NCBI RefSeq assembly: GCF_016921115.1
Contig: NZ_JAFFZS010000002.1
Span: forward strand, 124,001-188,000
DNA from: Streptomyces actuosus
GTDB taxonomy: Bacteria > Actinomycetota > Actinomycetes > Streptomycetales > Streptomycetaceae
Direction of reading: 5' to 3'
Length of the DNA stretch: 64,000 nt
The notes beneath the pieces are model-generated. The model made no database searches. It was not told where the DNA came from and was given only the letters and a program-made list of their open reading frames with translations. Numbering within the stretch: the first letter of the stretch is position 1; the number at the start of each line of letters is the position of its first letter. This document shows, piece by piece, positions 1-64,000 of this stretch. A program made the position numbers and the translations under genes.

Positions 1-449
1 GCGCGCGGCGATCGAGAGGCCGCAAGCGGCGGTGAGCGGCGGCCGTCCAGTGGTCGCCGTCGGACGGCGACGCGGCCGAGCGGTGGGCGAGGGTGTGGGC
101 AACGACGGTGCGCCTAAGAGGTGCACGGCGCCAGGGCCGGGGCGGGCGAGGTGCCGCAGCAGAGCAACGGATGCCGACACGGACGAGAACCACCGACGAC
201 GCGCCTCAGCCCAGGGGGTACCCGACGACGCGGCCGAGCTGAAGGGGGTGCCCGGCGGCACGGCGAAGGGCGCGGCGTACGCATGCCGGTCGGCGCCCCG
301 CCGCGGAGCGTGTCACCGGCGCGGGACTCCGCGGGGCGACACGGGTTTCGGGCTCATGGAGGTCCGGCGGTCGGGTTCGGGAGCACCCGTGTTCCCGGCG
401 TCCGCCGGTACCCGTGCGTCGCGGACCGGAGTCGGTCCGGCCCGCGGGC
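1..449. other. no supported gene
   Basis: High-GC stretch with overlapping open frames in several phases but no convincing start, ribosome site or recognisable protein. It may hold the far end of a gene outside the window. I see nothing I can name. Confidence 0.4.
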
Positions 450-641
450 CTACATCAGCGCCAGCCAGGCCACCGCCGCCACGATCACCACCGCGGCGAC
501 CGCACCGGCGATCAGGCCGACGCGGGGGCCGGAGGAGGCCTGCTGCCGCTCGCCCTGAGGGGACTCGTCGACGAAGGCACGGAACATCTGGGTGCTGCCG
601 GCGGGGTCGTGGTTGCCCTGCGGGCCCTGGGTGTTAGCCAT
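450..641 (-). CDS. small single-pass membrane protein
   Basis: The product is 63 residues. The first 38 are hydrophilic and Gln/Pro/Ser-rich. The rest is one hydrophobic segment of about 22 residues (from GLIAGAVAAV to the C-terminal LM), so this is a tail-anchored or single-pass membrane peptide. The ATG at 641 is the only start that leaves the whole hydrophilic head. It is divergent from the MarR regulator that begins at 836. I do not recognise a family; short proteins of this layout are common and uncharacterised in Streptomyces. Function unknown. Confidence 0.6.
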   Translation of the reverse strand: MANTQGPQGNHDPAGSTQMFRAFVDESPQGERQQASSGPRVGLIAGAVAAVVIVAAVAWLALM

Positions 642-734
642 GGCCCGAGACCCTAGCGAATCCGACGGTGCGGCCCAAGTGCGGGTCCGGCCGTCGCCGT
701 ACCCGCCGCCACCTGGCTGTTCACGCTCGCAATA

Positions 735-818
735 GTTGCCTTTGCCAAGTTTTTAGCTCCCACCTCCCTCGTTTGCTTGCCTGTGGCAACCAAACATCTT
801 ATGGTTGCCTCAAGCAAC
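735..818. promoter_or_regulatory. MarR-type operator region
   Basis: The leader of the MarR gene carries repeated TTGCC/GGCAA half sites. GGCAACC (785-791) and GGTTGCC (803-809) form a perfect 7-bp inverted repeat with an 11-bp gap. TTGCC (777-781) and GGCAA (785-789) form a second, overlapping one with a 3-bp gap. Further TTGCC copies lie at 736-740 and 742-746. MarR proteins usually bind such palindromes to repress themselves and a linked pump, so autoregulation of the downstream pair is inferred. Confidence 0.55.
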
Positions 819-835
819 GAATCGGGAGGCGTGTG

Positions 836-1336
836 ATGGCCGCACAGGCGCAGTACGAAGAGCTGATCCGTCAGTTCAGCGCCTTCGGTGCCGTGAAACG
901 GGAGATGGGACGGATCCTGCCGTCCGACTGCCCGAGCGGCTCGGCGGCCGTGCTGACGCTGCTCGGCCGACACGGCGACATGCGGGTGAGCAGGCTCGCC
1001 GAACTGCTGGCCGTGGACCTGTCGGTCACCAGCCGGCACGTCGCCCACGTCGCCGATCGGGGCTGGATCGAGCGGTCGCCCGATCCGGCGGACAAGCGCT
1101 CGCGGATCGTGGGCCTCACCCCCGAGGGCCGGCACAAGCTCGACGAGATGTCCCTGGCGACGTCCCGGATGCTCGCCGACCGGCTCGACGACTGGAGCGA
1201 CGAGGAGGTCGCCCAGCTCACCCGGCTCATGACCCGGCTGCGCGCCAGCTTCGACGACTGCCGCGCGGCACCCCCGCGGCCGGCGCCGCCGCCCGACGGG
1301 CTCGACGCGACCACCCGTACACCCGCAAGCACCTAA
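836..1336 (+). CDS. MarR-family transcriptional regulator
   Basis: The protein has 166 residues and the MarR winged-helix layout. An N-terminal dimerisation helix is followed by the HTH (MRVSRLAELLAVDLSVTSRHVAHVADRG, residues about 48-75) and a wing containing the hallmark D-x-R pattern (DPADKRSRIVGLTPEG). The ATG at 836 is chosen because GGGAGG (824-829) sits six bases upstream; an in-frame GTG at 833 is too close. The C-terminus is a Pro/Ala-rich tail. The gene ends 13 bp before an MFS exporter start, so the two are probably co-transcribed. The regulator probably represses the pump until a toxic ligand binds. The ligand is unknown. Confidence 0.9.
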   Translation: MAAQAQYEELIRQFSAFGAVKREMGRILPSDCPSGSAAVLTLLGRHGDMRVSRLAELLAVDLSVTSRHVAHVADRGWIERSPDPADKRSRIVGLTPEGRHKLDEMSLATSRMLADRLDDWSDEEVAQLTRLMTRLRASFDDCRAAPPRPAPPPDGLDATTRTPAST

Positions 1337-1349
1337 GAGAAGGAAGCCC

Positions 1350-3089
1350 ATGGCAACGACCACACCAGCCGGTGTGCGGGCTCATGCCAAGCACGGGGGA
1401 GGCTCCTCCGGCGGCCACGCTCCGATGACGCACCGGCAGATCATGGAGGCGCTCTCCGGGCTGCTGCTCGGCATGTTCGCCGCCATCCTGTCCTCCACCA
1501 TCGTCTCCAACGCCCTGCCCGAGATCATCAAGGACCTCGGTGGCGGCCAGAGCGCGTACACCTGGGTCGTGACCGCCGCCCTGCTGGCGATGACGGCCTC
1601 CACTCCCCTGTGGGGCAAGCTCGCCGACCTGGTCAGCAAGAAGGCGCTGGTCCAGATAGCGCTCGTCGTCTACATCGTGGGCTCGGTCGTCGCGGGTCTG
1701 GCGCAGAACCCCGGCATGCTGATCACCGCCCGTGCGGTGCAGGGCGTCGGTGCGGGCGGTCTGTCCGCCCTGGCGCAGATCGTCATGGCGGCGATGATCT
1801 CCCCGCGTGAGCGCGGCCGCTACTCCGGCTACCTGGGCGCCACCTTCGCCGTCGCCACCGTCGGCGGCCCGCTGGTCGGCGGCGTCATCACGGACACCGA
1901 CTGGCTGGGGTGGCGCTGGTGCCTCTACGTCGGCGTACCGTTCGCGCTGATCGCCCTGGTGGTACTGCAGAAGACGCTGCACCTGCCGGAGACCCGGCGC
2001 AAGGTCAAGGTCGACTGGGCCGGCGCGTTCTTCATCACCGCGGCGGTCTCGCTGCTGCTGATCTGGGTCACCTTCGCCGACGACAAGTACGACTGGCTGT
2101 CGTGGCAGACCGGCGCCATGGTCGGCGGCGCCGTCGCGCTCGCCCTGGTCTTCCTCCTCGTCGAGGCCCGGGCCGACGAACCGATCATCCCCTTGCGGCT
2201 GTTCCGCAACCGCACCATCGCACTGGCCTCGGTCGCCTCGCTGTTCGTCGGCATCGCGATGTTCGCCGGCACCGTCTTCTTCAGCCAGTACTTCCAGCTG
2301 GCGCGAGACAAGTCACCGACCATGTCGGGCGTCATGACCATCCCGATGATCGGCGGCCTGTTCGTGTCGTCCACGGTCTCCGGCCAGGTCATCACCCGCA
2401 CCGGCAGGTGGAAGGCGTGGCTGCTGGCCGGCGGCGTGCTGCTGACGGCGGGCCTGGGCCTGCTGGGCACCATGCGCTACGACACCCCGTACTGGCATCT
2501 CGCGATCTTCATGGCCCTGATGGGTCTCGGCGTCGGCATGATGATGCAGAACCTGGTGCTGTGCACGCAGAACCAGGTCGACCCGACCGACCTCGGCGCC
2601 GCGTCCTCCGTCGTGACCTTCTTCCGCTCGCTCGGCGGCGCGGTGGGCGTGTCGGTGCTGGGCTCGGTGATGTCGACCCGGATCACCCACTACGCCAAGG
2701 ACACCGTCGGCCAGCTCAGCCCGCGGGAGCAGCTGGCCGCGGCGAAGGCGAGCGGCAGCGGCCGGATCCCCGACATGGACGCCCTGCCGACCGGCATCCG
2801 CACCTGGCTGGAGGGCGCCTACGGCCACGGCATCGCCGACATCTTCCTCTACGTCGCCCCGATCGCCCTTCTCGCGTTCTTCGTGACCCTGTTCATCAAG
2901 GAGGTGCCGCTGCGCACCACCGGCGCCCTCGCCCAGGCCGCCGAGGCCGGAGCCGGAGCCGCGGCCCCTGCCACCCCGGCAGCCGCCGCCACGGTCACGG
3001 CCGTGGCCGCCGCCGAGGCCGACGCACTGACCGCCGGCGCCGGCGACGCGGACGGCCGCGACGTCGAACTCGCGCACCCGGGCGAGTAG
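1350..3089 (+). CDS. MFS drug exporter, DHA2 (14-TMS) type
   Basis: A 579-residue major facilitator of the EmrB/QacA (DHA2) group, a proton-driven exporter in the cytoplasmic membrane. About 14 hydrophobic segments are visible. The loop 2-3 motif A appears as GKLADLVSKK, and an antiporter motif C-like segment as GATFAVATVGGPLVGG. The cytosolic tail (from about residue 525) is Ala/Pro-rich low complexity. A ribosome site (AAGGAAG) precedes the ATG at 1350. It lies 13 bp behind the MarR gene, the usual regulator-pump pair. The substrate cannot be read from the sequence; drugs or the strain's own metabolites are possible. Confidence 0.93.
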   Translation: MATTTPAGVRAHAKHGGGSSGGHAPMTHRQIMEALSGLLLGMFAAILSSTIVSNALPEIIKDLGGGQSAYTWVVTAALLAMTASTPLWGKLADLVSKKALVQIALVVYIVGSVVAGLAQNPGMLITARAVQGVGAGGLSALAQIVMAAMISPRERGRYSGYLGATFAVATVGGPLVGGVITDTDWLGWRWCLYVGVPFALIALVVLQKTLHLPETRRKVKVDWAGAFFITAAVSLLLIWVTFADDKYDWLSWQTGAMVGGAVALALVFLLVEARADEPIIPLRLFRNRTIALASVASLFVGIAMFAGTVFFSQYFQLARDKSPTMSGVMTIPMIGGLFVSSTVSGQVITRTGRWKAWLLAGGVLLTAGLGLLGTMRYDTPYWHLAIFMALMGLGVGMMMQNLVLCTQNQVDPTDLGAASSVVTFFRSLGGAVGVSVLGSVMSTRITHYAKDTVGQLSPREQLAAAKASGSGRIPDMDALPTGIRTWLEGAYGHGIADIFLYVAPIALLAFFVTLFIKEVPLRTTGALAQAAEAGAGAAAPATPAAAATVTAVAAAEADALTAGAGDADGRDVELAHPGE

Positions 3090-3139
3090 CCGCCCCCCGG
3101 CTCGTGGCGGGCGTGTGGATCTCCCGCGCGCCCGCCACG

Positions 3140-3183
3140 GGCCGGACTCGTCGGGTCGGCATCCCGGTCCGACGAGTCCGGCC
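3140..3183 (+). terminator. strong hairpin after the MFS gene
   Basis: A perfect 15-bp stem (3140-3154 with 3169-3183) encloses a 14-base loop, 50 bp past the MFS stop. There is no T-run, which is common for terminators in high-GC actinobacteria. A second perfect palindrome of 22 bp lies at 3211-3232 (core CCCCGTACGGGG). The rest of the gap to 3510 shows nothing else. Confidence 0.7.
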
Positions 3184-3510
3184 GCGGATGCGGGCCCGGG
3201 ACGCCGGCCCGACGGCCCCGTACGGGGCCGTCGGAGTGGAAGAACGGAGTGGGGCCGGCCGCAAGGATCCGCCGACAGGACTGACAGGCCCACGACTTCG
3301 CCCTGTGCGACCACCCGGTGGTGCAGGCGGGCATCGCGGCGATCGGTACGGCCGTCGGGGACCGAGGTGGAGATCCGGGTGGTGCGGCGCGCGTCGCCGC
3401 CACAGGCGTGGGCTCGGCAGGACCGGGCCGCCCGCACCGCGTGAGGACCGCGGGCCCGTGCCCCTGCGGTGCTGCGGGCCCACGGTCGCAGCACGCCCTA
3501 CGCTGAGCCC

Positions 3511-3984
3511 ATGGCGCCGAACATCGCGACGAACACGACGGTTTCCCTCGACGAACTGCTGGACTTCGTCCGTCCCCGGCACCGGGCGATCCTGCTGACC
3601 CGGCGGGCCGACGGCAGTCCTCAGGGCTCGCCGCTGACCTGCGGGGTCGACGACTCGGGACGCATCGTCGTCTCCACGTACCCCGAGCGGGCCAAGACAC
3701 GGAACGCCAAGCGGGACGAGCGGGTCAGCCTCGTCGTGCTCAGCGAGGAGTGGAACGGGCCGTGGGTCCAGATCGACGGGACGGCGGAGGTCGTCGACGC
3801 TCCGGACTCCGTCGAGCCGCTCGTCGAGTACTACCGCAACATCGCGGGCGAGCACCCGGACTGGGACGAGTACCGGGCGGCGATGGTGAAGCAGGGCAAG
3901 TCGATCATCCGCGTGACACCGGTGCGGTGGGGTCCGGTGGCGACGGGCGGATTCCCGGCGCGGCTGGCCCAGGACCCGCATTAG
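3511..3984 (+). CDS. PPOX-class F420/FMN-dependent oxidoreductase
   Basis: A 157-residue split-beta-barrel flavoprotein of the pyridoxamine 5'-phosphate oxidase-like superfamily. The typical opening (hydrophobic helix, then RPRHRAILLTRRADGSPQGSP) leads into the cofactor-contacting strand IVVSTYPERAKTRNAKRDERVSL, and the fold closes with VRVTP-like strands. Members of this group bind F420 or FMN and reduce small substrates; the exact substrate is unknown. The ATG at 3511 matches the usual N-terminus of the family. It stands alone between the MFS terminator and a convergent TetR remnant. Family assignment is firm, the choice of cofactor is not. Confidence 0.85.
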   Translation: MAPNIATNTTVSLDELLDFVRPRHRAILLTRRADGSPQGSPLTCGVDDSGRIVVSTYPERAKTRNAKRDERVSLVVLSEEWNGPWVQIDGTAEVVDAPDSVEPLVEYYRNIAGEHPDWDEYRAAMVKQGKSIIRVTPVRWGPVATGGFPARLAQDPH

Positions 3985-3993
3985 CGGAGCCGG

Positions 3994-4304
3994 TCAGCCC
4001 CGTTCGGCCGTCGCCTCGATGCCCGCGATCAGCAGGTCCAGGGCATGGTCGAAGTTCCGTTCCGTCGTCTTTGCGGCCGTGTCGCCGTCGTCCCCCGTGC
4101 CCTTCCCGGACTCCTGGACGATCTCGGCGAGGGTCGGCGCCTCGGCCGCCCCTGCCGCCTCCTCCGTGTGTGCCGGACGTACGCGTCGGAGGTCGTCCCG
4201 AAGGCAGCGCCACGCGTGTGGAAGCAACCCTCCAGGGTTCCGTAGCCGTACACGAACTGGAGGACCGCGGCGACCGCGCTCGTGATGCGGGCCCGGTCCC
4301 GCCT
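3994..4304 (-). pseudogene. TetR-family regulator remnant (C-terminal part, frameshifted)
   Basis: Two frames each hold part of a TetR ligand-binding domain. Residues resembling AVAAVLQFVYGYGTLEG...FGTTSDAYVR are read from about 4301 to 4173. The continuation (APTLAEIVQESGKG... FDHALDLLIAGIEA), ending at the stop at 3994, is read in another frame. The shift falls near 4165-4175. No HTH DNA-binding domain is found upstream in any frame, so the 5' end is lost or unrecognisable. It is convergent with the PPOX gene (10 bp gap). The alternative of a sequencing error would explain the shift but not the missing HTH. Confidence 0.65.
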
Positions 4305-4695
4305 CGACGGCTGCCCGCCGCCGCGTCGACCACGCGCCCCGCCCTCCAGCCGGACACTGCTGCGGGCAGCGCTCCTGGCCTGCCGGCCCGACCTGGTCAT
4401 ATACGGGTAGCCTGCCTCGACCGACTCGGCGGCACCGTCGCACGGGCCACCGGTGGGCACGATGAACGGCGCGCGCCGTGCGGTACCCGCCGCCGCACGC
4501 TACCCAGGCCGACGGGTCCTCGGACCGTTCGTGCGGACGTACGGCGCCTTGGTTCACGGCCCGTGAGCCCGCGGGCCCTACGGACCATGCAGGCCGTGCG
4601 GGACCGCGGATGCGCCGGTGGGTGGAAAGCCCGCGGGCCGTCCGCCCTCGCCGCCCGGACCGTCGGGGTGTCGTCGAGCGCGGGCCGGGACGTGC

Positions 4696-4729
4696 GGACA
4701 CCGCACAGCGAGGGCGCTGTGCGGTGTCC
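4696..4729 (-). terminator. hairpin terminator of the glycosyltransferase operon
   Basis: A perfect 15-bp stem (4696-4710 with 4715-4729) with a four-base loop lies 41 bp beyond the stop of the GT39 gene. It is a likely transcript end for the minus-strand operon. Confidence 0.75.
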
Positions 4730-4770
4730 CGTGGCCTTCCGCCTGCGAACCGGACGGGGCGCCCGTCGGC

Positions 4771-6984
4771 TCAGCCGCTCGCCTTCTGCGTGAGGTCGTA
4801 GAAGGTGGCCGAACCGACCGTGACCTTCTTGAAGTTGGCCTCCACCCAGGAGGTGATCTGCGACGACGTGCCGTCGCTGCCTCCGCGCATGCCACCGGCT
4901 CCGGTGCCGCCGGCGATGAAGTAGTGGATCTTGCCGTCCTCCACGTACTGCTGGAACTGGGCCAGCGTCGGGGACGGGTCGGTACCGTTGAAGCCGCCGA
5001 CCGCCATCACCGGTTCACCGGTGGCCAGCTGGTAACTCGCCGCGTTCTGGGCGCCGATGGCAGCCGCAGCCCAGGTGTAGTCGTCCGCGTCGGTCTTCAG
5101 CAGGCTCTCGGCCTGGGAGTCGACACTGGCGCCGTTGAGCAGACCGCCCATGCCTCCGCCGCCGCCCATGCCGCCGTTCTGCCTGCCCTGGCCCTGCTGA
5201 CCCTGACCCTGCCCCTGACCTTGCTGACCCTGCCCCTGACCTTGCTGACCCGGCGCGCCCCTACCGGGGAAGCCGCCGTTGCCGCCGCCCGGGAAGCCCT
5301 GGCCGCCGGGACCGCCCTGGGCGTTGCCGTTGCCGTTCGGCTGACCCTGCTGACCCTGCTGGCCCGGCATTGCCCCGCCCGGGAATCCGCCCCGGCCGCC
5401 GGGACCGCCGCCGGGGCCACCGCCCCGGCCGCCCATCGTGCTCGCGCCCGCCGGGCCGGCTGTGACGATGGAGCCGGTGTGGCCCTGCTGGAGCGTGCTG
5501 AGGGTGTAGGCGGTCGGGCCGGCGAGGGAGGCGGCCACGCCGACCGCGGCCGCGGCGAGGGCGAGCTGCCGGGTCAGCCTGCCGACGAAGATCAGGCCGA
5601 GGGCGGCGGTCAGGCCGCCGACCAGCACCAGCCACTTCAGCCAGGGCAGATAGTCCGGGGTGCGGTTGAGCAGTGCGTACCCCCAGGCGGCCGCGGCCAC
5701 CACGGCGGCGGCGAGCGCCGGTCCGGCCCAGGTCTCCCGGCGGCGCTCCCACAGCAGCCCGGCTCCCATGCCGACCACGGCTGCCAGGTAGGGCGCGAGG
5801 GCGACGGTGTAGTACTGGTGGAAGATGCCCGCCATGTAGCTGAAGACGACGAGCGTCATCAGCAGCGAACCGCCCCACACCAGGAGAGCCCCGCGTGTGA
5901 CGGAGGTGCGGCGGGCCTTCCGCGTCGCCCACAGGCCCGCGGCCAGCAGGATCAGCGCGGTCGGCAGGAGCCAGGAGATCTGGCCGCCGATCTCGGAGCC
6001 GAACATGCGGTCCCAGCCGGTCTCGCCCCACTTCCCGCCGCCGTTGCCGCCGCCGCCACCGCCGCCGACGCTGCCGGTCTCGTCGCCGTTGAGGCGGCCC
6101 AGACCGTTGTAGCCGAAGGTCAGCTCCAGGAAGGAGTTGTTCTGCGAGCCTCCGACGTACGGGCGCGAGGAGGCCGGCCACAACTCGACGATCGCGACCC
6201 ACCAGCCCCCGGAGACGACCAGCGCACCGGTGGCGAGGGCCAGCTGCCCGAACCGCTTCCGCAGCGACACCGGCGCGCAGAGGGCGTAGACGGCCGCCAG
6301 CGCCGGCAGGATCAGGAACGCCTGCAGCGTCTTGGCGAGGAACGCGAAACCGATCGCGACGCCGGCCCAGAGCAGCCACTTGGTCCGGCCGTCCTCCAGT
6401 GCGCGGACGACGAGGTAGCAGGCGGCCGCCATGAGCAGCGCCAGCATCGCGTCCGGGTTGTTGAACCGGAACATCAGCGCGGCCACGGGCGTGAGAGCCA
6501 GCACCGCTCCGGCGATCAGTCCGGCCGCGGGGCTGAACCGGCGCCGTACGGCCGCGTAGACCACGGCGACCGTGGCGACGCCCATCAGCACCTCGGGGAC
6601 GAGGATCGCCCACGAGTTCAGGCCGAAGATCCGCACCGACAGTTCCATCGGCCACAGGGAGGCCGGGGGCTTGTCGACGGTGATGGCGTTCGAGGCGTCC
6701 AGCGAGCCGAAGAAGAACGCCTTCCAGCTCCTGCTGCCGGCCTGGACGGCCGCGGAGTAGAAGGAGTTGGCGTATCCCGAGGCGCTGAGGTTGTACAGGT
6801 ACAGCAGGCCGGTCGCGAGGAGGAGGCCGAGGAAGGCCGGGCGCGCCCAGCCGGGGTCCTCGGGTCGGCCGTGCCACAGCCGCCGCACGCCGGTCGTGGG
6901 CTGCCGCGGGGCCGCGTCGGCCGGCTCCGGCGGAGCGGTGGGGGGCGGTCCCCAGCTGGTGGCCTGGTCGAAGTGCGTGGTCAT
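4771..6984 (-). CDS. GT39-type (ArnT/YkcB-like) membrane glycosyltransferase
   Basis: A 737-residue polytopic protein of the PMT/ArnT clan, which uses polyprenyl-phosphate sugars as donors on the outer face of the membrane. After a cytosolic Pro-rich head there are about 11 membrane segments. The first outer loop carries the acidic catalytic-type motif (SFFSLDASNAITVDKPP-like), and the second loop has RFNNPDAMLALLM. Two low-complexity inserts stand out: a poly-Gly stretch near residue 310 and a Gly/Gln-rich linker near residues 515-620. A soluble C-terminal domain (YTWAAAAIGAQNAASYQLATG...) typical of YkcB-like proteins follows. The ATG overlaps the stop of the GT2-GtrA gene by 4 bp, so the two are translationally coupled. 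It probably glycosylates a cell-surface polymer or protein. Confidence 0.88.
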   Translation of the reverse strand: MTTHFDQATSWGPPPTAPPEPADAAPRQPTTGVRRLWHGRPEDPGWARPAFLGLLLATGLLYLYNLSASGYANSFYSAAVQAGSRSWKAFFFGSLDASNAITVDKPPASLWPMELSVRIFGLNSWAILVPEVLMGVATVAVVYAAVRRRFSPAAGLIAGAVLALTPVAALMFRFNNPDAMLALLMAAACYLVVRALEDGRTKWLLWAGVAIGFAFLAKTLQAFLILPALAAVYALCAPVSLRKRFGQLALATGALVVSGGWWVAIVELWPASSRPYVGGSQNNSFLELTFGYNGLGRLNGDETGSVGGGGGGGNGGGKWGETGWDRMFGSEIGGQISWLLPTALILLAAGLWATRKARRTSVTRGALLVWGGSLLMTLVVFSYMAGIFHQYYTVALAPYLAAVVGMGAGLLWERRRETWAGPALAAAVVAAAAWGYALLNRTPDYLPWLKWLVLVGGLTAALGLIFVGRLTRQLALAAAAVGVAASLAGPTAYTLSTLQQGHTGSIVTAGPAGASTMGGRGGGPGGGPGGRGGFPGGAMPGQQGQQGQPNGNGNAQGGPGGQGFPGGGNGGFPGRGAPGQQGQGQGQQGQGQGQGQQGQGRQNGGMGGGGGMGGLLNGASVDSQAESLLKTDADDYTWAAAAIGAQNAASYQLATGEPVMAVGGFNGTDPSPTLAQFQQYVEDGKIHYFIAGGTGAGGMRGGSDGTSSQITSWVEANFKKVTVGSATFYDLTQKASG
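5190..5256. repeat. short tandem repeats coding the Gly/Gln linker
   Basis: CCTGACCCTG-like and CTTGCTGACC-like units recur with short periods. They encode the GQGQQGQGQ-rich linker of the GT39 protein. Slippage here would change the linker length in whole repeat units. Confidence 0.6.
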
Positions 6985-8618
6985 CGCGATTCCCTCGGGT
7001 CGGAGTCGTGCGGGTGAACCGGCTGGTGCTGCACGGTGACGTCCCGCCAGGTGCCTTCCGCGGAGTCACCCGCGCGGAATCGGGCGGTGGGGTCGAAGGC
7101 GTCGTGGGCGCCGTGGGCGCCGTGGGGGGCCTGGGGGTCGTAGGAGACGTGGGGGCCGTACGACGGCTCGGGGCCGTACGACGGCTCGGGGCCGTACGAC
7201 GGCTGGGGGGTATGGGGCCGCTGGGCGACGTACGGCGGGTGAGAGGCGTACGACGCGTGGGGGCTGCGGGACGGCGTCAGGTGAAGGCCGTGCGAGCCAC
7301 GTGTGCCGTCGGCGCCCCGCGCGACCGCTCCGGACCGGTGCTCCTGCTGGGGCTGCTGGGGCTTCTGCCAGCCGTCCTCCCGCTGGTCGGGGAAGACCCA
7401 GGCGCGGAAGAGCAGGAAGCGGAGCACGGTGGCCGCGAGGTTGGCGGCGACGAGGACGGCCAGCTCGGTGGAGTGCGCGGGGTCGGAGGTCGCCGCGTCG
7501 AGCGCGGCGAGCGAGCCGCTGGTGAGGGCCAGGCCGATGCCGAAGACGACCAGGCCCTGCGCCTGGTGCCGGACGGCGCCGCCACGACCGCGGACGCCGA
7601 AGGTGAGCCGCCGGTTGGCGGCGGTGTTCGCGACGGCGGAGACGAGCAGGGCGAGCGCGTTGGCGGTCTGTGAGCCGGTGAAGGAGCGGAAGACGCTGTA
7701 GAGCAGCAGGTAGAAGAGGGTGGACAGGGCGCCGACGACGCAGAACCCGACGAGCTGGCGCGCCAGCCCCTTGGGCACGTCCTCGATGTCCCGGTCCCGC
7801 GGGTCGTCCCCGAAGGGCCGGGCCAGCCGGTCCAGCGGCAGCGAGCCGGTGGCCAGCGCCCTGCCGACCCGCCACACGCCCTTGAGGTCGTCGGTGGCCG
7901 TCCTGACGATGTGCACGGTGGAGTCCGGGTCGTCGACCCAGTCGACGGGCACCTCGTGGATCCGCAGGCCGGCACGCTCGGCGAGCACCAGCATCTCGGT
8001 GTCGAAGAACCAGCCGGTGTCCTCGACGAGCGGCAGCAGCGCCTGGGCGACGTCCCTGCGGATCGCCTTGAAGCCGCACTGGGCGTCGGAGAAGCGGGCC
8101 TGGAGGGAGCCGCGCAGGATCAGGTTGTAGGTGCGGGAGATGAACTCGCGCTTCGGGCCGCGCACGACCCGGGCGCTGCGGGCGAGCCGCGAGCCGATCG
8201 CCAGGTCCGAGTGGCCGGAGATCAGCGGCGCCACCAGCGGCAGCAGGGCGTTGAGGTCGGTGGACAGGTCGACGTCCATGTAGGCGAGGATCGGGGCGTC
8301 GGAGGCGGACCACACGGTCCGCAGGGCGCGGCCCCGGCCCTTGAGGTCCAGGCGGAAGTGGGCGACCTCGGGGATCTCCGCCTCCAGCTGCTTCGCCACC
8401 CGTGGCGTGGCGTCCGTCGAGGCGTTGTCCGCGATCGTGATGCGGAACGGGTACGGGAACGTGCGTGCGAGGTGCTCGTGCAGTCTGCGCACGCACGGCG
8501 GGAGGTCCCTCTCCTCGTTGTAGACGGGGATCACTACGTCCAGAACAGGGGCGCCGGCCCCTGCGGCCGGGAGGTGCTCCCGCGCCGGCAGGGTGCCGGG
8601 AGAAGAGTCGGTTCGCAT
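6981..8618 (-). CDS. GT2 polyprenyl-sugar synthase fused to GtrA domain
   Basis: A 545-residue fusion. Residues about 25-250 are a family-2 glycosyltransferase (DVVIPVYNEERDLP, ADNASTDAT, DVDLSTDL as the DxD-type metal site). Residues about 300-415 are a four-helix GtrA-like membrane domain. The C-terminal 130 residues are a disordered His/Pro/Tyr-rich tail with SYGPEP repeats. Such proteins load a sugar onto polyprenyl phosphate and pass it across the membrane, here probably to the partner GT39 enzyme, whose ATG overlaps this stop (ATGA). The ATG at 8618 is used although the ribosome site is weak; it sits in the middle of a perfect palindrome. The histidine kinase gene ends only 14 bp upstream. 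Confidence 0.88.
   Translation of the reverse strand: MRTDSSPGTLPAREHLPAAGAGAPVLDVVIPVYNEERDLPPCVRRLHEHLARTFPYPFRITIADNASTDATPRVAKQLEAEIPEVAHFRLDLKGRGRALRTVWSASDAPILAYMDVDLSTDLNALLPLVAPLISGHSDLAIGSRLARSARVVRGPKREFISRTYNLILRGSLQARFSDAQCGFKAIRRDVAQALLPLVEDTGWFFDTEMLVLAERAGLRIHEVPVDWVDDPDSTVHIVRTATDDLKGVWRVGRALATGSLPLDRLARPFGDDPRDRDIEDVPKGLARQLVGFCVVGALSTLFYLLLYSVFRSFTGSQTANALALLVSAVANTAANRRLTFGVRGRGGAVRHQAQGLVVFGIGLALTSGSLAALDAATSDPAHSTELAVLVAANLAATVLRFLLFRAWVFPDQREDGWQKPQQPQQEHRSGAVARGADGTRGSHGLHLTPSRSPHASYASHPPYVAQRPHTPQPSYGPEPSYGPEPSYGPHVSYDPQAPHGAHGAHDAFDPTARFRAGDSAEGTWRDVTVQHQPVHPHDSDPRESR
7152..7205. repeat. three 18-bp tandem repeats
   Basis: Three head-to-tail copies of an 18-bp unit (7152, 7170, 7188; unit begins GGGGCCGTACGACGG) encode the hexapeptide repeat SYGPEP in the C-terminal tail of the GT2-GtrA protein. 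Confidence 0.8.
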
Positions 8619-8624
8619 GCGAAC
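8611..8624. promoter_or_regulatory. perfect palindrome over the GT2-GtrA start codon
   Basis: GTTCGCATGCGAAC is a perfect 14-bp palindrome centred on the ATG. The symmetry continues to about 26 bp (AGAGTCG...CGACTCT) if one unpaired G is allowed. It could be an operator, or an RNA hairpin hiding the start. Confidence 0.45.
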
Positions 8625-8632
8625 GACTCTCG

Positions 8633-10264
8633 TCAAGCGCCCTGTTGCACCCGTGTGGCAGCGCTGTGCTGTGCCTGTGAGTCCGGTTGCGGGTGCGTTT
8701 CGGGCGCCGCGACCGCCGCGGACCGCGGGTGCCCCGCGGGTACCGGGGCCGGCAGGTGCACGGTGAACACGGTGCGCCCGGGCACGCTGTCGACGGTCAC
8801 GGCACCGCCGTGCGCGGCGGCCACGGCCTGCACGATGGCCAGGCCGAGCCCCGTGGAGCCGGTGGCGCGCGAGCGCGCCGAGTCGCCGCGCGCGAACCGC
8901 TCGAACACCCGCGGCAGCAGGGCGGCCGGGATTCCCGGGCCGTTGTCCTCGACGTCCACGCACAGCCACGGTCCGCGCCGCTGCACGCGCGCGGTGACGG
9001 TCGTCCCCGGGGGCGTGTGGGTGCGGGCGTTGGCGAGCAGATTGACCAGCACCTGCTGCAACCGCGCAGCGTCCGCCAGGACCGACGCGGGCTCGTCGGG
9101 CAGGTCCAGCCGCCACACGTGGTCCCGCCCGGCCGCACGCGCGTCGCTGACGGTGTCGACGACCAGCGGCACGAGGTCGGTGTCGGTGAACTGCAGCGGC
9201 CGGCCGGCGTCCAGCCGGGCGAGCAGCAGCAGGTCCTCCACCAGCAGGGTCATCCGTCCGGCCTCGGACTCGATCCGCCCGAGAGCGTGCCGTGTGTCGG
9301 GGCCGACGTCCTCGCGTCCGCGCCGGGTCAGTTCGGCGTACCCGCGGATGGAGGCCAGCGGTGTCCGCAGCTCGTGGCTGGCGTCGGCGACGAACTGCCG
9401 TACCCGGGTCTCGCTCTGCTGCCGGGCGTGCAGGGCGCCGTGCACATGGTCGAGCATCCGGTTGAGCGCGACACCGACGCGGCCGACCTCGGTGTGCGGG
9501 TCGCACTCGGAGTCGGGGACGCGCTCGCTGAGGTTCACCTCGCCGGAGTGCAGGGGCAGTTCGGAGACGCGGGTCGCGGTGGCGGCCACCCTGCGCAGGG
9601 GGCGGGTGGCGACGCCGACGAGGACGTAGCCGGCGACGCCCGCGGCGACGAGGCCGGCGGTGGTGACACTGATCTCGACGAGGACGAGCGTGTTGATCGT
9701 GCTGGTGACGTCCTGCGTGGGCAGGGCGACGTAGTACGCCTCACCCGCCGCGGCGCCGGGGATGTACTGCACGCGGTACTCGCCCAGTCCCGGCACGTCC
9801 ACGGAGTGCGCATCCCGGTCCCGGGGTACGGACGCGACCGCCGCCTGCTGTTCGGCGTCGAGCTGGACGGCCTCCACGTTCTTGAAGGCGCCGTTGCTGT
9901 AGTTCGTCTGCTCGCCGACGGCCGCGGCGGTGAGCGTGCCGTCCTCGACGTAGGCGGCGATGGTCCCGGGCTGGGCCGGCGGCTGCGTGACCAGCTTGCC
10001 GACCTTCTGACCCGCGGGGATCGACGAGGGCGGCGGCTCACCCGGCTTGTCCATCAGGTGGCCGCTCGCGGCCCGCTTGGCGGTGTCCCGGACCTTGTCG
10101 TCCAGTTGCTGGTAGAGGTGCGAGTGCAGGGCGAGCGTGGTCACCGTGCCGATCACCGCGCACACCACCGCGATCAGGGTCACCGCCGCGACGACGAGCC
10201 GTGTCCGCAGCGTGCGCGGCTGCCGTCCCCGCCTCTGCGTACGCGGTCGCCGCCGACCGCTCAT
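8633..10264 (-). CDS. membrane sensor histidine kinase
   Basis: A 543-residue HisKA-type kinase of a two-component system. A first membrane helix (about residues 20-45) is followed by an extracytoplasmic sensor of about 130 residues, a second helix near 185-205 and a HAMP linker. The H-box is FVADASHELRTPLASIRGY, the N-box VLVNLLANARTHTPPG, and the G-boxes are VEDNGPGIP and GSTGLGLAI. All catalytic motifs are intact. The ATG at 10264 overlaps the stop of the response regulator by 4 bp. It heads an operon containing cell-surface glycosyltransferases, which suggests that it senses envelope conditions. The signal is unknown. Confidence 0.93.
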   Translation of the reverse strand: MSGRRRPRTQRRGRQPRTLRTRLVVAAVTLIAVVCAVIGTVTTLALHSHLYQQLDDKVRDTAKRAASGHLMDKPGEPPPSSIPAGQKVGKLVTQPPAQPGTIAAYVEDGTLTAAAVGEQTNYSNGAFKNVEAVQLDAEQQAAVASVPRDRDAHSVDVPGLGEYRVQYIPGAAAGEAYYVALPTQDVTSTINTLVLVEISVTTAGLVAAGVAGYVLVGVATRPLRRVAATATRVSELPLHSGEVNLSERVPDSECDPHTEVGRVGVALNRMLDHVHGALHARQQSETRVRQFVADASHELRTPLASIRGYAELTRRGREDVGPDTRHALGRIESEAGRMTLLVEDLLLLARLDAGRPLQFTDTDLVPLVVDTVSDARAAGRDHVWRLDLPDEPASVLADAARLQQVLVNLLANARTHTPPGTTVTARVQRRGPWLCVDVEDNGPGIPAALLPRVFERFARGDSARSRATGSTGLGLAIVQAVAAAHGGAVTVDSVPGRTVFTVHLPAPVPAGHPRSAAVAAPETHPQPDSQAQHSAATRVQQGA

Positions 10265-11001
10265 GACACCGCTGGCTTGATCAGGTAACCGGCGCCGCGC
10301 CGGGTGTGGATCATGGGCTCCCGCCCGGCGTCGATCTTCCGGCGCAGGTAGGAGATGTACAGCTCGACCACGTTGGCCTGGCCGCCGAAGTCGTAGGACC
10401 AGACCCGGTCGAGGATCTGCGCCTTGCTGAGCACGCGCCGCGGGTTGCGCATCAGGAAGCGCAGCAGCTCGAACTCGGTGGCGGTGAGGTGGATGTTGTC
10501 GCCGCCCCTGGACACCTCGTGGCTGTCCTCGTCGAGCATCAGATCGCCCACGACGAGGACGGAGTCCGACCGCCGGTCGGCCGCACCGGACCGCCGGATC
10601 AGGCCGCGCAGCCGGGCGACGACCTCCTCCAGGCTGAACGGCTTGGTGACGTAGTCGTCCCCGCCGGCCGTGAGTCCGGCGATCCGGTCCTCGACGGCGT
10701 CCTTGGCGGTGAGGAAGAGGACCGGCACGTCGGGCAGTTCGCGGCGCAGCCGCCCGAGGATGGTCAGGCCGTCCATGTCGGGCAGCATCATGTCGAGCAC
10801 GACCGCGTCGGGCCGGAACTCCCTCGCGCTCTGGACGGCGCCCTGGCCGTCCCCCGCCGTACGGATCTGCCAGCCTTCGTACCGCAGGGCCATGGACAGC
10901 AGCTCGGTGATCGACACCTCGTCGTCCACCACCAGCACGCGGACGGGGCTCCCGTCCGGCCTCAGCAGTTCGGTGCGCCCCTGGGGCGAGGTCGTGGTCA
11001 T
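10261..11001 (-). CDS. OmpR/PhoB-family response regulator
   Basis: A 246-residue regulator. The receiver domain (VRVLVVDDEVSITELLSMAL; phosphoacceptor Asp in VVLDMMLPDMDG; conserved Lys in YVTKPF) is joined to a winged-helix DNA-binding domain (LTATEFELLRFLMRNPRRVLSKAQIL ... NVVELYISYLRRKI). The ATG at 11001 is preferred over a site 69 bp upstream because MTTTSPQGRTELL is the natural start before the receiver. It is the first gene of the operon response regulator - histidine kinase - GT2-GtrA - GT39. Its leader holds an inverted repeat that may be its own binding site. Confidence 0.93.
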   Translation of the reverse strand: MTTTSPQGRTELLRPDGSPVRVLVVDDEVSITELLSMALRYEGWQIRTAGDGQGAVQSAREFRPDAVVLDMMLPDMDGLTILGRLRRELPDVPVLFLTAKDAVEDRIAGLTAGGDDYVTKPFSLEEVVARLRGLIRRSGAADRRSDSVLVVGDLMLDEDSHEVSRGGDNIHLTATEFELLRFLMRNPRRVLSKAQILDRVWSYDFGGQANVVELYISYLRRKIDAGREPMIHTRRGAGYLIKPAVS

Positions 11002-11057
11002 GCTGAACACGATGTCCGGGGGCTCTGAGAGGAGGCTTTCGACAGTCTGTGATTTCC

Positions 11058-11083
11058 CTGAGAAACACACAGGCGGTTCTCAG
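11058..11083. promoter_or_regulatory. CTGAGAA/TTCTCAG inverted repeat upstream of the regulator
   Basis: CTGAGAA (11058-11064) and TTCTCAG (11077-11083) are perfect 7-bp arms 12 bp apart, 57 bp upstream of the response-regulator ATG. A related CTGAGAG lies a little closer to the gene. This could be an autoregulatory site; that is inference from position only. Confidence 0.4.
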
Positions 11084-11443
11084 GCGGGGGCTGGGCGCGG
11101 GGGCTGGACGCGGGGCGGAGGCAGGGGCAGGGGCGGAGGCGCGCCACCGAACGGCGTTCCGGAGGAGTTGTGCGGAAGACGTCCCGGACGGCGTACGGGC
11201 GCGGGACGGGTCCTTCAGGAGCCGTGGGACGCGCACATCAGGAGGCGTCCGACGGGGCGGCGGGGGGCCGGGGTGGCAGGGGGACTCGGGACAGCGGAGG
11301 CGTGCGGGCGTGCGGGCGACCAGGGCACTCTTCCGGACAGCGGTGGCGCCCTGGGCATCGGGGCGGCGGAAGCTGTGGCTCCGCTCGACGCGGGCGATGT
11401 GACCTGCTCCCCCGCCGGAACGACTCCCGCAGGACAACTCCTC
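11084..11443. other. intergenic stretch without a supported gene
   Basis: About 360 bp between the regulator promoter and the MITE-like element. It holds GGGG-rich direct repeats near 11090-11140 and no recognisable coding sequence. Confidence 0.4.
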
Positions 11444-11612
11444 CTAGTGCCGCACCAGGCGACGTTCGCCCCGTCGCGGCGTCCGGCACGCACTCTCGCT
11501 GCACCGGACGAAAGCCCGAGTACATCCAGTACGAGGGCTTCCGGCCGGCACACCGAGAGCACGCACCGGACGCCGCCCCTTGACGGGCGAACGTTGCCTG
11601 CCGCGGCACTAG
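11444..11612. mobile_element. MITE-like palindromic element, 169 bp
   Basis: Both ends read CTAGTGCCGC (11444-11453, and its complement at 11603-11612). The two halves are imperfect inverted copies of about 75 bp each, closing on a short centre near 11525-11540 (GTACATCCAGTAC). There is no coding sequence inside, so this is a non-autonomous, MITE-like element that would need a transposase elsewhere. CTAG at the tips may be the duplicated target. The right tip supplies the stop codon of the neighbouring DUF2797 gene. The size and terminal repeats are seen; the mobile nature is inferred. Confidence 0.7.
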
Positions 11613-12499
11613 AACAACCCGTCCTGTGCGTGCGCGTCGGACTGCCGGAACCGCCGCACGGGCACGGAGATCCGGCCGTCCCCGGCGGACGCGGCCGGCA
11701 CGATCCCCCACCCGCGCATGAGCCGGGTGTCGAGGACGACGACGGTGCCGTCGCCGTCCGCCGCGAGGTGCAGGTCCGGCCCGGCCGCGGCGACCAGCCG
11801 TCCACCGAACTCACTCCCGGCGACCAGCTCACCGACCTCCCCGACGGCGGCCGGGGCGTCGACGAGCCCGAAGACGCCGAGGTGGTCGACGGGCCGGAAA
11901 GGCCGGGGAGCGAGCGACTCGGGCCAACCGGGAAGGGCGAGGGCCCGGGCGTGCAGCTCGGCGATCTCGGCGGCGCGTTCGGCCTCGGCGGCGGGCAGCG
12001 CGGCCCGCACCGCCCGCTTCACGCCGTACGGAATCCGGTCGGGCACCCGCAGGGCCGCCCGGAGCAGTTCCTCTGCCCGCCGCGCCGCCATCAGCGGCCC
12101 GGCCCCGAGCCAGCTGAAGCAGACAGCACCCTGCTCCAGCAGCCGGGCGGGCCCCCGTTCCAACGCTGTGATGCCGACCTTGGCCAGGCCGGGCCCGAAC
12201 CAGGCCAGGTAGACGTGGTACGGCCGGGGATCGTCCACGATCGTGTCGGCGGCGACGCTGTGCGCCCGGTCCAGGCGGGCGCACTCCTCACACCGGGCGC
12301 CCGTACTGCGTGCCGGCACCTCCGCCCGGGTCGGGCAGGCATGCCCGCGGGCCCCGACACAGATCCGCGCGCTGCCCTCGGCCACTCCGAAGGCCACGGT
12401 TCTCCCCCGGCTCAGCGCACTGCTGTGCCCTCCGCCCCAGCCCAGCACGGGGCCGCCGTACGACCACCGCAGCCCGGTGCAACGCCATGTCTGTGCCAT
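11609..12499 (-). CDS. DUF2797 family protein
   Basis: A 296-residue protein matching the DUF2797 pattern. A Cys-rich N-terminal part (RICVGARGHACP, GARCEECARLD, likely a metal site) is followed by HxxYLAWFGPGLAKVGIT, which resembles a GIY-YIG-like core (YLAWFG...KVGIT). Function is not established; a nucleic-acid or nuclease-like role is suggested only by that motif. The ATG at 12499 gives the natural start MAQTWRCTG. Its TAG stop lies within the terminal repeat of the adjacent MITE-like element, so the element inserted at the 3' end without obvious loss of coding sequence. Upstream (12500-12564) lies the end of the ECF41 operon, which reads the same way. Confidence 0.8.
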   Translation of the reverse strand: MAQTWRCTGLRWSYGGPVLGWGGGHSSALSRGRTVAFGVAEGSARICVGARGHACPTRAEVPARSTGARCEECARLDRAHSVAADTIVDDPRPYHVYLAWFGPGLAKVGITALERGPARLLEQGAVCFSWLGAGPLMAARRAEELLRAALRVPDRIPYGVKRAVRAALPAAEAERAAEIAELHARALALPGWPESLAPRPFRPVDHLGVFGLVDAPAAVGEVGELVAGSEFGGRLVAAAGPDLHLAADGDGTVVVLDTRLMRGWGIVPAASAGDGRISVPVRRFRQSDAHAQDGLF

Positions 12500-12564
12500 C
12501 ACCCGTGAGGGTAGGGGACGCCACTGACAGGCCCTGACGGCACGGACATCCGGGGGAACTGCGG

Positions 12565-13461
12565 TCACCGCACGGTGAGCCGGGTCTCCGACCCGATGCG
12601 GGTCAGCTTCTCCGGGTTGCGGACGTAGTAGAGGCCGGCGATCCGGTCGCCCTCGACCCGGACCGCCATGACGCCGTCGATCTCGCCGTGCACCCGGAAG
12701 AGCAGGGCCGGGTTTCCGTTGACCGTGGCGGGATGGGTGCTGAACGTGCCCGCGGCCTTGCCCGAGCCGCCGATGACGAACCGGGCCACCTTGTCGACGC
12801 CGACGACCGGCCGGCGCGCGGCCTGCTTGATGCCGCCGCCGTCGCTCAGCAGGACGACCTCGGGGGCGAGGACGTCCATCAGCCCCTGCAGGTCCCCCGT
12901 CTCGACCGCGCGCTGGAACGACTCCAGCACGGTCCGGGTCCGGCTCGCCGAGACCGCCTCGCGGGGGCGGCGGGCGTCGACGTGGCGGCGGGCACGGTGC
13001 GCGATCTGACGGACCGCCGCGGAGCTCTTGTCGACCGCGGCGGCGATCTCCTCGTAGTCGACACCGAACACCTCGCGCAGCACGAAGACGGCACGTTCCG
13101 TCGGCGACAGGGTCTCCAGGACGAGCATGAGCGCCATGGACACGCTCTCGGCGAGCTCGACGTCGTCGGCGACGTCGGGTGCGGTGAGCACCGGCTCGGG
13201 CAGCCACGGTCCGACATACGCCTCCTTGCGGCGTTTCAGGGTGCGCAGCCGGTTCAGGGCCTGCCGGGTCGTGATCCGGACGAGGTACGCGCGCTGGTCG
13301 CGCACCTGCTCCAGGTCCACACCGCCCCACCGCAGCCAGGTCTCCTGCAGGACGTCCTCCGCGTCGGCCGCCGAGCCCAGCATCTCGTAGGCGACGGTGA
13401 AGAGCAGGCCGCGGTGGGCGACGAAGGCCTGCGTGGCCGGGTCGGTGACGTGCTCGCTCAT
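12565..13461 (-). CDS. ECF41-group sigma factor (SigJ-like) with C-terminal SnoaL-like domain
   Basis: A 298-residue sigma factor. Region 2 (TVAYEMLGSAADAEDVLQETWLRW) and region 4 (LSPTERAVFVLREVFGVDYEEIAAAVDKSSAAVRQIAHRAR) are followed by about 110 residues of SnoaL/NTF2-like fold (LQGLMDVLAPEVVLLSDGGG...). In ECF41 proteins this extra domain replaces a separate anti-sigma factor and tunes activity. The ATG at 13461 is used. It follows the oxidoreductase gene by 25 bp and is probably co-transcribed from the promoter at 14761-14787. ECF41 members are typically linked to one target gene encoding a carboxymuconolactone decarboxylase, oxidoreductase or epimerase, which fits this pair. Confidence 0.92.
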   Translation of the reverse strand: MSEHVTDPATQAFVAHRGLLFTVAYEMLGSAADAEDVLQETWLRWGGVDLEQVRDQRAYLVRITTRQALNRLRTLKRRKEAYVGPWLPEPVLTAPDVADDVELAESVSMALMLVLETLSPTERAVFVLREVFGVDYEEIAAAVDKSSAAVRQIAHRARRHVDARRPREAVSASRTRTVLESFQRAVETGDLQGLMDVLAPEVVLLSDGGGIKQAARRPVVGVDKVARFVIGGSGKAAGTFSTHPATVNGNPALLFRVHGEIDGVMAVRVEGDRIAGLYYVRNPEKLTRIGSETRLTVR

Positions 13462-13486
13462 CTCTGCTTCCCTCCGTCGGAGCCGG

Positions 13487-14704
13487 TCAGGCCGTGTGCT
13501 GCGCCGCGACCGGGGCGGCAGTGGCCGCGGCAGCGGAGTTCCTCTCCAGCATCTGCCGCCGCTTGGCCCCTCCCGGAACCCGGTGCAGGCTGTACGACCC
13601 GGGCTTGCGTGCCTCGTCGGCCAGGTGCTTGACGATGCTGCGGCACACCAGCTCCTTGAGCCTGGCACCGGTGCGGCCGTCGATGTGGAACCCCACCGCG
13701 ACGTCGTGGCGGCGGGCGAACTGGAAGATGCCGGCACGCCGTCCCAGGCTGATGCACTGGCCTGCGAACACCTGCTGCAGCGGGGAGGGCTGCTCGCCCG
13801 CGATGCGGCTGAGCACCGTGTCGGCAGCCCGCGCGCCGAGCGGCATCGCGGCCTGGCAGCTCATCCGCAGCGGCAGGTCGGACGGCGCCGCCGAGTCCCC
13901 GGCCGCGACGATGCGCTCGTCATCCACGCTCGTCAGGGTCTCGTCCGTGCGCAGCCGGCCCAGGGCGTCGGTGCTCAGTCCGCTGTGCGCGGCGAGTCCC
14001 GGAACGGTGAAGCCCGCGGTCCAGACGGTCACGTCGCTGGGCAGCGTCCGCCCGTCGGCGAGGCGGACGGCGTCACGGGTCACGGCGTCGACGACGGTTC
14101 CGGCGCCGTCGACCACGGTCACCCCGAGCGCGGCCAGCCGACCGGCGACCGACCGGCGGCCCCGGCGGTGCAGGTACGGGCCGAGCACCCCGCCGCACAC
14201 CAGGGTCACCGCCCGTCCCTCCTCCGCCAGCTCGGCAGCGACCTCGATCCCGGTCGGCCCGGCCCCCACCACGGTCACCGCGGCGGACGCGGGGGCGGCG
14301 GCGAGTACCGGGCGCAGCCGCTCCGCCTCCTCGTAGGTGGCGATCGGGTGGGCGAACTCGGCCGCGCCGGGCACCCCCGGATCGGCGCTGCCGCTGCCCA
14401 CGGCGTAGACCAGGTAGTCGTAGCCGACGGTGCCACCGCTCGCCAGCGTCACGTCGCGTCCGGCGGAGTCGATCCGCACCACGCTGTCCACGAGCAGCCG
14501 GACCCGCTCGCCCAGCACCTCCCGGTAGTCGACGACGGCGTCGTCCGACCCGCCGACCAACTGGTGCAGCCGGACCCGGTGGACGAAGTCCGGACGCGGG
14601 TTGATCAACGTCACGGTCACGTCGTCGCGCCGGGTGAGGCGGTTGGCGGCCATGACGCCGGCGTACCCGCCGCCGATGACGACGACATCGGTGTTCTCAG
14701 CCAT
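13487..14704 (-). CDS. FAD/NAD(P)-dependent oxidoreductase, NDH-2-like (ECF41 partner)
   Basis: A 405-residue pyridine-nucleotide-disulphide-type flavoprotein resembling type II NADH dehydrogenases. The FAD-binding start is VVVIGGGYAGVMAANRL, the NAD(P) site is VTVVGAGPTGIEVAAELAEEG, and a second FAD contact is RIVAAGDSA. No CxxC redox pair is visible, which separates it from disulphide reductases. The ATG at 14704 has a strong ribosome site (GAAGGAGA). A matching ECF41-type promoter sits 57 bp upstream and the sigma gene is 25 bp downstream, so it is the likely regulon partner of that sigma factor. The electron acceptor is unknown. Confidence 0.88.
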   Translation of the reverse strand: MAENTDVVVIGGGYAGVMAANRLTRRDDVTVTLINPRPDFVHRVRLHQLVGGSDDAVVDYREVLGERVRLLVDSVVRIDSAGRDVTLASGGTVGYDYLVYAVGSGSADPGVPGAAEFAHPIATYEEAERLRPVLAAAPASAAVTVVGAGPTGIEVAAELAEEGRAVTLVCGGVLGPYLHRRGRRSVAGRLAALGVTVVDGAGTVVDAVTRDAVRLADGRTLPSDVTVWTAGFTVPGLAAHSGLSTDALGRLRTDETLTSVDDERIVAAGDSAAPSDLPLRMSCQAAMPLGARAADTVLSRIAGEQPSPLQQVFAGQCISLGRRAGIFQFARRHDVAVGFHIDGRTGARLKELVCRSIVKHLADEARKPGSYSLHRVPGGAKRRQMLERNSAAAATAAPVAAQHTA

Positions 14705-14760
14705 GGTGTCTCCTTCGAGGTTCACAACGCCCTCCCCCGTATCCACGGGTTCGACCTCAA

Positions 14761-14787
14761 GACACCGGGTCCGTGACGACTGTGACA
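14761..14787 (-). promoter_or_regulatory. ECF41-type promoter
   Basis: On the minus strand the sequence reads TGTCACA (14787-14781), then 16 bases, then TGTC (14764-14761). This matches the published ECF41 consensus TGTCACA-N16-CGTC except for one base in the -10. It faces the oxidoreductase-sigma pair, which implies autoregulation. Confidence 0.7.
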
Positions 14788-14867
14788 TCCCGTGATCCAG
14801 ATCACGTGAATGCACAGGTCGCGGCCCCCCGCGGCAGCCCGAGACCCGCAGGACACCGCCCGCTCCC

Positions 14868-14902
14868 GGCCCCCGGCTGTCGGCACCCGACAGCCGGGGG
14901 CC
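14868..14902 (-). terminator. strong hairpin terminator
   Basis: A perfect 16-bp stem (14868-14883 with 14887-14902) with a three-base loop. It lies downstream of the broken NUDIX gene and upstream of the ECF41 promoter, so it should insulate the latter. Between 14903 and 15072 there are only short CCCCGCAC-like repeats. Confidence 0.75.
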
Positions 14903-15072
14903 GCAGCCTGGTCCCGGGAGCGCGTCCCGCCGGCGGGACCCGGGACCGGTCTTCGGGGAGTTCAGCCGGCCCACCCCGCACCCCGGACCGCACGCCCCGC
15001 ACCCCGCACCGCACGCCCCGCGGACGACGGCCTGCGCCGCGGGCTGCGGGAACCGGACCACCGCCACGGGGA

Positions 15073-15535
15073 TCAGCCCGCCTCCTCCGCGTGCTCCGCG
15101 TGCTCCACCAGGGGCAGGAACTCGTCCTGCCGGTCCGCCAGCAGCCCGGCGGCCCCCGACAGCGGAACGAAACGGCACCGGAGCACCAGACCGCTGCCCT
15201 GGTCGCCGTCCCGACCGGTGACCGTGTGCGTCCAGCTGTCACGCGGCTCGGTGGTCCGCGCGTGGAAGAACACGGTGGCCCTCGGACGGCCGGTGTGCGG
15301 ATGCGGACGCTGCTGCACCCGCCAGAGCGGCGCCGACCCTGACATCCACGGCGCCGGTCTCCTCCTCGACCTCCCGCAGAGCGGCCCGGCCGAGGAGTTC
15401 CCCCGCCTCCACGCCCCCGGCGGGCACCTGGACGCCGGCGTCGGCATGGTCCCGGTGCTCGAAGACGAGCAGTTCCGTGCCACACGGCGCAGTGCGGGTG
15501 ACGCAGACGGCCACGCGGACGCGGGCGGATCGCAT
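15073..15535 (-). pseudogene. NUDIX hydrolase, frameshifted
   Basis: The NUDIX box is intact (GGVEAGELLGRAALREVEEETGA, fitting Gx5Ex7REUxEExGU) in the frame starting at ATG 15535. The rest of the fold (RPHPHTGRPRATVFFHAR...WTHTVTGRDGDQGSG... FVPLSGAAGLLADRQDEFL) is read in a different frame ending at 15073. The switch falls near 15320-15330, so a single-base indel would explain it. An intact gene would give about 153 residues, a normal length for the family. Either a recent pseudogene or a sequencing error. Confidence 0.7.
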
Positions 15536-15737
15536 CCTGCCGTCCCTCCGGGCAGGCCGCGCCCGCCGTCCCGACCGCCGCGGCCGGGCGCCCACGCGAC
15601 GACGGTGTCCGAGACGCCCGTGCGCCGCCACGACGACCGAGCGGAGGTCACAGAACGGCCACCCCTCGTGCACACTCTGCACACACGCCCCCGTCCGGCA
15701 CTACGGTCGTCCCACCCGAACCATCCGGGGGGACGAT

Positions 15738-16253
15738 ATGACGAACCCGTACGCCGCTCCCAGACCGCCGGCACCACGCCCACCCGACACCCGCCCACTC
15801 CACAAACGCGTACTCGTGTGGGTCGGCGGAACGGCCCTGCTCATCACAGGCACGCTCATCGGCTCCGCCGGGGACGACGGGAAGCAGCCCGTCGAGACCA
15901 AGGTCAAACCGGCGACGACCATCACCGCGACGGTCACGGCCACGCCCGAGCCCGGCCCGACGGTCACGGAGACCGTGACCGAGACCGTCGAGGCCGAGGC
16001 GGAACCGGGCCCCACGGTCACCGTCACCAAGACCGCCACCGTCAAGGCCGCCGGCGACAGCGGTAGTGGCGGCAGCAGCGGCGGTGGCCAGGACAGCACC
16101 GGCACGTGCTCCATCGTCTCCAGCGCGGGAAACTGCTACTCGGCGGGCCAGTTCTGCCGGAACAGCGACCACGGCGCCGTCACCACCACCGCGGGCGGCA
16201 CAAAAATCAAGTGCATGTACCGCTCGAACGCCTGGCGCTGGACCTACATCTGA
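15738..16253 (+). CDS. hypothetical membrane-anchored protein with Cys-rich C-terminus
   Basis: A 171-residue protein. A Pro-rich cytosolic head of about 25 residues is followed by one membrane helix (VLVWVGGTALLITGTLIG), a Thr/Val/Glu-rich extended linker (TVTATPEPGPTVTETVTETVE), a Gly/Ser hinge, and a compact C-terminal module with four Cys (CSIVSSAGNCYSAGQFC...KCMYR), probably two disulphides outside the cell. The ATG at 15738 follows GGGGGGAC. The layout suggests a surface module held away from the membrane. I do not recognise a characterised family. Confidence 0.75.
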   Translation: MTNPYAAPRPPAPRPPDTRPLHKRVLVWVGGTALLITGTLIGSAGDDGKQPVETKVKPATTITATVTATPEPGPTVTETVTETVEAEAEPGPTVTVTKTATVKAAGDSGSGGSSGGGQDSTGTCSIVSSAGNCYSAGQFCRNSDHGAVTTTAGGTKIKCMYRSNAWRWTYI

Positions 16254-16287
16254 CGGCCCGGGGCAGCCACCACACATCGACGCTCCG

Positions 16288-16983
16288 TCATACGCCGGCG
16301 CCCTCCGAGGGCCTCGGCGCGACGCGGACCATCACGAGGAGCAAGGCCCAGGACACGCCGAAGAGCCCTGCGGCCACCAGTGACGACCGTGCCCCCATGG
16401 CCGCGGTGACCAGTGCGCCGATCGCGGCACCCGCGCCGAAGGACAGGATGACCGACGCGTACAGGACCGCGAGACGCAGGTCCGACCGGCTCCGGGTACG
16501 GCGTGCGGTCAGTACCGCGCCGGTGACCCTGGTCAGGTTCCCGGTCATGGCGACCGTGAGGAAGGAGGCAGGCCTCACCATCTGGAAGAAGACGACCTGG
16601 AGCGCGACGACGAATCCGACGGACGTGGTGATCGCGGTCTGCGGAATGCCCCCGGATGCCAGACCGATCACGGTCAGTACTGCGGTTTCCAGGGCGAGGG
16701 CGTACAGCAGCGGATGGCGGGCCGTGCGATCGGCCCTTGCCGCGGCGCCGCGGAGCGACACGGCCACGCCGACGCCTGCCACGAACGCCATCATGGGCCA
16801 CAGGTGCAGCAGGGCTCCCTGGGATCGGGGCTGCGCCAGGTCGACACAGAACAGGACCAGATTCCCCGTCTGGGCTCCCGCGAAGACACCACCGTGAGCC
16901 ATGTACAGGTAGGCGTCCACATAGCCGTTGGCCACAATGACCAACGAGCTGAGCGTGACGGGGACCGTGGTGTCTTCACTCAT
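16288..16983 (-). CDS. DUF1275 (YoaK-like) membrane protein
   Basis: A 231-residue polytopic protein with six or seven hydrophobic segments. The DUF1275 signatures are visible: VNGYVDAYLYM-like near the N-terminus, GGVFAGAQTGNLVLFCV, and FLTVAMTGNLTRV. Function is not established; the family is annotated as integral membrane proteins of unknown role. The ATG at 16983 is preferred; an upstream ATG at 17055 adds 24 residues without membrane character and has no ribosome site. It is convergent with the preceding gene. Confidence 0.85.
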   Translation of the reverse strand: MSEDTTVPVTLSSLVIVANGYVDAYLYMAHGGVFAGAQTGNLVLFCVDLAQPRSQGALLHLWPMMAFVAGVGVAVSLRGAAARADRTARHPLLYALALETAVLTVIGLASGGIPQTAITTSVGFVVALQVVFFQMVRPASFLTVAMTGNLTRVTGAVLTARRTRSRSDLRLAVLYASVILSFGAGAAIGALVTAAMGARSSLVAAGLFGVSWALLLVMVRVAPRPSEGAGV

Positions 16984-17390
16984 CCGGGCGCTCCGGGGCA
17001 GCGGTTGCACAAGGGGGCCGATGGGTGCCCCTGTCCGGCGCAAGGACACCTTCATACGGACGGTACGGGCCCGATGGAGATGCGTGAAACGGACTCACGG
17101 ATCAGCTCCTCGGATCGTTCGGCGCATACGACGACGTGCTGGACGAGGGCAGCGGCCGAGGACGCCGACGACCGCGTAGGCGTGGCCGGACACCTCAGGC
17201 CTGGCCGGGCGGCCGGTTGACGTCTCGGATGAACATCCCGGGGGCTTGGGCCTGAGGGGCACGTGCCCGACGGGTGCGACTTTCCGTGAACCCCGGGACT
17301 GAGCCCGCAACCGAACGAGGTTGCCATCGAACCCTGCCGTCACGGCACAAGCCAGGGGCCTGTGGATCTCTCCACAGGGCCCCTGCTCCG
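16984..17390. other. intergenic stretch leading into the att-like repeat
   Basis: About 400 bp without a supported gene. From about 17311 it becomes similar to 20583-20655 (GGTTGCC.TC.AAC.CTGCCGTCA..GGCA.AA.CAG). It ends in a hairpin, GGGGCCTGTGGA...TCCACAGGGCCCC (17356-17384), that mirrors the tRNA-Arg terminator. Confidence 0.5.
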
Positions 17391-17434
17391 CTGCGCACTC
17401 GGCAGGATTCGAACCTGCAACCTTCTGACCGTAG
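17391..17434. repeat. partial tRNA-Arg copy (distal att-like site)
   Basis: 38 bp at 17391-17428 are identical to 20656-20693, and the match runs on for six more bases after one missing T. It covers the acceptor 3' strand, T-arm, variable loop and part of the anticodon arm of tRNA-Arg, with no 5' half. It is the distal attachment-site copy left by integration at the 3' end of the tRNA gene. Confidence 0.8.
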
Positions 17435-17884
17435 CTCTGAAGAGATCGGTCATTGCAGGTCATACAGGCTGCGGAGAGAGTCCTGATGGCCTATGCCGGG
17501 TGGTGGCGGTCGCTCAGGTTGCTGCACTTCGTTGCTGTACAGCAGGATCCGAACCGGGGGACGACGGTATGGAGCGCGAGCGAGTCGAACGGCTACTGGG
17601 TGGTGGCAACGGCACGTCGTTGGCTGCTCTGTCTGCTCTCCGCGCTGGCTCCTCCTACGTTGTCTGGGACGGAACCACGTGAGCCGAATCGCTCGCGACG
17701 GTCTACGGGCGCCGACTCCGGCACACCCTTCGGAGAGGCATCGAGACCTCCGGCCTCGCACGGGCCGTGCCGTGAACGGTGCTGAACAAGACGGAAACTG
17801 AGAAGGAAGACGGGACGAGCTGTCCGCCCAGTTCAGGATCCAGGACGGTACTTCTCTGGGGACATTCACTTCCCTGAGCGCGTC
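17435..17884. other. element interior without a supported gene
   Basis: About 450 bp of lower GC than the flanks. A short frame at 17572-17682 (MERERVERLLGG..., 37 residues) is preceded by GGGGGACG but matches nothing I know. TTGCTG direct repeats lie at 17519-17540. I see no other structure. Confidence 0.35.
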
Positions 17885-18451
17885 TCAGACGGAGGGATCG
17901 AGACTGGACGGGGGCATGTACCGTCCCGTGCTTGGGTGTAAGTGGCCGATGACCAATGTCATGGTCGCGGCGCCTGCCGCGAGCATCCCTGTGATGGCGT
18001 GCATGGCGCGCTGGTCGTGCTTGCGCAACGTGTCGTACTCGCTCTTCGACACCTCAACCTGCTCATGGGTGGGGCTGTCGAGATCGACGGCGTAGTAGCG
18101 ACCGACTTCGGTCTTCCCAGCCTGACGTGAGGTGTCCGCGATCACGCTGCTGGCGGTCAGGCCTATGCCTGATGCGAAGATGCAGACCAGCGCGAGGCGC
18201 AGGGGCCGGGGGAGACTCTGCAGGGCTGGCCAGTGTGCTGCGCGGGAAAGCTTCCTGCCGCCGGCTTCCATGGCCATTCCGCGGCCGATGGTGACGATGA
18301 ACAGCGGGAAGAGAAGCGCGAACTCGATCGCCAGCAACGGCCCACCGCTGTAGGGCAGTGGCGGGCCGGGCAGGAGTGTGAGAGCCGATACCAGCAGCGA
18401 GAACCCACTCAGCGTGAGTGCCGCTGCGTGGATCTTGAAGCTGGTCTTCAT
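17885..18451 (-). CDS. hypothetical four-helix membrane protein
   Basis: A 188-residue protein with about four membrane segments (ALTLSGFSLLVSALTLLPG; LLAIEFALLFPLFIVTIG; LALVCIFASGIGLTAS; ITGMLAAGAATMTLVIG) and a polar region between the third and fourth. The start at ATG 18451 is supported by AGGTGAG just upstream; a TTG further out is unlikely. It lies inside the integrative-element remnant and may be cargo. No family recognised. Confidence 0.6.
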   Translation of the reverse strand: MKTSFKIHAAALTLSGFSLLVSALTLLPGPPLPYSGGPLLAIEFALLFPLFIVTIGRGMAMEAGGRKLSRAAHWPALQSLPRPLRLALVCIFASGIGLTASSVIADTSRQAGKTEVGRYYAVDLDSPTHEQVEVSKSEYDTLRKHDQRAMHAITGMLAAGAATMTLVIGHLHPSTGRYMPPSSLDPSV

Positions 18452-18754
18452 GATTCTCACCTGCCCTCTGATCAACGCTCACAACCGCGTGTGGATGGCG
18501 TTGAACTGGAGCTCCCAGCTTGGGAAGCTGGGGGGCATTTGGGGGTAGCTCGGGCGCTGACCTGGGCGAACGTTCGGGCTACGGCCTCGCCGGGCTCGGC
18601 TGCTTTCACCGTGGTTCCCCGCTGTTCCCCGCTCGATCTGGTGCGGTTGTTGTGCGGTCTGACAGGCACCTCCTCGCAGGCAGGCGCTGCTGAGCACGGA
18701 GCGGTGGATGCCGTTCCCCTTGAGGTGCCAGTTGATTGATGGGGCGTCGGCCGA
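18452..18754. other. intergenic stretch inside the element
   Basis: Holds a CCCAGCTT/AAGCTGGG hairpin (18514-18521 with 18525-18532). No recognisable gene; open frames here look like chance. Confidence 0.4.
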
Positions 18755-19249
18755 TCAGTTGCCCTGCGTAGGCTCCGGCACACTGGCTCGGGGCTCCAGA
18801 ACCACCACTGCAGTATCGGACGGTCGGCGTGCCGCGTAGGCGTCCAGGTTCTTGTCGATCTCGCGCCACCGGGCCCACAGCCGCGACCGCTCGTCACCCG
18901 TTGCGGCATGACCGTGAACCAGCCGCTGTCCTTCGACCAGATCGACGGTCACGTCCGGGTGCGCCTGCAAGTTGAGCCACCAGGCGGGCTCGCCCGCACC
19001 CCACCCATTCATCGCGAGCGAGACCAGGTTGGGACCGTCCTCGAAATACCCGATGATGACGCTACGCTGGCGGCCTGTGCGACGGCCGGTGGTGGTCAGC
19101 CGCAGGGTGCCCCAGCCGTTGGCACGTGGCCGCCACAGGCCGAGGCGGCCTCCGAAGACCCGGTACAGGCCCCGGTGCGCGTACCAGGCCAGACGGATGA
19201 ACCAGCGCGGCGGCAGCCACGGTGTCCTGGCCCGTTGCTCGACCGACAT
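18755..19249 (-). CDS. deazaflavin (F420)-dependent nitroreductase family protein
   Basis: A 164-residue protein of the Ddn-like/PPOX group. The typical features are a Trp/Arg-rich amphipathic N-terminus, LRLTTTGRRTGRQRSVIIGYFEDG (the cofactor-contact strand with the TxGRxTG motif), NGWGAGEPAWWLNLQAHPDVTVDL and a C-terminal LWARWREIDKNLDAYAARR helix. Such enzymes use reduced F420 to reduce quinones or nitro compounds. The ATG at 19249 has a good ribosome site (GGGAGG). It appears intact although it lies inside the decayed integrative element, so it may be retained cargo. Confidence 0.85.
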   Translation of the reverse strand: MSVEQRARTPWLPPRWFIRLAWYAHRGLYRVFGGRLGLWRPRANGWGTLRLTTTGRRTGRQRSVIIGYFEDGPNLVSLAMNGWGAGEPAWWLNLQAHPDVTVDLVEGQRLVHGHAATGDERSRLWARWREIDKNLDAYAARRPSDTAVVVLEPRASVPEPTQGN

Positions 19250-19566
19250 GGCGACCTCCCACATGCCCGACCGGCTCCGGTTACGGGCACGACGTTAACC
19301 GCGGTCGTCAACGGCCGGTAGAGCCGAACGGCCCGTCGGCACAGCCGGATGACACCACCGGCCATGCGAGGGAAGGTGCACGCTTTCCAACTGTGGTGGT
19401 GGGGTGTTGGGCTGCGTGCGGGGGCGTTCACCTGCGTTCATGGATGGCTCACCACCAGGGTGGTAGCGACTCACGGTCTCGTGTCGGCGACGGGTGAATC
19501 GTGGTTCTGGATCACTTTCAGTGCCGGGGCCACGGAGGGTCACCACAAGCGCAATCATGAACGGCC
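19250..19566. other. gap holding the probable ISL3 outer end
   Basis: Around 19500-19545 (TTCTGGATCACTTTCAGTGC) the sequence looks like the terminal region of an ISL3-type element just outside the transposase 3' end. The remainder has no supported gene. Confidence 0.4.
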
Positions 19567-19830
19567 TCACGCCGCGAGGAGGACCCGCTTGCGGAGCAGG
19601 TCGAAGTTGGCCCGGCCGAACATCTGCCTCTTCAGCATCTTGATCTTGTTGTTGTGGCCCTCGACGGCGCCGGAGCTGAGGCTGAGCCCGGCGACGATCG
19701 CGTCGCGGTCCTGGCCGAGGCCGTTGACGAAGCCGTGCAGGGCGGGCAGGTCGTCGGCCTGGACGCGCTCGATCCACTGGTCGAGGTCCTCACCTTGTCG
19801 GTTGTTCATCAGCTCGGCGAAAGCCCGCGA
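19567..19830 (-). pseudogene. ISL3-family transposase, C-terminal fragment
   Basis: About 88 residues of the DDE domain end of an ISL3 transposase: RAFAELMNNRQGEDLDQWI, DDLPALHGFVNGLGQDRDAIVAG, and the diagnostic SSGAVEGHNNKIKMLKRQ with MFGRANFDLLRKRVLL. Only the last third of the gene is present. The homology stops near 19830, exactly where integrase homology starts on the other strand, so one rearrangement truncated both genes. Confidence 0.8.
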
Positions 19831-20512
19831 AGACGAGTTGCCCCGCAACGTGGCCCGGAACGTGGAGCTGAGCATGGGGACCAAGCGCGAGATCGAACCG
19901 CTCACCGCCAAGGAGGGGCGTCAGCTCCTGGCGGCGGCCCGGGACAACCGGCTGTGGGCCGCGTACGAACTGGCGGTGCGTATCGGCCTGCGACGCGGTG
20001 AGTTGCTGGGGCTGCGCTGGTCGGATGTGAGCCTTCACGAAAGTGTGATCACCGTTCGGCAGGCCCTACAGCGGGTCGGCGGTGAGCTGCTGATCGTGGC
20101 GCCGAAGACTCAGCGCTCAGCTCGTCGTGTGGCTCTGCCGTCCGAGTGCGTCACGGCGCTCCGTGCCCAGCGGGCGCAGCAGATCGCCGACCGGAAGGGC
20201 GCCGGGGACAACTGGAAGGGCACGGGTCAGGGCCTCGCCTTCACCACCAAGAACGGGACCCCCATCGAGCCGCGCAACCAGAACCGCTCCTTCGAGGTGC
20301 TGTGTGTCCGCGCCGGCGTCCGCAAGGTCCGCTTTCATGACCTGCGCCACACCTGCGCCTCGCTCCTCCACGAGCAGGGCGCCGACGCCCGCATGATCAT
20401 GGAAGTCCTCGGCCACAGCTCGATCCGCGTGACCATGGACATCTACACCTTCGTCCGGCTCGACTCCCAGCGCTCCGCCTTCGATCGTGTCGGCGGACGC
20501 GCTGAGAGGTGA
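19820..20512 (+). pseudogene. tyrosine recombinase (integrase), N-terminally truncated
   Basis: The catalytic domain is readable: LGLRRGELLGLRW (Arg I), HDLRHTCASLL (HxxR), LGHSSIRVTMDIYTF (His/Tyr). The protein begins within RNVARNVELS; the arm-binding and core-binding domains are missing. The missing part is replaced by the ISL3 fragment. An internal ATG at 19874 could still give a 212-residue catalytic fragment. It sits 147 bp from tRNA-Arg, the normal place for the integrase of an element inserted at that tRNA. Confidence 0.8.
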
Positions 20513-20616
20513 CGGCAACGGTCCGGACGACGATGACGGCGCGGCCGGTGTCCCGGTAGCCGTCTGATCGGCCTCCGAATCCGGTTGCCGTCAAACACTG
20601 CCGTCAAGGCATAAAG

Positions 20617-20650
20617 CAGAGGCCCTGCGGATCACTCCACAGGGCCTCTG
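20617..20650 (-). terminator. tRNA-Arg terminator hairpin
   Basis: An 11-bp stem (20617-20627 CAGAGGCCCTG with 20640-20650) lies just downstream of the tRNA-Arg 3' end on the minus strand. A related hairpin lies beside the partial tRNA copy at 17391. Confidence 0.7.
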
Positions 20651-20658
20651 ACATGCTG

Positions 20659-20731
20659 CGCACTCGGCAGGATTCGAACCTGCAACCTTCTGATCCGTAG
20701 TCAGATGCTCTATCCGTTAAGCTACGAGTGC
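20659..20731 (-). tRNA. tRNA-Arg (anticodon ACG)
   Basis: 73 nt. The acceptor stem is GCACTCG (5') with CGAGTGC (3') and discriminator G. The anticodon loop CTACGGA gives ACG, read as ICG for CGN Arg codons. The T-arm is GCAGG-TTCGAAT-CCTGC. No CCA is encoded. Its 3' half is duplicated at 17391-17434. Confidence 0.95.
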
Positions 20732-21349
20732 CTGTCTTCTCTTTTTGCCTTCGCTTTCGGTCCTTTTGGCCCGCTCGCGGCGACAGGAAGAACATTACAT
20801 GACTGCCGCCGACATGTGAAATCCGATTCCACCAGCCCACCTGACCTGCGAAAACGTCCATTCCGGGGCGTCGAGCGGCACCGGTCGGGAGCCGGGGTTC
20901 GCGCGGGGTGTGCGGAGGTGGAGGTCGTCGCCGTCGCGGGTGGGCCTCGTCGGCGCAAGGGGGTGGCGGTGACGGTTCCGTCTCCGCCCTCGGGGCGGGG
21001 TCGGCGGGCGAGCGGGTCAGCGCGATCGATGCCGCTGGTGCCGCGACTCCGTTACACCTTCGAGGTGTTCGGCGTGCCGGACGCGACCGTCCGTCGTGGC
21101 GGCGAGGCACTCGGCCGACCGGTCGCGCAGGCCGAGCCGTGGGCGCGCGCCAGGGTGAGGCGGTGCTCGGTGATCCACCGACCCGGCGACGGGCGCGCCG
21201 GACAGGGTCCGGGGCGGTGGTCCGGGTCCGGCGCTGCGTCCGGGGCCGGATCGGGGAAGGCGAAGGGTGCCGCCGCGTCCAGCGGAGGAAGGCCTGTCAG
21301 TGCCGCCCTCTGCGGTGGAAGGGGGCAGCGGGCAGAGGTCCGGAAAAGG
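20732..21349. other. tRNA-tRNA spacer without a supported gene
   Basis: About 620 bp between tRNA-Arg and the terminator of tRNA-Ser. Several open frames exist on both strands, but none has a believable start, ribosome site or family resemblance. Confidence 0.4.
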
Positions 21350-21387
21350 CTCAGGGAGTCCAGCCGATGTCGGGTGGACTCCCTGAG
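21350..21387 (-). terminator. tRNA-Ser(GCU) terminator hairpin
   Basis: A 13-bp perfect stem (21350-21362 with 21375-21387; arm CTCAGGGAGTCCA) with a 12-base loop, 8 bp past the tRNA 3' end. Confidence 0.8.
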
Positions 21388-21395
21388 TCTTGCGG

Positions 21396-21486
21396 CGGAG
21401 GCGGAGGGATTTGAACCCTCGATGGGCTTTAAGGCCCAAACCGCATTAGCAGTGCGGCGCCATAGACCGGACTAGGCGACGCCTCC
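21396..21486 (-). tRNA. tRNA-Ser (anticodon GCU)
   Basis: 91 nt type II tRNA. The acceptor is GGAGGCG with CGCCTCC and discriminator G. The anticodon loop CTGCTAA gives GCU for AGC/AGU codons. A long variable arm (GGGCCTTAAAGCCC) is present, and the T-arm is GAGGG-TTCAAAT-CCCTC. Confidence 0.95.
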
Positions 21487-21658
21487 AGCACAACCGCCCG
21501 CGTGAGCGCGAGTGGCGCGTGCAGATGATGACACAGTCGAGCGTCGTGTCACCAATCGGCTCCCACGGTACTAGGCAGGCGGGGCCCAGGGCAAAGCCCT
21601 TGCCCCTGGTGGGCGGCGCGTGCCGCAACGTCGCGCGGCGGGGAGCGTTGGGCAGGGC

Positions 21659-22402
21659 ATGTCTCCGTTCTCCGCACCGGTGCGCCGGCTGCTCGTCGGC
21701 ACTGCCGCCTCGCTGCTCACTGCCGCCACTGTGGTCACCCTGCCCTCGCCCGCCGCTTCCGCAGCGTCCGCCACTCCCGCCGTGTCTGCCGTGTCTGCCG
21801 TGTCCGTCACGACAGCCGCTTCCGCCGCTTCCGCCGCTTCCGCCGTCCCGCCGCGACCCGTCCGGGCCAGGGCCGGCGCAGGCGCAGGGGCCGGACGGGA
21901 ATCCGCCGATCACCTCGTCGTCCAGGTCCGGCAAGCCGGCGTCGGCAGGGACGGGACGTACGAGTTGTCCTGCCACCCGGGCGGCGGCAGTCACCCGGAC
22001 GTGGACGGCGCGTGCCGCACGGTCGAGCGGAACACGCGGTGGGGGACGGAGACCTTCGCTCCGGTGCCGGAGGGAACCGTCTGCACGATGCAGTACGGCG
22101 GGCCGGCCACCGCTCATGTGACCGGGATCTGGGCCGGCCGGCCGGTCGACGCCGTCTTCGGGCGGGGCAACGGGTGCGAGATCGGGCGGTGGGACCGGTT
22201 CGTGCCGCTGCTGCCGGACATGACCGCGCCCGGTGCCGCTTCCCCGAGCGGCGCGCTCCCGCTGCCCGGTGCCGTTCCCGCGGGCGATGCGGGCGCCGGG
22301 CCCGATGGCGTTGCCCCGAGCCGTGGGGGCGGGCTGTCCGGTGCCGTTTCCCCGGGCGGCATCGGCCCTCTGCGAGGCCCCCTGTCCGGCGCCGCGTCGT
22401 AG
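21659..22402 (+). CDS. SSI-family serine protease inhibitor with extended C-terminus
   Basis: The protein has 247 residues. A signal peptide (Arg-rich start, then LLVGTAASLLTAATVVTL, cut after an Ala-x-Ala near residue 36) and an Ala/Ser/Val-rich linker lead to a Streptomyces subtilisin inhibitor domain of about 110 residues (HLVVQVRQAG... to DRFVPLLP). The four conserved Cys are present. The reactive loop reads CTMQY, equivalent to CPMVY of SSI, so the P1 residue should be Met, which suits subtilisin-like proteases. Unlike classical SSI, about 65 further Gly/Ala/Pro/Ser-rich residues follow the domain. The start at ATG 21659 is chosen for the signal peptide. Confidence 0.8.
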   Translation: MSPFSAPVRRLLVGTAASLLTAATVVTLPSPAASAASATPAVSAVSAVSVTTAASAASAASAVPPRPVRARAGAGAGAGRESADHLVVQVRQAGVGRDGTYELSCHPGGGSHPDVDGACRTVERNTRWGTETFAPVPEGTVCTMQYGGPATAHVTGIWAGRPVDAVFGRGNGCEIGRWDRFVPLLPDMTAPGAASPSGALPLPGAVPAGDAGAGPDGVAPSRGGGLSGAVSPGGIGPLRGPLSGAAS

Positions 22403-22824
22403 GGCCGTGGGACGAGGGGGCAGAACGTCGTGGGGCGTGGGCGTGGGACGGCAGCGCCGCCCGGGCCCGGGCGGGCGCCGGGGTCCGGGCACGCGCGTCG
22501 GGGCGTCGGCCGGCAGGAGCCAGGTGCGTGCACCGAGGCGCGGACCGGGCGGGGCCGCGGCAGGGACCGCGGCGTGGGTCAAGGCGCGGGCCACGGCGCG
22601 GGCCACGGCAGGGGTCATGGCGCGGGCCACGGCAGGGATCGGTCACGGATCGGTGTCGTAGATCCGGTCACACGTTCTACGTCACTTCGTCGTGCGACGT
22701 CCTCCTCATCCCTCGTCGCGGGTGCAACCGCTGCCCGTAGACTCCCTCGCGTGACACGCCGCGGGCCGGTTGGCAAGATGGCCCGAGCGGTCGGCTAGGT
22801 GCGGTAACAGGGAGGAAGCGTCTC
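22403..22824. other. intergenic region with GCGCGGGCCACGGC repeats
   Basis: About 420 bp between the inhibitor and the PAS protein. GCGCGGGCCACGGC-type units repeat at about 22583-22634. No gene is supported. Confidence 0.5.
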
Positions 22825-25800
22825 GTGAGCAGCAGGCCACCCCGAGGCGCTGCTCGCCTCGCAGCCATACTGGACGCGCTGCCCGACGCGTTGGTGCTGG
22901 TCAACGCGAACGGGACCGTGGTCAACGCCAACGCCATAGCGCTGGAGGCGTTCGAGGCGCCGGGCACCGCGCTCGTCGGGCGCGGGCTGCTGGATCTGCT
23001 GCCGCAGTTCGACTCCAAGTTGATCCCGGGGTCCATGCGGCGCCCCGACCACATCGACCCCCGCGCGCGGACCAAGCCGACCCGGATGATGGCCCGGCGG
23101 ACCGACGGGAGCGAGTTCCCCGTCGAGGTCACCAGCGCGAACCTGGAGAACGGCCAGCAGGCCTACGACGGCCATGGCTACACCGGCGACGAGTTGCTGA
23201 TGCTCGTCGTGCGCGACCTGGCCGGGACCGTCGACACCGAGGCCGAGCTGGCGCGGTCGCAGCGGCAGACGGAGATGATCCTGCGGGCCGCGTCCGAGGG
23301 GGTCGTCGGCACCGACACCGACGGGCGGGTGGTGCTGGTCAATCCGGCCGCCGCCCAGATACTGGGTTACCGCGCCGGCGAGCTGGGCGGCAAGGAGCTG
23401 CACACCCTCGTCCTGCACTCGCGGGCCGACGGTTCGCCCGCGACGTACGACGACTCGCCACTCGCCGACACCCTCCGTTCCGGGCGCAAGCACCGGGTGC
23501 GGGGGCAGGTCTTGTGGTCCAAGAGCGGCGACCAGGTGCCCGTCGACCTGACCACGGCGCCCGTGCGCGACGGCGACCAGCTCGTCGGCGCCGTCATGAC
23601 CTTCACCGACCGCCGGCCCTTCGACAAGCTCACCGCGGAGAAGGAGGCTGTCGAGAAGCGGCACGCCGAGGAACTGGAGCGGCTCTCCGAGGAGCACGCC
23701 TCCGATCTCACCGCGCTGCGCCAGAAGCACGTCGCCGAGCTGGAGGAGCTGCGCGAGCGGCACGAGGAGGAGCTGGCCGCCGGCGAGGAGCGGTACGCGG
23801 CGCTCGGGGAACGCGAGAAGGACCGGTACGAGGCGCTCACGGCACGCCACGAGCAGCTGCTGACCCTGCTGGGCGCCTCCCTGCGCGGGCCGCTGGACGA
23901 GCTGCGGAGAGAGCTGGCTGCGCTCGCCGCGGACGACGCCGGGCAGCTGTGGCCCGAGGCGAACCAGGTCCTCCACCATCTGTCCGCGGGCTACTCGCGG
24001 ATGACGACGCTCATCGACAACGTCCTCGACCACCAGCGGCTCGACGCAAAGGGCCAGGAGGTCTCCCGTACGAAGGTGATGATGGACGCCGTCGTCACCG
24101 CCGGTGTCGACGGGGCCGTCGAGCTGATCGGGCCGGGCCGGGTGCAGTTCGCCGTGCACGCGCCGCCCCTGGAGGCGGAGGTCGACCCGCAGCGTCTCGC
24201 CGTGGCCCTCGCACACCTGGTGGCGGATGTCGCCGGTGTCGACGCGACCGGCAACGCTCCCGTGTCCGCCGGCGGCTACATGGACAACACCGTCGTGGTG
24301 GCGGCGGCGCAGCGCGGCGAGGTCGTGCGCATCGAGGTGCGCGGGCCGTACCCCGGCGGGAATCCGGTGCACGAGCCGATCGTGCGCGGGATCGTGCGCG
24401 CCCACGGCGGCGTGCTCCAGACGCACGAGGTGCCGGGCATGAGCGGCAGCGCGTACGTGCTCGAAGTGCCGATCGGCGCCGGCGCGGGCACCGTTGCGGC
24501 CGCCCCGGTGCCGGCCCAGGCGGGCCCGGCGCAGATCGAGGCGGCGCCGATGCAGGCGGGCCGGATGCCCGCGGCGAGTGCCGCCCCCGTCCCCGGCCCG
24601 GCTCCGGCCGGCGCGGAGGCTCCGGCCGGCGCGGAGCAGGTTTCCGGAGGCGGTGGGCGCCGGCGGGCACGACGGTCCTCCGTGGACGCCTTCCTGGAGA
24701 GCGAGGTGGCGACCCCGCCCGCGGAGGCCGGCCGGGCGGAGAGCACTCCCCCGACCGGGCGGCGGCGCCGGCGGGCCGCGGCGGCGGCCGAGGAGCTGCC
24801 GGCCGAGGTCCCCGAGCCCTCCGCCTCCGGCGGTACGGGGCGTCGCCGCCGCGCGATCGCTCAGTCGGAGCCGCAGCCGGAGCCCCGGCCGGAATCGCCG
24901 GCGGCGCCGCAGCAGGCCGTCGTCGGGGGTGCGGGCGTCGAGGGTTCCGTCGTCACTGCGGACGAGCACGCCGCGGGCACCGCGGCCTCGGGCACCGGGC
25001 TGGGCGGCGCCGTGCCGCCGCAAGGGGTGCCCGCACCGGGCGACCAGCAGCAGGCGCTGCCCCCTGCCCTGCCCGCGCCGGGTGCCGACGGCGTGCCCGC
25101 CTCCGCGGAGCAGCAGCCGACGGGGCGCCGCCGGCGCGCCCTCGCCGCCGCGGCGGAACGTGCCGCGGCGCAGGAGGCCGGGCCGCGTACCGTGTTCGCC
25201 CTTCCGCCCGCCGACGCCGACCGGCAGACCGGCGAGGGCGGGCAGGAGTCCGCGGTGCCGGGCGGTCCCGTTCCGGTGCCGGGCGGCTCTCCCGCGCAGG
25301 CCGGCGCCGGCGTGCGGGCCGGCCAGGTGCCCGGCCCGGGTGCGCCCGCCGACGTGATGACCGACCACGGCCGCCATGACGCCGTACCGCATGACCAGAG
25401 CGGCGACCACACCCCGCCGCAGCCGCACCCCGCGAGCGCGCCGACCGGGCGCCGTCGCCGCGCCGTCGCACCACCGGCTGGGGAACAGGTCCCGGCGGCG
25501 CCGGGCGCGATGCCCGCGGCGCACGCGCCGGGCCCGGCCCCCGCGGCTCCGGGGGCGGCTCCCGCGCCGGGGGTTCCGGCGCAGAACGGCGCGGTTGCGG
25601 CCGTTCCCGCGCAGGCCGCTGCCGGGCAGGCCGTTCCCGCGCAGGTGGCTGCCGGACGGCCGGCCGTCGCCGGGCAGCCCGAGGTCGCCGGGGCGGCGGC
25701 GCAGGGGGCCGCGGGACAAACGGTCGTTCCCGCGCCGCCGCTTCCGCAGCAGGCCGATCCGGCCCAGCCGGTCCCGGCCCAGTCCGCCCCGGCGCAGACC

Positions 25801-27726
25801 GGTGTGCCTCTTCCGGGACAGCCGGTGGCCCCGCAGGGGACGACCGGACAGCCGGTGGCCCCGCGGCAGACGGCCGGGCAACCGGTACCTCCGCAGGGCG
25901 CGGCCGGGCAACCCGTACCGCCGCAGGGGGCCGCCGGCCCGGGCCCCGTCCCGGCCCAGGGGCCGCCGACCGGCCCGCCGGTCCCCGCGCAGGGCCTGCC
26001 CGCCCCGCACGCCCCCGTGCCGGACACCTCCGCCGGACACCACTCCGGTCACGTCTCCGTGCCCGCACCGGCCGCGGAGGCGCAGCCCGGCCCGTCCGCC
26101 GGGGCCCAGCCGGTCCCCACGCAGGGCCCGCCCGCGCCGCACGCCGGCCGGCCGCTGCCCGCCCAGGCGCCTCCCGCCGCACCCGCGGCCCCGCCGCACG
26201 CCACCCCCGGCGCCGGAACCGCACTGCCCGTGCCGCCCGACGGCACCGCGTCCCCCGTGGCGGTGCCGGGCGCCGACACCCCCGTCCCCGCGCACGGCAC
26301 CCCGAGCACCGGCACCCCGCTCCCGCCGGAGAACCCCGCGCCGTCCGCCGCTCCCCGCGTCGCGCAGCCCCTCCCGGCCGAGGCCGCGGCCGCCGCCCTG
26401 GACCCGAACTCGACGCAGGGGCGTGCGATCAGCGTGCGGACGCTGGGACAGGGCGTGCCCTTCGTGCGGCAGGCCACGCAGGTGCAGCAGCCGACGTCGG
26501 CGGGGGCGACCCCGCCTCCGCACGCGCCCGGCGGCGGCGGGCGGCGCCGCAAGCTGGGTACGCCTCCGGATCCGGCGGCCCGGGCGGCGGACCAGGGGGC
26601 ACGACCCCACCCGCCGGCCGAGCAGGCTCCGGATCGGGCGTCCGCGGGCGGCGCCGCGCCCGCCTCCCGTCCGCAGCCGTCCCCGGGCGGCCGGGCACCC
26701 GGCGCCCAGCCGCAGCCGTCGCAGCCTTCCCCCGGCGGACAGGCTCCCGGTGCCCTGCCGCAGTCCGCTCCGACAGGGCAGGCACCCGGTGCCCAGCCGC
26801 AGCCGTCGGTGACGGGGCAGGCGCCGGCGCACCCCTCGCTCGCCGGGCAGGTGCGGCTCGCACCGGGCACCGAGGGGGCCGGGCGGTCGTACGCCATAGG
26901 CGCACCGGACGAGAACGCCTCCGAGGGGCCGGAGCCGCTCGACGGGCCCGGCGGCGCCGTCGAGGTCGCCGACACCCCGCGCCCGCAGCCGATGGACGAC
27001 GAACTGCCGCCCGAGCCGCTGGACAATCCGCGCCGGCTGCTGGTGTGGCCCGCTCCGGACGTCGGCACCCAGCAGGCGTTGAGCGACCGCGGCTACCGGC
27101 CGGTGGTCGTGCACTCGCGCGAGGAGGTCGACGCGCAGATCGCGGCGTTCCCGGCCGCGCTGTTCGTCGACCCGCTGACCGGGCCGATCACCCGGACCGC
27201 GCTGCAGTCGCTGCGCCAGGCCGCGGTGGCCGCCGAGGTGCCGGTGATGGTCACGGCCGGGCTCGGCCAGGCCACCCGCGAGGCGGCCTACGGCGCCGAT
27301 CCGGCCGTGCTGCTGAAGGCGCTCGCCCCGAGGGACAGCGAGCAGCATCCGTCGCGGGTGCTGCTCATCGAGGAGCGCGCGGAGATCGCGCTGGCGCTGA
27401 CCGCGACGCTGGAGCGGCGCGGGATGCAGGTGGCGCGGGCCGCGAGCGACGCCGACGCGGTGACGCTCGCGGGGCAGTTCCCGCCGAACCTGGTCGTGAT
27501 GGACCTGATGCAGGTGCACCGGCGGCGGGCCGGCATCGTCGACTGGCTGCGGGCGAACGGGCAGCTCAACCGCACCCCGCTCGTCGTCTACACCGCCGCC
27601 GTCGGCCAGGCCGACCTGCCGCGGCTGGCCTCCGGTGAGACGGTGCTCTTCCTCGCCGAGCGGTCGACGAGCGAGGAGGTCCAGGCGCGCATCGTGGACC
27701 TGCTGGCCCGGATCGGCACCAACTGA
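22825..27726 (+). CDS. giant PAS / pseudo-histidine-kinase / receiver protein with long disordered linker
   Basis: The protein has 1633 residues. Two PAS domains (about 8-125 and 145-270) are followed by a Glu/Arg-rich coiled coil (270-355), then a HisKA/HATPase-like region (355-555). At the phosphoacceptor position the sequence is LLGASLRGPLDEL, with no His. The N-box is replaced by AHLVADVAG, and no DxGxG is seen, so kinase activity is unlikely. Residues about 560-1400 are Pro/Ala/Gly/Gln-rich and disordered, with basic GRRRR/GRRR motifs near 609, 642, 670, 764, 872 and 1236. Two receiver-like domains close the protein (about 1403-1500 and 1510-1630). The second keeps the Asp in LVVMDLM, while the first is degenerate. 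The GTG at 22825 has a perfect ribosome site (GGAGGAAG). It appears cytosolic. Function unknown; a signalling scaffold is my inference. Confidence 0.8.
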   Translation: MSSRPPRGAARLAAILDALPDALVLVNANGTVVNANAIALEAFEAPGTALVGRGLLDLLPQFDSKLIPGSMRRPDHIDPRARTKPTRMMARRTDGSEFPVEVTSANLENGQQAYDGHGYTGDELLMLVVRDLAGTVDTEAELARSQRQTEMILRAASEGVVGTDTDGRVVLVNPAAAQILGYRAGELGGKELHTLVLHSRADGSPATYDDSPLADTLRSGRKHRVRGQVLWSKSGDQVPVDLTTAPVRDGDQLVGAVMTFTDRRPFDKLTAEKEAVEKRHAEELERLSEEHASDLTALRQKHVAELEELRERHEEELAAGEERYAALGEREKDRYEALTARHEQLLTLLGASLRGPLDELRRELAALAADDAGQLWPEANQVLHHLSAGYSRMTTLIDNVLDHQRLDAKGQEVSRTKVMMDAVVTAGVDGAVELIGPGRVQFAVHAPPLEAEVDPQRLAVALAHLVADVAGVDATGNAPVSAGGYMDNTVVVAAAQRGEVVRIEVRGPYPGGNPVHEPIVRGIVRAHGGVLQTHEVPGMSGSAYVLEVPIGAGAGTVAAAPVPAQAGPAQIEAAPMQAGRMPAASAAPVPGPAPAGAEAPAGAEQVSGGGGRRRARRSSVDAFLESEVATPPAEAGRAESTPPTGRRRRRAAAAAEELPAEVPEPSASGGTGRRRRAIAQSEPQPEPRPESPAAPQQAVVGGAGVEGSVVTADEHAAGTAASGTGLGGAVPPQGVPAPGDQQQALPPALPAPGADGVPASAEQQPTGRRRRALAAAAERAAAQEAGPRTVFALPPADADRQTGEGGQESAVPGGPVPVPGGSPAQAGAGVRAGQVPGPGAPADVMTDHGRHDAVPHDQSGDHTPPQPHPASAPTGRRRRAVAPPAGEQVPAAPGAMPAAHAPGPAPAAPGAAPAPGVPAQNGAVAAVPAQAAAGQAVPAQVAAGRPAVAGQPEVAGAAAQGAAGQTVVPAPPLPQQADPAQPVPAQSAPAQTGVPLPGQPVAPQGTTGQPVAPRQTAGQPVPPQGAAGQPVPPQGAAGPGPVPAQGPPTGPPVPAQGLPAPHAPVPDTSAGHHSGHVSVPAPAAEAQPGPSAGAQPVPTQGPPAPHAGRPLPAQAPPAAPAAPPHATPGAGTALPVPPDGTASPVAVPGADTPVPAHGTPSTGTPLPPENPAPSAAPRVAQPLPAEAAAAALDPNSTQGRAISVRTLGQGVPFVRQATQVQQPTSAGATPPPHAPGGGGRRRKLGTPPDPAARAADQGARPHPPAEQAPDRASAGGAAPASRPQPSPGGRAPGAQPQPSQPSPGGQAPGALPQSAPTGQAPGAQPQPSVTGQAPAHPSLAGQVRLAPGTEGAGRSYAIGAPDENASEGPEPLDGPGGAVEVADTPRPQPMDDELPPEPLDNPRRLLVWPAPDVGTQQALSDRGYRPVVVHSREEVDAQIAAFPAALFVDPLTGPITRTALQSLRQAAVAAEVPVMVTAGLGQATREAAYGADPAVLLKALAPRDSEQHPSRVLLIEERAEIALALTATLERRGMQVARAASDADAVTLAGQFPPNLVVMDLMQVHRRRAGIVDWLRANGQLNRTPLVVYTAAVGQADLPRLASGETVLFLAERSTSEEVQARIVDLLARIGTN

Positions 27727-27732
27727 CGCGGC

Positions 27733-28022
27733 TCAGAGGGCGACCAGGCGCCGCGCCGCCTCCTTGACCGAGGCGCGCAGGCGGGCCCGGTCGCCGTCCT
27801 CGGTGCCCACCAGGATGCGGCTCATCTGCGGGACCAGGGAGCCCCAGTTGGCGAGTGCGACCAGCAGGAACAGCAGGTCCGCAGGGGCGAACGCGTCGGT
27901 GACGATCCCGCGTTCCTGGCCGTCGCGGACCGCGGCGGCCTTGCGGGCGTAGTGCTCCTGGCGCTCGGCCTCGTCGGGCAGCTCTGCGGTGCCGTACTCG
28001 CCGCCCTGCCGGGACTGGTGCG
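27733..28022 (-). pseudogene. TetR-family regulator, C-terminal fragment
   Basis: Reading the minus strand to the TGA at 27733 gives about 95 residues of a TetR ligand-binding domain: ERQEHYARKAAAVRDGQERGIVTDAFAPADLLFLLVALANWGSLVPQ... ending ASVKEAARRLVAL. No HTH and no start remain; the sequence ends abruptly near 28022, where the MFS fragment begins on the other strand. The stop is 7 bp from the stop of the giant PAS gene. Confidence 0.75.
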
Positions 28023-28025
28023 CCG

Positions 28026-28559
28026 GTGGCCGACCTGTGGCGGGCCTGCCTGCGGCAGGCGGGGATGTTCGGCGCGTGGAGCGCGCTGTGGACCGAGCTG
28101 GCGCTGCTGCTGACCGGTCCGCGGTACGGCCTGTCCACCGCCACCGCCGGGTTCTTCGGCCTGTTCGGGCTCAGCGCGAGCGCGGTGGCGCCGCTGGCCG
28201 GCGGGCTGGTGGACCGCTTCGGCGCGGCGAGGGTCGTACGGTCCGCGTATCTGCTGTCCGCCGCCTCCGTGCCGCTGTTCTGGCTCGGCGGGCACACCAT
28301 GGCGGCGCTGTGGCCGGCCGCGCTCGCGATCCACGTCGCGCTGGTGGCCTCCCACGTCGCGAACCAGATCCTCGCCCTGACCACCACCTCCACCCCGGCT
28401 GCCGCCAACACCGCGTACGTGGTCAGCGGCTTCGCCGGCGGCGCCCTCGCCTCGGCCCTGGCCGGACCGGCCTTCGGCCACTTCGGCTGGGGCGGGGTGT
28501 GCGCGGTGGCCGGGCTGTGGCCGGCCGTCGCCTGGGGCGTCACCGCCGTACGACGGTGA
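28026..28559 (+). pseudogene. MFS transporter, C-terminal half
   Basis: 178 residues with five or six membrane segments resembling the second half of an Arabinose/DHA1-type transporter: SALWTELALLLTGPRYGLSTATAGFFGLFGLSASAVAPLAGGLVDRFGAARVV is the domain 2 motif A region, followed by four more helices. The N-terminal six-helix half is absent. The first codon in frame is GTG 28026, directly at the junction with the TetR fragment, without a ribosome site. It is probably non-functional. Confidence 0.7.
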
Positions 28560-28813
28560 CGCCCGGGCGTGGCCGGGGCGGGCCGGGCGAAAAGGGCTGC
28601 GGTACGGCGGGCACGCCCCGGGGGCGGCGCGGTAGGACCGTCACGCCCGGGGCCCCGCCGGGGCCGGACCGCGGCACGGCGGGCACGCGCCCCGGCCCCG
28701 GGGCCGGGGGGCGAACCGGACTGCCGGAGCCTCCGCCGCCCTCACGGTCCCGGCCCCGCCCGGGACCGGAACCGGGTCACGGTGACGCCCGGGTCGGCGC
28801 CGGGGCCGTCCGC
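28560..28813. repeat. GC-rich spacer with GTGACGCCCGGG repeats
   Basis: GGTGACGCCCGGG occurs at about 28554 and again at about 28779, with an inverted form (ACCGTCACGCCCGGGG) near 28637. GGCCCCGG-type palindromes lie between. They may form terminators for the ligase gene that ends at 28814. Confidence 0.45.
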
Positions 28814-30469
<1,656 letters not shown>

Positions 30470-30528
30470 GGCGTCCTCCCGGGGGCGACATTGCCTACGC
30501 GGCGGTAGCGGATGCGCTGATTCTGCGC

Positions 30529-30546
30529 ACATACCGCGCGGTATGT
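30529..30546. promoter_or_regulatory. 18-bp perfect palindromic operator
   Basis: ACATACCGCGCGGTATGT is perfectly symmetrical and lies 60 bp upstream of the acyl-CoA ligase start. The form is that of a TetR-family operator. No intact TetR gene is adjacent, so the regulator would act from elsewhere. Confidence 0.6.
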
Positions 30547-30609
30547 CACTAGGAAACGGTGATCGATCAAAGAACACCTGGCTGTCCGAGGGTCCCCGGA
30601 GGGCGTCCG

Positions 30610-31167
30610 TCAGCGCACGAGGACCAGCTCGGGGTCCTCTCTCAGCTTGCCGAGCGCCCGCGACACCGCCGACTTCACCGTACCGACCGACACGCCGAGC
30701 ACCTCCGCCGTCTGCGCCTCGCTCAGGTCCTCGTAGTACCTCAGCACGACCATGGCCCGCTGCCGCGCCGGGAGCTTCATGATCGCCCGCCACATCGCGT
30801 CGTGCAGCGCCTGCCGCTCGGCCGGGTCCCCCTCACCGAGCACCGGCTCCGGCTCCGGCATCTCGTCCGTGCTGAACTCGTCCACCTTGCGCTTGCGCCA
30901 CTGCGAGGTGCGCGTGTTCACCAGCGCCCGCCGCACATAGCCGTCGAGCGCGCGGCGGTCCTCGATCCGCTCCCACGCGACGTACGTCTTGGCGAGCGCG
31001 GTCTGCAGCAGGTCCTCCGCGTCGCACGGGTTCGCCGTGAGCGAGCGGGCGGTACGCAGCAGCACCGGCCGGCGGTCCTTGACGTACGACGCGAACGAGG
31101 GGTGGACTCCGGCCCGCGCGGCCGATGCGGCGGCCGTCGCAGCGCTGGTGCAGACGGGTGTGGTCAT
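30610..31167 (-). CDS. SigE-family RNA polymerase sigma factor
   Basis: A 185-residue ECF-type sigma factor of the SigE/SCO4005-like family. Region 2 is FASYVKDRRPVLLRTARSLTANPCDAEDLLQTALAKTYVAWERI. Region 4 is LPARQRAMVVLRYYEDLSEAQTAEVLGVSVGTVKSAVSRALGKLRE. A variable Ala-rich N-terminus of 20 residues precedes region 2. No anti-sigma gene is adjacent. The gene ends 140 bp before the acyl-CoA ligase, in the same direction, but the operator between them suggests separate control. Stress-responsive transcription is the general family role; its regulon is unknown. Confidence 0.92.
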   Translation of the reverse strand: MTTPVCTSAATAAASAARAGVHPSFASYVKDRRPVLLRTARSLTANPCDAEDLLQTALAKTYVAWERIEDRRALDGYVRRALVNTRTSQWRKRKVDEFSTDEMPEPEPVLGEGDPAERQALHDAMWRAIMKLPARQRAMVVLRYYEDLSEAQTAEVLGVSVGTVKSAVSRALGKLREDPELVLVR

Positions 31168-31770
31168 GGCTCCACGCTAGGAGCGCCGGGCGCGTCGGGG
31201 ATCGGCCGCAGGTGCCGAAGCAGAGTCCGCCTCAGGTTGTAGGGGTGGGCCTCGCCGCACCTCCTGTAGGTGGACGAGGAGACCCCCCGTCCCGTGCGGG
31301 TTCCCCCCGGGGGTACGGGATCCGCAGCCGCGGGGCCCGGGAGCGCGCGGAGCCATGAGGGCGCGGGGGCGCGGGAGACGGAGCTCGGGCAGGAGACGGA
31401 GCTCGGGCGGCAGACAGGCGGGGGCGAGCGGGCACGGGACACGCCTACGAGCCCGCCGGTGCACGCCCGGACAGGCCCAGGCGTTCTGTCCTGGGAGGTT
31501 GTGGACGGTGCAGGCCCGGACATGTCTGCCGGCCCACCCGGTGCAGGCCGAACATGTCTGCGACCCGCGCCGCCGACCGCCGGACACCCGTGCACACCCG
31601 CACGGCGCCGATGCGGGCCGACACCGGCCACCGCACCGCAGGCGAGCCGGTGCCGCCGTACAGAGCTGCGCGGCGGCGCCGAAGCACCGCCGCGCAGAGG
31701 TCCTGCCACCCCATGAGCACACCCGGTCCGGGGAACCGGCGCCGGTGCGCCGGCCCCCTCAGCTCATCAC
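31168..31770. other. intergenic region with a 22-bp direct repeat
   Basis: About 600 bp without a supported gene. A near-identical direct repeat, GGTGCAGGCC(C)G(G/A)ACATGTCTGC, occurs at 31507-31529 and 31540-31561. It contains the palindrome ACATGT. It may be a regulatory site for the sigma gene, although it is 340 bp upstream. Confidence 0.45.
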
Positions 31771-32097
31771 TCACCACCACAGCGGTGAGAAGCTGACCGC
31801 CACGTTCTCGTTGCCTTGGTTGACGGCGGTGAACGCGGAGCCGTTCACCTGCGCGGTGTTGCTCTGGGCGGAGGCGCCCGAGCCGATCGCCTGCTGCTGC
31901 GTGGTGGACGAGTTGCCGCTGTTGCCGCCTCCGACACCGCTGCCGACGATGCCCTGGACCGCGTGGGTGACGGCCGCGCTCGATCCGTCGTCCGCGAAGG
32001 CACCGTTGTCCGCCGCCGCGACGCCGGCGAGGAGCCCGACAGCCAGCGGGAGGGCGGAGACGGCGGCGAGAACGCGGGCGGTACGGATGCTTGCCAT
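31771..32097 (-). CDS. small secreted protein
   Basis: A 108-residue protein. The signal peptide (MASIRTARVLAAVSALPLAVGLLAGVAAA, cleavage after AAA near residue 29) is followed by a Gly/Ser/Asn/Gln-rich mature part of about 79 residues without Cys, ending in hydrophobic VAVSFSPLWW. A strong ribosome site (GGAGGAA) precedes the ATG at 32097. The composition recalls secreted surface-active or cell-wall-associated Streptomyces peptides, but it is neither a chaplin (no chaplin motif) nor a clear rodlin. Function unknown. Confidence 0.75.
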   Translation of the reverse strand: MASIRTARVLAAVSALPLAVGLLAGVAAADNGAFADDGSSAAVTHAVQGIVGSGVGGGNSGNSSTTQQQAIGSGASAQSNTAQVNGSAFTAVNQGNENVAVSFSPLWW

Positions 32098-32428
32098 GTG
32101 TGTTCCTCCAGAACGATTCACGCACCGGCCGTGTCGACCGGGCATCGTCAAGTACGGCTTCCACCAGGGCAGTTGGCCGACCGCCCTGGCGCTGTCACGA
32201 CGTCGCAAGATCAGAGTTGCCCACGAGCCTCCTGGGAACCACCCTGGAAGGCGCTATTCGCACGTAAGCGTGATGACAAGTCGATAAACCCCTTCAACCA
32301 CCTTGAGTGCACGGTTCTGAACAGAAGGGGCAGGCCGCCCCAAGCACCGCAAGAGGCGAAGCGTTCCGGCACACATCGAGCCAATCCCGCCCGCCCGGGC
32401 GCGCCGCAGTCGCACCCCCTTCCCTTCT
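32098..32428. other. divergent promoter region
   Basis: About 330 bp between the secreted peptide and the Prim-Pol gene. AT-richer patches (TCACGACGTCGCAAGATCAG; CTTGAGTGCACGGTTCTGAAC) probably hold promoters, but I cannot place them confidently. Confidence 0.35.
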
Positions 32429-32444
32429 TCGAACGTACGTACGA
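32429..32444. promoter_or_regulatory. LexA (SOS) box-like site
   Basis: TCGAACGTACGTACGA differs by one base from the actinobacterial LexA consensus TCGAAC-N4-GTTCGA. It ends 10 bp before the ATG of the Prim-Pol gene, a place where a bound repressor would block transcription. Confidence 0.6.
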
Positions 32445-32454
32445 AAATAGAGGC

Positions 32455-33333
32455 ATGGCCACCATCGACCGGCAGGCCAGGACGCTGGCCCTCGCCCACG
32501 CGCTGTCAGCCGCCGAACGCGGCCTGGCCGTCATCCCCCTGTCCCGGACGAAACTCCCGGCCCTGCGCTCCCCGCACCGCGACGCCCCGTCGACCCCCGC
32601 ACCCGCCTCCGCCTGCCACGGCGAATGCGGCCTCTTCGGGCACGGTGTGTACGACGCCTCCACCGATCCCGCACGCATCCGGGAACTGTTCGCCGCGGCG
32701 CCCTGGGCCACCGGCTACGGCATCGCCTGCGGCCTGCCCCCGCACCACCTGATCGGTGTCGACCTGGACACCAAGGCGGGCACGGACTCCTCGGCCGCGC
32801 TGCGCGAACTGGCGCTGCGCCACCTCTTCACGATCCCCCCGACGGTGGTGGTCGTGACCCCCTCCGGCGGCCGGCACCTGTGGCTCACCGGCCCACCGGA
32901 CCTCGCCGTGCCCAACTCCGCCGGGCGCCTCGCCCCCGGAATCGACATCCGTGGCGCGGGCGGCTACCTCGTCGGCCCCGGCTCCCGGACCGACCACGGC
33001 GTCTACAGCACCGCCCCCGGTACGGCCCACCTCGCCCCGGCCGCCTGCCCGCCGGCCCTGCTGCGGCTCCTGCTGCCCCCGCCGCGCGCCGCTCACCCAG
33101 GGCGCGCACCGGATTCCGGTCACGGCCAGGGCCTGATCCAGTTCGTCCTCGCCGCTCACGAGGGCCAGCGCAACACCCGCCTGTTCTGGGCCGCCTGCCG
33201 CGCCTACGAGAACGGCATCGGCCCCGCCCTGGTCGCCCCGCTCCTCGCCGCGGCCCTCGACACAGGCCTCACCGAACGCGAGGCCCGCGCCACGATCGCC
33301 TCGGCGGCCCGCCTGACGGGCCACCGACCGTGA
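32455..33333 (+). CDS. bifunctional DNA primase/polymerase (Prim-Pol domain)
   Basis: A 292-residue protein with an archaeo-eukaryotic primase-type Prim-Pol domain. The catalytic Asp pair is in LIGVDLDTKAG, the conserved His in TPSGGRHLWL, and IDIRGAGGYLVGPGS carries the third acidic/Gly motif. A Cys/His group near residues 51-64 (CHGECGLFGHG) may bind zinc. The C-terminal 90 residues are helical (EGQRNTRLFWAACRAYENG...TEREARATIASAAR) and resemble the PriCT-type tail of plasmid or ICE primases. The ATG at 32455 follows AGAGG. It is a lone gene with a LexA-like box, so DNA-damage control is plausible. It could be core or element-derived. Confidence 0.88.
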   Translation: MATIDRQARTLALAHALSAAERGLAVIPLSRTKLPALRSPHRDAPSTPAPASACHGECGLFGHGVYDASTDPARIRELFAAAPWATGYGIACGLPPHHLIGVDLDTKAGTDSSAALRELALRHLFTIPPTVVVVTPSGGRHLWLTGPPDLAVPNSAGRLAPGIDIRGAGGYLVGPGSRTDHGVYSTAPGTAHLAPAACPPALLRLLLPPPRAAHPGRAPDSGHGQGLIQFVLAAHEGQRNTRLFWAACRAYENGIGPALVAPLLAAALDTGLTEREARATIASAARLTGHRP

Positions 33334-33547
33334 GGAGCCCGGCCGGCCGCCGGCACAGGCAGCCGGCGGCGAGCAAGAGAGGCGACCTGCCCTCGCCCCG
33401 CACCAGTACTGCCGCCGACACGACACCACTCGAAGAGGGCAGCTGGATCCGCCGACGGCGTCCCACAGGGCCATGGCCCGGAATGTCGGCGAGGGCCTTG
33501 GGGGACAGTTTCTGGCCGCGGGTCAGGGGGCGGTTCCGGGCGGCCTT

Positions 33548-33647
33548 GATGATCTACGCCGTGGTCATCGGCCGCCGACCGGCGCGAGTAGCCGAATCTC
33601 CACACACACCAGACCCATGGCCTGCGAATTCACGACGCACGCCACTC
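33548..33647. repeat. left arm of a 100/98-bp inverted repeat
   Basis: The sequence from GATGATCTACGCC to ACGCCACTC is found again, reversed and complemented, at 36680-36777 with only a handful of differences and one CA insertion. The two arms enclose 3.0 kb holding three genes. Confidence 0.85.
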
Positions 33648-33773
33648 GATGTGGATCTCTGTCAGGAACTCCCGGGAAGCCTGATCGTCCGGCGCTGCCC
33701 CCATGCCGTCCAGCCTCTCATGGGGAGCCGTGCGCCGGGCCCGGAGGTGGCGTCGGTCAGGTAGCCCTGCGGC

Positions 33774-33815
33774 TGCCCCCAGTGGTCGCCGGACGTCCGG
33801 CGACCACTGGGGGCA
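33774..33815. repeat. perfect 42-bp palindrome
   Basis: The two halves (21 bp each, meeting at GGACGTCC) are exactly complementary with no loop; the outer ends are TGCCCCCAG and CTGGGGGCA followed by AAAAGG. It may be a bidirectional terminator or a recombination/cruciform site. Confidence 0.8.
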
Positions 33816-34026
33816 AAAGGTATGCGCCGGTCGGATCCCGGCGCAGCACGCTCTGGCTGGCGGAGCGTCCTCCGCCCCGTTCGCCCCTCACACCCCTCGC
33901 ATAACCACATGACGGAAAAGGGTTGTTGACCGAATTACGGAGGAGCACACTACTGCTCGTCACATACCGAGGGCAGGCCCGCACTCCTGCCTCCTGCTCT
34001 GGTATGCAGTATCGGGGGCGCCGCAT

Positions 34027-34060
34027 GGCACGTCGGCACGTCGGCACGTCGGCACGTCGG
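34027..34060. repeat. octamer tandem repeat GGCACGTC x4
   Basis: Four copies of GGCACGTC in a row plus a partial fifth, just ahead of the DUF6232 reading frame. Eight is not a multiple of three, so copy changes alter which upstream ATG is in frame. Confidence 0.85.
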
Positions 34061-34082
34061 CGAGATCATCATCAGCCGAAGA

Positions 34083-34608
34083 GTGGTCCAGATCGGACAT
34101 GAGGTCTATCCGCTCGCGAACATTTCCAGGGTTCAGACACGGCAACTCTTATGGGGTGGAAAACGAGCGGCTTGGTACCCGCTGCGACACCTTTTCGCCC
34201 TCGCCCTCATCGTCTTGGCAGTCATCGCCGCTGCGGCATTCATACCCCCCCGTACTGCCACCGGAGATCGGCCCTGACGCCGACGAGGTTGCCCGCCAGA
34301 CGGTGCCCCCCATCACTGCTGTCGCCGGGTTGATCGCCGTCTGTCTCCTGGGGCAGTTGATCTACCGCCTCTTCATCAGAAGGCCGAACTTCGCCCTTGT
34401 CCTGGAGACGGCGGGAATGCAGTACACCGCGTTGTCCGGAACCGACGCCTCCGAGATTCACCGCCTAAAGAACGTCATTGTCGGGGCGATCGAGGATCCG
34501 CCTTCCCAGCCGACCTCCGTACAGGTGCACGGAGACGTGGTGATGGGCGACAAGGCCGGCCGGGACCAGTACAAGACGAGCGGAAGCGGGAACCGCTCGT
34601 TCACCTGA
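34083..34608 (+). pseudogene. DUF6232-like membrane protein, frame slipped at a C7 tract
   Basis: The first frame gives VVQIGHEVYPLANISRVQT... and a membrane helix (LFALALIVLAVIAAAAFIP), then stops. The continuation (PPEIGPDADEVARQ..., second helix ITAVAGLIAVCLLGQLIYRLF, FALVLETAGMQYTALSGTD...) is in another frame. Removing one C from the run at 34245-34251 would join them exactly. The pattern short strand - two helices - soluble tail fits DUF6232. The C-terminus bears VHGDVVMGDKAGRDQYK. The start is uncertain: GTG 34083 is in frame, while ATG 34025 with a GGGGG ribosome site would be in frame only with one extra octamer copy. Phase-variable gene, pseudogene or sequencing error are all possible. 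Confidence 0.6.
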
Positions 34609-34629
34609 ACATCGTCGAAGGGCGGGGAA

Positions 34630-34998
34630 ATGCCTCACTCCGGATTTGGGGACCACATTCACGGGGATGTGGTGCACGGCGACAAGGTAGGCCGTGACCA
34701 GTACAAGGCCGGCGACAACACCCACATCACGGTCACCGACCAAGAGAGCCTGTCCCGCGCGGAGATCGACGCCGCGATCGCCGAACTGCGGGCTTTCATA
34801 GACGAGTTGACGGCCCGAGGCTTGGTCGCCTCCGACGGCTCCGTATTGGATCCCGGCGCGGTCGTCGCAGCAGTGAACTCCCAACCGGGCCGCCTGCAGG
34901 CTCTCGGCCGGGCGGTCTCCAGCGGGGCCCGTGACGCCGTCCTCTCCGCTGTCCAGGGAGGCATGGCCGCGCTGGTCGCCGCCTTGGTCCGGATGTGA
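34630..34998 (+). CDS. small protein with GDVVxGDKxGRDQYK motif
   Basis: A 122-residue soluble protein. Near the N-terminus HIHGDVVHGDKVGRDQYKAG repeats almost exactly the C-terminal motif of the preceding gene. A helical segment (SRAEIDAAIAELRAFIDELTARG) and a C-terminal Ala-rich amphipathic part (GARDAVLSAVQGGMAALVAALVRM) follow. The ATG at 34630 has a GGCGGGG ribosome site. I do not know a characterised family. The Gly/Asp repeats GDxVxGDK resemble short beta-solenoid-like tags seen next to STAND/effector proteins, which is a loose analogy only. It lies 22 bp after the preceding gene, probably co-transcribed. Confidence 0.65.
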   Translation: MPHSGFGDHIHGDVVHGDKVGRDQYKAGDNTHITVTDQESLSRAEIDAAIAELRAFIDELTARGLVASDGSVLDPGAVVAAVNSQPGRLQALGRAVSSGARDAVLSAVQGGMAALVAALVRM

Positions 34999-35328
34999 TC
35001 CAGGTATCCGTCCGGCTTGTCCGGTGGCCACGTCTCACACATGCCTACACCCAGCCCAGCGGCGGCCTGCTCGCCACCGACGCCGACCCGGAAATGGACC
35101 GTGGCACCTTGCGCCTCTCACTCGGCCGGACGTCTACAAAGACGAACGTCGAGACCCGTGCAGAATCCCCTCGGTCCGGTGGCGGAGCGGGCCCGCAACG
35201 CCGGACCGATCTGAAGTACGACACCCGAACCACTGTCATTCATTCGTTGCCAATTCCTGCCTGAACTGAGGCCGCTGAGGATGCTGGACGCATGGAGGCC
35301 CTCGTCACGGGGGATATCAGGGGAGCAG
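34999..35328. other. intergenic; possible short overlapping frame
   Basis: A frame beginning GTGA across the stop of the preceding gene (34995-35264, 89 residues) is open but resembles nothing and has unusual composition. I see no clear promoter. Treat as non-coding for now. Confidence 0.35.
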
Positions 35329-36603
35329 ATGGCGCGTACCACGCGACAATTACGCACGCCAGGCGTGTGGGGATTCCGCACGTTCAAACTGAGGACCGTG
35401 GGGGCATTCCTCGCCTTCGCTGTCGTACTCGGTTCTATGACGGGCCTGGCGTGCGTGGCCCGTACGGTCGCCGCGGAGGCGGTCGGGTACGTCGCCGAGA
35501 ACGCCTTCTTCACCGGTGCGCTCGGTGACGGCGTGAACCTCGGGGGCAACCTCACCCAGCAGGGCGGCTCACGCAAGGGCAACGAGCGGGGACTGTACGG
35601 CGGCAGCACCCAGATCGACGTATGCGATCCGGACCTGCTGCTCGACTTCCTGCTGCAGGTGGGCAACGGCAAGAAGAAAGCCGCCTGGGCCAAGGCCCTC
35701 GGTATCGGCGCCAAGAACGGGAACGTGAAGAAGTTCGTCAAGTCCCTCACTGAGGTCGTCCTCGCCAACGACACCCTCGTCGCCAACCACGGCTACAAGA
35801 AAGGTGAGGCCAACCGCTACGACGCAGTCCTCGAAGCGGGCACGGCGGTACTCGTCGACGTGTTCGGAGTGCCACGTGTGAAGTGCAACTGCGGCAACCC
35901 GCTGGCAGTGAGCGAACACAAGCCCGGTGACGTAAAGGTCGAGTTCAAGGGCAAGGACAAGGGAAACAAGGAATGGAAGGTCAAGAAGGATCAGGTCGTG
36001 CGCGTCGAGGAGGCCGAACAGCCGCAGGAGTCCCTCACCGTCGTGGACGTGGAGGACCCCGACAAGCAGGTCGAGATCGCCTTGCCCGAGGAGCCCGAGC
36101 TGACCGGGGGCACCGGCGGGGACGGGGAGACCGGTGAGTCGCCGAGCCCGGAACTGGTCGAGATCCCCCGGACCAGGGGCTTGTCGGTAGCGGACGCGAC
36201 CCAGCAGTTGGAGGCCCTGGGCTTCGTCGTCGAGACGCGGACGGTGGACGACCCCGATGTGGCACCGGGGCTTGCCGCCGGCACCGAACCGGAGGGGGGC
36301 GGAACGGCGGCCCCTGACTCCGCGGTGACCTTGCTGGTCGCTGCGGAGCCGACGAAACCGGAAACGGTGACCGTGCCCAACGTGGTGGGCTTGCCCCAGC
36401 CGGAGGCCGAGGCGGAGATCAACGCCGCCGGGCTGGTCCCCGCCGTCAACACCACGCCCGCCTCCGCTGACCAGGTCGGCCTGGTCGTCCAGCAGGAGCC
36501 GGCGGGTGGCGAGGCCGAGGCAAGCTCCACTGTGACCCTGGTCGTGGGCGTGGAATCGCCGAGCGAGGAACTCGTCGGTGGCACGGACACGGGCACTGGA
36601 TGA
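35329..36603 (+). CDS. DUF6777-PASTA membrane-anchored protein
   Basis: A 424-residue protein. The N-terminal membrane helix (VGAFLAFAVVLGSMTGLACV, about residues 25-45) is followed by an external DUF6777-type domain (residues about 50-190: GLYGGSTQIDVCDPDLLLDFL ... VANHGYKKGEANRYDAVLEAGTAVLVD..GVPRVKCNCGNPL). A Lys/Glu-rich linker leads to two PASTA domains (about 280-345 and 350-415: VEIPRTRGLSVADATQQLEALGF; VTVPNVVGLPQPEAEAEINAAGL). PASTA modules bind peptidoglycan fragments, so the protein is probably anchored in the membrane and touches the wall. No kinase domain is present. The ATG at 35329 is chosen for its GGGGAG ribosome site; an upstream ATG at 35281 is less likely. Confidence 0.82.
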   Translation: MARTTRQLRTPGVWGFRTFKLRTVGAFLAFAVVLGSMTGLACVARTVAAEAVGYVAENAFFTGALGDGVNLGGNLTQQGGSRKGNERGLYGGSTQIDVCDPDLLLDFLLQVGNGKKKAAWAKALGIGAKNGNVKKFVKSLTEVVLANDTLVANHGYKKGEANRYDAVLEAGTAVLVDVFGVPRVKCNCGNPLAVSEHKPGDVKVEFKGKDKGNKEWKVKKDQVVRVEEAEQPQESLTVVDVEDPDKQVEIALPEEPELTGGTGGDGETGESPSPELVEIPRTRGLSVADATQQLEALGFVVETRTVDDPDVAPGLAAGTEPEGGGTAAPDSAVTLLVAAEPTKPETVTVPNVVGLPQPEAEAEINAAGLVPAVNTTPASADQVGLVVQQEPAGGEAEASSTVTLVVGVESPSEELVGGTDTGTG

Positions 36604-36679
36604 GGGAGGCTGACGGCGGGGGCGCGGGTTGCCAAGTCCGCAGACAGCGCGCCCCAGCCGTCGATCTGGGGCACTCATT

Positions 36680-36777
36680 GAGTGGCGTGCGTCGTGAATG
36701 CGCAGGTCATGGGTCTGGTGTGTGGAGATTCGGCTACTCGCGCCGGTCGGCGGCCGATGACCATGGCGTAGATCATC
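36680..36777. repeat. right arm of the 100/98-bp inverted repeat
   Basis: From GAGTGGCGTGCGTCGTGAAT to GTAGATCATC it is the reverse complement of 33548-33647 with a few mismatches and two bases fewer. Confidence 0.85.
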
Positions 36778-36887
36778 GGGCAGGTCCGGTTCCGGTGCGG
36801 CGCCGGGTTCGGCTGCGCCCGTGGCCGACCCCCGCCTACGATCCGTCAACAGGTCGGCACGCCACGAGAGCGCGGGAGGCTGCAGAG

Positions 36888-37058
36888 ACGCAGGAGCGGC
36901 AGTGGATCTCCGCTCGCCCGAGCGAACTGGACGCCCTTGGCGAGCAGTTGACCGAGCAGCTTCAGGAGGTCCAGGTCGAGCGGGACGAACCGGCGATCGC
37001 AGAGCGGGTGCTGAACCGACTGCACGTTGCCTCCCAACTCGCCCGAGAACGTGAATGA
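36888..37058 (+). pseudogene. remnant of a small coiled-coil protein
   Basis: About 55 residues ending in ...RPSELDALGEQLTEQLQEVQVERDEPAIAERVLNRLHVASQLARERE look like the helical start of a family of short coiled-coil proteins often found near mobile elements. No start codon or ribosome site is visible in frame and the upstream sequence is the inverted repeat. Probably a fragment. Confidence 0.35.
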
Positions 37059-37080
37059 GTGGGGGGAACTGTTGCTGGGG

Positions 37081-37557
37081 GAAAGCCGCCCGGAGGTGGG
37101 TGGCGGGTGGACGGACGACGGGACGTCGTACGAGAAGCGCGGGCTCAAGCGGCGCAAGGGCGGTGCGACGCGTTCCGTGCCCATCCCGCCCGTCCTGGTG
37201 CACCTGCTCCGGGAGCACATCGAGCGCTACGGCACAGCCGATGACGGTCGGCTGTGCCGTGCTGCCCGGGGCGGACGAGTCCCGTAGCCCGAGTACTGCG
37301 ACATCTGGGAGGGGGCGCGGAAAGCGGTGCTGTCCCCGCGCGAGGTGGAGTCCGGCCTGGCGGCCGTGCCGTACTCCCTGCGTCATGCGGGCGTGTCCCT
37401 CTGGATCAAGTCCGGGGTCGACCCGGCAGAGGCCGCCGCTCGCGCCGGCCACAGCATCGCTGTTCTCCACCGCTTCTACGCGAAGATCCTCAAGGGCGGT
37501 CAGAAGCACTCCAACGACCTGATCTCTCGTGCTCTCGACGAGGGGAGCGAGCCCTGA
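37081..37557 (+). pseudogene. tyrosine integrase remnant with internal stop
   Basis: One frame reads GGGWTDDGTSYEKRGLKRRKGGATRSVPIPPVLVHLLREHI, then a TAG at 37285-37287. It then continues in the same frame: PEYCDIWEGARKAVL... PYSLRHAGVSLWIKSGVDPAEAAARAGHSIAVLHRFYAKIL. This is the C-terminal half of an actinomycete integrase with HxxR, His and Tyr motifs present. The N-terminal half is missing and the stop would remove the active site. It lies 136 bp from tRNA-Ser(UGA), as expected for an element once integrated there. Confidence 0.8.
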
Positions 37558-37632
37558 TCCTGGCCCACAGATGGCCCATACGCACTGGTCAAAGGTGGGA
37601 GACGGGCGAGAAAGAGTGAGACAGGTTGCATG

Positions 37633-37669
37633 CAGAAGGGGTGCCCCATGAGCGGGGGCACCCCTTCTG
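37633..37669 (-). terminator. tRNA-Ser(UGA) terminator hairpin
   Basis: A perfect 15-bp stem (37633-37647 CAGAAGGGGTGCCCC with 37655-37669) with a seven-base loop, 23 bp past the tRNA 3' end on the minus strand. Confidence 0.85.
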
Positions 37670-37692
37670 ACCTGCGGTGTCTATGACCTGTG

Positions 37693-37779
37693 CGGAGGCG
37701 GTGGGATTTGAACCCACGGTGACATCGCTGCCACGACGGTTTTCAAGACCGTTCCCTTCGGCCGCTCGGGCACGCCTCC
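37693..37779 (-). tRNA. tRNA-Ser (anticodon UGA)
   Basis: 87 nt type II tRNA. The acceptor is GGAGGCG with CGCCTCC and discriminator G. The anticodon loop CTTGAAA gives UGA for UCN codons. The variable arm is long and the T-arm is GTGGG-TTCAAAT-CCCAC. Confidence 0.95.
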
Positions 37780-37936
37780 CCGCGCCGCCCACCAGGGGCG
37801 GAGCGGCTACAGCCTACCGGCCCCGCAGCGTGGACGGGTGCCGTGTCCGGGCGGCGTCCGGGGTGGGAGCGGGCCCAGTGGCCGCGGGGCGTGGGGCCCT
37901 GCCGTGCCGGGCTCGGGCCCCCGCCGCCCCACCGGG

Positions 37937-38098
37937 TCAGCTGACGCGGTGGGCGACGCCCAGGTCTCGGTGCAGGCGCTCAGGGGCGGGTCAGCTGTCA
38001 CCCATGCGGGCGCCCACGTCGCGATGCAGGCACCCAGGGGCGGGTCAGCTGTCGCCGCTGCGGGCGCCCAGGGTCAGCTGGACGGTGTGGCTCTTGCC
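37937..38098. repeat. 54-bp tandem repeat at the htrA 3' end
   Basis: TCAGCTG-anchored units begin at 37937, 37991 and 38045, exactly 54 bp apart, with common GGGCGCCCA and CAGGGGCGGG blocks. The third unit is the stop codon and C-terminal codons of the protease gene; the other two are degenerate copies downstream of it. Confidence 0.75.
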
Positions 38099-39574
38099 AC
38101 CGCGTTCGTAGGTGAGGGTGACCTTGTCGCCGGGCTGGTGGGTCCAGATCTCGCCGATCAGGGTGGGGCCGGAGTCGATCACGTGGTCGTCGAGCTGGGT
38201 GATGACGTCCCCGGGCTTGAGGCCGGCCTGGGCGGCGGGGCCGCCGGGCTCGACGGCTGCCGAGCCGCCGGCGCCCTGGTCGGTGATCTTCGCGCCGTCG
38301 GAGGTGTCCTCCAGGGAGACCGAGGCGCCGATCTTGGCGTAGACGGGCTTGCCCGTTTTGATCAGCTGCTGGGCGACGTACTTGGCCTGGTTGATCGGGA
38401 TGGCGAAGCCGAGGCCGATCGAGCCGGACTGGCCGGTGCCGCCCAGGCCTCCGCTGCTGGTGGACTGGATGGCGGAGTTGATGCCGATGACGTTGCCCCG
38501 GGCGTCGAGGAGGGGACCTCCGGAGTTGCCCGGGTTGATCGACGCGTCCGTCTGCAGCGCGCTCATGTAGGAGGCCTGGCTGCCGCGGCCGTCACTGGAG
38601 GCGACGGGGCGGTTCTTGGCGGAGATGATGCCCGTCGTCACCGTGTTGGACAGGCCGAAGGGGGCGCCGATCGCGATCGTGGTGTCGCCGACCGCCACCT
38701 CGTCGGAGTTGCCGAGGGGGAGCGGCTTGAGGTCCGACGGCGCGTTCTTGAGCTTGATGACCGCGACGTCGTAGCCCTGGGCGTGGCCGACCACCTCGGC
38801 GTCGTACTTCTTGCCGTTGGGAAAGGTCGCCGTCAGGGTGCCGCCGTCGACGGCGTCCGCGACCACGTGGTTGTTGGTGACGATGTGGCCCTGGGTGTCG
38901 AACACGAAGCCGGTGCCGGTGCCGCCCTCGCCGTTGGTGGACTCGGCCTGGATGGTGACCGTGCTCGGCAGGGCCTTCGCGGCGACGGAGGCGACCGTGC
39001 CGGGGTCGCGCTTGACGTCGCCGCCGCTGGTGGAGGCGGACACGGTCGTCGAGCCGCTGCCGTCGTTGCCCTTGGCCAGCTGGTAGCCGATGCCGCCGCC
39101 CACTCCGCCGGCGACCAGCGCGGCCACCAGGACGGCCGCGACGAGTCCGCCCCGGCCGGGCTTCTTCGGTGCGGGCTGCTGCTGGTACGTCGCGCCCCAG
39201 CCCGCGCCGGAGCCGGCGCCGCCGTCGGCGTACCCGGGGTGGGTGGGGGGCGGCGGGGGCGGCCATCCGGCGTGCGGGGCGGAGGCTGACGCGGGAGCCG
39301 CACCCGGAGCCGAGGGATCCTCGGCGGGGTACTGCGCGTCGGCGCCGCCCTGGGCCGGCGCGTACGGCGCGGCCGGGTGGGCGGGCTGGGACGGCTGCTC
39401 CTGGTGACTCGCGGGGACGGCCGGCGACTGGGCGGTCGCGGCACCGCTCTCCGGTGCGGGCTGCGGGGCGTGCTCAGGGGCGGCGGGCTGCGAGGGAGTT
39501 GCGGGAGATGCCACCGGCACAGGGGGTGCAGACGGGGCCGGGGGTACCTCGGTGCCCTCGTTCTCGGTGCTCAC
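38045..39574 (-). CDS. HtrA/DegP-like membrane-anchored serine protease
   Basis: A 509-residue protein. An acidic, Pro/Ala/Gln-rich cytosolic N-terminus of about 140 residues is followed by one membrane helix (GLVAAVLVAALVAGGVGGGIGY). The trypsin-like protease domain has His236 (TNNHVVAD), Asp269 (YDVAVIKL) and Ser351 (GNSGGPLL), and a C-terminal PDZ domain covers about 405-505 (GLKPGDVITQLDDHVI). It should act outside the membrane in quality control of exported proteins. The GTG at 39574 has a good ribosome site (GAGGAGAA). It is divergent from the phosphodiesterase gene. Confidence 0.93.
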   Translation of the reverse strand: MSTENEGTEVPPAPSAPPVPVASPATPSQPAAPEHAPQPAPESGAATAQSPAVPASHQEQPSQPAHPAAPYAPAQGGADAQYPAEDPSAPGAAPASASAPHAGWPPPPPPTHPGYADGGAGSGAGWGATYQQQPAPKKPGRGGLVAAVLVAALVAGGVGGGIGYQLAKGNDGSGSTTVSASTSGGDVKRDPGTVASVAAKALPSTVTIQAESTNGEGGTGTGFVFDTQGHIVTNNHVVADAVDGGTLTATFPNGKKYDAEVVGHAQGYDVAVIKLKNAPSDLKPLPLGNSDEVAVGDTTIAIGAPFGLSNTVTTGIISAKNRPVASSDGRGSQASYMSALQTDASINPGNSGGPLLDARGNVIGINSAIQSTSSGGLGGTGQSGSIGLGFAIPINQAKYVAQQLIKTGKPVYAKIGASVSLEDTSDGAKITDQGAGGSAAVEPGGPAAQAGLKPGDVITQLDDHVIDSGPTLIGEIWTHQPGDKVTLTYERGGKSHTVQLTLGARSGDS

Positions 39575-39903
39575 AGCTCTTCTCCTCGATCCACGGCTGT
39601 CGTTGCTGTCGTTGCTGTCGTCGTCCGTCGCACTCGGCGACGGACGTTCGCGTTGCTGCCCGTCCCGGGGCACGGTCGCTGTGCGAGTGCTCGGGCATGC
39701 CGTCGCCGGATGCTCGCCGGCGGCATGTGTATGCCGTCAGCTTTTCCCACGGGCCGTCAGAGCACCATAAGCCGTGCCTGTGGGTCCGCGGCCACTCTTT
39801 ATAGAGGAAATTTCCGGCAAACTGGACACACTCGCGGAGTGTCGCCGCCGTGTACCGGCTCCTCGATCCGACACCTACCCCGTCACGGTGGCACCATGAC
39901 GCG
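39575..39903. other. divergent promoter region
   Basis: About 330 bp between htrA and the phosphodiesterase. It contains (GTCGTTGCT)n-like short repeats at about 39598-39625 and an AT-rich TTTATAGAGGAAATTTCC patch near 39797 that may hold a promoter. Nothing else seen. Confidence 0.4.
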
Positions 39904-40731
39904 GTGACCGACGCACGACAGCACCACATCCAGGTCGTCGCCCACCGCGGCGCCTCCGAGGACGCCCCCGAACACACCCTCGCCGCCTATCGGAAGGCGA
40001 TGGAGGACGGGGCGGACGCCCTGGAATGCGACGTGCGGCTGACCGCGGACGGCCACCTCGTGTGTGTGCACGACCGCCGCGTCAACCGTACGTCCAACGG
40101 CCGCGGAGCGGTCTCGGCGCTGGAGCTCGCCGACCTCGCCGCGCTCGACTTCGGCTCCTGGAAGACACGCGAGGCCTGGCGCGGCCGGGACGAGGAGCCC
40201 GACTGGGAGCACCCGCCCGAGGACCTGGAGGCGACGTCCGTCCTCACCCTGGAGCGGCTCCTGGAGCTCGTCGCCGACTCCGGGCGCCGCGTGGAGCTGG
40301 CCATCGAGACCAAGCACCCCACCCGCTGGGCGGGCCAGGTCGAGGAACGGCTGTTGCTCCTGCTGAAGCGGTTCGGGCTGGATTCCCCGGCCTCGGCCGC
40401 CGAGTCCCCGGTGCGGATCATGAGCTTCTCGGCGCGGTCCCTGCACCGCGTGCGGACCGCCTCGCCGACACTGCCGACGGTGTACCTGATGCAGTTCGTC
40501 TCGCCGCGGCTGCGCGACGGCCGGCTGCCGGTCGGCGTCCGGATCGCGGGCCCCTCGATCCGGATCGTGCGCAACCACCCGGCGTACGTGGAGCGCCTGA
40601 AGAAGGCCGGCCACCGGGTCCACGTATGGACCGTGAACGATGCCGAGGACGTGGACCTCTGCGCCGACCTGGGCGTCGACGCCATCATCACCAACCGCCC
40701 GCGCGCGGTGCTGCAGCGGCTGGGCCGCTGA
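39904..40731 (+). CDS. glycerophosphodiester phosphodiesterase
   Basis: A 275-residue cytosolic GDPD-family enzyme that splits glycerophosphodiesters into glycerol-3-phosphate and an alcohol. Signatures: VVAHRGASEDAPEHTLAAY (metal/acid-base His), ALECDVRLTADGHLVCVHD (metal-binding Glu/Asp and catalytic His), VELAIETKHP, and HVWTVNDAEDVDLCADLGVDAIITNRP at the end of the barrel. The GTG at 39904 is chosen to start just ahead of the first barrel strand; the ribosome site is weak and an upstream in-frame start at 39850 cannot be excluded. A GGGRDEEPDWEHPPEDLEA-like acidic insert follows the first motifs. Confidence 0.9.
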   Translation: MTDARQHHIQVVAHRGASEDAPEHTLAAYRKAMEDGADALECDVRLTADGHLVCVHDRRVNRTSNGRGAVSALELADLAALDFGSWKTREAWRGRDEEPDWEHPPEDLEATSVLTLERLLELVADSGRRVELAIETKHPTRWAGQVEERLLLLLKRFGLDSPASAAESPVRIMSFSARSLHRVRTASPTLPTVYLMQFVSPRLRDGRLPVGVRIAGPSIRIVRNHPAYVERLKKAGHRVHVWTVNDAEDVDLCADLGVDAIITNRPRAVLQRLGR

Positions 40732-41048
40732 GCGGCGCCGTCCGCGGACGACGCCCGCAGGCGGGGGCCGCCACGGGCCCGCACCGTGGACGGCCACCGC
40801 GTGACGGCGCCCCGGTGCGGCCCACCGGGAACGCCGCACGGTACACCGGCACGCCGGGACCGGGGCCCGGGGGCGGGAAGAGGCGGCTCTGGACCACTGA
40901 AGGCGACGGTCCGATCACGGGGAGTGCTCCGGCGCGTTCGGAAGGGGGGCGATCGGGGCGAGTGCGTCACCGGAAGAGGATTGGCCGGTTTCCGGTACAG
41001 GCCAATGGGGCATCCACACGGTGGCGTGGGGCGAAGGAGGTCTCGGGG
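40732..41048. other. intergenic, no supported gene
   Basis: About 315 bp of GC-rich sequence between the phosphodiesterase and the ATP-binding protein. No clear hairpin or gene noted. Confidence 0.4.
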
Positions 41049-41600
41049 GTGGCGTTGGTGGTGGCACAGGAGGTGCCCACGTCGTCGAGCATGGCCGTAC
41101 CCCATGGCCCTGCGGGCGTGGGCGAGGCACGGCATCGGATGCGCGAGCAGCTGCGCGGGAACGGCGTGGCGGAATCGGTCGTCGACGACGCGGTGCTGAT
41201 CCTTTCCGAGCTCTTGAGCAATGCGTGCAAACACGGCCGTCCGCTGGGCGACGCCTTCGCCGGGGACGGCGACGTGCGGGCCGCCTGGCGCGTGGACCCG
41301 ACCGGCAGGCTCGTCGTCGAGGTGACCGACGGCGGCGGTCCGACCCGTCCGGCCCCGGCCACCCCGTCGGTGACCGCGCACGGCGGACGCGGGCTCAGCA
41401 TCGTGACGGCGCTGGCCGACGACTGGGGCGTACGGGACGACGTCCACGGCGAGGTCACGGTGTGGGTCGTCGTCCACGAGGACGTGCACGACCCGGACGC
41501 CGGGCAGCGGCGCCACGACTTCGCCGCCCGGGTGGCGGCACCGTCCGTGGCGGCGATGCCGGACCTGGGCTTCGCCGACGCGTTCGACACCCTCGACTGA
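41049..41600 (+). CDS. RsbW-like ATP-binding protein (HATPase_c_2)
   Basis: A 183-residue GHKL ATPase of the serine-kinase/anti-sigma type. The N-box is ILSELLSNACKHGRP, the G1-type motif VTDGGGPTRP and the G2 motif GGRGLSIVTALADDWG. A ~35-residue tail follows the domain. The GTG at 41049 is selected because AAGGAGGT lies at the right distance. Such proteins phosphorylate STAS-domain anti-anti-sigma factors or act alone; no STAS partner lies nearby. Two similar components, a second ATPase at 49928 and a SpoIIE-type protein at 45187, occur within 9 kb. Confidence 0.88.
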   Translation: MALVVAQEVPTSSSMAVPHGPAGVGEARHRMREQLRGNGVAESVVDDAVLILSELLSNACKHGRPLGDAFAGDGDVRAAWRVDPTGRLVVEVTDGGGPTRPAPATPSVTAHGGRGLSIVTALADDWGVRDDVHGEVTVWVVVHEDVHDPDAGQRRHDFAARVAAPSVAAMPDLGFADAFDTLD

Positions 41601-41854
41601 GCCGGCCGACGGCGCGGGACGGCGAGCCCCTCGCCCGGGTTCGCGGCGGACGGCGTGCCCGGGCGCGCACCGGTGGACGGCCGCGCCCGCCGGCGAGGGC
41701 CGAGCGTCCGCCGTTCCCGGCGTCGCCCCGGCGGGCGCCGTGCGGGTCCGCGGCCGTCCACCGTCCGAGCGTCGTCCACAGGTTCCCGTCGGCCATGGCC
41801 TGAACGGCTAGGCTCGCGCCGTATCAGACGAGCCGTAACCGGGAGACACGCACG

Positions 41855-42820
41855 ATGGCCAAGAAGCGACCCCAGACGAAGGGCAAGCGCCCGCAGATCA
41901 CGGATGGAGAGATCCCGGTCGTCGGCGCCCGCGAGCCCTGCCCCTGCGGCAGCGGACGGCGCTACAAGGCCTGCCACGGACGGGCCGCCGCGCAGGCCGC
42001 GACCGAGCTGGTGCAGCGTCCCTTCGAGGGGCTGCCGGGCGAGTGCGACTGGGTGGCGCTGCGCGAGCTGGTCCCGGCCGCCACGGTCGAGCTGACCCTG
42101 AAGGACGGCCTGCCGGAGGGCGTTCCGTCCGTGACGCTGGCCACCGTGCTGCCGATGGCCTGGCCCGCGCTGCGACGCGACGACGGCTCGGTCCTGATCG
42201 GCCTGCAGAACGACACGGCGTCCGGCGACATCAGCCGCGACCTCGCCGACACCCTGCGGCGCGCCCTGGAGGCGGAACCGGGCAGCCCGGTGCAGGGCCG
42301 CCGCGCCCCGGCCGACGGGCCGCGGCTGCAGGACGTGCTCGCCGCCGACGCCGCGTTCGAGCCGGTCGTCCACAGTGGCTTCGAGTTCTGGGTGCCGGAC
42401 GCGGAGAACGCCACGCCGGACGTGGCCGCCTCCCTGGAACGGGCCAACGCCGCGGCCATCCCGACCGCGCGGCTGACCGGCGTCGACTCGGCGTACTGGT
42501 GCCGGACCCCGGAGAAGAACCACCTGCGCTGGGTCATGCCGCACCCGGAGGAGCAGCTTCTGGACGCCTTGGCGCGGCTGCACGCGGCGGGCACGTCGAG
42601 CCTCGGTGAGGGCACCCGCCTGGTGGGATCCTTCCGCGCCCACGGTCTGATCGTGCCGGTCTGGGACCTGCCCGTCTCGGTCGGCGCCGACGACATCGAG
42701 AAGCCGGCGGCCGAGTTCGCCGAGCGCCTCACCGGTGCCCTGGCCGTGGACGCGCCGCTGACCGCGGAGGAGCGCCGCGCCCGCGGCGGCCTCACCAACC
42801 GCCAGGTCACTCTCAGCTGA
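41855..42820 (+). CDS. DUF5926 family protein with SEC-C motif
   Basis: A 321-residue protein. A basic N-terminus (MAKKRPQTKGKRPQ) is followed by a SEC-C zinc-binding motif (REPCPCGSGRRYKACHG, residues about 27-43) and a long DUF5926 domain common to Streptomyces and relatives. SEC-C motifs bind zinc and often mediate contact with ribosomes or SecB-type partners; the role of the rest is unknown. The ATG at 41855 is preceded by CCGGGAGACACGCACG. It stands alone; 254 bp without features precede it. Confidence 0.88.
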   Translation: MAKKRPQTKGKRPQITDGEIPVVGAREPCPCGSGRRYKACHGRAAAQAATELVQRPFEGLPGECDWVALRELVPAATVELTLKDGLPEGVPSVTLATVLPMAWPALRRDDGSVLIGLQNDTASGDISRDLADTLRRALEAEPGSPVQGRRAPADGPRLQDVLAADAAFEPVVHSGFEFWVPDAENATPDVAASLERANAAAIPTARLTGVDSAYWCRTPEKNHLRWVMPHPEEQLLDALARLHAAGTSSLGEGTRLVGSFRAHGLIVPVWDLPVSVGADDIEKPAAEFAERLTGALAVDAPLTAEERRARGGLTNRQVTLS

Positions 42821-42901
42821 CGCGCCGGGAACGTCTCGTCCGGGCTGACCGGCCGGTCAGCCCGTTCCGGCGCCCCGGAAGGGGTGACACCTGTCACAAC
42901 T

Positions 42902-42922
42902 CCCCTCGGTTTCAGGGGAGTC
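42902..42922. terminator. small hairpin after the DUF5926 gene
   Basis: ACTCCCCT and AGGGGAGT (about 42899-42906 and 42914-42921) form an 8-bp stem. It is a plausible terminator for the DUF5926 transcript. Confidence 0.5.
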
Positions 42923-42993
42923 GGTGTCCGAAGAGGCCCTGTCCGGCCGTGCGGGACGGTGTCCGAATCGGCGAGGGCGACAGGAGATCGAAT

Positions 42994-43021
42994 TTGCCTG
43001 GGGCCGATCTCTTGTTACCGT
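42994..43021 (+). promoter_or_regulatory. housekeeping-type promoter of a short RNA
   Basis: TTGCCT (42994-42999), a 16-bp spacer and TACCGT (43016-43021) fit a principal-sigma promoter. It points at a strong terminator only about 10 bp further, with no reading frame between. Confidence 0.45.
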
Positions 43022-43027
43022 TCGAGT

Positions 43028-43077
43028 AGCCCGGTTGCTGGTGCATCCCCCGTCGCCAGCAACCGGGTCTTTTTTCT
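43028..43077 (+). ncRNA. candidate short RNA ending in a C-rich-loop hairpin
   Basis: CCCGGTTGCTGG (43030-43041) and CCAGCAACCGGG (43056-43067) form a perfect 12-bp stem, and a T-rich tract (TCTTTTTTCTT) follows at once: a textbook intrinsic terminator, rare in this genome type. The loop contains CCCCC, able to pair with ribosome sites. With the promoter at 42994-43021 the transcript would be only about 50 nt. It has some likeness to actinobacterial 6C-type RNAs (C-rich loops), but only one such loop is seen. Otherwise it may just terminate the DUF5926 transcript. Confidence 0.45.
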
Positions 43078-43110
43078 TGCCCACCTGGGTGTACAGAGCA
43101 CCGCCCGGCG

Positions 43111-43794
43111 TCAATTACCCGTGTGCACCGGGGAATTGCTCCCCGACCGCAACAGCAGCGGCCCGCCCCCGCCCGCCCGGGCGAACTCAGCGACCGCCGT
43201 GTACGCGTCCATCGCGCCCCGCGTCCGCTCCCTGGGCGTCTCGCACGTCCCCGGCTCGTCCTCGGCACCGATCCGGCAGTGCATCTGCATCGTGCGCCTC
43301 TGCGGCCCCATGAGGCTCAGGACGGCCTCCAGGTCGCGTCCGGTGGCGTTGCGGTAGTAGGTGCGCGCCCAGGTCTCCTCGCCCTGCGCCAGCACGCAGG
43401 TCTGAGCCTCGATGCCGCCGGGCGTGGAGAGTTCGGGGCCGCAGCGCGCGGCGGTGGCCACGCCCAGGCCGAGCAGCAGGGGCGAGCCTGCGGGCCGGGC
43501 GGCAGGGGCCTTCGCGTCGCCGTCTCCGGTGGCCGGACCGGGCCCGGAGGAGGACCCGCCCCGGTCACCGGGAGCCGGACCGCTGCGGTCGTCGCGACTT
43601 CCGGCGGCGGAACCGTCCTGGTCGCCCCGGCCGTCGGAGGTCCTGCCGCCCCGGTCGCCGTGGGCGACGTCGCGCGCCGCGGCGGGCACGACCGTGCGCC
43701 CCTCGCCCTCGGGCTGCCCCGCGGAGGCCACGGCCAGCGGCAGGGCGACGGCGCAGACCGCGAGGCCCGCGAGGGCGAGGAGACGAAGGTTCAT
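43111..43794 (-). CDS. secreted hypothetical protein
   Basis: A 227-residue protein. The signal peptide (MNLRLLALAGLAVCAVALPLAVASA, cleaved near residue 25) is followed by a charged low-complexity stretch of about 80 residues (Gly/Asp/Ser/Arg-rich). A folded C-terminal domain of about 110 residues has four Cys (AARCGPEL, AQTCVLAQGEETWARTYYRN, MQMHCRIG, GTCETP), likely two disulphides. The start ATG 43794 gives the signal peptide directly. The T-tract terminator of the facing short RNA lies 34 bp beyond its stop. No characterised family recognised. Confidence 0.75.
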   Translation of the reverse strand: MNLRLLALAGLAVCAVALPLAVASAGQPEGEGRTVVPAAARDVAHGDRGGRTSDGRGDQDGSAAGSRDDRSGPAPGDRGGSSSGPGPATGDGDAKAPAARPAGSPLLLGLGVATAARCGPELSTPGGIEAQTCVLAQGEETWARTYYRNATGRDLEAVLSLMGPQRRTMQMHCRIGAEDEPGTCETPRERTRGAMDAYTAVAEFARAGGGGPLLLRSGSNSPVHTGN

Positions 43795-43851
43795 GGCAAG
43801 GGAAGATAACGAGGCGAGGCACGGGAGCCGTTCCACGCGCGCCGGACACCC

Positions 43852-44553
43852 TTACAACTCGGGCGCGCTCACACCCGTACGAGTGAGGGCCTCGACCACC
43901 GCGTCCACCACGGCCGCCACGTCGGGCACCCACGGCGAGGCCGAGCCCGGCAGCGGCGCGCGTTCCCAGCGGACGGCGCCCCGGCCGGTCTCGGACGGGG
44001 GCAGCGCGATGTAGCCGCCCTCTCCGTGGAAGCGGAGGGAACCGGGCACGAAGTCCTTGGCGTACAGCAGTTCGCCCAACTGCTCCAGCGAGTAGGGGCG
44101 GACCAGGATCGACCAGCGCGCGGGCGAGGCGACGACCGGGCCCAGGCGCACCCCCATGCGGTCGAGCGCGGCGAGGGCGCGGGCGGCCGGCAGGGCGGGC
44201 AGGCTGACCGCGCAGGGCGCGCGGCCTCCCCCGCTCGCGGCGCCGCCCGGGCCGGAGGCACCCCCGGTGGCCAGGATGATCGGCGCCGCGGGCCGGTTGG
44301 TCCACCACCAGCGCACCATCCGCTCGTCGGTGGTGGCGGCGAGAAGGCCGGGCTCGAAGGGATGGGCACCGGGCACGGTGCACTCGGGGTCGGGGCAGTC
44401 GCAGCGGGAGCGCCCCTGCGGGTCGGCCGCCACGCCCGGGAGCACGGGCCACCGCCACTCCGTCGCGAAGGTCAGGGCCGCGCTGATCAACTCAGGGCTG
44501 CCGTCCTTCCGCCGGGACAGACGCCTGCGTCGCCTTCCGAGGATCTCGCGCAT
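43852..44553 (-). CDS. Prim-Pol-like domain protein, probably inactive
   Basis: A 233-residue protein resembling the N-terminal domain of bifunctional primase/polymerases: ALTFATEWRWPVLPGVAADP...CDCPDPECTVPGAHPF (a CxCxxxxC zinc-type motif), ATTDERMVRWWWTNRPAAPIILATGG, and SLRFHGEGGYIALPPS. The Asp-x-Asp catalytic pair of active Prim-Pols is not present (CAVSLPALPAARAL at that position), so polymerase activity is doubtful. The ATG at 44553 follows GGAAAGGAACG. Such stand-alone domain proteins are conserved in Streptomyces, with unknown role. Confidence 0.78.
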   Translation of the reverse strand: MREILGRRRRRLSRRKDGSPELISAALTFATEWRWPVLPGVAADPQGRSRCDCPDPECTVPGAHPFEPGLLAATTDERMVRWWWTNRPAAPIILATGGASGPGGAASGGGRAPCAVSLPALPAARALAALDRMGVRLGPVVASPARWSILVRPYSLEQLGELLYAKDFVPGSLRFHGEGGYIALPPSETGRGAVRWERAPLPGSASPWVPDVAAVVDAVVEALTRTGVSAPEL

Positions 44554-45186
44554 GAGCGCTCGTTCCTTTCCGTTGCACGCCTGGCAACACCGTGGGCCAC
44601 ATCACACCATGTGTCGATCACTTCACTGTGCGTATCTGCTGGCGCATCACTCCCCGTGCGCATGGCAGGGGGATCCCCTCGCGGGTGGAGCGTCGGCGGC
44701 TCCCGCAGCCGCTCCGTCCCTAGTGCGTCTAGCTCAAGCATGGGCATGGCGTGGGGTGGCGAAGTATGGCGTTTTGCCGTCCCGCGTATTTCTCTCCGCC
44801 TCCACCACGAGAGGATGGGGCACGGTCGTCGGTGGATAGGACGCCCGGTCCGGTCACCAGGTTCCAGGTGGCCCCAACCACCCCTGGCCCTTACCGAGTA
44901 CGTACCCATCACGACCGCAGTGACGCTCTGTGGAGCGAGCCCAGTCGACCGCAATCACCCGTTACCCGAGGCAGTTTTAGGCCAACTTCACTATTCCGCA
45001 AGGGGTTACCCGCGGAAGCCGTCAAAAGCATCCCGGCCCCCACGGACACCAGGAATCCCCGCAGGACAATGCTGGACATCCCCTCACGAGTGCGTGTACA
45101 TGTGGAGACACTGCTAGCGGCGCAGAATGACATGGGGGTTTTGCGATGCTTTTGAGCAATCCGCACCGGTCGGAAAGCCGGACGCC
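44554..45186. other. divergent intergenic region, 630 bp
   Basis: Between the Prim-Pol-like gene and the SpoIIE-type gene. It is less GC-rich than the flanks (for example TTTTAGGCCAACTTCACTATTCCGC near 44976) and has room for promoters on both strands. I see no RNA gene or riboswitch that I can name. Confidence 0.4.
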
Positions 45187-46572
45187 ATGAACGCCCCTCA
45201 CCCTTCCAAAGTGGCCGGAATCGACTCAACGGTTCCCGCGCCCGCCCACACTGTCGCGCCCGCGCACGCAGGCTCCCCGGTCCCCCCGCCGCACGCCCCC
45301 GGCGCCCTGCTCCAGGACCGCCTCGCCGGCTGGGTCTCGGACCTCACGACCCTCCACGAACTCACCGAGCGCCTCGCCCGCACGGCCGACCTCGACGAGG
45401 GGCTGAAGGAGCTGCTGGGAGCGGGGGCCGCGCTCGTCGGCGCCCGCCGCGGACTCGTCGTGCTGGAGCCGGCCGACGGTCTCGGCCCCGACACCACGAT
45501 CGGCCTCGGCCTCGGCCGTGCCGACCTCGGCCACATCGAGACCGTGCCGCGCAACGCCCTGTCCTACGGCCGCATCCTGGACGGCCTGCCCGGCTGCGAC
45601 GGCGCCGTGGCCGAGCCGGACCTGCTCGCCGAGGACGGCCTGGACCCGCGCCACCGCGAGGTCGCCGCCCGCCTCGGCTACGCGGCCAGCTACGCCCTCC
45701 CCCTGGCCACCGAGGCCGACGGCCGGCTCGGCGCCGCCGTGTGGCTCTACGACGAGCCCGCCGAGCCCGACGAACGCCGGCAGCACCTGATCGGCCTGTA
45801 CGCCCGTTACGCCGCCGAGCACCTCGCGCGCCTGCTGGAGGTGGAGCGCACGCGCGCGTCCATGGCCACCATGAGCGAGGAACTGCTGCCCTCCCGGCTG
45901 CCGCGGGTCTCCGGCGTGCAACTCGCCGTACGGCACCGCACCGGTCCGCGCGGCGGCGGCGACTGGTACGACGCGCTGCCGCTGCCGGACGCCGCGCTGG
46001 GCCTGGCCGTCGGCTCGGTCACGGGCTCCGGGCCGAGCGCCGTCGCCGCGATGGGCCGGCTGCGGGCGTCGCTGCGCGCGTACGCCGTCATGGAGGGCGA
46101 GGACCCGGTCGCCGTCCTGTCCGACCTGGAGCTGCTGCTGCGCCTGACCGAGCCCGCCCGCTCGGCCACCGCGCTGTTCGCCTACTGCGAGCCGGCCCTG
46201 CGCAAGATCACCCTGGCGGGGGCCGGGCACTGCCCGCCACTGCTCGTGGGCGAGCACCGGACCGAGTTCGTGGAGACCTCGGTCTCCGCCCCGCTCGGCA
46301 TGCTCGCCTGCTGGGAGGCGCCCAGCGTGGAGCTCACCGCAGAACCCGGGGAAACGGTGCTGCTGTACTCCGACGGCCTGCTGCACCGCACCGGTGACGC
46401 CGTCGACCGGGCCTTCTCCCGGCTGCACGCCGCGGCTGCCGGTGTCCCCCGGTCCCTGCGGCACGATCCGGACGCGATCGCCGAGCACGTGCTGCGCACG
46501 GTCCTGCCGGACGGGCTGGACGCGGCCGACTCCGAGGAGGACGTGGTGCTGCTGGCGGCGCGCTTCGAGTAG
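45187..46572 (+). CDS. GAF-SpoIIE (PP2C-type) phosphatase-like regulator
   Basis: A 461-residue cytosolic protein. After a Pro/Ala-rich head there is a GAF domain (residues about 45-215) and then a SpoIIE/RsbU-type PP2C domain (about 235-460): RHRTGPRGGGDWYDALPLPD, LRASLRAYAVMEG, ITLAGAGHCPPLLV, VLLYSDGLLHR and final EEDVVLLAARF. The metal-binding Asp of the usual GDVxGHG motif is replaced by Ser (VGSVTGSG), so catalysis may be lost or altered. Normally these enzymes dephosphorylate STAS proteins to free a sigma factor. The ATG at 45187 is used; a start at 45127 is possible. Confidence 0.87.
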   Translation: MNAPHPSKVAGIDSTVPAPAHTVAPAHAGSPVPPPHAPGALLQDRLAGWVSDLTTLHELTERLARTADLDEGLKELLGAGAALVGARRGLVVLEPADGLGPDTTIGLGLGRADLGHIETVPRNALSYGRILDGLPGCDGAVAEPDLLAEDGLDPRHREVAARLGYAASYALPLATEADGRLGAAVWLYDEPAEPDERRQHLIGLYARYAAEHLARLLEVERTRASMATMSEELLPSRLPRVSGVQLAVRHRTGPRGGGDWYDALPLPDAALGLAVGSVTGSGPSAVAAMGRLRASLRAYAVMEGEDPVAVLSDLELLLRLTEPARSATALFAYCEPALRKITLAGAGHCPPLLVGEHRTEFVETSVSAPLGMLACWEAPSVELTAEPGETVLLYSDGLLHRTGDAVDRAFSRLHAAAAGVPRSLRHDPDAIAEHVLRTVLPDGLDAADSEEDVVLLAARFE

Positions 46573-46720
46573 CCGTCCGGTGCCGTGGAGTAGCGCGCCG
46601 GTGTAACAGGTCCTTCACGCCTGGGCCCCCTTACATGCGACCGTACGATGAAGGGACCCCCTGCTCGCGCGAAGCCGGGAGCAGGGGGAGGGTCCAGTGC
46701 CGTATCCAAGGAGGATGACC

Positions 46721-48178
46721 GTGGCGGAAGAGCTCCCGGAGACCCCGGAGACCTCTGAAGAAGAGCCCCTCAAGCAGCGCAAGAACGGCCTCTACCCGGG
46801 CGTCTCCGACGAGCTGGCGGCGAGCATGCAGTCCGGCTGGGCGGACACCGAGCTGCGGGACCTGGAGCCGATCGCTCAGGCCGCCGAGACCGCCGCGCGC
46901 CGCGCGGCGCTGTCCGCCCGCTTCCCGGGCGAGCGGATCGTCGTCCCCGCGGGGAACCTGAAGACCCGCTCCAACGACACGGAGTACCCCTTCCGCGCCT
47001 CCGTCGAGTACGCCTACCTCACCGGCAACCAGACCGAGGACGGCGTCCTCGTCCTGGAGCCGAAGGGTGAGGGCCACCGGGCGACGATCTACCTCCTGCC
47101 CCGCTCCGACCGGGATAACGGCGAGTTCTGGCTGTCCGGCCAGGGCGAGCTGTGGGTCGGCCGCCGCCACTCCCTCACGGAGGCGGAGAAGCTGTACGGC
47201 ATCCCGGCCTCCGACGTGCGCGAGCTCGCCGACGCGCTGCGCGAGGCGACCGGCCCGGTCCGCGTGGTGCGCGGCTACGACGCCGGCATCGAGGCCGCGC
47301 TGACCGACAAGGTCACCGCCGAGCGGGACGAGGAGCTGCGCGTCGTCCTCTCCGAGATGCGCCTGGTCAAGGACGGCTTCGAGGTCGGCGAGCTGCAGAA
47401 GGCCGTCGACTCCACCGTGCGCGGCTTCGAGGACGTCGTGAAGGTCCTCGACAAGGCCGAGGCGACCAGCGAGCGCTACGTCGAGGGCACGTTCTTCCTG
47501 CGCGCGCGCGTCGAGGGCAACGACGTCGGCTACGGCACCATCGCCGCCGCCGGCCCGCACGCCTGCACCCTGCACTGGGTGCGCAACGACGGTCCCGTGC
47601 GCTCCGGTGACCTGCTGCTGCTCGACGCCGGCGTGGAGACGCACACCTACTACACCGCCGACGTCACGCGCACGCTGCCGGTCGACGGCCGCTTCAGCGA
47701 GATCCAGAAGAAGATCTACGACGCCGTGTACGACGCGCAGGAGGCCGGCATCGCGGCGGTGAAGCCGGGTGCCAAGTACCGCGACTTCCACGACGCCGCG
47801 CAGCGCGTGCTCACCGAGCGGCTCGTCCGGTGGGGGCTGGTCGAGGGACCGGTCGAGCGGGTGCTGGAGCTGGGCCTGCAGCGCCGGTGGACGCTGCACG
47901 GCACCGGGCACATGCTCGGCATGGACGTCCACGACTGCGCCGCCGCGCGGACCGAGAGCTACGTGGAGGGCGTCCTGGAGCCGGGGATGTGCCTGACCGT
48001 CGAGCCGGGCCTGTACTTCCAGGCCGACGACCTGACGGTTCCGGAGGAGTACCGGGGCATCGGCGTCCGGATCGAGGACGACATCCTCGTCACGGAGGAC
48101 GGCAACCGAAACCTGTCGGCCGCGCTGCCCCGGCGGTCGGACGAGGTCGAGGCCTGGATGGCCTCGCTCAAGGGCTGA
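46721..48178 (+). CDS. Xaa-Pro aminopeptidase (aminopeptidase P)
   Basis: A 485-residue M24B metallopeptidase that removes N-terminal residues preceding Pro. The N-terminal AMP_N domain (LSARFPGERIVVPAGNLKTRSNDTEYPFR...) is followed by the pita-bread domain with the metal ligands in LLLLDAGVE, YTADVTRTLPV, LHGTGHMLGMDVHD, CLTVEPGLY and GVRIEDDILV. All ligands are intact. The GTG at 46721 is preferred over ATG 46715 and GTG 46697 because AAGGAGG ends six bases before it. An acidic 20-residue head is normal for Streptomyces homologues. A hairpin terminator follows. Confidence 0.95.
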   Translation: MAEELPETPETSEEEPLKQRKNGLYPGVSDELAASMQSGWADTELRDLEPIAQAAETAARRAALSARFPGERIVVPAGNLKTRSNDTEYPFRASVEYAYLTGNQTEDGVLVLEPKGEGHRATIYLLPRSDRDNGEFWLSGQGELWVGRRHSLTEAEKLYGIPASDVRELADALREATGPVRVVRGYDAGIEAALTDKVTAERDEELRVVLSEMRLVKDGFEVGELQKAVDSTVRGFEDVVKVLDKAEATSERYVEGTFFLRARVEGNDVGYGTIAAAGPHACTLHWVRNDGPVRSGDLLLLDAGVETHTYYTADVTRTLPVDGRFSEIQKKIYDAVYDAQEAGIAAVKPGAKYRDFHDAAQRVLTERLVRWGLVEGPVERVLELGLQRRWTLHGTGHMLGMDVHDCAAARTESYVEGVLEPGMCLTVEPGLYFQADDLTVPEEYRGIGVRIEDDILVTEDGNRNLSAALPRRSDEVEAWMASLKG

Positions 48179-48188
48179 CACCGAGCCG

Positions 48189-48220
48189 ACGGCCGGGTGC
48201 CCCTGGGGGTGCCCGGCCGT
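48189..48220 (+). terminator. hairpin after pepP
   Basis: ACGGCCGGG (48189-48197) pairs with CCCGGCCGT (48212-48220). The 14-base loop can extend the stem partly. Confidence 0.6.
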
Positions 48221-48301
48221 CGTCGTGGTCCGCGGCGACCGCCGCGGGCCGGTCGCGTGTCCCCGCGCCGCCCGCGCGGCGCGGTCACCGAGGGGGGACG
48301 G

Positions 48302-49702
48302 GTGAACGACTTCCTGAGCGGCTGCGGTGTCGATCTGCACCTGGACGCCGACGCCCGCGACGGGCGGCGAGCCGGACTGGAACGGGCCCTGCGCGGCGCC
48401 GTGCGCGACGGCCGGCTGGCGCCCGGTGCACGACTGCCCGCGACACGGCGACTGGCGGAGGAGCTGGGGCTGGCGCGGAACACCGTGAAGGCCGCCTACG
48501 ACCAGCTCGTCGCCGAGGGCTATCTGACCGCTCGGCAGGGATCGGGAACGCGGGTCGCCCCCCTGCCCGCGATCGACGCCGCGGCGCCCGGAGCGGCGCC
48601 ACGCGCGCGTGCCCCGCGCTTCGACCTGCGGCCCGGCAGCCCGGACGTCGCGGCGTTCCCGGCGGCGGCCTGGCTGCGGGCACTGCGCCGGGCCGTCGCG
48701 GCGGCCCCCTCACGGGCGTACGACTACGGCGATCCGCGCGGGCGCGTCGAACTGCGACAGGCGCTGTCGGCGTACCTCGGGCGTGCGCGGGGCGTCGTCG
48801 CGCCCCCGGAGCGGATCGTCGTCACCTCCGGGTACGTGCAGGGGCTGGCCCTGCTGACGCGGGTCCTGGACGGTGCCGCCGTCGCCCTGGAGGACCCGGG
48901 GCTGCCCTTCCACCGGGAGGTGGTGCGGCGCAACGGAGCGAGGGTGGTGCCGGTACCGGTCGACGGTCGGGGTGCCCGCGCCGACGCCCTGGCCGACGCC
49001 TCGGCCGTCGTCGTGACGCCGGCGCACCAGTACCCGACCGGTGTGACCCTGCACCCCGAGCGGCGGCGGGCGCTGACCGACTGGGCACGCGCGCGGGGCG
49101 GGCTGGTCGTCGAGGACGACTACGACGGGGAGTTCCGCTACGACCGGCAGCCCGTGGGGGCGCTGCAGGGCATGGCGCCGGACCGGGTGGCGTACCTGGG
49201 GACCGCGTCCAAGACCCTCGGCCCCGGGCTGCGGCTGGGCTGGATGGTGCTGCCGCCGCACCTGGTCGACGCGGTCGCCGACGCCAAGCTGCACAGCGAC
49301 CATCACACCGAGACGATCGGCCAGTTGGCGCTCGCGGAGCTGATCGACAGCCATGCCTACGACCGGCACGTGCGCGCGTGCCGGCTGCGCTACCGGCGCC
49401 GCCGGGACCAGTTGCTGGAACGGCTGGGCGGCCGGCGGGGCGTGCGAGGGGTCGCGGCCGGTCTGCACGCGCTGGTGGAGGTCGCCGACGAGCGGGACGT
49501 GCTGGCGCGGGCGGAGGCGGAAGGGCTGGCGGTGGGGTCCCTCGGGGAGCACTGGCACGCCCCCGGCGCATGCCGCACGGGTGACGGGGGCGCGGGTGGC
49601 GCCGACCGGCCTCAGGGCATCGTCGTCGGGTACGGCACGCCCGGGGAGGGGGCGTATCCGGAGGCGCTGCGGGTGCTGGCGTCGGTGCTGGAGGGCGACT
49701 GA
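48302..49702 (+). CDS. MocR-type regulator (GntR HTH fused to aminotransferase fold)
   Basis: The protein has 466 residues. The N-terminal GntR winged helix (LERALRGAVRDGRLAPGARLPATRRLAEELGLARNTVKAAYDQLVAEGYLTARQGSGTRV) is joined to a class I aminotransferase-like domain. The PLP Lys lies in LGTASKTLGPGLRLGW, with HQYPTGVTLHPERR and VVEDDYDGEFRYDRQP nearby. MocR/PdxR proteins usually sense PLP and regulate vitamin B6 or amino-acid genes. No divergent target gene lies directly upstream (pepP precedes on the same strand), so the regulon is unknown. The GTG at 48302 follows GAGGGGGGACGG. Confidence 0.9.
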   Translation: MNDFLSGCGVDLHLDADARDGRRAGLERALRGAVRDGRLAPGARLPATRRLAEELGLARNTVKAAYDQLVAEGYLTARQGSGTRVAPLPAIDAAAPGAAPRARAPRFDLRPGSPDVAAFPAAAWLRALRRAVAAAPSRAYDYGDPRGRVELRQALSAYLGRARGVVAPPERIVVTSGYVQGLALLTRVLDGAAVALEDPGLPFHREVVRRNGARVVPVPVDGRGARADALADASAVVVTPAHQYPTGVTLHPERRRALTDWARARGGLVVEDDYDGEFRYDRQPVGALQGMAPDRVAYLGTASKTLGPGLRLGWMVLPPHLVDAVADAKLHSDHHTETIGQLALAELIDSHAYDRHVRACRLRYRRRRDQLLERLGGRRGVRGVAAGLHALVEVADERDVLARAEAEGLAVGSLGEHWHAPGACRTGDGGAGGADRPQGIVVGYGTPGEGAYPEALRVLASVLEGD

Positions 49703-49927
49703 CGTCGCGGGCACCGGGGGCGTGTGGGGGTGGTCGGCTCCGGCGGCTCGTCCCGGCCGGCACGTCGGCTCGGGCGGCACGGCGGGGCGCGGTCGCGGCC
49801 GGTGGGCCCGGGGTGTCCTGCCGGCGTGGCCGCCGTGCTCGTACGGAGTGCCGCACGGGACGGAACGGCGCGCCGGCGCCGTGCGGTGGACGGCCCGTGT
49901 GCGGGTCCGCGCGGCGGGCGCGCCGGC

Positions 49928-50416
49928 CTACACCGCCATGAGCGGGGCGCCCTCACGCCATTTGAGGATCTTGTCGAAGCACACGACCGCGCCGCCGCGG
50001 CCCGGCCGGGTGCCGATGTGGACGTGGTCGGTGAGCTGGCGGATGAGGTGGAGGCCCCGGCCGTGCTCGTCGTCCTCGTGCGCGGGGTGCGCGAGGGGGG
50101 TCCCCCCGGGCCGTGCGGTGTCGGTGGCCCGGGAGAGGTCGGGCGGGGCGAAACCCGGGCCGGAGTCGGTGACTTCGATGCGGCACTTCTCGCCGTCGAG
50201 ATAGGCGGTGACGTGATAGGCGCCCGGGAGGCCGCCGGGCGCGGTGCCTCCGCCGTGCTCGACGGCGTTGGCGCAGGCCTCGCTGAGGGCGACGGAGATG
50301 TCGTAGGAGATGTCGGGGTCGACGCCCGCGGTCTCCATGGCGCCGAGCAGCAGGCGCCGGGCCAGCGGCACGCTCGCGGCGTCGCGCCGCAGACGGAGTG
50401 ACCACCAGATGCTCAT
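49928..50416 (-). CDS. RsbW-like ATP-binding anti-sigma-type protein
   Basis: A 162-residue GHKL-fold protein. The N-box is ALSEACANAVEHGGG, the G1 motif VTDSGPGFAPP and the G2 motif EDDEHGRGLHLIRQLTDHV, all intact. It is a stand-alone serine kinase/anti-sigma type domain. No sigma or STAS gene is adjacent. It is convergent with the MocR gene (226 bp gap without features) and divergent from the membrane protein at 50660. Confidence 0.9.
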   Translation of the reverse strand: MSIWWSLRLRRDAASVPLARRLLLGAMETAGVDPDISYDISVALSEACANAVEHGGGTAPGGLPGAYHVTAYLDGEKCRIEVTDSGPGFAPPDLSRATDTARPGGTPLAHPAHEDDEHGRGLHLIRQLTDHVHIGTRPGRGGAVVCFDKILKWREGAPLMAV

Positions 50417-50659
50417 GCTCCAGCCTCCTGGCCGCGGCTCGACATACCGTTACGTATTGCCGCGCACAGCTTGCCGTAAGCCCGGATTCGACGTGATCCC
50501 GCCCATATGGGGGATGCGTCGAGGGCGGCAATCGGTGTATGTGAGACTGAGAGCATCAGGCGGGCACCAGCCGTGGCAGAACATGATCTACCGCTCCAAC
50601 GGCACCTTGTGGACCTGCCGCCGGGACGCGGGGCGGGCAGTGGGATGATGGGGCCCGCC

Positions 50660-51487
50660 ATGACTGCCCCCCACTCGCGTCCCCGCCCGCGTCCGGCACG
50701 CGCCGGGCGCGATCTGCGACTGCTGCGGGCCGCGGTGTTCTCCGCGGTCTGCGTCGCGCTGGCCGCCTCGGGGCACGTGCTCGCCTCCTGCGCCACGGTC
50801 CCGCTGTGGGCGCTGGGCGCGGGTTTCCTGGGGGCACTGGTGGTCGTGGTGCCGCTCACCGGGCGCGCCCGGTCGCTGCCCGGGATCGCGGCGCTGCTCG
50901 CGGTCGGGCAGATCCTGCTGCACACGGTGTTCGGGCTGAGCCAGCACACCGCCGGCACGTCGAGCGCCGCGACCGGTTCCGTCTCCGACGGCTCGCTGGT
51001 CGCGCAGGCCGCACGGCTGGTGTGCGGGGCCACCGCGTCGAGCATCACCCCGCTCCGGGCCCAGCAGATCCTGGCCGACGCGCACATCGCTCCGATCGGC
51101 TCCGCGCACCGTCCCGCGGGCGCCGTGTCCACGGCCGCGGGCTGCATGTCGTCGCTGCTGCCGTCCCTGCCGATGCTGCTCGGCCACGTCCTCGCCGCCG
51201 TCGCCGCCGGCTGGTTGCTGCGCCGCGGCGACCTGGCCGTGCTGCGCTTGGCCGACCTCGCGGCGCTGTCGGCGCACGAGGTCGCCGACGGAGCGCTCGT
51301 GCGGTCCCTGCGCGCGGCGCTCGCCCTGGTGCGGGCCCTGCTCGCCGGGCTGCCGGCCGCGCCCCAGCACGGGCCGCGCCTGCCGCGCACCGCGCTGCTC
51401 CCGCCGCGGATACGGGCCACGGCGGAACTCCAGCACTCGGTGATCCGGCGCGGCCCGCCGGCCGCCGTGTTCGCCCTCGCCGCCTGA
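50660..51487 (+). CDS. integral membrane protein next to copper genes
   Basis: A 275-residue protein with four or five membrane helices (AVFSAVCVALAASGHVLASC; ALGAGFLGALVVVVPLTG; SLPGIAALLAVGQILLHTVFG; LPMLLGHVLAAVAAGWLLR). His residues lie inside or next to helices (SGHVLASC, LLHTVFGLSQH, LGHVLAA), suggesting metal contact. The length and position before ycnI are what one finds in other Streptomyces copper clusters. The ATG at 50660 is chosen; ATGs at 50645/50648 would add four or five residues. A copper-related role is inferred from context only. Confidence 0.72.
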   Translation: MTAPHSRPRPRPARAGRDLRLLRAAVFSAVCVALAASGHVLASCATVPLWALGAGFLGALVVVVPLTGRARSLPGIAALLAVGQILLHTVFGLSQHTAGTSSAATGSVSDGSLVAQAARLVCGATASSITPLRAQQILADAHIAPIGSAHRPAGAVSTAAGCMSSLLPSLPMLLGHVLAAVAAGWLLRRGDLAVLRLADLAALSAHEVADGALVRSLRAALALVRALLAGLPAAPQHGPRLPRTALLPPRIRATAELQHSVIRRGPPAAVFALAA

Positions 51488-51543
51488 CGCGACGCGACCA
51501 CCCCGCTCCGAGAGAGCGCCCGAGAACTCCGAAGAGGACTCCA

Positions 51544-51575
51544 GGGTGACGGCCGCCGCGCGGCGGCCGTCACCC
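51544..51575. terminator. perfect 32-bp palindrome between the membrane protein and ycnI
   Basis: Perfectly symmetric, with outer arms GGGTGACGGCCG and CGGCCGTCACCC. It should form a strong bidirectional terminator isolating the upstream gene from ycnI. Confidence 0.7.
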
Positions 51576-51624
51576 CACCGACTCGGTCGGACTCGAACTC
51601 ACTCGAAGTGGAGTACTGCCTTCC

Positions 51625-52353
51625 ATGAAGGTTTCCCGTATCGCCGCCTCCGGCGCCCTGGCCGCCACCGCCGTCCTCGCGCTGTCCTCCCCCGCCCTCG
51701 CGCACGTCTCCGTGCGTCCGGAGGGGACGGCAGCCAAGGGCGGCTACGCGGTCGTCGACTTCAAGGTGCCCAACGAGCGCGACAACGCCTCGACGACCAA
51801 GCTGGAGGTGACCTTCCCGACCGACCACCCGCTGGCCTCGGTGATGCCCGAGCCGATCGACGGATGGAAGATCGACGTCACCAGGTCCCTGCTCGCCGAG
51901 CCGCTGGAGATGCACGGCAAGAAGATCACCGAAGCGGTCTCCAAGGTGACCTGGACCGCGACCGGCCAGGGCATCGCTTCCGGCTTCTTCCAGAAGTTCC
52001 CCCTCTCCGTCGGCACGCTCCCCGAGGACGCCGACCAGCTCGTGTTCAAGGCGGTCCAGACGTACTCCAACAAGGAGGTCGTCCGCTGGATCGAGGTGCC
52101 GCAGGAGGGCCAGGACGAGCCGGAGCACCCGGCGCCCGTGCTGACGCTGTCCGCAGCCGAGGACGAGCACGCGCACGCCGCCGCCGGCGCGGAGAAGGCC
52201 TCCGACGCCACCGCGAACACCGCCTCGACCACCGCGGCCGACGGTGACGGCACCGACACCACCGCCCGCGTCCTGGGCGTCGTGGGCATCGTCGTCGGCG
52301 TGGCGGGCGTGGCCTTCGGCGTCCTCGCCGGCCGCCGCCGCAGCGCCGCCTGA
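51625..52353 (+). CDS. YcnI-family copper-binding protein
   Basis: A 242-residue exported protein. The signal peptide (MKVSRIAASGALAATAVLALSSPALA) is cleaved just before His-27, so the mature protein begins HVSVRPEG. That N-terminal His is the copper ligand in the YcnI (DUF1775) family. The beta-sandwich domain spans to about residue 165. An Ala/Thr/His-rich linker and a C-terminal membrane helix (VLGVVGIVVGVAGVAFGVLAG) with an Arg tail anchor it. It heads the copper-delivery gene set. No ribosome site of textbook form is visible, but TGGAGTACTGCC precedes the ATG. Confidence 0.9.
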   Translation: MKVSRIAASGALAATAVLALSSPALAHVSVRPEGTAAKGGYAVVDFKVPNERDNASTTKLEVTFPTDHPLASVMPEPIDGWKIDVTRSLLAEPLEMHGKKITEAVSKVTWTATGQGIASGFFQKFPLSVGTLPEDADQLVFKAVQTYSNKEVVRWIEVPQEGQDEPEHPAPVLTLSAAEDEHAHAAAGAEKASDATANTASTTAADGDGTDTTARVLGVVGIVVGVAGVAFGVLAGRRRSAA

Positions 52354-52368
52354 CACCCGCCCGTCCGC

Positions 52369-52413
52369 GGCACGCGCAGGGGCGTACCGGCCTCCGGCGC
52401 CCCTGCGCGTGCC
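52369..52413 (+). terminator. hairpin between ycnI and sco
   Basis: A perfect 16-bp stem (52369-52384 with 52398-52413; arm GGCACGCGCAGGGGCG) and a 13-base loop. It could end the ycnI transcript or lower expression of the genes behind it. Confidence 0.65.
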
Positions 52414-52441
52414 GGCTCTCACCTCCATGGGACATTTCGCT

Positions 52442-53095
52442 ATGCGCAAGAAGACGTTCGCCGCGGCAGCGCTGTTCGCCGCCGCGGCCCTCACCCTCTC
52501 CGCCTGCGGCAACGGCGACGACCCCTCCGGCCCCATCACCGTGGTCTCGGAGGAATCCGCCTCGGACAAGGCCGTGACCGTCCTCGACAAGCCGTTCGAG
52601 AAGCCGGACCTGGTGCTGACCGACACCCACGGCAAGACCTACGACTTCCGCAAGGAGACCAAGGGCAGGCCGACCCTGGTCTACTTCGGCTACACCCACT
52701 GCCCCGACGTGTGCCCCCTGACGATGAACAACCTCGCCGTCGCCAAGAGCAAGCTGCCCCGGGCTGAGCAGGACGAGCTGCGGATCGTGTTCGTCACCAC
52801 CGACCCCGAACGCGACACCCCCGCCGCGCTCGGCTCCTGGCTCAAGGGCATCGACCCCCAGGTGATCGGCCTCACCGGCGACTTCGCCACCGTCCAGGCC
52901 GGCGCCCGCACCCTGGGCATCAGCATCGAGCCGCCGCACAAGGACAAGAACGGCAAGATCGTCTCCACCCACGGCACCCAGGTCATCGCCTTCTCGCCGA
53001 AGACGGACGCCGGCTACCTCGTGTACGGCAAGGACGCCACGGTCGACGACTACACCGCGGACCTTCCCGAGATCGTCAAGGGGGAGACTCCGTGA
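52442..53095 (+). CDS. Sco1/SenC-family copper chaperone lipoprotein
   Basis: A 217-residue lipoprotein (lipobox LSAC, Cys near residue 22) with a thioredoxin-like Sco fold. The copper site is visible: CPDVC in GYTHCPDVCPLT plus His in STHGTQVIAF. Sco proteins deliver copper to the CuA centre of cytochrome c oxidase. In S. lividans the homologue works with ECuC and the DyP peroxidase encoded next door. The ATG at 52442 is chosen to give a normal lipoprotein signal; ATG 52427 is an alternative. Its stop overlaps the ecuC start by 4 bp. Confidence 0.93.
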   Translation: MRKKTFAAAALFAAAALTLSACGNGDDPSGPITVVSEESASDKAVTVLDKPFEKPDLVLTDTHGKTYDFRKETKGRPTLVYFGYTHCPDVCPLTMNNLAVAKSKLPRAEQDELRIVFVTTDPERDTPAALGSWLKGIDPQVIGLTGDFATVQAGARTLGISIEPPHKDKNGKIVSTHGTQVIAFSPKTDAGYLVYGKDATVDDYTADLPEIVKGETP

Positions 53096-53556
53096 GGCGC
53101 ACCGTCCTGTCCCTGTCGTCCACCGTCTCCGCCGCAGTCCTGGCCGGGGCGCTCCTGCTCACGGGCTGCGGATCCGGCGACGACGCACCCGAGCTTGCGG
53201 TCAGCGCCGCCTACATGCCGCAGCCGGTCTCCGACATGGCCGCCGGCTTCCTGACGATCACCAACGACGGCGGCACCGCGGACAAGCTGACGTCCGTCAC
53301 CAGCGACGCAGCCGGCAGTGTCACCCTCCACCGGACCGTGGGCACGTCGATGCAGGAGGCTGCCTCCCTCGACGTTCCCGCGCACGGCAGGCTCGTCTTC
53401 AAGAGCGGCGGCAACCATCTGATGTTCGAGATGCTCAAGCGCAAGCCGAAGCAGGGCGACACGGTCGACGTCGAGCTGCACTTCGCCGAGTCCGGCACCG
53501 TGAAGGTCGCGATACCGGTCGAGTCGGCGACGTACCAGCCGGCCACCGGACACTGA
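53092..53556 (+). CDS. PCuAC-type extracytoplasmic copper chaperone
   Basis: A 154-residue lipoprotein (lipobox LTGC) with the PCuAC (DUF461) fold. The Cu(I) ligand set is seen as H in VTLHRTVGTSM with the two Met, and HLM in GNHLMFEML. It loads copper onto Sco or cytochrome oxidase outside the membrane. The GTG at 53092 overlaps the sco stop (GTGA), so translation is coupled. In S. lividans the orthologous gene is named ecuC. Confidence 0.92.
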   Translation: MRRTVLSLSSTVSAAVLAGALLLTGCGSGDDAPELAVSAAYMPQPVSDMAAGFLTITNDGGTADKLTSVTSDAAGSVTLHRTVGTSMQEAASLDVPAHGRLVFKSGGNHLMFEMLKRKPKQGDTVDVELHFAESGTVKVAIPVESATYQPATGH

Positions 53557-53570
53557 GGGAGGGGACCGCC

Positions 53571-55631
53571 GTGACCCGGACCATCGCCCCCCGCCTGCGC
53601 ACCCTGGTGCTGCTGCTCCTGGCCGTCGCGGGCGCCCTGCTCGCCGGTGCCGCGCCCGCCTCCGCGCACGCGGCGCTCACCGGCAGCGACCCCGCGCAGG
53701 GGGCGGTGGTCGACCGGGCTCCCGACCAGGTCAACCTCACCTTCTCCGAGAAGGTGGCCCTCAACGACGACTCCCTGCGCGTCCTCGACCCGCAGGGCGC
53801 ACGCGTCGACAAGGGCGACCCCGCGGAGGTCAGCGGCACCACCTACGCCGTCCAACTGCGCGGCGGGCTGCCCGACGGCACGTACACGGTGGCCTTCCAG
53901 GTGGTCTCCGCCGACAGCCACCCCGTCTCCGGCGCCTACACCTTCTCCGTGGGCGCCCCCTCCGCGACCACCGTGGCCCTCGGCGGGCAGGAGGCGGGCG
54001 GAGGCCTGGTCGGCGGGCTCTACGGCCTCGGGCGGTACGTGTCCTACGCCGGGTTCGTCGTCCTGGTCGGCGGCGCCGCCTTCGTGCTCGCCTGCTGGCC
54101 GGGCGGCTGCGGGGTACGGGCCGTGCAGCGGCTCGTGGTCGCCGGGTGGCTCGCGCTCACCGCCGCCACGCTGGGACTGCTCCTCCTGCGGGGCTCCTAC
54201 ACCACCTCCGGCAAGGCCTCCGACATCCTCGACCTCGACCTGCTCGGCCAGGTGCTCCAGACCAAGACGGGCGCGGCGCTGGTCTCCCGGCTGCTGCTGC
54301 TCGGCGCGGCGGCGCTGTTCATCGCCGTGCTCTTCGGGGCGTGGGAGAAACGGGAGGGCGCCGAGAAGCGGGACCCGGCCCTCGGGCTCGCACTCGGCGG
54401 ATCCGTCGTGGCCGTCGGGATCGCCGCGAGCTGGGCCATGTCCGAGCACGCCTCGACCGGGCTCCAGCCGGGCGTCGCCATGCCCGTGGACGTCGTCCAC
54501 CTGCTCGCGGTCGCCGCCTGGCTCGGCGGACTCACCGCGCTCCTCGTGGGGCTGTACGGCGCGCCCGCCGGCACCCCGGTGACCGCCTCGGCCGTGCGCC
54601 GCTTCTCCACGATCGCCTTCGCCAGCGTCGTCGCCCTGGTCGCCACCGGCGCCTACCAGTCGTGGCGACAGCTCGGCTCCTGGTCGGCGCTGACCGGCAC
54701 CGGCTACGGGCAACTGCTCCTGGTCAAGGTCGGGCTCGTCGCCCTGCTCGTCGGGATCGCCTCGATCTCCCGCCGGTGGACCGCCCGGCTGACGGACACG
54801 GCCGACGCCGCGGCGACCCGGCGCACCCCCCGGGCGCAACCGGTCACCGCACCCACCGACGCCGCGTCACCGGCCCGGGGAGGCGGCGAACCGGCGAGCG
54901 GGTCCGGTGGCGCGGGCGCGGACGGCACCGGGGAACAGCCGGGCACCGCTGCGCAGGACGCGGGCAGGGGTACGGAGGCGGCAGGAGCCGGCACCGAGGA
55001 CCCGGATGCCGGGGCGGCGGACGGCGGCGCGGGTGCCCCCGGCTCCGCCCGTGCCGCCCAGCTCGCCCGGCAGCGCGCCGCGGTGGCCGCGGCACGGCGG
55101 AAGCGGGAACGGGACGCCGACTCCGAACGGTTCGGACTGCGGCGCTCCGTACTCGCCGAGGCCGGCGTCGCCGTGATCCTGCTCGCGGTGACCACGGCGC
55201 TGACCCAGACCGAACCGGGACGCACCGAGGAGGCCGCCAGGGCTGCCGCCGCGTCCGGTGTGTCCGCGGGGTCCGCCGCGTCCGCCACGGGTGCGCTGAC
55301 CCTGGACATGTCCTTCGACACCGGCGGCCCGGACGGCAAGGGCGTCGTCAGCGTCGACCTCGACCCGGCGCGGACGGGCACGAACGAGCTGCACGTCTAC
55401 GTCACCCACCCCGACGGCCGCGCCTACGACATTCCCGAGGTGAGGATCGCCTTCAGCCTTGAGGCGAAGGACCTCGGGCCGCTGCCCGTCGTTCCCGACC
55501 ACATCACCGCCGGACACTGGTCGGCGAGCGGCATACAGATTCCCGTGGCAGGCGACTGGAAGGTCGCCGTGACCGTGCGGACTTCCGACATCGACCAGGT
55601 GACCGTCTCCAAGAACGCGCAGATCGGCTGA
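53571..55631 (+). CDS. CopC-CopD fusion copper transport protein (YcnJ-like)
   Basis: The protein has 686 residues. The signal peptide ends in ASAHAAL, so the mature CopC domain begins with the copper-binding His; SADSHPVSGAYTF supplies the second His site. The CopD part has about eight membrane helices with His in SEHAST and DVVHLL. A long Gly/Ala/Glu-rich cytosolic insert (about residues 425-500) separates the last helix from a C-terminal external domain resembling the YcnJ tail (LDMSFDTGGPDGKG...). The GTG at 53571 has GGGAGGGG 9 bases before it. It lies 14 bp after ecuC in one operon. Copper import or handling is the likely role. Confidence 0.9.
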   Translation: MTRTIAPRLRTLVLLLLAVAGALLAGAAPASAHAALTGSDPAQGAVVDRAPDQVNLTFSEKVALNDDSLRVLDPQGARVDKGDPAEVSGTTYAVQLRGGLPDGTYTVAFQVVSADSHPVSGAYTFSVGAPSATTVALGGQEAGGGLVGGLYGLGRYVSYAGFVVLVGGAAFVLACWPGGCGVRAVQRLVVAGWLALTAATLGLLLLRGSYTTSGKASDILDLDLLGQVLQTKTGAALVSRLLLLGAAALFIAVLFGAWEKREGAEKRDPALGLALGGSVVAVGIAASWAMSEHASTGLQPGVAMPVDVVHLLAVAAWLGGLTALLVGLYGAPAGTPVTASAVRRFSTIAFASVVALVATGAYQSWRQLGSWSALTGTGYGQLLLVKVGLVALLVGIASISRRWTARLTDTADAAATRRTPRAQPVTAPTDAASPARGGGEPASGSGGAGADGTGEQPGTAAQDAGRGTEAAGAGTEDPDAGAADGGAGAPGSARAAQLARQRAAVAAARRKRERDADSERFGLRRSVLAEAGVAVILLAVTTALTQTEPGRTEEAARAAAASGVSAGSAASATGALTLDMSFDTGGPDGKGVVSVDLDPARTGTNELHVYVTHPDGRAYDIPEVRIAFSLEAKDLGPLPVVPDHITAGHWSASGIQIPVAGDWKVAVTVRTSDIDQVTVSKNAQIG

Positions 55632-55639
55632 ACACCACC

Positions 55640-56920
55640 ATGACCGACCAGTCCGTACCGAAGGCCCGCACCTCCGCTGACGACAACATCGGCCGGCCCC
55701 GCACCGCGGACGGCATCTCCCGGCGGACCCTGCTCGGCACCGCCGGCGCCACCGGGCTCGTGCTCGGCGCGGCCGGCGCCGCCGCGGGCTACGCCGCCGC
55801 CCCCGCGCAGGCCACCCCCCTCAGCTCCCTGGGCGCGGGCCGCGCGATGTTTCACGGGAAACATCAGCCCGGCATCACCGAGGGCCTCCAGGCCCGCGGC
55901 CACCTCATCGCCTTCGACCTGACCGCCGGAGCGAGCCGCAAGGAGGCCGCCGCACTGCTGCGCCGCTGGTCGCAGACGGCGGAACGGCTGATGGCGGGCG
56001 AGCCGGCGGCGCACGGCGACACGGACGTCGCCCGTGACGCCGGACCGTCCTCGCTGACCGTCACCTTCGGCTTCGGCCGCAGCTTCTTCACCCGGACCGG
56101 GCTGGAGCAGCAGCGTCCGGACGCGCTCGCCCCGCTGCCGGAGTTCTCCTCCGACCGGCTCGACAAGGCCCGCAGCAACGGCGACCTGTGGGTGCAGATC
56201 GGTGCCGACGACGCGCTCGTCGCCTTCCACGCCCTGCGCGCCCTCCAGAAGGACGCCGGCAGCGCGGCCCGGGTGCGCTGGCAGATGAACGGCTTCAACC
56301 GGTCGCCGGGAGCCACCGCCCACCCGATGACCGCCCGCAACCTCATGGGGCAGATCGACGGCACGCGCAATCCGAAGCCGGACGCCCCCGACTTCGACCG
56401 GCAGATCTTCGTCCCGGACGGCGGCCGGCCCTCCTGGATGGCGAACGGCTCCTACGCCGTCGTACGCCGGATCCGGATGCTCCTCGACGACTGGGAGCAG
56501 CTGTCGGTCACCGAGCAGGAGGACGTCATCGGGCGCCGCAAGTCCGACGGGGCGCCCCTGTCGGGCGGCACCGAAGCCACGGCCATGGACCTGGACAGGA
56601 CCGACAAGGCCGGCGACCTCGTCGTGCCCGTCAACGCCCACGCCCGCGTCACCCGCCCCGACCAGAACGGCGGGGCGGCGATGCTGCGCCGACCGTTCTC
56701 GTACCACGACGGCATCGCCGCCGACGGGGTACCGGACGCGGGGCTGCTGTTCATCTGCTGGCAGGCCGATCCGTTGCGCGGTTTCGTCCCCGTGCAGCGC
56801 AAGCTGGACCGCGGCGACGCCCTGTCGCAGTTCGTCCGGCACGAGGCGAGCGGGCTGTTCGCGGTGCCGGGTGGGGCGGCGCAGGGGGAGTACGTGGGGC
56901 AGCGGCTGCTGGAGGGGTGA
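55640..56920 (+). CDS. Tat-exported DyP-type haem peroxidase
   Basis: The protein has 426 residues. A twin-arginine signal (SRRTLLGTAGATG near residue 28) precedes a dye-decolourising peroxidase domain. The distal GxxDG motif is GQIDGTRNP, the proximal haem ligand is His in VNAHARVT, and Arg in MLRRPFSY is conserved. It would be exported folded with haem. The S. lividans homologue DtpA acts with Sco and ECuC in maturation of the copper radical oxidase GlxA. The ATG is 8 bp past the copCD stop, so it is the last gene of the operon. A hairpin (56945-56973) ends the unit. Confidence 0.93.
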   Translation: MTDQSVPKARTSADDNIGRPRTADGISRRTLLGTAGATGLVLGAAGAAAGYAAAPAQATPLSSLGAGRAMFHGKHQPGITEGLQARGHLIAFDLTAGASRKEAAALLRRWSQTAERLMAGEPAAHGDTDVARDAGPSSLTVTFGFGRSFFTRTGLEQQRPDALAPLPEFSSDRLDKARSNGDLWVQIGADDALVAFHALRALQKDAGSAARVRWQMNGFNRSPGATAHPMTARNLMGQIDGTRNPKPDAPDFDRQIFVPDGGRPSWMANGSYAVVRRIRMLLDDWEQLSVTEQEDVIGRRKSDGAPLSGGTEATAMDLDRTDKAGDLVVPVNAHARVTRPDQNGGAAMLRRPFSYHDGIAADGVPDAGLLFICWQADPLRGFVPVQRKLDRGDALSQFVRHEASGLFAVPGGAAQGEYVGQRLLEG

Positions 56921-56944
56921 GCGACGGGCGGTGCCGGTGCTTCT

Positions 56945-56973
56945 CCTGCGGGACGCCGACACCGTCCCGCAGG
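56945..56973 (+). terminator. terminator of the copper operon
   Basis: An 11-bp perfect stem (56945-56955 CCTGCGGGACG with 56963-56973) with a seven-base loop, 25 bp after the dtpA stop. Confidence 0.75.
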
Positions 56974-57147
56974 CGCAACCGCCCTGCGCGTGGGCCTGCG
57001 TGTGAGCCTGCGGAAAAGGGCGTCGGCGTGGTGCTTGCGCAAGCGGCATCGCCCGTTTGCGCGGTCTTCCGGGTTTCAAACCACCCGGTCGAGTGGCATC
57101 CGTGAGACGCCCGGGCCGTGGCAGCCCAGGCCCATTAGGGTGAAGCC

Positions 57148-58080
57148 ATGCCAGCGAGCTATGCCTACCTCGGCCCCGAGGGCACCTTCACCGAAGTCGC
57201 CCTGCGCACCCTTCCGGAGGCGGCGACCCGGGAGCTGATCCCGTACGTGTCCGTGCAGTCCGCGCTGGACGCGGTCCGTGCGGGCGAGGCCGAGGCCGCG
57301 TTCGTGCCGATCGAGAACTCCGTCGAGGGCGGCATCACCACCACCCTGGACGAGCTGGTCGCCGGCGCACCGCTGATGATCTACCGCGAGGTGCTGCTGT
57401 CGATCACCTTCGCGCTGCTGGTCCGGCCCGGCACGCAGCTGTCGGACATCAAGACGGTCTCCGCCCACCCGGCCGCGCAGCCGCAGGTACGCAACTGGCT
57501 GCGCGGCCACCTCCCCGACGCCGTGTGGGAGTCGGCCGCCTCCAACGCGGACGCCGCGCGGCTGGTCCAGGAGGGCCGCTACGACGCCGCCTTCGCGGGC
57601 GAGTTCGCCGCCGCGCGGTACGGGCTGGAGGCCCTGGAGACGGGCATCCACGACGCCGAGAACGCGCAGACCCGGTTCGTGCTGGTGGGCCGTCCGGCCC
57701 GGCCCGCGGCTCCGAGCGGGGCGGACAAGACCTCCGTCGTGCTGTGGCAGCGCGACGACCACCCCGGCGGTCTGCGCGACCTGCTGGGAGAGTTCGCGAC
57801 GCGCGGCATCAACCTGATGCTGCTGCAGTCCCGCCCGACCGGGGCCGGGATCGGCAACTACTGCTTCTGCATCGACGCCGAGGGCCACATCTCCGACCGC
57901 CGGGTGGCGGAGGCGCTGATGGGGCTGAAGCGGATCTGCCTCCAGGTGCGCTACCTCGGCTCGTATCCGCGCGCGGACGTGGAGCCGGGCCATGAGCAGA
58001 CGCCGCGGCCGGGGACGTCGGACGCGGAGTTCGTGTCGGCGGCGGACTGGGTCGCACGATGCCAGGACGGGCGTTTCTAG
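57148..58080 (+). CDS. prephenate dehydratase
   Basis: A 310-residue enzyme that converts prephenate to phenylpyruvate in phenylalanine synthesis. The catalytic domain has AYLGPEGTFTEVAL, IENSVEGGITTTLDEL and the active-site Thr-Arg-Phe in NAQTRFVLVG. A C-terminal ACT domain (DDHPGGLRDLLGEFATRGINLMLLQSRPTG) binds Phe; the usual ESRP reads QSRP here. The ATG at 57148 gives the standard N-terminus. No chorismate mutase domain is fused, as expected in actinobacteria. Confidence 0.95.
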   Translation: MPASYAYLGPEGTFTEVALRTLPEAATRELIPYVSVQSALDAVRAGEAEAAFVPIENSVEGGITTTLDELVAGAPLMIYREVLLSITFALLVRPGTQLSDIKTVSAHPAAQPQVRNWLRGHLPDAVWESAASNADAARLVQEGRYDAAFAGEFAAARYGLEALETGIHDAENAQTRFVLVGRPARPAAPSGADKTSVVLWQRDDHPGGLRDLLGEFATRGINLMLLQSRPTGAGIGNYCFCIDAEGHISDRRVAEALMGLKRICLQVRYLGSYPRADVEPGHEQTPRPGTSDAEFVSAADWVARCQDGRF

Positions 58081-58525
58081 CCACCTGCGCCAGTCCTACC
58101 TGCCTATCTTCGTTATCCACAGGAGTTATCCACAGGGAGCCATCTCGACCTGGGGACAAGTCGACTCGGAGGCATGACCGAGTCGACAAATCGGCCCCCG
58201 GGTACCCGATGCGGCCTCTGCCCCCACAGGTCACCATTCGTCCACCTGTTTCCTTTGAACAATCCTTTGGAGCGAACACTTTCCACTCGAAAGTGCGGAC
58301 AAAAGAGGTTTACCCCGGGAATCCTCAGGTGCGAACCTGATCACGGAGTGATCGATTCCGAAGTCCACAGATCTTGCTCACAGCCTGTGGATAACTTCCG
58401 GACGGTGATCGAACTCTGTGGACAACGACGCCTCCGCCGAGCCTCCAAGTCCCGCTTCCCCCAAGGAAATCGAGTCAACGCACCGCCGCGCGCGTGCCCC
58501 GTCCCAGGGAGTGAGACACTTTCCC
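58081..58525. other. DnaA-box cluster between pheA and serS
   Basis: Perfect DnaA boxes occur at 58113-58121 (TTATCCACA), 58126-58134 (TTATCCACA), 58386-58394 (TGTGGATAA) and 58417-58425 (TGTGGACAA). One-mismatch copies lie at 58151-58159 (TGGGGACAA) and 58294-58302 (TGCGGACAA). The stretch is unusually AT-rich for this DNA and no credible gene is inside. It looks like a DnaA-binding (titration or regulatory) locus, not a full origin: no dnaA/dnaN neighbours, and far fewer boxes than a Streptomyces oriC. Confidence 0.75.
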
Positions 58526-58558
58526 TTGACACGTTCGGCAATTCCGTCATAACGGAAT
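58526..58558 (+). promoter_or_regulatory. serS promoter with overlapping palindrome
   Basis: A perfect -35 (TTGACA, 58526-58531) is followed by TAACGG at 58550 (18-bp spacer). The inverted repeat ATTCCGT-CATA-ACGGAAT (58541-58558) covers the presumed -10, a good place for a repressor. The distance to the GTG is about 70 bp. Confidence 0.55.
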
Positions 58559-58630
58559 GTATCGTCCCATTCGGTATGCCCCGACATAGTGAGTCGTGGG
58601 CCGCGACCGCGCACCGGTAGCCTTGACCGC

Positions 58631-59908
58631 GTGATTGACCTTCGCCTGCTCCGTGAGGACCCCGACCGAGTGCGCGCATCACAGCGCGCCCGTGGAGAGG
58701 ACGTCGCGCTCGTCGACTCCCTCCTGTCTGCCGACGAGCGGCGCAGGTCCTCCGGCGTCCGCTTCGACGAGCTGCGTGCCGAGCAGAAGGCACTGGGCAA
58801 GCAGATCCCCAAGGCCTCCGCCGACGAGAAGGCCGAGCTCCTCAAGCGCGCCGAGCAGCTGAAGGCCGACGTGAAGGCCGCCGACGCCGAGCGCGACGCC
58901 GCCGACGCCGAGACCCAGGGGCTGCTGATCCAGCTCGGCAACCTCGTCCACCCCGACGTCCCCGTCGGCGGCGAGGAGGACTTCGTCACGCTGGAGACGC
59001 ACGGCACCGTCCGCGACTTCTCCACCGAGGGCTTCGAGCCCAGGGACCACCTGGAGCTCGGCCATCTGCTGGGCGCCATCGACGTCGAGCGCGGCGCGAA
59101 GGTGTCGGGCTCCCGCTTCTACTTCCTCACCGGCGTGGGCGCCCTGCTGGAGCTCGCGCTGGTGAACGCGGCGATGGCCCAGGCGACGGCCGCCGGCTTC
59201 ACCCCGATGCTCACGCCGGCGCTGGTGCGCCCGCAGTCGATGGCCGGCACCGGCTTCCTCGGCCAGGCCTCCCAGGACGTCTACCACCTCGACAAGGACG
59301 ACCTGTACCTGGTCGGCACCTCCGAGGTGGCGCTGGCGGCCTACCACATGGACGAGATCATCGACGCCGAGAAGCTGCCGCTGCGCTACGCGGGCTTCTC
59401 CCCCTGCTTCCGCCGCGAGGCCGGCTCGCACGGCAAGGACACCCGCGGCATCTTCCGCGTCCACCAGTTCGACAAGGTGGAGATGTTCTCCTACGTCTCC
59501 CCGGAGGAGTCGCGGGAGGAGCACCGCAGGCTGCTGGAGTGGGAGAAGCAGTGGCTGACGTCGCTGGAGCTGCCGTTCCGCGTGATCGACGTCGCCTCCG
59601 CCGACCTCGGCGCCTCGGCGTCCCGCAAGTTCGACTGCGAGGCCTGGATCCCGACCCAGGGCAAGTACCGCGAGCTGACGTCGACCTCGGACTGCACCGA
59701 GTTCCAGTCGCGCCGCCTGTCCATCCGGGTCCGTGAGGGCAAGTCGGTCAAGCCGCTCGCCACCCTCAACGGCACGCTCTGCGCCGTACCGCGCACGATC
59801 GTGGCCATCCTGGAGAACCACCAGCAGGCCGACGGCTCCGTCCGCGTCCCCGAGGTGCTGCGTCCCTACCTCGGGGGCCGGAAGGTCCTGGAGCCGGTGG
59901 CCAGGTGA
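58631..59908 (+). CDS. seryl-tRNA synthetase
   Basis: A 425-residue class II synthetase that charges tRNA-Ser. The N-terminal antiparallel coiled-coil arm (residues about 28-105) contacts the long variable arm of tRNA-Ser. Motif 2 is [25 protein letters not shown], and motif 3 is [19 protein letters not shown]. The GTG at 58631 ([15 protein letters not shown]) is the natural family start; no clear ribosome site precedes it. Its stop overlaps the GTG of the HAD gene by 4 bp. Three tRNA-Ser genes lie in this window. Confidence 0.96.
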
Positions 59909-60708
59909 GCACCGGCCTCTCCTACCGGCTGATCGCCACCGACCTCGACGGAACGCTGCTGCGCTCCGACGGGTCGGTGTCGCAGCGCACCCGTGAGGCG
60001 CTCGCCGCGGCCACCGCGGCGGGTGCCGCCCACATCGTCGTCACCGGCCGCGCCGTCCCCTGGACCCGGCACGTCCTCGACGACCTCGGCTACCGCGGGC
60101 TCGCGGTCTGCGGTCAGGGAGCCCAGGTCTACGACGCCGGCGAGCACCGCCTGCTGACATCCGTGACGCTCGACCGCCAGCTGGCCGGGGTGGCCCTGGC
60201 GAAGATCGAGGCGGAGGTCGGCCCGCTGTACCTGGCCGCGAGCCGGGACGGACTGGAGGGCGAGGTGCTGGTCGGTCCGGGCTACGCGGTGCAGGGCAGG
60301 CTCACCGCGACGCCGTTCACGGACGCCTCGGATCTGTGGACCGCCCCGCTGAACAAGATCTACATACAGCATCCCGAGCTGTCCGACGACGAGCTGGCCG
60401 AGGCCGCCCGCCGTGCCGCGGGCGGCTTCGTCGGCGTCGTCATGGCGGGCGCGGGCATCGTGGAGCTGCTGCCTCTGGGCCTGTCGAAGGCGACGGGGCT
60501 GTCACTGGCGGCCCGCCGGCTGGGTGTGAGGGCCGCGGAGACGATCGCCTTCGGCGACATGCCCAACGACATCCCGATGTTCGCCTGGTCGTCCCACGGC
60601 GTGGCCATGGCCAACGCCCACGAGGAACTGAAGTCGGTCGCCGACGAGGTGACGTCCTCCCACGAGGACGACGGCATCGCGGTGGTGCTGGAGCGCCTGT
60701 TGGGCTGA
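59905..60708 (+). CDS. HAD-superfamily hydrolase, Cof-type
   Basis: A 267-residue phosphatase of HAD subfamily IIB. Motif I is [13 protein letters not shown] (nucleophile Asp), motif II VVTGR, motif III Lys in [10 protein letters not shown], and motif [13 protein letters not shown]. The Cof-type alpha/beta cap lies between. Substrates of such enzymes are small sugar or nucleotide phosphates; not determinable here. The GTG at 59905 overlaps the serS stop (GTGA), so the two genes are translationally coupled. Confidence 0.92.
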
Positions 60709-61069
<361 letters not shown>

Positions 61070-61361
61070 GGGTGGGCGGTCCACGCGAGAGCGACATCGC
61101 GTGCTCGAAGCGACCGCCCCGGGCAGTGCTCGGTGCGCGGCGGGCTCGACGGAGAGGTAACGGCTACTCCGGAACCCGCCGCTGACTGCCCTGTCGGGAG
61201 CCGGACGTACTGCCGTGCATGGGCATCGCCCCGCTCCTCTCCCGGTCTGCGGCGCCGGACGGAGAGTCCGGCGGGGACGAACACCACTGTGCCGGTCCGG
61301 CGACGGCGACGCCATCGATTTTTCGAGCGGCCGTTCGACGGCGGCGTGGGTGCGGCCGGCG
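61070..61361. other. tRNA leader and spacer
   Basis: About 290 bp upstream of the divergent tRNA-Ser and beyond the end of the ABC operon. It presumably contains the tRNA promoter; no gene is recognised. Confidence 0.4.
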
Positions 61362-62081
61362 CTACTCCTCGCCGGCCAGGGTCAGCGACCGCAGCTTCTG
61401 GCCGGCGTACCAGGTGGCGAGGACGGTGACCGCGGTCAGCAGTACCGTGGCGGTCGGCAGCCCCACGTCGGAGGTCACGAGGTCACCGCCGGCGACCTTG
61501 TGGGCGACGGCCAGCGCCCACTGCTGGATGCTGAGGGTGCGCGCGCCGGGCACCAGGGAACCGAACAAGGCCTCCCAGACGAGGGCGTAGACGAGGCCGA
61601 ACACCACCGCGTGCCGGGAGACGGTCCCCAGCAGCAGGAAGAGCGCCGCGTAGGCGATGGAGGCGACCAGCGCCGCGACCGTGTAGGCGACGGCGATCTG
61701 CTGCCCGTTGCCGTTGAGGACGAGTCCGGCGATCAGCGTCGGTACGGCCGAGAACGCCATGGTCACGGCGATCGCGACGGTCAGCTTGGTGAGGATGATG
61801 GTCGGCCGCCTGATCGGCTTGGACAACAGGTACACCACGGAGCCGTCGTCGATCTCCGGGCCGATCGCGCCGGTCCCCGCGACGACACCGATGATCGGCA
61901 CCATCGTGGCGAGCGCGAAGCCACCGAGGACGTCGGCCGCGGTCTGGTCGTCGGCTCCGGTGAGCCCGCGGACGGCCACCGCGATCACCAGGAGGAGCAG
62001 GGGCAGCGCGCCGAGGATGAGGGCTCGGCGGCGTCCGAGCAGGGCCCGGTAGGTGAGCCGGGCGACGGTGGGGTCGTACAT
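61362..62081 (-). CDS. ABC-2 type transporter permease
   Basis: A 239-residue membrane protein with six hydrophobic segments and the ABC-2 signature order: helix (ALILGALPLLLLVIAVAV), loop GPEIDDGSVVYLLSKPIRRPTIILTK (the conserved amphipathic connector), then four more helices, ending in a short Arg/Leu tail. It is the last gene of the ABC operon, 9 bp after the ATPase gene. It should pair with the ATP-binding protein at 62091. The substrate is unknown. Confidence 0.9.
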   Translation of the reverse strand: MYDPTVARLTYRALLGRRRALILGALPLLLLVIAVAVRGLTGADDQTAADVLGGFALATMVPIIGVVAGTGAIGPEIDDGSVVYLLSKPIRRPTIILTKLTVAIAVTMAFSAVPTLIAGLVLNGNGQQIAVAYTVAALVASIAYAALFLLLGTVSRHAVVFGLVYALVWEALFGSLVPGARTLSIQQWALAVAHKVAGGDLVTSDVGLPTATVLLTAVTVLATWYAGQKLRSLTLAGEE

Positions 62082-62090
62082 TTCGGCCTC

Positions 62091-63002
62091 CTACGCCGCG
62101 ACCAGGTACGAGAAAACGGATTCGAGGGACTCGTCGGACGGCGACACCGTCAGCAGCCGGATGCCGTGGTCCCGGGCGACGCGCGGCAGCAGGGTGGTGA
62201 AGCGGGCGAAGTCGACGGCCTGGACGCGCAGCGCGCCCTCGGCCGTGTCGACCTCGATGCCGGACGTCGACGGGTCGGCGATCAGCGCGGCCGCCAGGGC
62301 GCGGTCGTCGCTGGAGCGGACCAGGTAGCGGTGCGGACGGTCGGTCATCAGGCGGCGGATCCGGCGGAAGTCGCCGCCGGCCGCGTGCCGTCCGGCGACG
62401 ATCACCTCGATGTGCCAGGCGAGCTGCTCGACCTCCTCCAGGATGTGGGAGGAGAACAGCACGGTGCGGCCCTCGGCGCCCATGCGCCGCAGCAGTTCCA
62501 TGAGCTGCATGCGCTGGCGCGGATCCATGCCGTTGAACGGCTCGTCGAGCAGCAGCAGCGACGGGTCGTGGACGAGGGCGCTGGCCATCTTCACCCGCTG
62601 CCGCATGCCCTTGGAGTAGGTGGCGATCTTGCGGTCCTGCGCGTACTCCATCTCGACGGTGGCCAGGGCGCGCGCCGCCGCCTTCGCGCCGAGGCCGTGC
62701 AGTTCGGCGTTGGCCACGACGAACTCGCGTCCGGTGAGGAAGTCGTACATGGCCTCGCGCTCGGGCACGATGCCGATGTGGCGGTAGATCTCCTCGTTGC
62801 GCCACACGGGCCGCCCGTCGAGGGTGACGGAGCCGGTGGAGGGCGCGAGGAAGCCGCCCATCATGTTGATGAGGGTGGACTTTCCGGCACCGTTGGGGCC
62901 GAGCAGCCCGGTGACGCCGGGGCCGATGGTCATGGTGATGTCGTTGACGGCGACCACGTTGCCGAACCAGCGGGAGACGTGGTCGAGGGAGAGCGTGGTC
63001 AC
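62091..63002 (-). CDS. ABC transporter ATP-binding protein
   Basis: A 303-residue ATPase. Walker A is GLLGPNGAGKSTL, Q-loop region IGIVPEREAMYD, signature YSKGMRQRVKMAS, Walker B LLLLDEPFNGMD and H-loop SSHILEEVE. A C-terminal 80-residue extension is typical of ABC-2 exporters. The GTG at 63002 overlaps the stop of the upstream permease by 4 bp (GTGA). Confidence 0.94.
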   Translation of the reverse strand: MTTLSLDHVSRWFGNVVAVNDITMTIGPGVTGLLGPNGAGKSTLINMMGGFLAPSTGSVTLDGRPVWRNEEIYRHIGIVPEREAMYDFLTGREFVVANAELHGLGAKAAARALATVEMEYAQDRKIATYSKGMRQRVKMASALVHDPSLLLLDEPFNGMDPRQRMQLMELLRRMGAEGRTVLFSSHILEEVEQLAWHIEVIVAGRHAAGGDFRRIRRLMTDRPHRYLVRSSDDRALAAALIADPSTSGIEVDTAEGALRVQAVDFARFTTLLPRVARDHGIRLLTVSPSDESLESVFSYLVAA

Positions 63003-63907
63003 AGTCCCACCTTCTTGTAGCGGCGCAGCAGCAGCCCGTAGGCGGCGGCGATCAGGCCCAGGACGACGGCGAGGTAGACGATGCCCTGGGCGGTGTCGGG
63101 CCCGTGCCCGCCGGGGTGGGAGGGCTCCGCGCCGAGGAAGGCCGACTGCACGCCGTCGATGAGGGTGACCGGTGAGAACAGGCCGATCCACGGGATGGCG
63201 CCGGGGTTGTCCTGGGAGTCGGCGATGGCCTGGAGGGTGGAGACCGCGCCGTAGGAGATGATCAGTACGGCGATCACGGCCGCGATGCCGAAGCCGCGGC
63301 GCGGGGTGACCGAGGCGATGACGAGGCCGATGCCGGCGAAGAGCAGCGAGAGCAGTGCCACGGAGAGAAGACCCTGTGCGCATCCCTCGGTCTGGTCGGC
63401 GAAGTCGAGCTTGGCGAGCAGCGCGCCGACGTAGAGCACGAGCAGCGGCGCCGCGGTGAGGACGAACAGCGCCGACGCCAGCGCCGCGAACTTCGCCCGG
63501 ACGTAGTCCGCGGTCTCGATGGGGCGCGAGAAGTACAGCGGGACGGTCTTGAAGCGCAGGTCCCGCGAGACGGACTGGGGTGCCTGCGAGGCGACGTACA
63601 GGCAGATCACCGACTGCATGATGATCGCGTAGCGCGTGTACGCGACGGGCAGGTCGTGCGCCTTGGTGGCGACGGCCACGGCGACCATGATCGCCGCGGG
63701 AACGCACATCACCACGAACAGCAGCATCGGCAGGACCTTGGACTTCGCCGACCGGCCCAGGCCGTAGGCGCCGCGCAGGGACTGCGAGTACAGCGCGCGG
63801 GTCGCGTACGAGCGGCCGAGGCGCGGGCCGTCGTAGGCGCGGTAGCCGATGTCGTGGATACGGGTCTGGTCTGCGGACGTCGCGGCTGCGGAATGCTCAA
63901 CCGCCAT
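62999..63907 (-). CDS. ABC transporter permease, ABC-2 type
   Basis: A 302-residue membrane protein. A cytosolic head with IHDIGYRAYDGPRLGR (typical of this Streptomyces family) precedes six helices. SRDLRFKTVPLYFSRPIETADYVRAK is the ABC-2 connector. The ATG at 63907 overlaps the end of the upstream ATPase gene by 11 bp. With two ATPases and two permeases, the operon may encode two related exporters or one hetero-oligomer. Confidence 0.9.
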   Translation of the reverse strand: MAVEHSAAATSADQTRIHDIGYRAYDGPRLGRSYATRALYSQSLRGAYGLGRSAKSKVLPMLLFVVMCVPAAIMVAVAVATKAHDLPVAYTRYAIIMQSVICLYVASQAPQSVSRDLRFKTVPLYFSRPIETADYVRAKFAALASALFVLTAAPLLVLYVGALLAKLDFADQTEGCAQGLLSVALLSLLFAGIGLVIASVTPRRGFGIAAVIAVLIISYGAVSTLQAIADSQDNPGAIPWIGLFSPVTLIDGVQSAFLGAEPSHPGGHGPDTAQGIVYLAVVLGLIAAAYGLLLRRYKKVGL

Positions 63908-64000
63908 GGCCGGTCGCCTCCTTCCGCGGCTCGTCGCTGCTGGTGAACACTTCCGAGATGTGGTGCCGGCGCTGCTCCATGCGGACCAGTCCGAGGCCGA
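63897..64000 (-). CDS. partial gene, probable ABC ATPase C-terminus
   Basis: Only the last 34 residues are inside the window (GLGLVRMEQRRHHISEVF... to GHGG), ending at the TGA at 63897. The LGLVRMEQRRH pattern is the usual tail of ATPases that precede this permease type in Streptomyces. The rest lies beyond the right edge. Confidence 0.6.
   Translation of the reverse strand, partial: GLGLVRMEQRRHHISEVFTSSDEPRKEATGHGG

What the first reader, a model, noticed from the sequence alone, without database searches (positions are those of the whole stretch)
58081..58430. DnaA-box cluster outside oriC, between pheA and serS
Four perfect 9-bp DnaA boxes (two TTATCCACA 4 bp apart, one TGTGGATAA, one TGTGGACAA) plus two one-mismatch copies lie in about 310 bp of AT-rich non-coding DNA. 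E. coli-type TTATCCACA boxes are rare by chance in 72% GC DNA. From memory, S. coelicolor has a high-affinity DnaA cluster named D78 near oriC whose deletion raises replication initiation; this could be its counterpart. That link is recollection, not a search result.
Basis: partly seen in the sequence, partly recalled or inferred. Interest (0 to 1): 0.75.

Follow-up and report, generated by a model that had tools for sequence, protein, structure and literature searches.

The report
Helix-phased DnaA sink beside serS
About 80 kb from the replication-starter gene dnaA, between two housekeeping genes, lies a cluster of predicted binding sites for the DnaA protein, found across hundreds of Streptomyces genomes with spacings that change mostly in steps of one DNA-helix turn, so it likely folds into a DnaA-trapping loop that would restrain replication.

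Summary
Four perfect DnaA boxes (58113+, 58126+, 58386-, 58417-) are the only perfect TTRTCCACA in the window; chance gives 0.008 per spacer. The doublet is unique in the genome. dnaA lies about 80 kb away.

All 80 named relatives fetched (79 Streptomyces, 1 Kitasatospora) hold at least two perfect boxes in the spacer. 345 of 392 same-genus genomes match the two-arm pattern, reversed control 0. It is likely the counterpart of the S. coelicolor cluster said to restrain initiation; the primary paper was not held.

New result: spacing. Of 76 genomes whose arm distance differs from 243 bp by 3 or more, 69 lie within 2 bp of -10, +10, +20 or +30. All 33 inferred element-to-element length changes of 5-70 bp up to box 4 measure 8-12, 20-21 or 32 bp. 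Two neighbouring stretches are only weakly phased. A second near-oriC cluster shows similar steps. Phasing continues to the serS promoter.

Likely mechanism: a phased, looped DnaA sink, possibly coupled to serS. Binding, looping and replication effects were not tested.

The parts
57148..58080 (+). pheA, prephenate dehydratase (upstream neighbour)
   Evidence: NCBIfam NF008865, 292 bits over cut-off 219; ORF
58113..58121 (+). DnaA box 1, TTATCCACA (left arm)
   Evidence: column conservation 0.96 in 79 spacers
58126..58134 (+). DnaA box 2, TTATCCACA (left arm)
   Evidence: conservation 0.99
58151..58159 (-). weak DnaA box TTGTCCCCA; with the next bases it forms the conserved anchor GGGGACAAGTCGAC (58152-58165)
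   Evidence: conservation 0.994; the anchor-to-box-3 pattern is present in 79 of the 81 loci not selected on it
58182..58191 (+). conserved GTCGACAAAT element; TCGACAAA starts 31 bp after the anchor start
   Evidence: conservation 0.99; spacing 31 in 149, 30 or 32 in 3, 41 in 3, 52/53 in 2 of 157
58237..58245 (+). conserved TTCGTCCAC, box-like element (two mismatches as TCGTCCACC)
   Evidence: conservation 0.97
58284..58291 (+). conserved CACTCGAA landmark in the middle of the spacer
   Evidence: distances from TCGACAAA fall at 99-101, 108-111, 118-120 and 129 in the 137 loci where both were found
   Evidence: conservation 0.70
58344..58360 (.). imperfect palindrome CGGAGTGATCGATTCCG beside the right arm
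   Evidence: sequence; similar stretches seen by eye in matched sequences, lost in some loci; partner protein unknown
58361..58369 (+). weak box AAGTCCACA; TCCACAG starts 22 bp before box 3
   Evidence: offset -22 in 150 of 150 loci where found, of 159
58386..58394 (-). DnaA box 3, TTATCCACA (right arm)
   Evidence: conservation 1.00
58417..58425 (-). DnaA box 4, TTGTCCACA (right arm)
   Evidence: conservation 0.95; box 3-box 4 distance 29-31 in 120, 20-21 in 5, 41 in 1 of 126 loci where found
58474..58478 (+). GTCAA landmark right of the boxes
   Evidence: box4-GTCAA 43-47 in 89, 54-57 in 21, 66 in 1, other values in 5 of 116
58618..58623 (+). predicted -10 element TAGCCT of a leaderless serS promoter
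   Evidence: conservation 0.994 over CGGTAGCCT; TAGCCT, TAACCT or TAGGCT in 16 loci of other genera; promoter reading is inference
58631..59908 (+). serS, seryl-tRNA synthetase (GTG start chosen by conservation)
   Evidence: TIGR00414, 444 bits over cut-off 302

Best explanation
This spacer holds a conserved near-oriC DnaA-box cluster of Streptomyces, likely the counterpart of S. coelicolor D78, and it is predicted to trap DnaA in one helix-phased, looped complex that would restrain replication initiation. Shown by sequence: two inward-facing arms of perfect boxes (two + boxes left, two - boxes right) lie 260 bp apart; weak boxes and GTCGACA elements between them are conserved; distances between neighbouring elements change mostly by whole helical turns; the locus lies about 80 kb from dnaA here and 75-95 kb in seven relatives. 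Inferred: DnaA loads on the perfect boxes, spreads over the weak ones, and the arms are joined by DnaA-DnaA contacts with all elements on one face of the helix. Inferred: the locus is copied soon after oriC, so its extra boxes lower free DnaA and delay re-initiation. Weaker inference: because the phase runs on to the serS promoter, the complex may also tune serS.
For: Conservation: 80 of 80 pheA loci fetched from genome contigs have perfect boxes in the spacer (50 have four, 29 three, 1 two). 345 of 392 same-genus genomes match TTRTCCACA-N240-270-TGTGGAYAA, control 0; the anchored pattern adds 13 and none, 358 of 392, though a few matches are other loci. Phasing: anchor-to-box-3 length is 243 bp here and in 52 of 79 unselected loci, window included. 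Of 163 genomes with another length, 87 are within 2 bp of 243; of the other 76, 69 lie within 2 bp of -10, +10, +20 or +30. Intervals step alike: 31/41/52; 100/110/120/129; 81/91/101; 31/20-21/41; 45/55/66; box4-serS 192/203/214/225. Parsimony on a 158-taxon pheA+serS tree gives 87 length changes of 5-70 bp inside: 60 measure 9-12 bp, none 13-19; V(10.5) is 0.74 against 0.18 and 0.15 in two neighbouring stretches. 0 of 100,000 draws from the pheA-stop-to-anchor sizes reach it. Replication: a second near-oriC cluster shows lengths 155-159 and 164-170 (148 of 150 listed) and 51-56 and 61-65 (74 of 75 listed). Position: in seven chromosomes 52 of 141 TTATCCACA lie within 100 kb of dnaA, 3.2 expected. 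Literature: S. coelicolor DnaA complexes on both sides of the oriC spacer pair into a hairpin-like structure, and the long domain II should let DnaA reach distant boxes (PMC5448010, section 3.5 read). In E. coli oriC one whole turn between boxes is tolerated, a part turn is not (PMC4285127 passage citing Woelker and Messer).
Against: No binding, looping or replication measurement was possible. Phasing also covers the stretch from GTCAA to serS, which has no perfect boxes here (43 events, V 0.67), so a promoter- or other-protein-driven constraint is not excluded. The control is not flat: pheA stop to anchor V 0.18 (p 0.017), and 0.31 in the unselected subset. 7 of the 76 off-mode lengths are off step (-6, -4, three at -3, +7, +17), and off-step values occur in several intervals. 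The best-fitting period varies from 9.5 to 10.9 bp between intervals. Events depend on parsimony and pattern-defined landmarks; the cluster-2 tally has no tree control. Outside the genus box2-box3 is 274 in two and 243-245 in two of 16 loci, off phase relative to 260. 34 of 392 same-genus genomes were found by none of the three patterns. A review table gives TTGTCCACA, not TTATCCACA, as the high-affinity S. coelicolor box (PMC4285127), and a passage names a high-affinity box inside oriC (PMC3411110), so the cluster need not hold the strongest sites. One review doubts that B. subtilis clusters matter much (PMC5295017). The D78 paper was not read.
Confidence: 0.6

Rival explanations
1. The array is mainly a transcriptional control region of serS: DnaA, alone or with other proteins, acts from phased upstream sites on the leaderless serS promoter, and DnaA trapping is a side effect.
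For: Phasing continues from box 4 to the serS start (45 events, V 0.60; GTCAA-serS 43 events, V 0.67). The predicted -10 is conserved (0.994). serS stays beside the boxes in 16 of 20 loci fetched from other genera.
Against: Boxes lie about 200-520 bp upstream of the start. The inward-facing arms and the clustering of TTATCCACA near oriC (52 of 141) fit a replication role better. Later papers report that the S. coelicolor clusters repress untimely initiation (passages).
Confidence: 0.2
2. A datA-like or DARS-like catalytic site: the complex changes the nucleotide state of DnaA (ATP hydrolysis or ADP release) rather than only holding it.
For: A defined, phased architecture is more than a simple sink needs. 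datA was first thought to be a sink and was later found to promote DnaA-ATP hydrolysis with IHF (PMC5295017 passage).
Against: No IHF-type site was looked for and there are no biochemical data. In B. subtilis one re-added cluster at various places partly relieved early initiation, as a sink would (PMC5295017 passage).
Confidence: 0.1
3. Another DNA-binding protein, or a general insertion bias, sets the 10-bp steps; the DnaA boxes merely sit inside.
For: GTCGACA elements and a palindrome at 58344-58360 do not look like good DnaA boxes. The control stretch shows weak phasing, and the stretch right of the boxes is phased too.
Against: Two neighbouring non-coding stretches show V 0.15-0.18 against 0.74. 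Gap segments in 56 pairs are not neighbour duplications (mean identity 0.54, null 0.51; 6 of 189 at 0.8 or more, noisy). The box 3-box 4 distance itself steps by about 10, and a second DnaA-box cluster repeats it.
Confidence: 0.08
4. Chance cluster of DnaA-like words.
For: None found.
Against: 0.008 boxes expected, 4 seen; perfect boxes in 80 of 80 loci; control pattern 0 in 392 genomes.
Confidence: 0.01

Closest known systems
S. coelicolor near-oriC DnaA-box cluster
   Same: DnaA boxes clustered outside but close to oriC in the same genus; later papers say such clusters repress untimely initiation (passages). The pheA-serS spacer of S. violaceoruber NRRL S-981 (L069) has boxes 1-3 perfect, box 4 with one mismatch, and the modal 243-bp arm length.
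   Different: Locus identity not verified. Helical quantisation, conserved weak elements and reach to serS were not seen in any passage read; whether the 2006 paper reports them is unknown.
Escherichia coli datA
   Same: Non-coding box cluster outside oriC that restrains initiation (passages).
   Different: datA has five boxes, depends on IHF and promotes DnaA-ATP hydrolysis (passages). Here two arms face inward across about 250 bp; neither an IHF site nor hydrolysis was tested.
Bacillus subtilis oriC-proximal DnaA-box clusters (Okumura et al. 2012, seen only as cited)
   Same: Several box clusters outside oriC; removing all six causes early initiation (passage).
   Different: Strong effect only when all six are removed; the same review doubts a significant role; no phased architecture is noted in the passages seen.
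Streptomyces oriC
   Same: DnaA boxes on both sides of a spacer that pair into a hairpin-like structure by electron microscopy (PMC5448010 section).
   Different: In the seven oriCs examined most boxes have one mismatch, a few are TTGTCCACA and none is TTATCCACA; the serS cluster uses TTATCCACA and lies far from dnaA and dnaN.

Membership tests
Near-oriC DnaA-box cluster that restrains initiation (D78 / B. subtilis cluster type) | Several consensus DnaA boxes in non-coding DNA, beyond chance | tested here: met
   4 boxes in 313 bp, 0.008 expected per spacer; perfect boxes in 80 of 80 loci
Near-oriC DnaA-box cluster that restrains initiation (D78 / B. subtilis cluster type) | Outside oriC but close to it | tested here: met
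   about 80 kb from dnaA here; 75-95 kb in 7 of 7 other chromosomes tallied
Near-oriC DnaA-box cluster that restrains initiation (D78 / B. subtilis cluster type) | High-affinity DnaA binding | not testable with these tools
   no binding data; perfect consensus words only; a review lists TTGTCCACA as the high-affinity S. coelicolor box
Near-oriC DnaA-box cluster that restrains initiation (D78 / B. subtilis cluster type) | Deletion raises initiation | not testable with these tools
   repression of untimely initiation reported for the S. coelicolor and B. subtilis clusters in passages
S. coelicolor D78 in particular | Same locus as the published cluster | tested here: inconclusive
   primary paper not held; same spacer cluster in S. 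violaceoruber L069
E. coli datA | IHF-dependent DnaA-ATP hydrolysis | not tested
   no IHF-site search made; biochemistry not possible
DARS | Regenerates DnaA-ATP from DnaA-ADP | not testable with these tools
   biochemical property
Second replication origin | AT-rich unwinding element with replication genes nearby | tested here: inconclusive
   lowest 50-bp GC in the spacer is 46%; the box array beside dnaA lies about 80 kb away

The most novel reading that the evidence does not exclude
D78 and its sister cluster near the rhomboid gene are rigid, helix-phased DnaA machines rather than loose sponges. DnaA bound to every element sits on one face of the DNA, the two arms close a loop, and the same phased assembly reaches the serS promoter, so free DnaA, replication timing and serine-tRNA charging are coupled through one complex conserved across Streptomycetaceae.
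Probability: 0.35. Interest if true: 0.8.

Novelty: new member of a known kind. Interest (0 to 1): 0.6.

Why it matters
Whether DnaA-box clusters outside oriC are passive sponges or shaped machines is open in most bacteria. Here evolution has run the helical-phase experiment many times: length changes of whole turns were kept and part-turn changes are rare. That predicts a loop and gives a simple bench test (+5 against +10 bp) in a laboratory Streptomyces. It also raises a link between replication control and a tRNA synthetase, and it offers a natural measure of DnaA assembly geometry in a group whose DnaA has an unusually long domain II.

Tried and rejected
Chance: rejected by simulation, control patterns and conservation. 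Structured RNA: Rfam gives only one sub-threshold antisense match inside serS (26 bits, cut-off 45), taken as chance. Coding function of the spacer: mechanical ORFs cross it, but length changes of 10 and 11 bp dominate, not multiples of three. Tandem-duplication origin of the 10-bp steps: not supported (pairwise gap placement is noisy). Conservation beyond the family: 20 fetched pheA loci from six other families (picked by hand from the 193 of 197 genomes with a match) carry no perfect box in about 3 kb; serS was found beside pheA in 3 of them by a rough motif. The first chance script timed out and was rewritten.

Rows dropped: one search aligned 79 of 81 spacers (two of 700 bp or more left out); its conservation counts a majority gap as conserved, so I cite only columns with letters. 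One search used 159 of 161 loci (two lacked the anchor pattern); the tree has 158. The 80 genome-contig loci are the best 80 of 571 candidates, which were themselves capped. The 80 outlier loci are 80 of the 85 genomes, taken only because their arm length was 244-273; set A (genome contigs plus window) is not chosen on length and gives V 0.84. Genomes with a changed anchor or box 3 are not measured, and the number at exactly 243 was not counted there. Landmark pairs were found in 85 to 158 of 159 loci. The upstream control used 74 of 81 loci. Searches found matches in 176 and 163 of 224 genomes but listed 150 and 75 matches, which are what tallies; one genome is listed twice. One search searched nine genomes; its list was cut, so tallies seven.

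Full report
What is there. The spacer between pheA (57148-58080) and serS (GTG start 58631) is 550 bp, 59% GC in a 72.6% GC window. Four perfect DnaA boxes form two arms that face each other: two + boxes 13 bp apart on the left, two - boxes 31 bp apart on the right, with 260 bp from box 2 to box 3. No other perfect TTRTCCACA exists in the window, and simulation expects 0.008 per spacer. In the whole genome TTATCCACA occurs 7 times: 3 here, 1 at C111:228676, 2 at C111:320579/320635 and 1 elsewhere. dnaA is on the same contig, starting about 80 kb away.

The organism. I take the genus to be Streptomyces because 79 of the 80 closest named pheA loci are titled Streptomyces (87-95% identity), the other Kitasatospora aureofaciens.

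Conservation. In 80 of 80 of these named loci the spacer holds perfect boxes: four in 50, three in 29, two in 1. In the alignment of 79 spacers boxes 1-4 score 0.96, 0.99, 1.00 and 0.95, against a mean of 0.78. Other conserved pieces are the weak box TTGTCCCCA at 58151, GTCGACAAAT at 58182, TTCGTCCAC at 58237, TCCACAG at 58364 and the predicted serS -10. The second one-mismatch box of the finding (58294) is not conserved (0.70). Of 392 same-genus genomes 345 match the two-arm pattern, control 0; a few matches seen in lists are other loci (for example G088 and G698). In the family 70 of 150 genomes and 9 of 17 genera match. Of 20 matching loci fetched from other genera, 14 show both pheA and serS beside the boxes, 2 serS only, 1 pheA only, and 3 are other loci. 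One genus (g103) matches in only 2 of 38 genomes, but those two have box doublets 10 bp apart and a box2-box3 distance of 243-245, outside the pattern's range, so that near-absence may be an artefact. Another (g92) matches in 1 of 14. Twenty loci from six other families have no perfect box.

Helical phasing. Arm-to-arm distance was measured from the anchor GGGGACAAGTCGAC to box 3 (243 bp here). Searches scanned 392 genomes for every length from 213 to 273 except 243. Lengths found: 233 (5), 237 (1), 239 (1), 240 (3), 241 (14), 242 (54), 244 (19), 250-254 (47), 260-265 (16), 271 (2), 273 (1). Nothing falls at 245-249, 255-259 or 266-270. In 159 sequenced loci the intervals show similar steps: anchor-TCGACAAA 31/41/52; TCGACAAA-CACTCGAA 100/110/120/129; CACTCGAA-TCCACAG 60/71/81/91/101; box 3-box 4 20/31/41; box 4-GTCAA 45/55/66; GTCAA-serS 146/157/167/178/189, each with neighbours of 1-2 bp and some with stray values.

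Controls. To handle shared ancestry, length changes were inferred by parsimony on a pheA+serS tree. Inside, 87 events of 5-70 bp give V(10.5) 0.74. From pheA stop to anchor, 71 events give 0.18 (p 0.017); the intergenic stretch upstream of pheA, 37 events, gives 0.15. The 33 events between the anchor and box 4 all measure 8-12, 20-21 or 32 bp. Over the whole anchor-to-box-3 distance 20 of 24 events of 3-60 bp lie within 2 bp of a multiple of 10, against 38 of 77 for pheA stop to anchor, which is chance level. The unselected set alone gives V 0.84 inside and 0.31 in the control, so the control is not flat, but 0 of 100,000 draws from control sizes reach the observed values. Best-fitting periods range from 9.5 to 10.9 between intervals. 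The p-values treat events as independent and are only a guide. Gap segments do not look like duplications of neighbours. The box cluster between a rhomboid-like and a DUF881-like gene, C111:320430-320643 (gene names from recall of the ORFs), shows similar steps: of 150 listed lengths 122 are 155-159, 26 are 164-170, one 146 and one 176; of 75 for the other pair 53 are 51-56, 21 are 61-65 and one 75. No tree control was made there.

Mechanism. Known: Streptomyces DnaA has a long domain II thought to let it reach distant boxes, and its complexes on both sides of the oriC spacer pair into a hairpin-like structure (PMC5448010 section 3.5; PMC13270200 passages). At E. coli oriC a whole-turn change between boxes is tolerated and a part-turn change is not (PMC4285127 passage). 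Inferred: the two arms close a loop with all elements on one face, giving a high-capacity DnaA trap. TTATCCACA is concentrated within 100 kb of dnaA (52 of 141 sites in seven chromosomes, 3.2 expected) yet absent from the seven oriCs examined, which carry mostly one-mismatch boxes and a few TTGTCCACA. Against a simple strong-outside, weak-inside reading, one review table lists TTGTCCACA as the high-affinity S. coelicolor box (PMC4285127) and one paper names a high-affinity box within oriC (PMC3411110 passage). The reported repression of untimely initiation by the S. coelicolor clusters fits a sink.

What stays open. Phasing extends to the serS promoter, where no perfect boxes lie in this window, so serS control by the same complex, or a second protein, is possible. 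Off-phase distances appear in some other genera. No binding, loop or replication measurement was made. In the full-text searches made (open-licence papers only, seen as listings and chosen passages) I saw no report of helical quantisation in this cluster, but the 2006 paper was not readable.

Noticed in passing
L094 1931-2144 (G000 C111:320430-320643): Second conserved DnaA-box cluster on the other side of oriC, between a rhomboid-like and a DUF881-like gene (names recalled), also with about 10-bp spacing steps; box pair found in 7 of 7 other chromosomes at +22 to +36 kb from dnaA.
   Followed up: partly
L095 1177-1265 (G000 C111:228676): Third conserved group, one TTATCCACA plus three one-mismatch boxes (one perfect in L240) at identical offsets in 8 of 8 loci, about 34-35 kb before dnaA; just upstream of an ORF that looks like a membrane transporter (recalled, not tested).
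   Followed up: partly
G000 C111:191764, just right of the window: A further perfect box (TTGTCCACA) about 9.6 kb beyond the cluster; 6 of 7 other chromosomes have TTATCCACA about 9-11 kb from it on the dnaA side.
   Followed up: no
L093 and L221-L226 (oriC regions): Seven oriCs carry mostly one-mismatch boxes and no TTATCCACA; perfect TTGTCCACA in three of them.
   Followed up: partly
58344-58360: Imperfect palindrome CGGAGTGATCGATTCCG near the right arm, recurring roughly as GGAA-N7-TTCC in relatives read by eye; possible site of an unknown dimeric protein.
   Followed up: no
58618-58633: Highly conserved TAGCCT seven bases before the serS GTG start, suggesting a leaderless serS transcript.
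   Followed up: no
G124 C1:6251474-6252174: A second, interrupted DnaA-like fragment (61% and 78% identity in two pieces, one TGA inside) far from the main dnaA gene in one relative.
   Followed up: no
G196 C3:537848 and C27:28606: The second cluster appears on two contigs of one genome, perhaps a duplication or an assembly artefact.
   Followed up: no
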